Virus record (IMG/VR): IMGVR_UViG_3300005613_000329
Span: 1 to 28,311 of that record
DNA length: 28,311 nt
Strand: one strand, 5' to 3'
Source: a virus
This document shows, one piece after another, positions 1-28,311 of the stretch. The position numbers were made by a program, and so were the translations under genes. Within the stretch, counting starts at the first letter, position 1, and the number at the start of each line of letters is the position of its first letter. The notes under the pieces were generated by a model that ran no database searches, was not told where the DNA came from, and saw only the letters and a program-made list of their open reading frames with translations.

Positions 1-43
1 AAAGAATCAGGTGAATTACAACGGAGACAAATGAGATAAGACC

Positions 44-190
44 TTATTTAAAGGTCTCATCCCATCCAGAATCGTTCATCTCCTTGTTGGTGATATTCCC
101 ATACCATCCATAGAGAGATAGTCGTTTATTTCGGAGATATTCAAGTTCTTCTTGTCTCCACTCTTCCCATAGGTCTTTTGTCTTACTCAT
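44..190 (-). CDS. Small hypothetical protein (48 aa)
   Basis: This is an open frame of 48 codons on the minus strand, from an ATG at 190 to a TAA at 44. It begins MSKTKDLWEEW and has many charged and tryptophan residues, with no membrane segment or recognised motif. It lies 1 base downstream of the preceding minus-strand gene, so it may be cotranscribed with it. Its codons use C-ending triplets like the other genes of this cluster, which supports it being real. A short inverted repeat (39-45 with 51-57) covers its stop codon and could help end transcription, though no T-run follows. Function unknown. Confidence 0.55.
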   Translation of the reverse strand: MSKTKDLWEEWRQEELEYLRNKRLSLYGWYGNITNKEMNDSGWDETFK

Positions 191-191
191 A

Positions 192-296
192 TTAGAAGAA
201 GATTGAGAAGCAGACAACTGCGATGATGATTGATGAGATGAGTTTTACTACTGCTTCAAACTCATTGATTTCGGGGTTGTTGTTTGTGTTTTCCAT
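192..296 (-). CDS. Single-pass membrane peptide (34 aa)
   Basis: This is a 34-residue peptide with an acidic, asparagine-rich N-terminus (MENTNNNPEINEFE) and a hydrophobic C-terminal half (VVKLISSIIIAVVCFSIFF) that can form one membrane helix. I chose the ATG at 296 because a G-less leader and a matching Bacteroidota promoter (324-355) lie just upstream; a longer reading of the frame would run through that promoter. Tiny membrane peptides in phage early regions sometimes modify the host envelope or block superinfection, but nothing here assigns a role. Confidence 0.6.
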   Translation of the reverse strand: MENTNNNPEINEFEAVVKLISSIIIAVVCFSIFF

Positions 297-323
297 AGTG
301 TTTATTGTGTTTGTTTGTTGTTG

Positions 324-355
324 TAAAGATAGTGAATTAAAGGTTCTCTTCCAAA
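324..355 (-). promoter_or_regulatory. Bacteroidota-type promoter for the 192-296 gene
   Basis: On the minus strand TTTG (355-352) is followed after exactly 20 bases by TATCTTTA (331-324). This fits the Bacteroidota sigma-A consensus TTTG-N19/20-TAnnTTTG. The leader from 323 to 297 is almost purely A and C and nearly matches two other leaders in this cluster. Confidence 0.7.
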
Positions 356-531
356 TAATCGTTGAAGTTTTGTAGAATATAATAGAGAGGGTCTTCAAAT
401 GTCTCTGTGAGATACTGATGGAGTTTATCAATATCTTTGATTTTACCATTCTCTTCCATCCATTCAATTGCTCCTTCAGAAAAGTCAAGGTCAAGGAAAT
501 CTACGATAGGGTCTGTGTTTGTGTTTTTCAT
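337..531 (-). CDS. Small acidic hypothetical protein (64 aa)
   Basis: A strongly acidic 64-residue protein starting MKNTNTDPIVDFLDLDF and ending FNDYLEENL. It has no membrane segment, cysteine pair or recognised motif. The ATG at 531 is favoured because the promoter -7 box ends 4 bases upstream of it; an in-frame start farther up would lie inside the promoter. The first residues (M-x-N-T-N) resemble those of the 192-296 peptide, suggesting a duplicated 5' cassette. Small acidic phage early proteins often bind host enzymes or mimic DNA, but that is only a possibility here. Confidence 0.65.
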   Translation of the reverse strand: MKNTNTDPIVDFLDLDFSEGAIEWMEENGKIKDIDKLHQYLTETFEDPLYYILQNFNDYLEENL

Positions 532-535
532 AGTG

Positions 536-567
536 TAAAGATAGTGAATTAGGTTCAAATATCCAAA
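536..567 (-). promoter_or_regulatory. Bacteroidota-type promoter for the 337-531 gene
   Basis: TTTG (567-564), 20 bases, TATCTTTA (543-536) on the minus strand. Only CACT separates the -7 box from the ATG at 531, so the transcript probably starts at or next to the start codon and would be leaderless or nearly so. The box overlaps the end of the upstream gene (555-800). Confidence 0.65.
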
Positions 568-800
568 ATAATTTCAAGAGTATTGTAGTTTTCGTTATAC
601 CAGTAAAAGTTCTTTTGTCTTTGGTCTGTGATTGGATTACCTGTGATTGGGTTGATTACACCACCATCAACAAAATTGTCTTTACTGATAAAATCAGCCA
701 ATTTGATTTGTTGTTCCAAAGTAGTATATGGATGAATGTAAAGAATATCGTCAAAAAGAAATCTTTGGTTTGGGGTGAGAGTTGCGAGTTGTTCTTCCAT
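555..800 (-). CDS. Hypothetical protein (81 aa)
   Basis: An 81-residue protein beginning MEEQLATLTPNQRFLFDDIL and containing an NPITGNPITD segment, then an aromatic stretch (NFYWYNENY). No membrane helix, zinc site or known motif is visible. The start at 800 is set by a G-less leader and a promoter at 827-858 with an exact TATCTTTG box. It is the largest of the six small minus-strand genes at the left edge, each apparently its own transcription unit. Function unknown. Confidence 0.65.
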   Translation of the reverse strand: MEEQLATLTPNQRFLFDDILYIHPYTTLEQQIKLADFISKDNFVDGGVINPITGNPITDQRQKNFYWYNENYNTLEIILDI

Positions 801-826
801 AGTGTTTATTGTGTTTGTTTGTTTGT

Positions 827-858
827 CAAAGATAGTGAATTGGGTTGGTTCTCACAAA
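827..858 (-). promoter_or_regulatory. Bacteroidota-type promoter for the 555-800 gene
   Basis: TTTG (858-855), exactly 20 bases, then TATCTTTG (834-827) on the minus strand: a full match to TAnnTTTG. The spacer ends in AATTCAC, as it does in the promoters at 324-355 and 536-567, so these three share more than the two boxes. Confidence 0.75.
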
Positions 859-861
859 TTA

Positions 862-1035
862 TTACCAATAAACTGACAGATTATTTTTTGTTTTGATGGC
901 TTCTTCTTTGGTGAAACCTCCAAGTGTGGAGAAGGTCAAATCTCCGTATTCGTCCCATACACGGACAAAGTAAGTATCACGAATTACACCTCCACCAAAG
1001 TCGTAGTTTTTGATTTTCTTAATTGTCTTTTTCAT
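862..1035 (-). CDS. Small hypothetical protein (57 aa)
   Basis: A 57-residue open frame from the ATG at 1035, preceded by the same G-less leader as its neighbours. It starts MKKTIKKIKNYDFGGG and continues with alternating aromatic and charged residues (TYFVRVWDEYGD), consistent with a small beta-rich fold. No known family is recognised. Codons such as TTC, ACC and GAC are frequent, unlike the AGT/ATA-rich genes right of 7.6 kb. Confidence 0.65.
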   Translation of the reverse strand: MKKTIKKIKNYDFGGGVIRDTYFVRVWDEYGDLTFSTLGGFTKEEAIKTKNNLSVYW

Positions 1036-1067
1036 AGTGTTTATTGTTATTGTGTTTGTTTGTTTTA

Positions 1068-1099
1068 CGAATATACTGCGAGTTTTCTAAACTACCAAA
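1068..1099 (-). promoter_or_regulatory. Bacteroidota-type promoter for the 862-1035 gene
   Basis: TTTG (1099-1096), exactly 20 bases, then TATATTCG (1075-1068) on the minus strand. The -7 box differs from TAnnTTTG at one base. The leader 1067-1036 is again built almost only of A and C. Confidence 0.6.
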
Positions 1100-1276
1100 T
1101 TATTTGAAAGGAATAATTGTGATTAAACCTTCATCATCAAAGTCAATATCACAACCTTTCATAAAGACGCTCAATTGTCCGTCTTCAACAACGAGTTCAA
1201 AACCTGCTTGTGATAAGATATTGTAAGCCTTTGAGAATTGGATTTCTTGTTGTGTAATTGTGTTGTTGTTTTCCAT
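1100..1276 (-). CDS. Small hypothetical protein (58 aa)
   Basis: A 58-residue protein starting MENNNTITQQEIQFSKAYNI and containing an acidic patch (CDIDFDDEG) near the end. The first residues resemble those of the 192-296 peptide (MENTNNN). The ATG at 1276 sits only 4 bases below the promoter -7 box, so translation is probably from a leaderless message. No domain is recognised. Confidence 0.65.
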   Translation of the reverse strand: MENNNTITQQEIQFSKAYNILSQAGFELVVEDGQLSVFMKGCDIDFDDEGLITIIPFK

Positions 1277-1280
1277 ACCC

Positions 1281-1311
1281 CAAAGATAAGCCCTTTTCTT
1301 TAACCACCAAA
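1281..1311 (-). promoter_or_regulatory. Bacteroidota-type promoter for the 1100-1276 gene
   Basis: TTTG (1311-1308), 19 bases, TATCTTTG (1288-1281) on the minus strand, a full consensus match. Its -33 box lies in the T-tract of the terminator just upstream, so ending one transcript and starting the next are packed into about 60 bases. Confidence 0.75.
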
Positions 1312-1343
1312 AAAAACCCCCACTTTTTTTAAGAGCGGGGGTG
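1309..1343 (-). terminator. Rho-independent terminator of the 1393-2232 operon
   Basis: On the minus strand ACCCCC (1342-1337) pairs with GGGGGT (1321-1316) across a 15-base loop, followed by eight T (1316-1309). It separates the regulator operon from the small-gene cluster to its left. Confidence 0.7.
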
Positions 1344-1392
1344 AAAAAAAGTATTTACACGGGAGGTTCTATTAAAAACCTTATGATAAATA

Positions 1393-1623
1393 TCAAAGTT
1401 TTTCTTTAGAATCAGGTTTGTTGAAGAACTTTTTAATTTTATTATTTATTTCTATGTCTCCTTCGTTTTTATATACTATCTTAATAATAGTATAAATAAT
1501 TGAAACAATCATTAGTAATATCTTCAACAACGATTCAATTTCAACAAATGATAGTGTCATAACACCAGCATTTATTAACATAACTTTGTCCCAAATTATT
1601 TGTTTCATAAACATAAATATCAT
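1393..1623 (-). CDS. Small membrane protein, paralogue of the one at 18170
   Basis: About 76 residues. A hydrophobic segment (LLKILLMIVSIIYTIIKIV) follows a short amphipathic N-terminus, and the C-terminal tail is basic (IKKFFNKPDSKEKL). It matches the protein at 18170-18346 along most of its length: II-x-DKV-x-L-x-N-x-G-x-x-T-S-F, then LKIL and TYT/IYT-x-I. The ATG at 1623 overlaps the stop of the upstream gene; ATGs at 1614 and 1608 are also possible, and alignment with the paralogue favours 1608. It is last in a three-gene minus-strand operon. A holin-like or envelope role is possible; function unknown. Confidence 0.65.
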   Translation of the reverse strand: MIFMFMKQIIWDKVMLINAGVMTLSFVEIESLLKILLMIVSIIYTIIKIVYKNEGDIEINNKIKKFFNKPDSKEKL

Positions 1624-1934
1624 CAAATAATATCTACACCATACTTATCTTTGACAAGTGATATGAACTGTTCGTGGATATTATCATCAGATGGGTCTAA
1701 ACCTATGCTAATCAACAAACTATCTGCTTTTTCTATTTCCCAATCAGTTAATTTTGTTGGAGTTGTTGTCCTATTTTTTCTACATACCTTACAGATGTAT
1801 GCCACATTGAATGGTGGTTTTGAATTATCTTGGTGAAAGTGGTCACTCGTCATATACTCATCACAAGTGGAACAACGATATAACCACTCACCTTCACCAC
1901 TCATCACTCTTCTATTAACTCTTTTTTTTCCCAC
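1623..1934 (-). CDS. Zinc-ribbon protein (HNH-associated type)
   Basis: A 103-residue protein with two CxxC pairs (CSTC near residue 22, CKVC near 48) around a DHFHQDNSKPPF segment. This zinc-ribbon form (CxxC, then a phenylalanine/histidine-rich turn, then CxxC-R) is familiar at the start of phage HNH endonucleases and as a stand-alone protein. No HNH catalytic motif follows; the second half is acidic and helical. It overlaps the upstream helix-turn-helix gene by 20 bases, so the two are probably translated together. It may bind DNA or act as an early regulator, or be a relic of a homing-type endonuclease. Confidence 0.65.
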   Translation of the reverse strand: MGKKRVNRRVMSGEGEWLYRCSTCDEYMTSDHFHQDNSKPPFNVAYICKVCRKNRTTTPTKLTDWEIEKADSLLISIGLDPSDDNIHEQFISLVKDKYGVDII

Positions 1935-2232
1935 GAATAATCAGTTCTTCAATGTAATAATCATCTTTATTCTCAAGAATGAATTTAAGGACATCTGGGA
2001 CACCATTATCAGTTATGCGGATATAGATGTCATCCTTCATCAAATCTTCCAAACTACCCCATCTCTGTCCGTTTCTAATACGGTTTATCTGTTGTCTTGA
2101 TACACCATATATATCAGACAGTTGTCCATCATCCAAATCGGTTGAGATAATCAACTTTTTAATTTGGACTACTTCCTCCAATGTTAGTTTCGCTTTTTTA
2201 ACAGAATTGTTTAATCTTTTTGAATCGGTCAT
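1915..2232 (-). CDS. Helix-turn-helix DNA-binding protein
   Basis: A 105-residue protein with a helix-turn-helix at about residues 35-57 (LSDIYGVSRQQINRIRNGQRW). The pattern is the one seen at the C-terminus of HNH endonucleases, including the protein at 26573-27007 here (LADEYGVTKTTIADTINLKRW), but no nuclease domain is present. The second half is acidic. It is the first gene of the minus-strand operon and faces the replication operon across a symmetric divergent promoter, the usual place for a repressor or switch protein. The regulatory role is inferred from position; the DNA-binding motif is visible. Confidence 0.7.
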   Translation of the reverse strand: MTDSKRLNNSVKKAKLTLEEVVQIKKLIISTDLDDGQLSDIYGVSRQQINRIRNGQRWGSLEDLMKDDIYIRITDNGVPDVLKFILENKDDYYIEELIIRGKKKS

Positions 2233-2273
2233 TTTTTGTAATTTTTATATTTAGTTATGTGAATACCACAATA

Positions 2274-2304
2274 TAAATATATAATAAATAAAAACTTTTA
2301 TCAA
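2274..2304 (-). promoter_or_regulatory. Leftward arm of the divergent promoter
   Basis: TTG (2304-2302), 20 bases, TATATTTA (2281-2274) on the minus strand, close to the Bacteroidota sigma-A form. It serves the HTH, zinc-ribbon and membrane-protein operon. Its -33 box is one half of the dyad ATCAAGTGTTGAT (2300-2312), the other half being the -33 box of the rightward promoter. Confidence 0.6.
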
Positions 2305-2307
2305 GTG

Positions 2308-2338
2308 TTGATTAAAAAAACATATTTATTTATATTTA
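2308..2338 (+). promoter_or_regulatory. Rightward arm of the divergent promoter
   Basis: TTG (2308-2310), 20 bases, TATATTTA (2331-2338), mirroring the leftward promoter base for base in spacing. The -7 region runs into TTATTGGTATAAAC (2336-2349), a 14-base element found unchanged at two promoters 23 kb away (25712-25725 and 25955-25968, minus strand). It drives the replication genes from 2367. Confidence 0.65.
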
Positions 2339-2366
2339 TTGGTATAAACTATTAAACAAAAACAAA

Positions 2367-2507
2367 ATGTTAAAAAACAAAGCGATGTATATGAGCGGAG
2401 AAACCGCATTAAGGTTTAAGACCTACTGTAAGAATAACGGACTAATGATGGGATTCGTTATTGACAAGATTGTAAATGAATGGTTAAACGAACAAGAAGA
2501 GGAATAA
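2367..2507 (+). CDS. Ribbon-helix-helix-like small protein (46 aa)
   Basis: A 46-residue peptide: MLKNKAMYMSGETALRF, then KTYCKNNGLMMGFVIDKI and an acidic end. The layout (short strand, helix, a G-L-x-M-G turn, then a helix ending in WL) resembles MetJ/Arc-type ribbon-helix-helix regulators, which bind DNA as dimers. It is the first gene after the rightward promoter, and its stop overlaps the next start (TAATG at 2505-2509), so translation is coupled to the initiator gene. It may autoregulate this operon. The fold is inferred from the short pattern only. Confidence 0.55.
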   Translation: MLKNKAMYMSGETALRFKTYCKNNGLMMGFVIDKIVNEWLNEQEEE

Positions 2508-3280
2508 TGTTAAAGAAACTATTAAGTCAATCGTCCTATTGGGTAGTCAATAAGGAATTAACTATGGAACTTGGTATTGAAGCAAGTTTGTTATTAACAC
2601 ATCTTATAGATTGTGCTGATATGTTAGACCAACCATTCTATCAACAGAAAGAAAGGATAATGAAAAGTGTTGGTATTACAGACCACTCTTGGAGAAAGAG
2701 TATGAAGATACTACAAGATAAAAAAATCTTGATAGTAGAAAAAAAGGGTAATCCTGCCAAGAATTACTATACTATCGTTGAGGATAGATTGTTAGATATA
2801 TTCAATAATCGCCCGACTAGTGATGTTGAAATCAACACGACTAGTGATGTTGAAATCAACAGCACAAAGAAAGTAATAAATAAAGTAAAAACAACAACGA
2901 GTGAGGTGGAAGGTGGGGGAACTCCTAAAGAGTTCCCAACCACCAATTCCACCATCACTCACGATGAAGGAGGTTGGGAGAAGTTGGTAAGAATATATCC
3001 AAAGGATAAAATGGGAGATGAAATATCAGCAATATCTAAATGGAATGTATTAACTCAAGAGGATAAGCAGAAAGTGTTTAGACACCTCAAGGTTTATATT
3101 AAGAATACAGAACACCAATTTATCAAACAGATAGGTAATTACTTCAGGGAAGAGCCTTGGACTAAAATGAAGGAAAAAAGAAATAAATACGAAGGACTAC
3201 AAGTTATAGATGGAAAAACAAAATCCAAAGAAACTTTGGAGAATGAAGATTTTTTGCGTAGTATTGGAGCATTAAAATAA
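2507..3280 (+). CDS. Replication initiator, winged-helix type
   Basis: The start at 2507 overlaps the previous stop (TAATG); a start 27 bases farther up would overlap that gene more deeply and is less likely. The 257-residue protein has an N-terminal winged-helix region (about 1-95: SSYWVVNKELTMELGIEASL, then GITDHSWRKSMKILQDKKIL) of the kind found in phage replication-organiser and O-like proteins. A low-complexity Thr/Ser/Glu linker (about 100-155) precedes a helical C-terminal region (about 160-240). The linker DNA carries two direct repeats and a long hairpin that look like an origin, as in lambda O. It probably binds them and recruits the host helicase; no helicase or primase gene is visible nearby. 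Confidence 0.75.
   Translation: MLKKLLSQSSYWVVNKELTMELGIEASLLLTHLIDCADMLDQPFYQQKERIMKSVGITDHSWRKSMKILQDKKILIVEKKGNPAKNYYTIVEDRLLDIFNNRPTSDVEINTTSDVEINSTKKVINKVKTTTSEVEGGGTPKEFPTTNSTITHDEGGWEKLVRIYPKDKMGDEISAISKWNVLTQEDKQKVFRHLKVYIKNTEHQFIKQIGNYFREEPWTKMKEKRNKYEGLQVIDGKTKSKETLENEDFLRSIGALK
2814..2860 (+). repeat. Two 23-base direct repeats (iteron-like) inside the initiator gene
   Basis: Two identical 23-base units occupy 2814-2836 and 2838-2860 with one base between. Each contains the dyad GTTGA-AA-TCAAC. The 24-base period keeps frame and encodes TSDVEIN twice. An A/T-rich stretch (2861-2898) and a long hairpin follow. This fits initiator binding sites of a replication origin placed in the initiator gene. 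Confidence 0.7.
2899..2960 (+). other. Long inverted repeat (26-bp stem) inside the initiator gene
   Basis: The left arm 2899-2924 pairs throughout with 2930-2960 in four blocks: GAGTGA/TCACTC, GGTGGAA/TTCCACC, GGTGG/CCACC and GGGAACTC/GAGTTCCC. The loop is five bases (2925-2929) and the only interruptions are unpaired AA, AA and A in the right arm. Such a stem within coding DNA next to iteron-like repeats suggests a role in origin function or in control of the message. No T-run follows, so it is not a standard terminator. Confidence 0.75.
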
Positions 3281-3292
3281 AAAGTAAAAATT

Positions 3293-3688
3293 ATGGACGA
3301 ATTAAACAGAGTATTAGAAACTAATGTAATCACACCAAAGTTGATTATAGATGAAGAGACATCATTCAATCCAAAATGTATTAGAAATTACATAGATGAA
3401 GATAATAACCATTATTTGATTGGAGATTTAATATCGGTAATAATTCCAAAGAGTGAATGGAAAACATTTCTCAACGAATTATATACCATATATTACAAAG
3501 GAAGTATCGTAGGTGATAAGGTTGAGGTGAGAGAAAAACTTAATCCATTAGAGATGACCTCAACGATGTTATATCAAATGGCATATAAACATCACGCAAA
3601 TGATTTTGCTGATTTATCAAAAAAGTTTCTTGATGTTAGAAATCTAAAGAATAAAATGAATTGGGGAATGATTATCAATAAAAGATAA
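3293..3688 (+). CDS. Hypothetical protein (131 aa) of the replication operon
   Basis: A 131-residue protein starting MDELNRVLETNVITPKLIID. It is mixed alpha/beta in look, with an acidic region (NYIDEDNNHYLIGD) and a basic C-terminus (DVRNLKNKMNWGMIINKR). No membrane segment, cysteine cluster or known catalytic motif is visible. It follows the initiator by 12 bases on the same strand and is last before the promoter and terminator at 3697-3849, so a replication-linked role is likely by position only. I do not recognise its family. Confidence 0.65.
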   Translation: MDELNRVLETNVITPKLIIDEETSFNPKCIRNYIDEDNNHYLIGDLISVIIPKSEWKTFLNELYTIYYKGSIVGDKVEVREKLNPLEMTSTMLYQMAYKHHANDFADLSKKFLDVRNLKNKMNWGMIINKR

Positions 3689-3696
3689 TCTTAAAG

Positions 3697-3728
3697 TTTG
3701 ACTTAAAATATAAAATTACTTATATTTA
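3697..3728 (+). promoter_or_regulatory. Promoter upstream of the first packaging operon
   Basis: TTTG (3697-3700), exactly 20 bases, TATATTTA (3721-3728): a strong match to the Bacteroidota form. Transcription would begin near 3735, about 135 bases before the next gene, and would first pass through the hairpin terminator at 3777-3849. Confidence 0.65.
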
Positions 3729-3776
3729 TATTAAGAATACAACGGTGTTCCATAGTAGTATTTAGTTATTTATTTT

Positions 3777-3849
3777 AAACCCACCCCCCACCATTTCTTA
3801 ATTTGTGTTATATCGGTTTTTTCATACATAACAGGGGGGTGGGTTTTTT
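3777..3849 (+). terminator. C/G-rich terminator with a 44-base loop in the packaging leader
   Basis: AAACCCACCCCCC (3777-3789) and GGGGGGTGGGTTT (3834-3846) are perfect 13-bp complements around a 44-base loop, followed by a T-run to 3849. The stem is exceptionally C/G-rich for this genome. It can end transcripts from the replication operon. Because it also lies downstream of the promoter at 3697-3728, it could instead define a roughly 115-nt RNA or be an attenuator for the packaging genes. Confidence 0.7.
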
Positions 3850-3870
3850 CATTATCATATATTTATTAAT

Positions 3871-4134
3871 ATGGAAAAGATATTAAAAGATTATTTCACA
3901 TACAACGAGGAAGAGAAAGAAAGAATACTCAATGAAGTATTTGATGGGTTAATAGAAAAATCAAAACATCTATCAGAAGAACTTGGATGTGATGTATTAG
4001 GATTTTACAAACAGAATTATCATAATCTAAAAGAAGAAGCATTATCAAATGAAAATTATGAGATGTGTGAAGTAATAGATAAACTATTAAATTTAATTGA
4101 CAAACATGCCAATACCAAAAAGACAACCGAGTGA
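3871..4134 (+). CDS. Hypothetical helical protein (87 aa)
   Basis: An 87-residue, strongly helical and charged protein. A segment near its C-terminus (ALSNENYEMCEVIDKLLNLI) resembles the helical hairpin of UVR-type motifs, often seen in small phage proteins, but the match is short. It has no membrane segment or clear catalytic residues. It is the first gene after the leader terminator and overlaps the next small gene by 29 bases, so it probably belongs to the packaging operon. Function unknown. Confidence 0.6.
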   Translation: MEKILKDYFTYNEEEKERILNEVFDGLIEKSKHLSEELGCDVLGFYKQNYHNLKEEALSNENYEMCEVIDKLLNLIDKHANTKKTTE

Positions 4135-4243
4135 AACCAAAGATAAGTTCATAGAACGATGTATGGGTGACTCAAAGATGGTAAGTGAATTCCCTGATAA
4201 TCGTAGGCGTTATGCTGTTTGTATATCTCAATCAAAGAAGTAA
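4106..4243 (+). CDS. 45-aa peptide matching a motif of the capsid protease fusion
   Basis: A 45-residue frame (MPIPKRQPSETKDKFIERC at its start) that begins inside the previous gene and ends at the TAA overlapping the next ATG (TAATG). Its core, F-I-x-RCMGDSKM-x-SE-x-PD-x-x-R-R-x-AVC, is nearly the same as residues about 60-85 of the large protease fusion at 16558 (F-I-G-RCMGDSKM-I-SE-Y-PD-x-x-Q-R-L-AVC). There the motif is joined to head-protein domains; here it stands alone, in the block with the first terminase pair. Conservation across two distant loci supports real coding. It may be a metal- or protein-binding module, or a leftover of an older head gene. Confidence 0.7.
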   Translation: MPIPKRQPSETKDKFIERCMGDSKMVSEFPDNRRRYAVCISQSKK

Positions 4244-4419
4244 TGGGAGGATGTGGATGTAAAAACAACTTCTTAAGAAGAGCAAAGGTTATACTCAACA
4301 GAAGAAAGTGGGAAGACCTTAACGATATAGAACAAGGTCAAATAACCGCATTTTATCACGACCAGTTTAGACAATATGGAAGTGATGAAGAAATAATAAG
4401 ATGGTTAAAACAAAAGTAA
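4243..4419 (+). CDS. Small basic protein (58 aa)
   Basis: I start this gene at the ATG overlapping the previous stop (TAATG at 4241-4245); a start 24 bases farther up would extend further into the previous gene. The 58-residue product begins MGGCGCKNNFLRRAKVILNR and ends with a helical charged stretch (SDEEIIRWLKQK). The N-terminal Gly/Cys cluster is seen in small phage proteins and may bind metal, but two cysteines alone are weak evidence. It sits one base before the holin-like gene. Function unknown. Confidence 0.6.
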   Translation: MGGCGCKNNFLRRAKVILNRRKWEDLNDIEQGQITAFYHDQFRQYGSDEEIIRWLKQK

Positions 4420-4420
4420 G

Positions 4421-4648
4421 ATGACAGAACAAATTAAATCATTAGTAAGACACCTCCTAACAGCAGTGGGGATATTATTAACTCTATTGGGGGTGGATAA
4501 ACTTATACCAGTGATAGAATACCTTCAGACCAATTTGGATGGAGTATTCGCAGCAATAACAACCCTTGTGGGTGTCGTTGTCACAATCATTGGTTTCTTT
4601 AGAAACAAAGACAGATGGGAGAAAAGAAAAGAGGGAGACCAAGAATAA
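4421..4648 (+). CDS. Holin-like membrane protein (left copy)
   Basis: A 75-residue protein with two predicted membrane segments (LLTAVGILLTLLGVDKLI at about 11-28; AAITTLVGVVVTIIGFF at about 44-60) and a highly charged C-terminal tail (RNKDRWEKRKEGDQE). Size, two helices and charged tail fit small phage holins; the LVRH-x-LT start and the G-x-x-x-T-I-x-GF segment parallel the protein at 25126-25302, which resembles the Pam3 gp28-type holin family. It lies directly before the first terminase small subunit, overlapping it by 34 bases. A lysis role is inferred; no endolysin was recognised in the window. Confidence 0.6.
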   Translation: MTEQIKSLVRHLLTAVGILLTLLGVDKLIPVIEYLQTNLDGVFAAITTLVGVVVTIIGFFRNKDRWEKRKEGDQE

Positions 4649-5064
4649 GAATAGAAGATTTGGTAAAGAGAGGTATATGGTCTGAAAACTGGAAAGAGGA
4701 GATTTATGAGTTGGGGAAACAAGGAAAACAACATACTCATTTGATGGAGCATTTTGACCTATCCAGAGATACATTCTACGCTTTAATCCAAAGAGATAAA
4801 GATTTCTCCGATGCCGTCAAGAAGGCACAGAACTATGCACAGAATTATTGGTTAAAATTTATGGAAGAATCATTCATAAATGGAAAGTCAAAAGATATTA
4901 ATTCTAACCTATGGAGTTTGGTTATGAGAAACAAATTCAAGGAGGATTGGAGTGACCGAAAGGAGATGGATGTGACGACACAAGGTGATAAGATAAAGAA
5001 TGATAATGACATCATAGTTAAAGTCATACCCCCCAAAGATATAGATGGAGATACAGACAACTGA
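4615..5064 (+). CDS. terS: Terminase small subunit, first packaging module
   Basis: A 149-residue protein: an AT-hook-like basic start (KKRGRPRIRI, residues 4-13), then a helix-turn-helix at about 35-60 (GKQHTHLMEHFDLSRDTFY), a helical oligomerisation region (AVKKAQNYAQNYWLKFMEES) and a C-terminal tail rich in acidic residues. This is the usual plan of small terminase subunits, which recognise the packaging site and load the large subunit. It overlaps the next gene, a clear large terminase, by 20 bases. It is unlike the second small subunit at 7603 in sequence and plan. No later internal ATG gives a sensible product, so 4615 is kept. Confidence 0.75.
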   Translation: MGEKKRGRPRIRIEDLVKRGIWSENWKEEIYELGKQGKQHTHLMEHFDLSRDTFYALIQRDKDFSDAVKKAQNYAQNYWLKFMEESFINGKSKDINSNLWSLVMRNKFKEDWSDRKEMDVTTQGDKIKNDNDIIVKVIPPKDIDGDTDN

Positions 5065-6208
5065 ACTATACCTAAAGATACAGAATGCCCTTCAAGAGAA
5101 TAAACGATATATTTTCTTGAGGGGTTCATCACGCTCTGGTAAAACGATTACAGCATTACAACATCTTATCATAACAGCCCTATCAAAACCCAATTCATTA
5201 ATCACCATTGCGAGAGAGACACAGGTCTCAATCAAGAATACCATTCTAATGGATTTTAAGGGGGTTTTAACGGACTTAAACTTGTGGGAGGACAATAGGT
5301 ATAACAAAGTGGAAATGGTGTATAGATTCCCCAATAAATCAATTATTAGATTTGTGGGAATGGATGATGCCACCGGTAAGTTAAGGGGAATGAAATCAGA
5401 TATTGTATTTGTGGATGAGGTTAATACAGTATCATTTGAACCATTTGTGCAAATTGATATAAGAACAGAACAATACATCATAGCAGCATATAACCCCGAA
5501 ATAACGGAAGATTGGTTCGGATTGGAATACGAGAATAAAGAGAATGGTATAATGATACATTCAACTTGGAAAGGTAATCCTTTTTTGGATAAGAGAATAA
5601 TCCAATCCATTCAAGAGTTAAAAGATTTAGACCCTGACCTATATGAGATTTATTCTGAAGGAAAACTGGTTCCCCCAAGAGAAAAGATATTTGTGAATTA
5701 TGACAAGTATTCAGAAGAACCAAGATACAAGGAGAGATACATAGGTTTAGACTGGGGATATAGTAATGACCCCTGTGCTGTGGTGGAGGTGTTAATAAAA
5801 GATAAAGATGTATATTGTAAGGAATTATTATATCAAGCAGGAACAACCAATGAAGACCTGATATTCATTCTAAAAGAACTTGGTATAGATAGGGAAACAA
5901 TCATCATTGCAGATTCGGCAGAACCCAAGTCCATACAAGATTTAAGAAGGGGAGGATTTAATATAAGGGGAGTTAAGAAAGGGGCTGGTAGTGTGTTATA
6001 TGGAATACAAAAGATGAAACAACATAAGATACACATACACGAAGATTCACTTAATTTATACAGAGAGTTCAGTGAATTGAAATTTAAGAAGGATAGGTCA
6101 GGTCGTGTCACAAACACTCCTGTTGGTGATGACCACCTTATAGATGGGGTTCGTTATGTCATTACAGAATTCGCAGATAAAAAACAAACAACATATCATT
6201 TTTTATGA
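5045..6208 (+). CDS. terL: Terminase large subunit, first packaging module
   Basis: A 387-residue protein with a complete ATPase and nuclease layout of the Terminase_3 (PBSX/COG1783-like) group. Walker A is GSSRSGKT (27-34) and Walker B IVFVDE (120-125). The RNase-H-like nuclease begins at GLDWGYSNDP (about 233), with a later acidic motif IADSAEPKS (about 290) and DHLIDGVRY (about 367). It powers DNA into the prohead and cuts the concatemer. No truncation or frameshift is visible, so it should be active. It differs clearly from the large subunit at 7916, and its serine codons (mostly TCA) contrast with the AGT-rich second module. It overlaps TerS by 20 bases. Confidence 0.9.
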   Translation: MEIQTTELYLKIQNALQENKRYIFLRGSSRSGKTITALQHLIITALSKPNSLITIARETQVSIKNTILMDFKGVLTDLNLWEDNRYNKVEMVYRFPNKSIIRFVGMDDATGKLRGMKSDIVFVDEVNTVSFEPFVQIDIRTEQYIIAAYNPEITEDWFGLEYENKENGIMIHSTWKGNPFLDKRIIQSIQELKDLDPDLYEIYSEGKLVPPREKIFVNYDKYSEEPRYKERYIGLDWGYSNDPCAVVEVLIKDKDVYCKELLYQAGTTNEDLIFILKELGIDRETIIIADSAEPKSIQDLRRGGFNIRGVKKGAGSVLYGIQKMKQHKIHIHEDSLNLYREFSELKFKKDRSGRVTNTPVGDDHLIDGVRYVITEFADKKQTTYHFL

Positions 6209-6309
6209 ATACATTAGAAAAACCATATCATTATGATGGGGGGAACTATTACGAAGACCCCAAAGAATATCAACAGATAATTCAACAATTTTTAACAAAA
6301 AATGAATAA
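6205..6309 (+). CDS. Tiny acidic/aromatic protein (34 aa)
   Basis: A 34-residue frame whose ATG overlaps the TerL stop (ATGA at 6205-6208) and whose stop overlaps the methyltransferase start at 6302. It begins MNTLEKPYHYDGGNYYEDPK and ends with a short helix (IIQQFLTKNE). Overlap at both ends, with no room otherwise between TerL and the methyltransferase, supports it as a translated linker gene. Function unknown. Confidence 0.5.
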   Translation: MNTLEKPYHYDGGNYYEDPKEYQQIIQQFLTKNE

Positions 6310-7237
6310 CATTTTAATACACGGAGACAGCAAAGAAAAACTAAAACAACTAACGGAAGGTTCAGTTGATTTTATGGCAACAGACCCCCCTTATGGATAT
6401 TCTTTTATGAATAAGGGGTGGGATAAAGTATTACCTGATGTGGAGATATGGAAGGAGAGTTTTAGAGTTCTTAAGGAGGGTTCTTTTATCTGTGTTATGG
6501 CAGCACCCCGAAGTGATGTATTATGGAGGTTGTGTAGGGATTTAGAGGGGGCAGGGTTTGACTTATCCTTTACGAATATAGAGTATGTATATCATTCTGG
6601 TTTTCCTAAAGCCAGTGATACATCAAAGATGATAGATAAAAGATTGGGGGTGGATAGAGAGGTGGTAGGTGAAAATCCTAACCATAGACCTAATAGTCCT
6701 AAAGATAATACCAAAGGTGATTACAACCCTAATAGTGAGGGTAATAAAGTAATTACAAAATCTAATAGTGAATTAGGTAAAAAATACGAAGGAAGTAAAT
6801 TAGGATTTCAACCGAAACCTTCAAGAGAAATTATTGTGGTGGGAATGAAACCATTTAAGGAAAAATCTTATATAGACAAGGTATTAAATTTTGAGGAACT
6901 ACCAGAGAATATACAACGAACATATCCGTTGATACAGACCCCTAAACCTAGTAAGAAAGAAAAGACAATAGGAACTGAAAATAACACCCATCCAACGGTT
7001 AAACCGATTAAGTTGATGTCTTACCTTATCACCTTATTTACAAGGGAAGGGGACTATGTTTTAGACCCTTTTATGGGTAGTGGAAGCACAGGACTGGCTT
7101 GTAAATTACTGAAGAGAAACTTTATTGGAATAGATTTTACGGAGGAGTATTTTAACATAGCAGAGGAACGACTACAGGTCAGTAGGGAGGAACTCATAAA
7201 AACATTAAAGATAAAGGTTCAAGGTGAATTATTCTAA
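6302..7237 (+). CDS. DNA methyltransferase, beta-type order, lacking its central recognition segment
   Basis: A 311-residue adenine-N6/cytosine-N4 methyltransferase. The catalytic DPPY is at 28-31 and the S-adenosylmethionine motif DPFMGSGST at 255-263, an order typical of the beta group. THPTVKPIKLM just before it is also typical. DPPY suggests adenine-N6. In relatives, a target-recognition stretch with a W-x-DDCRIP motif lies between SREI-x-V-x-MKP and the LPE-x-x-Q-x-TYP segment. Here the protein passes directly from KSYIDKVLN to FEELPENIQRTYP, and the missing stretch is encoded in the next frame at 7224. The first 180 bases nearly repeat those of the gene at 28122. It may protect phage DNA from host restriction. 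Confidence 0.85.
   Translation: MNNILIHGDSKEKLKQLTEGSVDFMATDPPYGYSFMNKGWDKVLPDVEIWKESFRVLKEGSFICVMAAPRSDVLWRLCRDLEGAGFDLSFTNIEYVYHSGFPKASDTSKMIDKRLGVDREVVGENPNHRPNSPKDNTKGDYNPNSEGNKVITKSNSELGKKYEGSKLGFQPKPSREIIVVGMKPFKEKSYIDKVLNFEELPENIQRTYPLIQTPKPSKKEKTIGTENNTHPTVKPIKLMSYLITLFTREGDYVLDPFMGSGSTGLACKLLKRNFIGIDFTEEYFNIAEERLQVSREELIKTLKIKVQGELF
6319..6500 (+). repeat. Left copy of a 182-bp direct repeat (methyltransferase start)
   Basis: This stretch matches 28130-28311 with 8 differences in 182 bases and no gaps, 21,811 bases apart. The match runs to the end of the window, so the full repeat may be longer. Confidence 0.9.
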
Positions 7238-7601
7238 AGGTATAAGTTGGTTTGACGATTGTAGAATACCATTTGTTGATGAGGGGGAACATATACTAAA
7301 ATATTCTGGATATAGTCAAGGAACATACAATACTAATGGTAAAGGATTATTTTATGGTAATAAGGCAACCTGTAATCCACAAGGTAGGTTCCCCTCCAAT
7401 TTATTGGTGAGTGATGATATGTTAAATGATGGGAATATAACAAAACAGATTAAATGGAATAAAACGCATAACGATAGTGTGGGCGGAGTATTTGGGGGTG
7501 GTAATATGAACTCTAATAACTCTTATGGTGATAAAGGAACAAATAGTAGATACTACGATATAGACCTATGGTTCAATAATCTTATAAATAATATTTATTA
7601 G
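7224..7601 (+). CDS. Displaced methyltransferase target-recognition segment (split gene or fragment)
   Basis: A 125-residue frame from a GTG at 7224 overlapping the methyltransferase end by 14 bases. NYSKGISWFDDCRIPF at the start, GRFPSNLLVSDDMLNDG in the middle and SRYYDIDLWF at the end are the signature of the internal recognition region of beta-type phage methyltransferases. Here it has neither DPPY nor the S-adenosylmethionine motif. It supplies the part missing from the upstream enzyme, with ends that fit the gap (after VLN, before LPE). It may work in trans as a specificity subunit, or be a recombination remnant. The frame is intact for 125 codons. The start codon is uncertain. Confidence 0.65.
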   Translation: MNYSKGISWFDDCRIPFVDEGEHILKYSGYSQGTYNTNGKGLFYGNKATCNPQGRFPSNLLVSDDMLNDGNITKQIKWNKTHNDSVGGVFGGGNMNSNNSYGDKGTNSRYYDIDLWFNNLINNIY

Positions 7602-7602
7602 T

Positions 7603-7923
7603 ATGGCAACTACAAAAAAACCGGAGAGAGATAGTAGAGGTCGTCTTAAAAAAGGGTCTAATTTAAACCCTAAGGGACGACCTAAGGGACTGCCGAATAA
7701 GACGACAGGGGAGATACGTGAAGCGTACCAGAAGTTGGTTGACGACAACTTAGACAATATGAAGGAGTGGTTGGAGAGAGTAGCTGAGGAAGACCCGAAT
7801 AAAGCGTTAGACATGATGTTAAAATTGAGTGAGTACTTTATACCAAAGTTGGCTCGTCAGGAATTAACAGGTGCTGACGGGAAGGATTTATTTAAAGACA
7901 TCAAGTTTGAGTTCGGTGATTAA
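7603..7923 (+). CDS. terS: Terminase small subunit, second packaging module (DUF5681-like)
   Basis: A 106-residue protein with a basic, glycine/proline-rich N-terminus (SRGRLKKGSNLNPKGRPKG, then LPNKTTGEIREAY). This KGxNxxPxGRPKGxxNKxT pattern belongs to the DUF5681 type, which commonly sits just before a large terminase and acts as its small subunit. The rest is helical (DNMKEWLERVAEEDPNKALD). Its stop overlaps the start of the second large subunit by 8 bases. It shows no visible similarity to the small subunit at 4615 beyond a basic N-terminus. Codons are rich in AGT, GGT and TTA, as in the virion genes that follow. Confidence 0.7.
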   Translation: MATTKKPERDSRGRLKKGSNLNPKGRPKGLPNKTTGEIREAYQKLVDDNLDNMKEWLERVAEEDPNKALDMMLKLSEYFIPKLARQELTGADGKDLFKDIKFEFGD

Positions 7924-9139
7924 GGTAAAAGGATTTACCCCTCACAAAAAACAAAGAGATATTATAGATAGTATAATAGGGGGTGAAGAGAAGTACCATA
8001 TAATAAGTGTTGGTCGTCAGTTTGGTAAGAGTTTAATGGGTATGAACCTATTACTCTATTGGACTATAAATGATAAACCCTGTAAGGTATTATGGGTCTC
8101 ACCAGTATACTCACAGACCAATAAGGTACAGAAGGAATTAGAACGAGCAATAAGACCATCAGGGTTCATTAAAACATGTAACTTTAGTGAGAGTTATATT
8201 GAGTTAAAAAACGGAAGTGAGATATACTTTAGAAGTGCTGAGAGATATGATAACATAAGGGGTTATACTTTTGACTATGCGATATTAGATGAGGCAGCCT
8301 TTATGAAGGGTGAAACATGGAATGAAGCTGTAAGACCAACACTAGCAGTAAGGGGAAAAAAGGTATTGTTTTTATCTACACCAAAAGGGAAGAATTGGTT
8401 TTACGATTTGTATAACTTAGGACTTAGTGGAGATTACAAAAACTACAAGAGTTATAAGGGAAGTAGTTACGATACCCCTTATATTGTTGCTGATGAGATA
8501 GAGGACGCAAAGAGGACTTTACCTGATGGTGTTTTTCGTCAGGAGTATTTGGCAGAGTTCTTAGATGGTGGGGGGGAGGTATTTAGTAATTTGGACTTAT
8601 GTAGTTACGATGTTTATCCCTCACCAAAGGGTCAGGTATACGCAGGGATAGATTTGGGTAGACAGGAAGATTATAGTGTTGTTGTTATGATGGATAGTGA
8701 AGGTAGAGTTATTGACGTACACAGAGACAATAAAAGGGATTGGAGTTTTATTATAAGGGACATAGAACTACTATTAAAAAAGTATAATGCTATAGGACTT
8801 ATGGAGGTCAATAGTATAGGTGATGTTATATACGAACAGGTAAAGATGAGGTATAAGGATATCCACCCCTTTACAACAACGAATAAAACGAAACAGGAGG
8901 TCATAGAGGGGTTAATATTGGACTTTAACGAGATGAGTATAGGTATACCATCAAAAAAACTTTTTAACCCCTTATATCAAGAGTTAGAGACTTTTACATA
9001 TGATTATAACCCGAAGACAAGAAGTATTAAATACGGACACCCTACAGGGTTACATGATGATTGTGTTATAGCTTTATCGTTGGCTAACTATTGTAAAAAG
9101 ACGAAACATAAAAAAGGTAAATATACGTATATGGTATGA
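7916..9139 (+). CDS. terL: Terminase large subunit, second packaging module
   Basis: I place the start at the GTG at 7916, where the conserved part begins (KGFTPHKKQRDII); an in-frame start at 7871 is possible but would overlap TerS by 53 bases. The product is about 407 residues. The Walker-A-like motif is VGRQFGKS (about 32-39), the Walker B region DYAILDEAAFM, with a coupling motif FLSTPKGKN. The nuclease has GIDLGRQEDYSVV, LMEVNSIGD and HDDCVIALSLA. This is a Terminase_6-type motor. All key motifs are present, so it appears functional. Its position directly before the tail and head genes makes it the likely cognate motor of this virion. Confidence 0.88.
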   Translation: MIKVKGFTPHKKQRDIIDSIIGGEEKYHIISVGRQFGKSLMGMNLLLYWTINDKPCKVLWVSPVYSQTNKVQKELERAIRPSGFIKTCNFSESYIELKNGSEIYFRSAERYDNIRGYTFDYAILDEAAFMKGETWNEAVRPTLAVRGKKVLFLSTPKGKNWFYDLYNLGLSGDYKNYKSYKGSSYDTPYIVADEIEDAKRTLPDGVFRQEYLAEFLDGGGEVFSNLDLCSYDVYPSPKGQVYAGIDLGRQEDYSVVVMMDSEGRVIDVHRDNKRDWSFIIRDIELLLKKYNAIGLMEVNSIGDVIYEQVKMRYKDIHPFTTTNKTKQEVIEGLILDFNEMSIGIPSKKLFNPLYQELETFTYDYNPKTRSIKYGHPTGLHDDCVIALSLANYCKKTKHKKGKYTYMV

Positions 9140-9822
9140 GGTATACACTACACATAGAAGATAAGGTTTATGAGGTACCCGATAAACTGACTATAAAGCA
9201 GTTCAAGGATTTATCCAATTGGGATATTAGATTAGAAGATAATTGGGGTAAGATAATGAGTATAGTTATGAACGTACCTTATGAAGATGTTTTGATTATA
9301 CCAGAGAAGACAATAGAACTGGCAATAGTATTTTTGGTAGACAGGATATACCCTGATACTTCCCCTTTAAAAGATGGTATAATAGACGTTAAGAAGGTGA
9401 ATGTTGGAACGTTTGTAGATATGGAGGTTTACATATCAGGGGGTATACAAAAGAACATATATGAGATAATACAGAGGTTATACAATATAACACCAACGGA
9501 CGATATGTTGATATACGATTACTATGGTGGTATTAAGTACTATCTTAATTGGAGGTTAAATATATTTAATAGTTATAGAAAACTATTTGGATTAGATGAT
9601 GAATTTAGTAAAAACGATAATGAGTTGGAGGAGAAGATTGACCCAGCGTACAACTGGTACAACTTTATTATGGTATTATGTAATGAGGATTTTCTTAAAA
9701 TTGAGGAAGTTGTTAATAAACCTATTATTGAGGCACTAAACTTTTTATCGTATAAAAAAGATAAGGCTGAAGAAGAAAAGAAAAGATTAAATGAACTACA
9801 AAGAAATCATAGACTTAATTAA
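9136..9822 (+). CDS. Putative tail assembly chaperone (228 aa)
   Basis: The start overlaps the TerL stop (ATGA). The 228-residue protein opens with a strand-rich, ubiquitin-like segment (YTLHIEDKVYEVPDKLTIKQ), followed by a mostly helical body and a charged helical end (YKKDKAEEEKKRLNELQ). Similar proteins stand before the tail completion and tape-measure genes in Bacteroidota phages and are thought to keep the tape measure soluble during tail assembly. I see no slippery heptamer that would give a frameshifted product. The assignment rests on position and general form. Confidence 0.45.
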   Translation: MRYTLHIEDKVYEVPDKLTIKQFKDLSNWDIRLEDNWGKIMSIVMNVPYEDVLIIPEKTIELAIVFLVDRIYPDTSPLKDGIIDVKKVNVGTFVDMEVYISGGIQKNIYEIIQRLYNITPTDDMLIYDYYGGIKYYLNWRLNIFNSYRKLFGLDDEFSKNDNELEEKIDPAYNWYNFIMVLCNEDFLKIEEVVNKPIIEALNFLSYKKDKAEEEKKRLNELQRNHRLN

Positions 9823-10234
9823 CGATACATGTATAGACCACTTTTTTATTAACCAAGTTGGATATGGTAATATAAGTGATTTAAACACCCCTGATGATGA
9901 GGAACCCCCTTTATACCCTTATGCGTTCTTAAACCCCGTTAGTATTAGTCAGGGGGATAAGACAGGGACTTTTTCAGGTAACCTTATTGTTATGACGCAG
10001 ACCTACGATAAAGAGGTTGATGAGTTAACACAACAGAGCAATTGTATTAAATATTTGACGGATATTATTAGTAAGATAAATATGAACTTAACGAACCCCT
10101 TAGTTGAGTTTAATACACCTTTTACTATAACACCATTCAAGGAAAAATTTACTGACGATGTAGTAGGAGCTACAGCGAATATAAGTATAACATATCCATC
10201 GTTGTTTGACGATTGTAATAGTCCATATCAGTAA
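9791..10234 (+). CDS. Putative tail completion/terminator protein
   Basis: A 147-residue protein overlapping the previous gene by 32 bases. The segment NQVGYGNISDLNTPDDEEPP then YPYAFLNP, followed by strand-rich sequence (GTFSGNLIVMTQTYD) and a helix (QQSNCIKYLTDIISKI), fits small tail terminator proteins that cap the tail tube and join it to the head. It is followed by a gp10-like tail completion protein, the usual partner. No catalytic motif is visible. The function is inferred from length, composition and neighbours. Confidence 0.45.
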   Translation: MNYKEIIDLINDTCIDHFFINQVGYGNISDLNTPDDEEPPLYPYAFLNPVSISQGDKTGTFSGNLIVMTQTYDKEVDELTQQSNCIKYLTDIISKINMNLTNPLVEFNTPFTITPFKEKFTDDVVGATANISITYPSLFDDCNSPYQ

Positions 10235-10701
10235 TGCCAGTAACGAGTAATATAGAAGAACTAGAGAGACAGATACTAGCACAAAGTGAGTATTTAGAAA
10301 AGGGGTTAAACGAACGTCTGGCTTCATTAGTAGGTGAGATACAAGAGAAACTTATTCAAGGTGATTTTGTTAGTAGAACGGGTAATCTAAGACGTAGTAT
10401 GAATACTATATTGGATAACTATGGTTTGACTATACAGATGTTAAACTATGGTTTTTTTCAGTCGTTCGGTGTAAAGGGAACACAGAGGGGAGAGAGTATT
10501 GGATTACCCCCTGAGGTAGCTGCTGCGTTTGGTGTTAGTGAGGGGTATAACTTCAAGTTCAAGAGTAAAGCAATATCAAGTGAGAGTGGACTACCATATC
10601 CTGCTAGAGTAAGTATTGCCAGATTTGGTATAAGACCAAAGGATTTTTACTTTACGGATATTGAAGATAAATTGTTAAATATATTAGAAAATAATGGCTG
10701 A
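10234..10701 (+). CDS. HK97 gp10-like tail completion protein
   Basis: A 155-residue protein whose ATG overlaps the previous stop (TAATG). It has an N-terminal helix (NIEELERQILAQSEYLEKGL), then DFVSRTGNLRRSMNT, a hallmark of the gp10-like family (S/TGxLRxS), and a central NYGFFQSFGVKGTQRG loop region. It ends with PKDFYFTDIEDKLLNILE. Proteins of this kind sit at the head-tail interface. Its pairing with the preceding terminator-like gene is common. Confidence 0.6.
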   Translation: MPVTSNIEELERQILAQSEYLEKGLNERLASLVGEIQEKLIQGDFVSRTGNLRRSMNTILDNYGLTIQMLNYGFFQSFGVKGTQRGESIGLPPEVAAAFGVSEGYNFKFKSKAISSESGLPYPARVSIARFGIRPKDFYFTDIEDKLLNILENNG

Positions 10702-12109
10702 GGAACCAGATATAATTTATAGTAATACACCGGTATTATTAAACCTGAGTTTTGGTAAGAACATATTTAGTTTTTACGACCAGAACACAACAGGATTAAA
10801 GTGTGGTATACAGATATGGGATAGAACATTAACCACCAAGTATGGAACATTTGAGGCGTACCCGAATACATCAGGGTATTACCATTTTGACCTACAGAAC
10901 TTATTAAAGAACTTTACAACACCGAACTATAACCCTTTTGGTACTTTATTTAGTACGAGTGATAATGAGAGTTTTGAGTTCAAGGTAAAGTATGGGTATG
11001 TAAACGCTGCTGGTTCTTTTACAGAACAGGGAACGTACCCCTCAGCTACTGAAGACGAGAATTGTGTTGTATTAGGGGGTAGAAAAAGATATGATGATTT
11101 AAATTGGAACAATAGAGATAACTATGTAAGTGCTGTTTTGGGATTTGGTGGTTGTCCTGGTACTACACGATTTAGTCAAGCGTTAACGGATTGGAATGAA
11201 CCTACACCCCTTAGTAAATTAAAGGGAACTATACCTGATTATGTAAGTGATAATTTTACTGAGGTATATGAGATACCAACTAGATTAGATGATAAAAATA
11301 CAATATCTTTTTATAACTTTTTTGATGAGAACCCCACGTTCCCTTTACCTACGGGTTGTAAAAACATCAAGGCTGTAAGGTTTGATTTTTATGGGTCTAA
11401 TGGTAATTTAATAAATACCTTATTTAAAAGTAATGTAACAGGTTCAGGTGGAGGACCTGGTAGTAGTATAGCTTTAGATTATGATTTGGTATACCCCTAT
11501 AACGCTATTAGTGTAAACTTAAGTAGACAATATTTTTCAACAGAGTACAATAGTGAACCGAAGTATGTTTATGTAAGTTGTTATACCTATAAGGGTGATG
11601 GTGGTTGTATAGCTACACAGACATCGTATAGTAATAACCCTGTAAGTAAGGTATATAGATTTAATTTTGAGGAAGACAAGTGTAATGACTATCCCCCCGT
11701 TCAAGTGAGTTGGTTAAATAGTTTTGGTTTTAGGGATTACTTTTTCTTCAGTAAAAGAACTGATGAGACGATAAACATAAAAAGAAACACCTACGAACAG
11801 GTTGAGGGTAATTGGAACGGAGTAACGTTTGATGTGAATAGTTATGATAGGGGTGAGAAGGTCTATAGTCAGGATTTAACGATAGAAAAGACAATAAATA
11901 CCCGATACCTTAGTGACTACGAAGCAAGGGTCTTAAAGAACCTTTATATTAGTCCTGATGTGATGGTAAGATATGATGGTGAGACAGAGTGGATACCTAT
12001 TGTTATTACAGATAGTAGTTGGACGGAAAAGACGAGACGTAAAGATAGATTATACCAAAATACCTTAACATATAGGGAAGCACATAAAATAAATAGTCAA
12101 AGAGGATAA
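10694..12109 (+). CDS. Probable tail/baseplate protein (471 aa)
   Basis: A 471-residue, strand-rich protein with many glycine, asparagine and aromatic residues, and no membrane or signal segment. The C-terminal part (SFGFRDYFFFSKRTDETINI; later VMVRYDGETEWIPIVITDSS) looks like a beta-sandwich used in distal tail parts. It overlaps both neighbours by 1-8 bases inside the tail operon, between the tail completion genes and another large tail protein. Two cysteine-containing turns (GFGGCPG, CNDYPP) are visible. I cannot assign an exact virion position. Confidence 0.55.
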   Translation: MAEEPDIIYSNTPVLLNLSFGKNIFSFYDQNTTGLKCGIQIWDRTLTTKYGTFEAYPNTSGYYHFDLQNLLKNFTTPNYNPFGTLFSTSDNESFEFKVKYGYVNAAGSFTEQGTYPSATEDENCVVLGGRKRYDDLNWNNRDNYVSAVLGFGGCPGTTRFSQALTDWNEPTPLSKLKGTIPDYVSDNFTEVYEIPTRLDDKNTISFYNFFDENPTFPLPTGCKNIKAVRFDFYGSNGNLINTLFKSNVTGSGGGPGSSIALDYDLVYPYNAISVNLSRQYFSTEYNSEPKYVYVSCYTYKGDGGCIATQTSYSNNPVSKVYRFNFEEDKCNDYPPVQVSWLNSFGFRDYFFFSKRTDETINIKRNTYEQVEGNWNGVTFDVNSYDRGEKVYSQDLTIEKTINTRYLSDYEARVLKNLYISPDVMVRYDGETEWIPIVITDSSWTEKTRRKDRLYQNTLTYREAHKINSQRG

Positions 12110-14298
12110 TGGTACAATTAGAAGTTGAGGGGGTATACTTAGATTTATATGACTTGAACCCTCCAAAGTTAAACTTTACTATTGAGGATATTGAGGATAC
12201 ATCAACGAGAAGTATTTTTAGTAGGACTTTTAGGGTGCCTGCTACATCTAATAACATCAGTTTTTTCTCCACAGCTTTTGATATCAACGGAGTAGATTTT
12301 GATATTAGACAGAAAAGAAATGCGAACATATACGTTAATGGTATATTGTTTAGGACAGGACAATTAAGATTAAACAAAATATACGATACGAGAGATGGTG
12401 CTAAGATAGATTATGAGTGTATATTTTTGGGGGAGACAAAAGACTTCGGTACTAGTGTTGGTGAAGGGTATTTAAATGAATTGGACTTAAGTGAATACGA
12501 CCACGTTGGTAATTTGGAGAATGTAGAAAAGAGTTGGTTGGCTTTTCCCGAAGGTTTTGTTACCGATGGTTTGTTTGAGGGTGATATTATATACCCCTTA
12601 ATAGATTTTGGTGTTAACTACGACAACGATGGTGTACCTATTGAGACGAGGATATCACAGAACAATACGGGAGACCACTTTACACAGCAATCTCACCCTT
12701 TACCTGTAAGGAGGTTTAAACCTATGATACGAGTAAGAGCCTTATGGGATAAGATTTTTGAAGAGGCGGGTTATACTTATACAAGTGAGTTCTTCAAGTC
12801 AAGAACTATGACGCAGTTGTATTTATCGGCTTTTGGTAACGATGAGAATATAAATACCATAGGTACGAGTAATAATATGTTGGTGAAATTAGGGTTTGAT
12901 AGTTACCCTGTTGATATTGTACCTTTTGACGATGTTGTATATGACTATGGTAATAATTGGAATACATCAACGTATAGATATGTTGTTGATAGTAGTGGAA
13001 CGATAGAGTTTAGTTATCTTTTGGATATTGTTGCTACAGCCGGTGAGTTTAGTACAGGAAATATAGTATGTAATATCGTAAAGAACGGAACAACGATTAT
13101 AGATAGTTCTACTACGGGGAACTTTACAGGTACACAGAACTTTACGTTAGGTAGTAACTTTACTGAGACCTTAACAGCGGGTGATTATATAGATGTAAGG
13201 ATAGTAGAGACGAATATAGAACAATACTTAATTTATAGTAATAGTTTTTTTGAGGTAGTTAACGCACCAGGTGTGGTGAGTATAAGTGCTATGTTGGACG
13301 ATAACTATAGTAAGTTAGATTTTATCAAGGATATTATAACGAGGTTTAGATTGGTTATGGTACCTGATAAAAACATCGTTGGTAATTTTATTATTGAGCC
13401 ATGGGAGGATTATATTGGTAGTGGTGATTTGTTTGATTGGACGGATAAGTTGGATTTAACAAAAGACGTAGTTATAGAACCCCTATTTTTTACACAGAGT
13501 GCTCGTATAGTTTTTGAGGATAGCGAAGGTGAGGACTTCTTGAATGTTATTAACCAAGAGGTATTTAAAGAGGTTTTTGGTAAGTTGATAGTAAATGGTG
13601 ATAATGAATTTTTGGAGGGTGAGAGAAGGATAACAACGAATATTATACCAACACCTATAACACAGATAGAGAGAAAAAATACTGCTATTGGAACTACTTT
13701 TGTTATACCACAGATACACGTTCACGAAGCAGGTGAAGACCCGAACTATAACCCGAAACATCTACCTATAAAAGGTAATAGTAGATTGTTATTTTATAAT
13801 GGATTAAAAGATACCGATGGTATTGACTGGTTTATTCAGGGTTCTACTACGAACCCCTATACTGAATACCCTATGGTAAGTTTTTATCTTAACTTCCCGA
13901 ATACAAACAACGACATCAACTTAAACTGGCAAAAAGAAACAGGATACGTAGAACACGATGTAAATAACGGGTTGATAGGTAAGAGTGTTTATGATGAGTA
14001 TTGGAGTACATATATAGATAACCTATATAACGGATTTTCAAGGAAGATAACGGCTCATTTTATCTTAGATGAGACCGACCTATTTGATTTTACTTTTAAT
14101 GATGTTATACGGGTTAAAAATACGTATTACTATGTGTATAAGATAACCGATGTAGCTATTGGTAAAAGGACTTCAGTAAAGGTGGAGTTGATTAAGTTAA
14201 ACAACTATGATGTTGATATAACCCCTGTAAGACCTGAGAGAGTATGGAACACTACTTATGTTGATTGGGAGGACGCAGCGTTTGAGTGGGACTTATGA
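12109..14298 (+). CDS. Probable distal tail/baseplate protein (729 aa)
   Basis: A 729-residue, beta-rich protein starting at a TAATG overlap. Its N-terminal region (YLDLYDLNPPKLNFTIEDIE, then RSIFSRTFRVPATSNN) matches the style of Bacteroidota phage tail proteins placed beside the tape measure. A central region (VNAPGVVSISAMLDDNYSKL) precedes a helix-strand part (FIKDIITRFRLVMVPD) resembling baseplate hub domains. The end (ITDVAIGKRTSVKVELIKLN) is strand-rich. It probably forms part of the tail tip and host contact complex. No enzymatic motif was noticed. Confidence 0.55.
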   Translation: MVQLEVEGVYLDLYDLNPPKLNFTIEDIEDTSTRSIFSRTFRVPATSNNISFFSTAFDINGVDFDIRQKRNANIYVNGILFRTGQLRLNKIYDTRDGAKIDYECIFLGETKDFGTSVGEGYLNELDLSEYDHVGNLENVEKSWLAFPEGFVTDGLFEGDIIYPLIDFGVNYDNDGVPIETRISQNNTGDHFTQQSHPLPVRRFKPMIRVRALWDKIFEEAGYTYTSEFFKSRTMTQLYLSAFGNDENINTIGTSNNMLVKLGFDSYPVDIVPFDDVVYDYGNNWNTSTYRYVVDSSGTIEFSYLLDIVATAGEFSTGNIVCNIVKNGTTIIDSSTTGNFTGTQNFTLGSNFTETLTAGDYIDVRIVETNIEQYLIYSNSFFEVVNAPGVVSISAMLDDNYSKLDFIKDIITRFRLVMVPDKNIVGNFIIEPWEDYIGSGDLFDWTDKLDLTKDVVIEPLFFTQSARIVFEDSEGEDFLNVINQEVFKEVFGKLIVNGDNEFLEGERRITTNIIPTPITQIERKNTAIGTTFVIPQIHVHEAGEDPNYNPKHLPIKGNSRLLFYNGLKDTDGIDWFIQGSTTNPYTEYPMVSFYLNFPNTNNDINLNWQKETGYVEHDVNNGLIGKSVYDEYWSTYIDNLYNGFSRKITAHFILDETDLFDFTFNDVIRVKNTYYYVYKITDVAIGKRTSVKVELIKLNNYDVDITPVRPERVWNTTYVDWEDAAFEWDL

Positions 14299-14320
14299 TG
14301 AATAAAAATATTTATAAATA

Positions 14321-16558
14321 ATGGCGAACCAAGAAGTAAAAGTATTTTTCAAGGTTGAGGGTGTTGAGGACTATATAACAGACCTTAATGAGTTACAGAC
14401 TGCGTTATCTAAAGCAGATACTGAAACAAAAGATTTATCTACTTCAAGTGATAACCTCACAAAAAATACTGATAAAAGTATAAAAACCATCAACTCGTTA
14501 AACGATGAGTTGAACCAACTACAGAGAGAGTTAAACGAGACTGAGGTAGGTAGTGAAGCTTTTGTGGAGTTACAGAACAAAGTAAAAGACGCAGAGGACG
14601 CATTACAAAGTGCTAAGACAGGGGGTCAGGGTTTTACTGATACTATTGCCTCAGCACCAGGTCCTGTGGGAGCCTTAGGACAAAGTGTTAAAGGTTTATC
14701 AACAGCCTTTAAGGCTTTACTAGCGAACCCTGTTATATTGGTTATTACGGGTATTGTAGCAGCCGTTACAGCGTTGTTTAAAGCGTTTACATCAACAAAA
14801 GAAGGGGGTGAAGCTTTAGATAGGGTTATGGCAGGATTAAGTGCTGCGTTTGATGTATTTAGGGATTTATTGGTTACGATATCTAAACCCCTACTGAAGT
14901 TATTTACTGACCCGAAACAAGCCATAATAGATTTTGGTAATGCGATAAAAGAAAATATCACCAACAGGTTTGAGGGTATTATAGAGTTTATACCAAGTGT
15001 TGCCAAGTCTGTTAAACTACTTTTTGAGGGTGAGTTTAGTGAAGCAGCAGAGACGGCAGGTAATGCGTTGTTAAAGGTTACTACAGGGGTGGAAGATGGT
15101 ATTACAAAGATAAAAGGAGTGGTAGAGGAGGTCAGTAATGAAGTAACTGAAGCGGCAAGGTTAACAGGTGTATTACAGGAGTTAGACGACAGGGAGAGGG
15201 ACTTGAATGTAACGAGAGCAGAACAGAATAAGTTATTGGCTGAGGCTAAATTAAGAGCTGATGACCAGACCTTAAGTATTGAAGAGAGACAGGCAGCGGT
15301 AGAGGAAGCAGCAAGATTGGAAGAAGAGGTATTGAACCAACAATTAGATTTGGAACGTGAGAGATTGGTGGCGTTGGAAGCTCTAGCAGCACAGAGTGAT
15401 AGTGATGCGGAGACCTTAGACCAACTAGCAGAACAGAGGATTAGACTAGCGAACTTAGAAGAACAAAGTTTAAACAAACAGACGGAGATACAAGGTAAGA
15501 GAAGAGCCTTAACCAACGAACAAGCAGCAGCCGATAAAGCAGCAGCAGATGAGGCTGAGAGAAAAAGAAAAGAGGAGGAAGATTTGGCACAAAAGAGGTT
15601 AGATAATGAGACAGCTTTATTTGAGGAGTTGAGACGTTCAAGGTTAAACGAAGAGGAGTTGGAATTAGACGATTTGAGGTTGAAATATGAAGAGCAATTG
15701 AAGTTGGCAGGTGATAACGAGGAATTACAAAAACAATTAACTGAGAGGTTTGAGAGAGAGAAATTGGAGGTGAAAAAAAGGTTTGATAATGAACGTAAAG
15801 AGGAAGAGGAAAAGACACAACAGGGTATTATAGATATCCTTAATGAGTATGCGGAGGTTCAGTACAATAGTGAAGAAGAACGTATATTGGCTGAGTTGGA
15901 ACAACAATTTAACTTAGATAGGGAGAAACTTATTCAAGCGGGAGCAACACAGGAACAACTACTAGCCTTAGAAAAGAGTTATCAGGATAAGGTTACGGAG
16001 ACAACAAAAAAGGGTGAAGAAGATAGGGAAAAAATAAGAAGAGAGGGTGTAGTTCAAGGGGTTCAGTTATTCGGTGAGGTATTGGGTGCTTTTCAAGCGT
16101 TAAACGAAGCCAGAACAGCCGATAGTGAAGAAGAAGCCCGTAAACAATTTGAGGTAAATAAAAAGTTCAGTATAGCACAAGCCATAATATCAACAGGACT
16201 GGCTGTAAACGCAGCCTTAACTGCTGGTGGTAACCCTGCTAAGTTGGCAACGGGAGCTCAGTTTGTGGAAGCAGGTATAGCCTTAGCAACAGGACTAGCA
16301 CAGGTAATAAAGATAAAAAACACCAAGTTTGAGAGTGGTGATACGGGTGGTAATGATAATATACAACCCCCTACGTTTAATCCACAGACAGCCATAGATA
16401 CTCGTAACCAAGAACTATCAGGAAATCAACAGGCGGGTAGTGAAATAAACTTATCGGGTAACGGACAACCTGAACCTATAAGAGCGTATGTTGTAACTGG
16501 TGAAGTGGAGAGTTCTTTAGCGGCTAATCAACAGATAGAAAACTTAAGTAGATTATAA
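14321..16558 (+). CDS. Tail tape measure protein
   Basis: A 745-residue, strongly helical protein. The N-terminal region (about 20-100) and the long middle (about 280-560) are coiled-coil-like and packed with Glu, Lys, Arg, Leu and Gln. A hydrophobic stretch follows residue 115 (LLANPVILVITGIVAAVTAL), and a second lies near the C-terminus (IAQAIISTGLAVNAALTAGG). This plan is typical of tape measures, which set tail length and help pass DNA through the host membrane. At about 1.5 angstrom per residue it predicts a tail near 110 nm (inference). The final third has a Gly/Asn/Gln-rich tail. The start follows 22 bases after the previous stop. Confidence 0.85.
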   Translation: MANQEVKVFFKVEGVEDYITDLNELQTALSKADTETKDLSTSSDNLTKNTDKSIKTINSLNDELNQLQRELNETEVGSEAFVELQNKVKDAEDALQSAKTGGQGFTDTIASAPGPVGALGQSVKGLSTAFKALLANPVILVITGIVAAVTALFKAFTSTKEGGEALDRVMAGLSAAFDVFRDLLVTISKPLLKLFTDPKQAIIDFGNAIKENITNRFEGIIEFIPSVAKSVKLLFEGEFSEAAETAGNALLKVTTGVEDGITKIKGVVEEVSNEVTEAARLTGVLQELDDRERDLNVTRAEQNKLLAEAKLRADDQTLSIEERQAAVEEAARLEEEVLNQQLDLERERLVALEALAAQSDSDAETLDQLAEQRIRLANLEEQSLNKQTEIQGKRRALTNEQAAADKAAADEAERKRKEEEDLAQKRLDNETALFEELRRSRLNEEELELDDLRLKYEEQLKLAGDNEELQKQLTERFEREKLEVKKRFDNERKEEEEKTQQGIIDILNEYAEVQYNSEEERILAELEQQFNLDREKLIQAGATQEQLLALEKSYQDKVTETTKKGEEDREKIRREGVVQGVQLFGEVLGAFQALNEARTADSEEEARKQFEVNKKFSIAQAIISTGLAVNAALTAGGNPAKLATGAQFVEAGIALATGLAQVIKIKNTKFESGDTGGNDNIQPPTFNPQTAIDTRNQELSGNQQAGSEINLSGNGQPEPIRAYVVTGEVESSLAANQQIENLSRL

Positions 16559-18177
16559 TGGAAAAGATAGATAGAATAGTAGAATTGGATATTGACGATG
16601 ATATTTTTGAAGACGAGTTAGAAGAAACTGGTGTTGAGATAGTCAGTTTGGTAGATAAACCAGCAATACAAGTAGATTTTCATTATTTTAATGAGGAGTT
16701 TATTGACCCTCGTAGTAATGAGAGTGAAGATGATTTTATTGGTAGATGTATGGGTGATAGTAAAATGATTAGTGAATATCCTGATGAAAAACAGAGATTG
16801 GCAGTATGTTATTCGTATTTTGAGGGGTCTATAGACTACGAATTACAGAGTTACGATGATTACCCGAAGGCAGCAAGAGAAAACGCGTGTAGAGCTATTA
16901 TATGGACTGACGAAAACGGGTGGGGTAGTTGTGGAACTGCTGTTGGTAAAAAAAGAGCCAGTCAACTATGTATGGGACAAAAAATCAGTAGAGATACAAT
17001 AGCTCGTATGGCTTCATTCAAGAGACATCAACAACATAAGGACGTACCTTATGAAGAGGGGTGTGGAGGACTTATGTGGGACGCATGGGGAGGTGATGAA
17101 GGTATTGCGTGGGCTCAGCGTAAGTTAGACCAAATAGACAAAGAAAACTTAAGTTGTGATGGTAGTTGTGAGAGACCTATATTGAGTGAGGAGAGTAAAA
17201 AAGAAATATTAAACTTTTGTGAGGACGATGATAACGGAATATACTTAGGTATTGACGATGTATATTTGGACTTTACAAAAACAGAGTTGGGTGTTGGTGA
17301 TGTGATAAAAAGTATTAGGGGGTTAGATATATTGAAGAGGTTAACCATTAAAAAGGACGAACCTGCTGAGGTATTTTGGAGATATTCGGGTCCTGACGCA
17401 CAGAGGGATTTTTGTAAGGCTATGATGAACTTATCAAGAAGGGGTAAAGTGTTTAGTACGGAGGAAATTAAACGTATGGACGGATTAAATAGTCAGTTTG
17501 CTGAGAGGGGTAGAAGTAGTTACTCAATACTACAATTTGCCGGTGGGGTCAATTGTGTTCACTACTTCCAAAAACTATACATCTTCAAGGGTGATACGGG
17601 AAATAAGGTTGTTATTGCTACGAATGAAACATCTAATAATGAGGAAGTAAACGCCTTGAAATCACAGAATAGTAACAAACCAGGTCCGTTGGGTAGTATA
17701 CCAAATAACGCTCGTATAAACTTTAGTATAGATGAGGAGAAAAAGATTGTCTTAGGACCCCTTATGATACCAAATAAGTTCATATTACGTAGAGATGAGA
17801 ACGGAGAACCTTTTTACATATACTTCAGTAGGGAGACCATAAGAAAAATGGCTGAGAAGTTTTTTAAATTAAATAAACAGAACAATACAGATATTAACCA
17901 CGACGAAAATATTACCAACGAAAATACTTTAATGGAAAGTTGGATTAGTGAGAGTATGGAATACGATAAGAGTAAGAAATATGGTTATATGTTACCACCT
18001 GGAACGTGGTTTGTTAGTTATAAGATAAACGACGATGAAACGTGGGAAAAGATAAAATCAAGGGAGTTAAAAGGTTTTAGTTTATCGGGTGGTTTTATAA
18101 ATAAGATGAAGGTAGTAGACCCTGAGAAAACATTAAACGACATAAAAGATGTATTACAACAAGTTAAAGATGATTAA
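16558..18177 (+). CDS. Head maturation protease fusion (XkdF/S78_2-like)
   Basis: A 539-residue multidomain protein. In order: a short acidic start; a cysteine motif RCMGDSKM (about 63) with SEYPDEKQRLAVC; a domain with DYPKAARENACRAIIW (about 101) and GCGGLMWDAWGG (about 168); a minor-head-like segment with VFWRYSGPDAQRDFC (about 273) and AGGVNCVHYF (about 330); and a C-terminal XkdF-type serine protease (about 393-515) with candidate histidine in DINHDENI and serine in GFSLSGGF. Such proteases cleave scaffold and capsid during maturation. It precedes the scaffold and major capsid genes. The catalytic residues are inferred from position in the motif. Confidence 0.75.
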   Translation: MEKIDRIVELDIDDDIFEDELEETGVEIVSLVDKPAIQVDFHYFNEEFIDPRSNESEDDFIGRCMGDSKMISEYPDEKQRLAVCYSYFEGSIDYELQSYDDYPKAARENACRAIIWTDENGWGSCGTAVGKKRASQLCMGQKISRDTIARMASFKRHQQHKDVPYEEGCGGLMWDAWGGDEGIAWAQRKLDQIDKENLSCDGSCERPILSEESKKEILNFCEDDDNGIYLGIDDVYLDFTKTELGVGDVIKSIRGLDILKRLTIKKDEPAEVFWRYSGPDAQRDFCKAMMNLSRRGKVFSTEEIKRMDGLNSQFAERGRSSYSILQFAGGVNCVHYFQKLYIFKGDTGNKVVIATNETSNNEEVNALKSQNSNKPGPLGSIPNNARINFSIDEEKKIVLGPLMIPNKFILRRDENGEPFYIYFSRETIRKMAEKFFKLNKQNNTDINHDENITNENTLMESWISESMEYDKSKKYGYMLPPGTWFVSYKINDDETWEKIKSRELKGFSLSGGFINKMKVVDPEKTLNDIKDVLQQVKDD

Positions 18178-18346
18178 GGATATTATTACCGATAAGGTTT
18201 TTTTATTAAATACGGGAGCATTAACGATATCGTTTATGGATATTCAAGAGGTATTAAAAATACTTATACTGATATCAACGTTGACTTATACTATGATTAG
18301 ATTGGTAAAAGAGATAAATAAGATTAAAAAGGAAGATAAGGGTTAA
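18170..18346 (+). CDS. Small membrane protein, paralogue of the one at 1393-1623
   Basis: A 58-residue protein starting at the ATG that overlaps the protease end by 8 bases. One hydrophobic segment (VLKILILISTLTYTMIRLV) follows a short amphipathic start, and the tail is basic (KEINKIKKEDKG). It closely parallels the minus-strand protein at 1393-1623 (DKV-x-L-x-N-x-G-x-x-T-S-F). A membrane protein wedged between protease and scaffold is unexpected for a head gene, so it may be a passenger or may anchor prohead assembly. Function unknown. Confidence 0.65.
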   Translation: MIKDIITDKVFLLNTGALTISFMDIQEVLKILILISTLTYTMIRLVKEINKIKKEDKG

Positions 18347-18350
18347 TATT

Positions 18351-18378
18351 TTGACTTTTATATTTTTTAATATAAATA
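18351..18378 (+). promoter_or_regulatory. Possible promoter before the scaffold and capsid genes
   Basis: TTGAC (18351-18355) and an A/T-rich box with TATAAATA (18371-18378) lie 20-47 bases before the scaffold start. The spacing (15 bases) is shorter than at the other promoters here, so the call is weak. A promoter would make sense because the capsid protein is needed in large amounts. Confidence 0.35.
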
Positions 18379-18397
18379 AACACAAAAAACAAATAAT

Positions 18398-18976
18398 ATG
18401 ACGGCAAATGAAGCTTTAAGTAAGATTAGAGTTATGTTGGGATTAAGTGAAGTGGAATTGGACGAGACAAAAGTTCTTAAGGACACTAACACGGAAACTA
18501 CTGAAACTACTGATATTACGTTGGCAAGTGCTACATTAGTAGACGGAACTATTGTAAAAACTGAGGGAGATTTTGAAGTTGGTAAACAATTGTTGGTTGA
18601 GACGGCTGAGGGGGATATCCCCGCACCTGAAGGACAACATGAAACTACTGACGGATTGTTGGTCTCAGTTGATGCTGAGGGAGTTATTACCTCTATTGAC
18701 GAAGTTATTGTTGAAGAAGAAACAAAAGAAGAAAACTTTAATGATGATTTTGTAAATCAGTTGGTAAATGCGTTGAAACCATCGTTTGATAAAATAGAAG
18801 AATTGAGTAACGAGGTTAAGACATTAAAAGGTGAGTTCATGGAGTTCAAGGACGAGCCAGGAAGCGCTAAGGTATACAATAACTTAGATGATTATACCAA
18901 GCGTGAAAACGATTTGATGAGTGGTCGTATGGCTAAACTTATTGAGTTAAGAAATAATAAAAATAAAAATATCTAA
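18398..18976 (+). CDS. Scaffold-like protein
   Basis: A 192-residue acidic protein directly before the major capsid gene. It has a short helix at the start (NEALSKIRVMLGLSEVEL), a Thr/Glu-rich region, a central strand-rich part (TEGDFEVGKQLLVETAEGD, then HETTDGLLVSVDAEGVI), and a coiled-coil-like end (FDKIEELSNEVKTLKGEFME) closing with basic residues. The position and the acidic core with a helical C-terminus fit capsid scaffolds that guide prohead assembly and are then removed by the protease encoded at 16558. Confidence 0.65.
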   Translation: MTANEALSKIRVMLGLSEVELDETKVLKDTNTETTETTDITLASATLVDGTIVKTEGDFEVGKQLLVETAEGDIPAPEGQHETTDGLLVSVDAEGVITSIDEVIVEEETKEENFNDDFVNQLVNALKPSFDKIEELSNEVKTLKGEFMEFKDEPGSAKVYNNLDDYTKRENDLMSGRMAKLIELRNNKNKNI

Positions 18977-18988
18977 AATTAAATTAAA

Positions 18989-19873
18989 ATGGCATTTGAT
19001 ATAACAGCTATAAATAGTTATGTTGATGAGAACTCGTTTGAGCTCATCAGTAAGGCGGTATTGGAAACGCCCTTAGCTGACTTTTTTAACGTAAGAGTTG
19101 GTTTAAAAGCAGGTTCTAATAAAATACCAATTATGGACGGGGACTTTTATGTTGCCGATGGTGGTAGTTGTGGTTACACAACATCAGGTGATACGACAAT
19201 AACTCAGGTTGACCTTAACCTTAAGGCAGCCAAAGTAAATCAGTCATATTGTCCTGAAACATTAAGACAGACGTTCTTAAGTCAGTCACTAGCAGCAGGT
19301 CAGTTCGCAGGTAATGAGAGCATCCCTGTAGAGCAGTTGATGGCTGATTACTTCGTTAAAAAGTTAAACAACTATAACGAAAACTTCTTGATAAACGGTG
19401 ATGGTTCTTATAGTGGTATTACAAGTTATATTACCGCAGCTAACGGGTCTACTCTATACACAGGTGATACTGCTACATGGACTTTATCTACAGCGGTTGA
19501 AACAGCACAAAACATGTATGCGGCTTTACCTGATGTAACAGCTATGATGGACGATGTTATCTTGGTTTGTTCTCCTTCTCAGTACAGATTGCTTCAGTTG
19601 GCTATTACACAAGAGAACTACTACCACATCGCACCAGGTGGAGACATCTTCGTACCGGGTACTGAGGTCAGGGTAGTAAAATCGTTGGGTTGTGATAACT
19701 CACAGAAGTTCATGGGGTCAACATCTACGTTGTTCTTAGGTACTGACTTATCAAGTGATTACGAGCAGTTCAAGTTGTTCTATAGTGAGGATAACGACGA
19801 GATGAGGTCTATAATGAAGTGGGCTATCGGTGTAGCCGTAAGTCAGCCTGAGTTGTGGGTTTACATGACGTAA
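18989..19873 (+). CDS. Major capsid protein (HK97-fold type)
   Basis: A 294-residue protein placed between scaffold and tail genes. Its composition and layout fit an HK97-fold capsid protein: an N-terminal helix region (ELISKAVLETPLADFFNVRV), a beta-rich middle, a helix in the P-domain-like part (AVETAQNMYAALPDVTAMM) and a strand-rich end (YEQFKLFYSEDNDEMRSIMK). The codon choice differs from its neighbours: TTC, AAC, CTT, TCT and ATC are much more frequent, as expected for the most highly expressed virion gene. An A-rich leader without Shine-Dalgarno precedes it. The family is inferred; the fold is not directly provable here. Confidence 0.8.
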   Translation: MAFDITAINSYVDENSFELISKAVLETPLADFFNVRVGLKAGSNKIPIMDGDFYVADGGSCGYTTSGDTTITQVDLNLKAAKVNQSYCPETLRQTFLSQSLAAGQFAGNESIPVEQLMADYFVKKLNNYNENFLINGDGSYSGITSYITAANGSTLYTGDTATWTLSTAVETAQNMYAALPDVTAMMDDVILVCSPSQYRLLQLAITQENYYHIAPGGDIFVPGTEVRVVKSLGCDNSQKFMGSTSTLFLGTDLSSDYEQFKLFYSEDNDEMRSIMKWAIGVAVSQPELWVYMT

Positions 19874-19903
19874 TAAAATAAACTATCTAAAAAAAATAAT
19901 AAA

Positions 19904-20440
19904 GTGAGTTGTAATTTAGCGACATCTATTTCTTTAGATTGTAGGTCTAACCTAGGCGGTGTAGCCAGCGTCTATATTGGTTCTACAACAGGAAACGATA
20001 TAACCCTTTTGGGTGAGAGTAACGGAACGATTAGTGGTTTTACTTTTGGTAGTGCCCCTACTTCGGTTACTGATTTGGCAGGATTAACTACTGACCCCAT
20101 GTTTGAGTTTCAGCAACCACGTCAAGCAGCAAACTTGACTGAGACAGGAACTTTTGATGAGGCCAGCGGAATAGCGTTTTATGAGACTAGTTTAACTATA
20201 GTCATAAATAAACTTCAAGCGGAGAACCTTAATGCCTTGAATATCTTAGGACAGAATACCAAGTTGGCTATTGTTGTAAAAGATAATAATGGTTCTTTTT
20301 TCTTAGTTGGAAACGAGACAGGGGCTATTGTAAGTGCTTCTACAGCAAATACAGGGACGAGTTTTGGAGACGCTAACCAAGTGACCATAACTTTTACAGG
20401 TTATAGTACATCACCACTTTTAGAATTGGTTTTTGCTTAA
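19904..20440 (+). CDS. Probable major tail tube protein
   Basis: A 178-residue beta-rich protein starting at a GTG (no in-frame ATG upstream) after an A-rich leader. It follows the capsid gene and is followed by a terminator, an arrangement of an abundant structural product. The C-terminal part (TGAIVSASTANTGTSFGDAN then QVTITFTGYSTSPLLE) is the usual ending of tail tube subunits, and the middle helix-strand (ETSLTIVINKLQAENLNALN) also fits. Codon use again shows some C-ending codons, pointing to high expression. The GTG start is the best available choice. A head decoration protein is an alternative. Confidence 0.55.
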   Translation: MSCNLATSISLDCRSNLGGVASVYIGSTTGNDITLLGESNGTISGFTFGSAPTSVTDLAGLTTDPMFEFQQPRQAANLTETGTFDEASGIAFYETSLTIVINKLQAENLNALNILGQNTKLAIVVKDNNGSFFLVGNETGAIVSASTANTGTSFGDANQVTITFTGYSTSPLLELVFA

Positions 20441-20463
20441 TCTAAAAGTTCTATATAAATGAG

Positions 20464-20490
20464 AAAGGGGGTTAATACCCCCTTTTTTTT
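20464..20490 (+). terminator. Rho-independent terminator after the capsid/tail-tube genes
   Basis: AAAGGGGG (20464-20471) and CCCCCTTT (20478-20485) form a perfect 8-bp stem with a six-base loop, followed by a T-run to 20490. It would end the high-level transcript of scaffold, capsid and tail tube, leaving portal and fibre genes to read-through or another promoter. Confidence 0.85.
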
Positions 20491-20502
20491 ATATTTATAA
20501 TT

Positions 20503-20886
20503 ATGATTGTAGATTTACGAAATACGGCAAATAGGGTGTATTTTAATGGTATTAAACCGAAACATAGTAATATTAGACTGCGTTTGGTGAGTAATTATAG
20601 TAATAAGGGGATATTAAACGATGAGTTTGGTAATATACTATTGGATAATTTATATGAAGGTGAAGGGTGGTTTAGTTATGAATATTTAACAGATATTACA
20701 CCTTTACAGAATAAAGAGTTAAACGAATATTACGATTGTATATTGGAACAAAGCCTTAATGGTATAACATGGATTGAAGTACAAAAAGTGTTATGTAAGG
20801 TATTAAATAATTTTGATGATACCAACGTTGTTTACAATAGTAATAATGAGGATAACGAACAATATATTTATTTTATAAATGAATAA
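20503..20886 (+). CDS. Hypothetical structural protein (127 aa)
   Basis: A 127-residue protein starting 12 bases after a terminator T-run. It begins MIVDLRNTANRVYFNGIKPK and has alternating strands and aromatic residues (NLYEGEGWFSYEYLTDI, later LNGITWIEVQKVLCKVL). The C-terminal end is asparagine-rich and acidic. It overlaps the portal gene by 8 bases. Small strand-rich proteins next to the portal often belong to the neck or tail, but I do not recognise the family. Confidence 0.6.
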   Translation: MIVDLRNTANRVYFNGIKPKHSNIRLRLVSNYSNKGILNDEFGNILLDNLYEGEGWFSYEYLTDITPLQNKELNEYYDCILEQSLNGITWIEVQKVLCKVLNNFDDTNVVYNSNNEDNEQYIYFINE

Positions 20887-21973
20887 TTTTAAGATTTTTA
20901 ATTTTGAGGCGTTGGATTTACCTGTTTTTAATGAGGTAAGGGGAAAAGATTGGGTAAGTTTTGGTAAAGACAATTTATACCCCGATAAGATTATTGAGTT
21001 GTTTAATACCTCCGCTATGAATGGAACGGCAATAAACTCCATTAAAGACGCTGTAATTGGTGAAGGTATAGTAGACTATGGTGAGATGGTTATTAACCCC
21101 TTAGGGGATAGTCTAAATGACTTATACGAGAGAATATCGTTGGACTATTGTTTGTTCGGTGGTTATAGTATAAATACTATATGGAACAGAGGGGGTGATA
21201 AGGTTGTTGAGTTATACCATCTACCTTTTGAAAAAGTAAGAAGTGGTAAGTTAAACGAGGAAGATAACGTGGAAGATTACTATTATAGTAGTAATTGGAG
21301 TAATACACGTAAGTATAAACCTGTTAGATACAAGAGTTTTAGTTCTACGGATAACAAAGGTGAGAATGCTTCACAGATATACTATTGTTTTGACTATACA
21401 CCAGGTAATATGATTTATCCTTTACCTGCGTATGTTGGAGCTTTAAACGATATCCAACTTGACGCACGAATATCCAAATACCACAACGCCAATATCTCTA
21501 ATGGATTTGCGGGGGGGATAATGATAAACATGCCAAATGGGGAACCTACACCTGACGAACAGAGAGCGTTGTATAAGGACTTAACGAATGCCTTTACAGG
21601 TGAAGATAACGCAGGAAGGTTGTTTGTTAGTTTTAGTGAGGGAGCTGAGTTGGCACCACAGATACAGGCTATAACATCGGCTAATGATGATTATTATACC
21701 ACGTTGGAGACACGTATTAGTTCAAGGATTTTAACGGCTCACAGGATTACTTCAGGGAGGTTGATTGGGGTAAGAGACGAAGGTGGTTTGGGTAACAACG
21801 CAGACGAAATAGAGGTCGCATATACTCACTTCGTCAGTACTGCTATAGAACCGAAACAAAAGAAAATAAATAAGGGATTAAGGGGGGTATTATCGTTTAT
21901 GGGTATAGATGAACCTTTAAGTATTATACCATCTAAGATTGACTTTAATAAAAATATTCAAGGGGAAATATGA
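20879..21973 (+). CDS. Portal protein
   Basis: A 364-residue protein with portal features: an opening near WVSFGKDNLYPDKIIELFN, a helix-rich core starting with GTAINSIKDAVIGEGIVD, a membrane-free strand region (KVVELYHLPFEKVRSG) and a C-terminal helical part (LETRISSRILTAHRITSG, then LIGVRDEGGLGNNADEIE). The YPDKI, HRI and gly-rich LGNNADEI features are familiar in short portals of Bacteroidota phages. The portal forms the ring through which DNA enters and on which the terminase docks. It is short for a portal but has no visible break. Its place after the capsid gene rather than after TerL is unusual. Confidence 0.7.
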   Translation: MNNFKIFNFEALDLPVFNEVRGKDWVSFGKDNLYPDKIIELFNTSAMNGTAINSIKDAVIGEGIVDYGEMVINPLGDSLNDLYERISLDYCLFGGYSINTIWNRGGDKVVELYHLPFEKVRSGKLNEEDNVEDYYYSSNWSNTRKYKPVRYKSFSSTDNKGENASQIYYCFDYTPGNMIYPLPAYVGALNDIQLDARISKYHNANISNGFAGGIMINMPNGEPTPDEQRALYKDLTNAFTGEDNAGRLFVSFSEGAELAPQIQAITSANDDYYTTLETRISSRILTAHRITSGRLIGVRDEGGLGNNADEIEVAYTHFVSTAIEPKQKKINKGLRGVLSFMGIDEPLSIIPSKIDFNKNIQGEI

Positions 21974-22539
21974 GTTATACATTATTCATAAGTGAAAACA
22001 GATTAAAGAGATTGACTGCGGTTCATGCTAACGTGGAACCCGATGAGTTAATACCTTTTGTTTTACAGGCGCAAGATATTTATATACAGGAGTTATTGGG
22101 AACAAAGTTTTATAATAACTTAAAAGACAGAGTAATAAGTGGAACAACAAGTAGTATGGAAACAGATTTGTTAAACGACTATATAGCACCAACACTAGCC
22201 AACTACTCAGTTTATATGGCACTACCATCTATGAACTATAAGATAAAAAACAAAGCTGTATTAAACCCCTCAGCAGAGGAAGCACAGAATGTAGATTTGA
22301 GTGAGTTAAAATATCTAAGGGAGAGTGTTAAAAATACAGCAGAGTTTTATAGAGAGAGAACAAGGGAGTTTTTGATAGATAACGAAACTGACTTCCCTGA
22401 TTATACCAACTTCGGTATAGATGGTATGGCACCGAATAAGAGAAATACATATAGTTCAGGTATTGTAATACCAGTAAGAAAAGGTGGTTGTGACCCTGAA
22501 CCAAATAATTATGACCCGAACGCAGATTACGACAGATGA
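21970..22539 (+). CDS. Head-tail connector-like protein (DUF6712 type)
   Basis: A 189-residue helical protein with ATGA overlap at both ends. It begins with a region MSYTLFISENRLKRLTAVHA, then QAQDIYIQELLGTKFYNNL, helices with AYMA-like packing, and ends in a proline/asparagine-rich tail (GGCDPEPNNYDPNADYDR). This helical plan directly after a portal fits head completion proteins of the gp6/DUF6712 kind, which bind below the portal ring and seal the filled head. Confidence 0.6.
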   Translation: MSYTLFISENRLKRLTAVHANVEPDELIPFVLQAQDIYIQELLGTKFYNNLKDRVISGTTSSMETDLLNDYIAPTLANYSVYMALPSMNYKIKNKAVLNPSAEEAQNVDLSELKYLRESVKNTAEFYRERTREFLIDNETDFPDYTNFGIDGMAPNKRNTYSSGIVIPVRKGGCDPEPNNYDPNADYDR

Positions 22540-23387
22540 GTACATTATCAGGTAATACAATAGCCAGTAGTTATCCTTCATTATTGAGATTGGATAATTT
22601 TACGGGGGCGTCAGTCAACTATAGTGAGGTGGTTGATGGATTAGGTAGGTCAATACCTTTAGAGTTGTCTACGGACAAAATAAAGTTCAAAGACAGGGTA
22701 GATTTTAAAGATACTACTACTTTAGATTTTAGTGGAACATCTTTAAACTACAGGTCAGCCAATTTTGATTTGGATAGTGCTGTTATGGACTTTAGAAATG
22801 CTAATACTCAGGGTTTATTAAAAGATGCTGCGGTACAAAAAGATAGTGGTAGATTAAGTGGATTGACTGATAGTATTAGTTATAGTGGAGGAACGGGTAT
22901 AGAGATAGACCAAGACGATATAACAGGTATTTTTACTTTTACTAATACTGGTAGTGATAAACAGATAGTATATAAGGGTATAAGTGGTATAACAACAACA
23001 CCAGGAAAAGTAGTATATTGGAGTGGTGGAAATTGGAATAATGGGGCAACGAGTAGTAATGCTTATGATAAATTGGTAGGTATTGCTATAGGAACAGATA
23101 GTTTGGTTGATGGTGTTATCATATCAGGTTTGGTTGATGATAGTGCCAACACAGGATATACTGAGGGGGCTTTATACTTATCAAGTACTGCGGGAGCATT
23201 AAGTAGTATACCCGATTATACATCAGGGGGTTCACAGAGGGGTATAGGACACTCTTTAGGTAGTTTGGGTGTAGTATTGAACCCTGATATTTATTATGTG
23301 TTAAATAACGGCAATACATCGTTTATTGAGACCAACGACGATGAGGTGTTGATAACCAACGATGGTTTTGCCATAAGTTACGAATAA
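22536..23387 (+). CDS. Tail fibre-like structural protein (283 aa)
   Basis: A 283-residue protein rich in Ser, Gly, Thr, Asp and Asn. The N-terminal part contains a strand ladder (DFKDTTTLDFSGTSLNYRSA), the middle a SGGTGIEIDQDDITGIFTF segment, and the C-terminal domain a small beta-barrel-like region (GKVVYWSGGNWNNGATSS, later GALYLSSTAGALSSIPDY) typical of phage fibre and appendage proteins. The gene overlaps the connector gene by 4 bases and opens the fibre block. It probably forms or decorates a trimeric fibre. Confidence 0.55.
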   Translation: MSTLSGNTIASSYPSLLRLDNFTGASVNYSEVVDGLGRSIPLELSTDKIKFKDRVDFKDTTTLDFSGTSLNYRSANFDLDSAVMDFRNANTQGLLKDAAVQKDSGRLSGLTDSISYSGGTGIEIDQDDITGIFTFTNTGSDKQIVYKGISGITTTPGKVVYWSGGNWNNGATSSNAYDKLVGIAIGTDSLVDGVIISGLVDDSANTGYTEGALYLSSTAGALSSIPDYTSGGSQRGIGHSLGSLGVVLNPDIYYVLNNGNTSFIETNDDEVLITNDGFAISYE

Positions 23388-23408
23388 ACAAATAAAATAA
23401 AAAATAAA

Positions 23409-23711
23409 ATGGCTTTAGAAATAACAGGAAATATAAAATTAGATGGAGGTATAACATTACAAGAGTGTTATGCGAGAACATTTTATAAGGTATATGTGGA
23501 TAGTGACCAAGTGAAAGTTGGTTGTAATTATTACACATCTAAATTGGCTTATGAAAATAATGAAGGAACTATTAACGCACATATTGGGTTAAATACATAT
23601 TACCCTTATGATAGATTAGTTGATGGTGTAGATGTATTAGATTTTACACAAATAAAAGTAAAGGAGGATTTGGAAAATCAAGGATACTCCGTTGTAATAA
23701 CAGAACTTTAA
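23409..23711 (+). CDS. Small hypothetical structural protein (100 aa)
   Basis: A 100-residue, strand-rich protein between two fibre-like genes. It starts MALEITGNIKLDGGITLQEC and continues with aromatic strands (RTFYKVYVDSDQVKVGCNYY), ending in an acidic helix and strand. An A-rich leader precedes the ATG. Small proteins in this position may be fibre assembly factors or minor tail parts. No family is recognised. Confidence 0.6.
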   Translation: MALEITGNIKLDGGITLQECYARTFYKVYVDSDQVKVGCNYYTSKLAYENNEGTINAHIGLNTYYPYDRLVDGVDVLDFTQIKVKEDLENQGYSVVITEL

Positions 23712-23715
23712 TATT

Positions 23716-25104
23716 ATGGCAGGTAATAAAAAGATTTTTGAGTTACCCTTAAGAACGGGTGTAACTATTGACGACAGACTGGCTATTGTTGATAGTGGTA
23801 ATACTTTAACTTCATCAGTAAAAGTAAGTGATTTGCGTGGTGATATTGGTGTAAATACGTTGGAAGGTTTAACAGGTGATATTGTTTTTAGTGGAACCAA
23901 TATAGACATATCTACAAACGGACAGACAATAGTATTAAGTGGCTCCACAGGTGGTGGAGGTGGTACTGGTGGTGGTTTAGTAGAAGCACCAGGAACGAAT
24001 AGTTATAAGTCAGTTAATATACCTGATGTTGATGTAGTCGGCGATAACACTTTTTATATCGGTAATAATGTTAATACTAATGATGGTATAACATCAACAG
24101 ATGGTAGTAATATTTTAATAGGTAATGGTCGTATTTTATCTGGAGCAAATAATGCTATTTTTGGTGGGACAAATGTTGGAGCACAAATAAATGATAGCGC
24201 ATACGGAGGTAATGTTGTTATACAAAATGGTAATGTTGTTGGAGGTGGTTTTAGAGGTGGTGGTGTTTTTCAGTCTCACGATGGTAGTATAAATGGAGGA
24301 CAAGGTAGTATTTTAACGGGTGGTTATTTTGTAGACTTAAATGGTGATTGGAGTTTTGTGGCCTCTAATAATGCTAATACTGATGTTAACGGAGGAAATA
24401 ATGTATCTATATCAAATGGACTTAATTGTGATATTACAGGTAACTATAATGTTTCTTTATCAAGTAGTCCAGATATAGATATTACAGGTAGTCATTCGGC
24501 AAAAATATGTGGTAATGGTGGTTCTATTATTGCTGATTATTCAGGAACTTTTGTTGGAAACAATAATACTATTACTGGAGGTGATATAGCGACTATATTG
24601 GGTGGTACTAATAATACTATTAGTAACGGAACAAATAACGCTATATTAGGTGGATTAGAAAATACCAACTCATCGTCAAGAGGTGTTGTAATAGGTGGTA
24701 ACAATAACGATTTGGTTGGTTCTTTTAATAGTGCTATATTGGCAGGTAAATCTAATAGTATAGATAATGGTGATTGTGCTATTATAGCAGGACAAGGAAA
24801 CGATATTACTGGTGGTGGTGATTTTGGAGTTATTGTTGGTGGAAGGTCTAATACACTACAGAACTTTACAAACAACTCAGTTATCGTTGGGGGTCAAGCA
24901 AATATCAACGATGAAGCTGATAGTGTTATATTGGGTGGTAGTGGTTTAACTACATCTTATCCAAGTGAAGTACTGGTACCGAACTTAACTATTGCCAACT
25001 ACGCAGCATTAAACTTCGCTGATGATACAGCAGCACAATTAGGAGGAATAGTATTGGGTCAAGTTTATCACAATAACGGAGACTTAAGGATTAGGATAAC
25101 ATAA
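23716..25104 (+). CDS. Fibre/adhesin-like protein with left-handed beta-roll repeats
   Basis: A 462-residue protein. The first about 75 residues form a fibre-type start (FELPLRTGVTIDDRLAIVDS, later VSDLRGDIGVNTLEGLTGDI). A Gly-rich hinge (STGGGGGTGGG) follows. From about residue 150 to 410 there are many short repeats with the pattern (A/V)-I-(L/I)-G-G-x-N-N-x-I-x-x-G, as in ILGGTNNTISNGTNNAILGG and VVIGGNNNDLVGS. This resembles the YadA-head type beta-roll of trimeric adhesins. The end (QLGGIVLGQVYHNNGDLRI) is common to Bacteroidota phage fibres. It probably binds the host surface. Confidence 0.65.
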   Translation: MAGNKKIFELPLRTGVTIDDRLAIVDSGNTLTSSVKVSDLRGDIGVNTLEGLTGDIVFSGTNIDISTNGQTIVLSGSTGGGGGTGGGLVEAPGTNSYKSVNIPDVDVVGDNTFYIGNNVNTNDGITSTDGSNILIGNGRILSGANNAIFGGTNVGAQINDSAYGGNVVIQNGNVVGGGFRGGGVFQSHDGSINGGQGSILTGGYFVDLNGDWSFVASNNANTDVNGGNNVSISNGLNCDITGNYNVSLSSSPDIDITGSHSAKICGNGGSIIADYSGTFVGNNNTITGGDIATILGGTNNTISNGTNNAILGGLENTNSSSRGVVIGGNNNDLVGSFNSAILAGKSNSIDNGDCAIIAGQGNDITGGGDFGVIVGGRSNTLQNFTNNSVIVGGQANINDEADSVILGGSGLTTSYPSEVLVPNLTIANYAALNFADDTAAQLGGIVLGQVYHNNGDLRIRIT

Positions 25105-25125
25105 ATTAAATTAAATAGATTAGAT

Positions 25126-25302
25126 ATGAGTGAAAAGTTAAGTGGATTGGTAAGACACGTATTGACGTTTTTAGGGGGTTTCTTGATAACCAAAGGTGTT
25201 ATAGATGAGGCAACACTACAGGAAGTAATTGGAGCCATTATAACCATCTCTGGTTTTATTTGGAGTTTTACTAGTAAAAAGGAAGAAGTAGAAAAAAAAT
25301 GA
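25126..25302 (+). CDS. Holin-like membrane protein (Pam3 gp28 type)
   Basis: A 58-residue protein with two hydrophobic segments (VLTFLGGFLITKGVI; VIGAIITISGFIWSF) separated by DEATLQE and a basic/acidic tail (TSKKEEVEKK). The LVRH-x-LT-x-LGG start and the GAI-x-T-x-x-G-x-x-WS segment match the Pam3 gp28-type holin family as I know it. It stands at the end of the virion operon, a common lysis position, but no endolysin is recognisable around it. It is related in form to the protein at 4421-4648. The start at 25126 follows an A/T-rich leader. Confidence 0.65.
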   Translation: MSEKLSGLVRHVLTFLGGFLITKGVIDEATLQEVIGAIITISGFIWSFTSKKEEVEKK

Positions 25303-25439
25303 GTTATACAAAAAGGGTATTGGAGCAACACTACATTAACACCAATACCCTTAAAGATGAAATACTACAACTAAAAGTAAAACTACAAAAATTGGAAGAT
25401 ATTGTAAAGGATATGATAATAGAAAGGGAGAGTAATTAA
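25299..25439 (+). CDS. Small coiled-coil protein (46 aa)
   Basis: A 46-residue frame whose ATG overlaps the holin-like stop (ATGA at 25299-25302). It has a short basic start (MSYTKRVLEQHY) and then a continuous helix with heptad-like leucine and isoleucine spacing (LKDEILQLKVKLQKLEDIV). Its stop lies at the loop of the terminator. Placement after a holin-like gene suggests a lysis accessory role, but there is no signal peptide or lipobox, so a spanin is not supported. Confidence 0.6.
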   Translation: MSYTKRVLEQHYINTNTLKDEILQLKVKLQKLEDIVKDMIIERESN

Positions 25440-25451
25440 CTCTCCTTTTTT
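25423..25451 (+). terminator. Rho-independent terminator of the virion operon
   Basis: GGAGAGT (25427-25433) pairs with ACTCTCC (25439-25445), extended by A/T pairs, with a five-base loop and a T-run to 25451. It contains the stop codon of the last operon gene and ends transcription before the convergent minus-strand gene. In the other direction the T-run is poor. Confidence 0.8.
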
Positions 25452-25692
25452 AATCTATTAAGTCTCTATATTTATACAACGACCCCTCACCACTCCACCT
25501 TGATAAGTCTATCATTTTACTCTCCACATCATCATAGAACCTATCTACCATCTCCGCATATATTTCATCGGTTCTCTTACGTATTTTAGGGGGGTTAGGT
25601 TGAACGTTAGGGGTGATGATGGTAGTGTTACCTACCTTTTGTGATTTAAGTTCTTTAAATCGTTTTGCTGCTTTTTTTCTTAAGTGCTCCAT
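25450..25692 (-). CDS. Small basic hypothetical protein (80 aa)
   Basis: An 80-residue minus-strand protein. It has a basic helical start (MEHLRKKAAKRFKELKSQKV), a proline-rich middle (TPNVQPNPPKIRKR) and an acidic/aromatic end (VDRFYDDVESKMIDLSRWSG). The ATG at 25692 has a promoter at 25721-25752 and an A/T-rich leader. It is convergent with the virion operon. No known family is recognised; the basic first half could contact nucleic acid. Confidence 0.65.
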   Translation of the reverse strand: MEHLRKKAAKRFKELKSQKVGNTTIITPNVQPNPPKIRKRTDEIYAEMVDRFYDDVESKMIDLSRWSGEGSLYKYRDLID

Positions 25693-25720
25693 AGTTTTTA
25701 ATTTTTATAATGTTTATACC

Positions 25721-25752
25721 AATAAATATCACATAATTTAGTAAAAGTCAAA
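25721..25752 (-). promoter_or_regulatory. Promoter for the 25450-25692 gene
   Basis: TTTG (25752-25749), 20 bases, TATTTATT (25728-25721) on the minus strand. The region ACTTTTACTAAAT-N2-ATGTGATA is nearly the same as at the promoter at 26511-26542. The 14-base element TTATTGGTATAAAC (25725-25712) spans the -7 box and start region. Confidence 0.6.
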
Positions 25753-25944
25753 ATATTTAATACTTTTTTTATCTAACTTATAGTTAATAACTTCATCTAT
25801 AACGTTTTGTTGTTGCCTACATAAATCATTATAGATATTTTTTTGTATCCACAATAAATAATTTAATGGTAATGATTTAACATTTTTACCTTTATATTTA
25901 CCAAATAATACAATATTCTGTTTTCTGGTGATAAACTTTTTCAT
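25738..25944 (-). CDS. DUF3820-like small protein (68 aa)
   Basis: A 68-residue protein with FGKYKGKNVKSLPLNYLLWI at about residues 14-33. The pattern FGKYKGK-x-x-x-x-LP-x-x-YL-x-W is characteristic of DUF3820, a short domain also found at the end of some exonuclease-X-type proteins and as free-standing phage proteins. Its own role is unknown; DNA or nucleotide binding is a possibility. It has its own promoter at 25964-25995 and its end overlaps the promoter of the next minus-strand gene. Confidence 0.65.
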   Translation of the reverse strand: MKKFITRKQNIVLFGKYKGKNVKSLPLNYLLWIQKNIYNDLCRQQQNVIDEVINYKLDKKSIKYFDFY

Positions 25945-25963
25945 AATTTATATTGTTTATACC

Positions 25964-25995
25964 AATAAGTATTAGATAAAAAATAAAAAGTCAAA
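25964..25995 (-). promoter_or_regulatory. Promoter for the 25738-25944 gene
   Basis: TTTG (25995-25992), exactly 20 bases, TACTTATT (25971-25964) on the minus strand, followed by the shared element TTATTGGTATAAAC (25968-25955). It is back-to-back with the RNA promoter at 26011-26042. Confidence 0.6.
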
Positions 25996-26010
25996 TTATT
26001 TTTTTAGTAT

Positions 26011-26042
26011 TTAGACTTTTACAAAAGTTGGATATACTTATA
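26011..26042 (+). promoter_or_regulatory. Promoter for the candidate noncoding RNA
   Basis: TTAG (26011-26014, one base off TTTG), 20 bases, TACTTATA (26035-26042). Spacing and the ACTTTTAC segment after the -33 box match the other promoters of this region. Transcription should start near 26048. Confidence 0.55.
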
Positions 26043-26047
26043 ACATA

Positions 26048-26434
26048 TAACAGGAGAATTAACTTACCTTATCTCCTACTGGTTGTGACGAACCGATAAC
26101 ATAATAAAAGGTAATTACTCGTCAAACATCATTTTACATAATAATGTCGTCCTACTGACAAAATGTAATACCGACTTAATCTACTCCACAAGTAAATAGG
26201 TATATGATGGTTTATTCGGGGTGTTATTTGTGAATACAGAAAGACAATAACACAATATCAGTTTAAGTGGTGTAATGTTAAACTGAGGGGGGCTGAATAA
26301 ATAGAACGGGTAGTTAAAACTTAAGAACCTGAGGAATACAAGGGGATTAAGTATAAGAGTAGGTATGCTCTATCAGCAAATAATAAAAATATTAAATAAA
26401 AAAAAAAGGATAACCTCGTTAGATTACCCTTTTT
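26048..26434 (+). ncRNA. Candidate structured noncoding RNA (about 390 nt)
   Basis: This stretch has no reasonable open frame but has a promoter before it, a terminator at its end and many complementary segments. Local stems: AGGAGA/TCTCCT (26052-26057, 26072-26077); GGTT/AACC (26081-26084, 26091-26094); a hairpin ACATCATT/AATAATGT with one mismatch around 26130; GTGTTATT/AATAACAC (26221-26228, 26246-26253); TCAGTTTAA/TTAAACTGA (26258-26266, 26278-26286). A long-range helix ACTTAATC/GATTAAGT (26174-26181, 26345-26352) encloses the last two. CCTACT occurs twice (26075, 26151) and can pair with AGTAGG (26358-26363). I do not recognise it as tmRNA, RNase P, 6S RNA or a group I intron. Function unknown. 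Confidence 0.6.
26403..26434 (+). terminator. Terminator of the candidate noncoding RNA
   Basis: AAAAAGG (26403-26409) pairs with CCTTTTT (26428-26434), followed inward by TAA/TTA after one mismatch and a small CT/AG-closed loop. The paired T-run ends the transcript. Strong A-runs before it would also allow termination from the minus side. Confidence 0.65.
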
Positions 26435-26510
26435 ATAAACATTATTAAAATCATTGTATGAATACACAATACGTAAAGATATAAAAAAAAAAGAAAAAAA
26501 ACAAGAAACA

Positions 26511-26542
26511 AGTAACTTTTACTAAATATCGTGATACTTATA
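26511..26542 (+). promoter_or_regulatory. Promoter for the HNH/sigma-like operon
   Basis: A clear -7 box TACTTATA (26535-26542) stands 18 bases after TAAC; the -33 box is weak. The stretch ACTTTTACTAAAT (26515-26527) followed by GTGATA is the same as at the minus-strand promoter at 25721-25752. It serves the genes from 26573. Confidence 0.5.
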
Positions 26543-26572
26543 TATAGATAAACACATAAAATTAAAATTAAA

Positions 26573-27007
26573 ATGGAATACTACGCCGACAAAGAAGGAA
26601 ATGTTTACAACATGTTAGACAAAAAAATTAAACTAACAGAACACCATAAGGGGTATTTGTTGTTTTGTGATTATAACGCAAATAAATACCAACATGTAAA
26701 AAAGAAAAGAAAAACATGGAGGGTACATAGATTTATATGGGAATACTTCAAGGGAGAAATACCAACTAATTTGGAGATAGACCATATCAACGGAGATAAA
26801 AAAGACAATAGATTAGAAAATCTAAGATTGGTTACACCAGCAGAAAACACTAGACATAGAGAGTATTGTAAATTAGATATGGAGACAGCGAAACAAATTA
26901 GATTAAGATACCAACAGGAGGATATAAGTTATAAACAATTGGCCGATGAATATGGTGTAACAAAAACAACCATAGCGGATACAATAAATTTAAAAAGATG
27001 GATATGA
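26573..27007 (+). CDS. HNH homing-type endonuclease
   Basis: A 144-residue protein. HNH residues lie in VHRFIWEYFKGEIPTNLEID, continuing HINGDKKDNRLENLRLVTPA (about 58-96), the classic HNH_3 type of phage free-standing homing endonucleases: H in VHRF, DHINGD and the asparagine in DNRLENL. The C-terminal end carries a helix-turn-helix (YKQLADEYGVTKTTIADTI) for DNA recognition. It is full length with no interruption. Such enzymes nick or cut phage DNA and spread by recombination; no intron is visible around it. It starts its own operon after the candidate RNA. Confidence 0.85.
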   Translation: MEYYADKEGNVYNMLDKKIKLTEHHKGYLLFCDYNANKYQHVKKKRKTWRVHRFIWEYFKGEIPTNLEIDHINGDKKDNRLENLRLVTPAENTRHREYCKLDMETAKQIRLRYQQEDISYKQLADEYGVTKTTIADTINLKRWI

Positions 27008-27084
27008 TTGAAATATTCATTTCTATAGTCCTTAGTGGTATTATTGGAGGGTATATGATATACAAGTATGGAAATAGTAAATAA
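27004..27084 (+). CDS. 26-aa membrane peptide
   Basis: A 26-residue frame whose ATG overlaps the HNH stop (ATGA at 27004-27007) and whose end overlaps the next gene's start by 17 bases. Nearly all of it is one hydrophobic helix (IEIFISIVLSGIIGGYMIY) with a short basic tail (KYGNSK). The two tight overlaps favour real translation over chance. It could be a membrane effector or only a coupling peptide that carries ribosomes to the sigma-like gene. Confidence 0.45.
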   Translation: MIEIFISIVLSGIIGGYMIYKYGNSK

Positions 27085-27679
27085 GTGGATTACAGACAAC
27101 TATAAAGACCTTAGAAAGACATTATTGAATATAACTCATAATGACTATGAATATGTTGATGATTTATTACATGAATGTATTGTAATTTTTATCCAACACA
27201 AAAAGGCAATTGAACTGGTTGAGAAAAAACAAGCTAAGTTCTTTTTTATAAGGATTGTATTAAATCAGTATAGGAGTACCACCTCATCGTTTTATAAACG
27301 ATTTAGAAAAAGAAACCTCACGTTAAATGAGGATATTAAGATAGATATTGAAAATGATGAGGAATATGATTACGATTTAGATAAACTTATCAACTTAAAT
27401 ATTAACATAATTGAAGAACTATTAAAAAGTGATAACGCAATTGAACGACATTATGGGATTATTGTTATGTTGTACTTTAGCAACGGACACAACTTCGCTG
27501 AGGTTGCTAGGTGTTTGGATATACCACGAACTACAATACGTCGTCAGTTTGACGATGCCACAAAGATAATATTAAAAAAGATGAAGGAGAAAAGAACCGA
27601 TATTGAATATAACGATTTGCCCTTAAAAATATTAACAACGGAACTATTAAAGGGGTATGGAAGAAAAAGAAGATTTTGA
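27068..27679 (+). CDS. Sigma-factor-like protein (ECF type)
   Basis: A 203-residue protein with the two domains of a small sigma factor. The N-terminal half (about 20-80: EYVDDLLHECIVIFIQHKKA, then KFFFIRIVLNQYRSTTSSFY) resembles region 2, which binds the -10 type box and core polymerase. After an acidic linker (EDIKIDIENDEEYDYD), the C-terminal half has a region-4-like helix-turn-helix (NFAEVARCLDIPRTTIRRQF). Phages of Bacteroidota often carry such proteins to redirect transcription. It may act on the promoters around 25.7-26.5 kb, which share a conserved extension. DNA-binding specificity is inferred. Confidence 0.65.
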   Translation: MEIVNKWITDNYKDLRKTLLNITHNDYEYVDDLLHECIVIFIQHKKAIELVEKKQAKFFFIRIVLNQYRSTTSSFYKRFRKRNLTLNEDIKIDIENDEEYDYDLDKLINLNINIIEELLKSDNAIERHYGIIVMLYFSNGHNFAEVARCLDIPRTTIRRQFDDATKIILKKMKEKRTDIEYNDLPLKILTTELLKGYGRKRRF

Positions 27680-27833
27680 TGTATATAGGTTCATAGTAAC
27701 CAACATCATAGATGAGATAATTGACGATGAGGTAATAAACTTATTGGAGATAACAAAAAACAATAAATTAAAGCAATATAAAAAAATTAAATATTATGGA
27801 AGATATTTACTCAGGGAACGAAGAGACTGGTAA
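27657..27833 (+). CDS. Small charged hypothetical protein (58 aa)
   Basis: A 58-residue frame that starts inside the sigma-like gene (overlap 23 bases) and ends inside the next gene (overlap 38 bases). It begins with an acidic helix (MEEKEDFDVYRFIVTNIIDE) and ends strongly basic (KQYKKIKYYGRYLLRERRDW). The charge asymmetry and chain of overlaps fit a small phage regulatory or adaptor protein. I do not recognise a family; the long overlap with the next gene lowers certainty. Confidence 0.45.
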   Translation: MEEKEDFDVYRFIVTNIIDEIIDDEVINLLEITKNNKLKQYKKIKYYGRYLLRERRDW

Positions 27834-28122
27834 AAACAAAAAAGGAAGGGGAAGACCAAAAAAGAATTATATGGATAACAAAGATATAATAATGATAAAA
27901 AACGAGACCCCGACTACAACACCAACGTTAGATGAATATTACAAAGATTGGATGATGAGGAATAGAAAAGAGTTCTTTAACTCAGGTAAAAAAACTAGAG
28001 AGTTTATAGATATGGTGTATAAGGTATATAACCATACATTTAACACAAATAAAAGTAGGGGGAAATGTGGTATATGTGATTGGAATATTATACTGGATTT
28101 AAAGAAAAGATATTTTGAATAA
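27796..28122 (+). CDS. AT-hook small protein (108 aa)
   Basis: A 108-residue protein with an AT-hook core near its start (KKGRGRPKKNY, about residues 15-25), which binds the minor groove of A/T-rich DNA. A helical, aromatic-rich second half follows (LDEYYKDWMMRNRKEFFNSG) with one CGIC motif (SRGKCGICDWN) that could hold half of a zinc site. Its stop overlaps the methyltransferase ATG (TAATG), so the two are translationally coupled. It is likely a DNA-binding protein; an exact role is unknown. Confidence 0.6.
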   Translation: MEDIYSGNEETGKNKKGRGRPKKNYMDNKDIIMIKNETPTTTPTLDEYYKDWMMRNRKEFFNSGKKTREFIDMVYKVYNHTFNTNKSRGKCGICDWNIILDLKKRYFE

Positions 28123-28311
28123 TGATATTACACGGAGATAGTAAAGAAAAACTAAAACAACTAACGGAAGGTTCAGTTGATTTTATGGCAACAGACCCCC
28201 CTTATGGATACTCTTTTATGGGTAAGTCGTGGGATAAAGTATTACCTGATGTTGAGATATGGAAGGAGAGTTTTAGAGTTCTTAAGGAGGGTTCTTTTAT
28301 CTGTGTTATGG
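28122..28311 (+). CDS. DNA methyltransferase, second copy, cut by the window edge
   Basis: The first 63 codons of a methyltransferase with the catalytic DPPY (TDPPYGYSFMGKSWDKV). It is nearly the same as the start of the gene at 6302: 8 base changes in 182 aligned positions, with a shortened first few codons. The rest, including any central recognition segment and S-adenosylmethionine motif, is outside the window. The TAATG overlap with the previous gene indicates a coupled cistron. Confidence 0.85.
   Translation, partial: MILHGDSKEKLKQLTEGSVDFMATDPPYGYSFMGKSWDKVLPDVEIWKESFRVLKEGSFICVM
28130..28311 (+). repeat. Right copy of the 182-bp direct repeat (methyltransferase start)
   Basis: It matches 6319-6500 without gaps, 8 differences in 182 bases. 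The last 58 bases, 28254-28311, are identical to the left copy. The window ends inside this repeat, which is a place where assemblies typically stop. Confidence 0.9.

Follow-up and report, generated by a model that had tools for sequence, protein, structure and literature searches.

A structured non-coding RNA at an exchangeable locus of an uncultured phage clade, probably representing a new family of standalone phage RNAs

The window, meaning the whole 28,311-nucleotide stretch of viral DNA analysed here (IMG/VR record IMGVR_UViG_3300005613_000329), contains a gap of 628 nt between genes (25945-26572), flanked by a divergent minus-strand gene and by an HNH_3 endonuclease gene (Table 1), the latter being a neighbour that lies outside the RNA unit. 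The stretch had been singled out as gene-free, and it is: there are 0 ORFs of at least 50 aa over 26011-26434, no ORF is conserved among the homologues, and inspection of the three plus-strand frames across them revealed no shared open frame, so that comparison shows the stretch to be non-coding. All strings named in the original prediction were located and their coordinates checked. Taken by itself, the window sequence is unconvincing, because its single-sequence folding energy is ordinary (z of -1.19, with 15 of 100 shuffles equally good) and generic sigma-70-like matches are at background level (11 found vs 10.3 expected); it is the homologues that settle the case.

Transcription signals of a more specific kind frame the region. 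A phage-specific promoter motif, CTTTT-N~14-TAYTTAT, recurs in the window, where CTTTTNNNNAANNNNNNGATAYTTAT has 12 copies at no more than 3 mismatches vs 3.1 expected, and the best three copies (0, 0 and 1 mismatch) belong to the minus-strand gene (25747), the RNA (26016) and the HNH gene (26516). Similar sites precede the RNA in the related contigs L081 and L097, and other homologues have them before neighbouring genes. At the other end, the terminator hairpin has undergone compensatory changes (GGGUA/UACCC in L002, GGGUU/AACCC in L081, GGGAGC/GCUCCC in L083) and is kept in four of the five distinct sequences. The claim that the RNA has a promoter and a terminator of its own is thus borne out at the level of prediction, and together with the lack of coding capacity these are the marks of a standalone bacterial or phage non-coding RNA, except that no obvious terminator follows the RNA in L097. 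A conserved sigma-like protein (phrog_1740) is encoded near the RNA at 27068-27679 of the window and could be the reader of the CTTTT-N14-TAYTTAT promoters.

Related IMG/VR contigs were fetched through neighbour genes and RNA patterns, and RNA matches were sought with nhmmer and a covariance model (CM). Homologues of 26049-26380 occur in eight other contigs (L002, L071, L074, L081, L083, L085, L097 and L107), and the nine contigs including the window reduce to five distinct sequences: the window (W), L002, L081, L083 and L097. The L002 group comprises L071 and L074/L078/L079, about 99.5% identical, and the other near-copies are L085/L099, grouped with L083, and L107, grouped with L097. All five distinct sequences come from one phage clade, which is regarded as uncultured because the terminases of isolated phages are only distantly similar (no match reaches 60% identity, and those listed are at 25-30%). 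No further credible RNA match was found in a set of 75 loci gathered almost entirely by a wider terminase search, nor in a CM search, run without a positive control, of 395 genomes belonging to the same class as L155 (titled a Flavobacteriales MAG); covariance model R1 spans only the 171 positions of the core. Several candidates were rejected: the pattern matches in L076/L077 and a blast match in L033 are coding regions and were put down to chance, L089:9838-10009 (CM E=0.0017, filters off) lies inside a long ORF, and 44 pattern matches in genome contigs yielded no credible CM match.

The homologue collection and covariation test proposed with the original prediction were carried out on a sequence-only MAFFT alignment (A6) of the five sequences, with a fold lacking PK4. 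In this alignment 87.2% of cells are paired, 38 of 80 pairs are changed on both sides and the covariation score is 0.435; the shuffled control, which leaves relatedness uncorrected, gives 72.6%, 17.3 double-changed pairs and 0.188, and none of 500 shuffles attains the pairing or the covariation of the real alignment. Since the fold was drawn by hand from the same five sequences that tested it, the slid-partner control (38-48% paired, 5-11 double-changed pairs, covariation about 0.07-0.10) answers the circularity in part. On hand-curated strands, H3, H4, H5, H8, H9, PK1 and PK2 each show many double changes, and comparison in this way shows a common fold.

Table 1. Features of the RNA locus, in window coordinates.
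Feature	Positions	Strand	Evidence or remark
Divergent 68-aa gene, PF12843-like	25738..25944	-	homologue adjoins RNA in L083 and L097
Phage-type promoter CTTTTACAAAAGTTGGATATACTTAT	26016..26041	+	predicted RNA start ~26049
Structured RNA body	26049..26380	+	five distinct homologues, nhmmer and CM
H1, hairpin GGAG/CUCC, conserved loop UUAAYUUACCU	26053..26076	+	100% of cells paired
PK4 (candidate), H1 loop UUACCU 26064-26069 with AGGUAA 26109-26114	26064..26114	+	invariant, 5/5
H2, short hairpin	26081..26094	+	compensatory in L097 (AGU/ACU); registers vary, so poorly aligned in the MAFFT test
H3, long-range closing helix UACUCGU/ACGGGUA	26116-26122/26306-26312	+	4/7 pairs double-changed
H4, CAUCAU/AUGAUG	26127-26132/26204-26209	+	5/6 pairs double-changed, 100% paired
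H5, UUACAU/AUGUAA	26134-26139/26163-26168	+	partly aligned by MAFFT (55% of cells)
H5b, UGUC/GACA, 8-nt loop	26145-26148/26157-26160	+	hand-curated strands
PK1, H5b loop CCUACU 26151-26156 with AGUAGG 26358-26363	26151..26363	+	5/6 pairs double-changed
H6a, UACC/GGUA, and H6b, UAC/GUA, loop UCCACAA	26169..26202	+	homologue comparison
PK2, ACUUAAUC 26174-26181 with GAUUAAGU 26345-26352	26174..26352	+	4-5/8 pairs double-changed
PK3 (candidate kissing pair), CCAC 26186-26189 with GUGG 26267-26270	26186..26270	+	
H7, UUUAUUC/GAAUAAA	26211-26217/26295-26301	+	hand-curated strands and MAFFT alignment
H8, GUGUUAUU/AAUAACAC, near-invariant loop GUGAAUAnAGAAA	26221..26253	+	covariation
H9, UCAGUUUAA/UUAAACUGA	26258..26286	+	6/9 pairs double-changed
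H10, local hairpin ACUUAA/UUAAGU	26319..26352	+	23/25 cells paired, 4/5 pairs double-changed
Terminator hairpin, possibly bidirectional	26403..26434	+	scored on - strand
HNH_3 endonuclease gene	26573..27007	+	own promoter motif at 26516

Both local stems picked out beforehand belong to this fold and covary, GTGTTATT/AATAACAC (26221-26228/26246-26253) being H8, in which all seven scored pairs are double-changed on hand-curated strands and 5/8 on the MAFFT alignment, and TCAGTTTAA/TTAAACTGA (26258-26266/26278-26286) being H9. H6b has compensatory variants (UAC/GUA, UAG/CUA, CAU/AUG) and is missing from L083. The long-range helix ACTTAATC/GATTAAGT proves to be a true pseudoknot, PK2, which covaries as ACUUAAUC/GAUUAAGU, AAUUAAUC/GAUUAAUU, AAUGAAC/GUUCAUU and GAAUGAAC/GUUCAUUC. 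Equally well documented is PK1, with the variants CCUACU/AGUAGG in the window, ACCCGU/ACGGGU in L002, CCGACU/AGUCGG in L081 and ACCACC/GGUGGU in L083; in each RNA the partner is the sole perfect complement of the loop and lies at the corresponding place, at chance levels of 0.08, 0.017, 0.017 and 0.009 per sequence in the four sequences scored. PK1 and PK2 are mutually nested and would jointly pin the 3' tail to the H4 domain. The candidate pair PK3 is suggestive only: it shows no variation where present, but its two loops are jointly absent from L083. PK4, being invariant, offers no covariation.

The fate of the alternative folds that had been proposed is mixed. The motif TCCTACTG does occur twice (26074 and 26150), and AGTAGG is present at 26358-26363, but the option of pairing with either copy is confined to the window: the first copy is not conserved, and across the family only the second is the partner of AGTAGG. 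The repeated ACCGA is likewise not conserved across homologues. While the choice between the two CCTACT copies thus lapses, a different conflict is conserved, in that GAUUAAGU can pair either with 26174-26181 (PK2) or with ACUUAA at 26319-26324 (H10), the two being mutually exclusive, and the ACUUAA strand of H10 changes in step with the PK2 strands.

Inverted repeats, together with an exchange boundary that falls at the end of the RNA, could also be those of a DNA element, such as an origin or a packaging or recombination site with cruciforms. This reading is scarcely credible, given that the scored helices contain 13 G-U cells and 0 A-C cells, a bias which favours RNA, and given the covarying pseudoknots, near-invariant loops, promoter motif and terminator. 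The same bias identifies the strand, which comparison thereby shows to be the plus strand.

Rfam 15 (4227 families) was searched at the gathering threshold and, on the region, at a relaxed E<=5, and no family matched, including GOLLD, ROOL, 6S, tmRNA, RNase P, group I intron and riboswitch models; the homologues L081, L083 and L097 likewise gave no ROOL match. The view of the region as an unrecognised structured RNA is therefore upheld by covariation in five distinct homologues, the G-U strand bias and the lack of a Rfam 15 match. A DUF805b match in L233 (E=0.003, below gathering, 28 nt) and weak matches to RatA and other families were judged to be chance. L158:4042-4174, which is free of genes and belongs to a related phage, gave a sub-threshold 5S-like match (hveRNA, E=0.34), probably by chance as well.

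GOLLD and ROOL are cage-forming phage RNAs of unknown function, and GOLLD, whose expression rises at lysis, assembles as a 14-mer cage (PMC12286853). The RNA resembles both in kind and belongs to neither: it shares with GOLLD the character of a large, elaborately folded non-coding RNA of phages or prophages whose function is unknown, and with ROOL a phage-borne nature, multiple pseudoknots (here PK1 and PK2, which covary) and the lack of a known protein partner, whereas it matches the covariance model of neither and, at ~340 nt vs about 600-800 (GOLLD often >800), is about half their size. Moreover, GOLLD often lies near tRNA genes, whereas an ARAGORN scan of the window gave no tRNA. The cage of ROOL is a homo-oligomeric nanocage. 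An ornate RNA working as a homo-oligomeric cage or ring, in which PK1 and PK3 would be intermolecular, would fit the several pseudoknot and kissing pairs of a phage-borne molecule and the precedent of the two cage-forming RNAs; the small size, the missing model matches and the absence of a nearby tRNA make this unlikely.

The genomic setting is informative with regard to function. Four of the five distinct sequences (W, L002, L081 and L083) occupy the same locus, directly before an HNH / sigma-like / terminase block, in the order small minus-strand gene, RNA, HNH_3 endonuclease, sigma-like gene, small gene, (methylase), DUF5681-like gene and terminase; the window ends inside the methylase, so that a terminase on the downstream side of the RNA would lie beyond its end, and L071 stops before the HNH gene. 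The PF12843-like gene is absent beside the RNA in L002 and L081, and its link to the RNA is incomplete. In L097, comparison shows the RNA and the divergent PF12843-like gene to be inverted as a block relative to the flanking genes (L083:4946-5505 matches L097:14037-13492). Comparison likewise shows replacement in a near-identical phage: L083 and L166 share 94.9% identity across 1.48 kb (L083:5550 to 7033, from just before the terminator through the HNH gene and beyond), and to the left of this segment L083 has the gene and the RNA (4932-5549), whereas L166 has an unrelated sequence (type B in what follows) that reads as a candidate RNA from the opposite strand (36-262). Furthermore, in other relatives sharing this gene order (L004 and L084, for example) the RNA was not found.

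These arrangements bear on two further readings. As the RNA lies upstream of the HNH gene on the same strand, and as the mutually exclusive PK2 and H10 are conserved, it might be a cis-acting leader or attenuator of that gene with the exclusion as its switch; this is very unlikely, because the two are set apart by a terminator and by a distinct promoter motif (26516), because the RNA of L097 runs toward a convergent ORF, and because L166 has the same terminator-HNH segment without the RNA. Terminase genes in the neighbourhood and loop-loop pairing are also reminiscent of phi29 pRNA, a phage RNA that is a motor component in all members of its group. That the present RNA is an essential packaging-motor RNA of this kind is nevertheless highly improbable: it is replaced or not found in L166, L004 and L084, whose terminases are related and whose genes lie in the same order, it has no Rfam pRNA match, and the terminase is of a different type, Terminase_6N. 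Exchange between near-identical phages indicates that the RNA is replaceable; this favours an accessory function and counts against an essential one in structure or packaging.

Altogether, the evidence makes it probable that these sequences make up a new family of phage RNAs that stand alone, act in trans and are housed in an exchangeable cassette. In the proposed mechanism, the phage-type promoter would give rise to a non-coding RNA of ~340 nt which, with the terminator, amounts to about 340-390 bases overall; H3 would close a multibranched core formed by H4-H9, the adjacent PK1 and PK2 would fold the 3' tail back onto this core, and the loop of the 5' hairpin probably forms one more pseudoknot, PK4. 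The RNA would be transcribed in infection and act in trans on a target of the host or of a rival phage, presumably through its shape and the conserved loops GUGAAUAnAGAAA and UUAAYUUACCU, and probably serves the phage as an optional aid to infection, not as one of its core components. Among possible roles, a counter-defence or decoy RNA capturing a host protein is the tentative first choice, a step that we infer from the exchange pattern alone. Antisense regulation appears quite improbable; a search of the window for antisense targets of the conserved loops gave nothing convincing, the best matches outside the RNA having 2-5 mismatches.

We know of few phage RNAs of such complexity, and the present one, at roughly half the size of the cage-forming classes, has a fold backed by covariation that includes two pseudoknots. 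Near-identical phages with the RNA or another sequence at the same site constitute a natural experiment, through which its role is testable by cassette swap. The findings also suggest that RNA genes may sit in phage accessory loci, where they are invisible to protein-based annotation.

Type B is a candidate RNA of ~190 nt (L004:3530-3790, L075:5042-5301 and L166:20-270, all on the minus strand). It shares with the window RNA the locus in related phages, the promoter motif (in L004), a terminator-like 3' end (GGTGTAG/CTACACC followed by a T-run) and the lack of a Rfam match, and differs in its unrelated sequence, its length and its opposite strand; its folding energies are unremarkable. A CTACACC element recurs near its 5' end, and an attenuator-like switch is possible. 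On a broader and rather doubtful reading, the locus would be a hot spot at which phages exchange structured-RNA genes in either orientation, as they do anti-defence protein genes, with at least two unrelated RNA classes acting on host immunity or rival phages. L084, which has neither RNA type, carries at this locus a third stretch without genes (2130-2310, minus strand; the same promoter motif at 2309, minus strand), which resembles type B around the promoter only.

As for the window itself, its methylase segments at 6315-6500 and 28126-28311 are 95% identical and 21.8 kb apart, and it carries two large terminases of different type (5045-6208, Terminase_3; 7871-9139, Terminase_6N); it may be a chimera or recombinant of a circle of ~21.8 kb (compare L004, 21,739 bases) and 6.3 kb of another phage.
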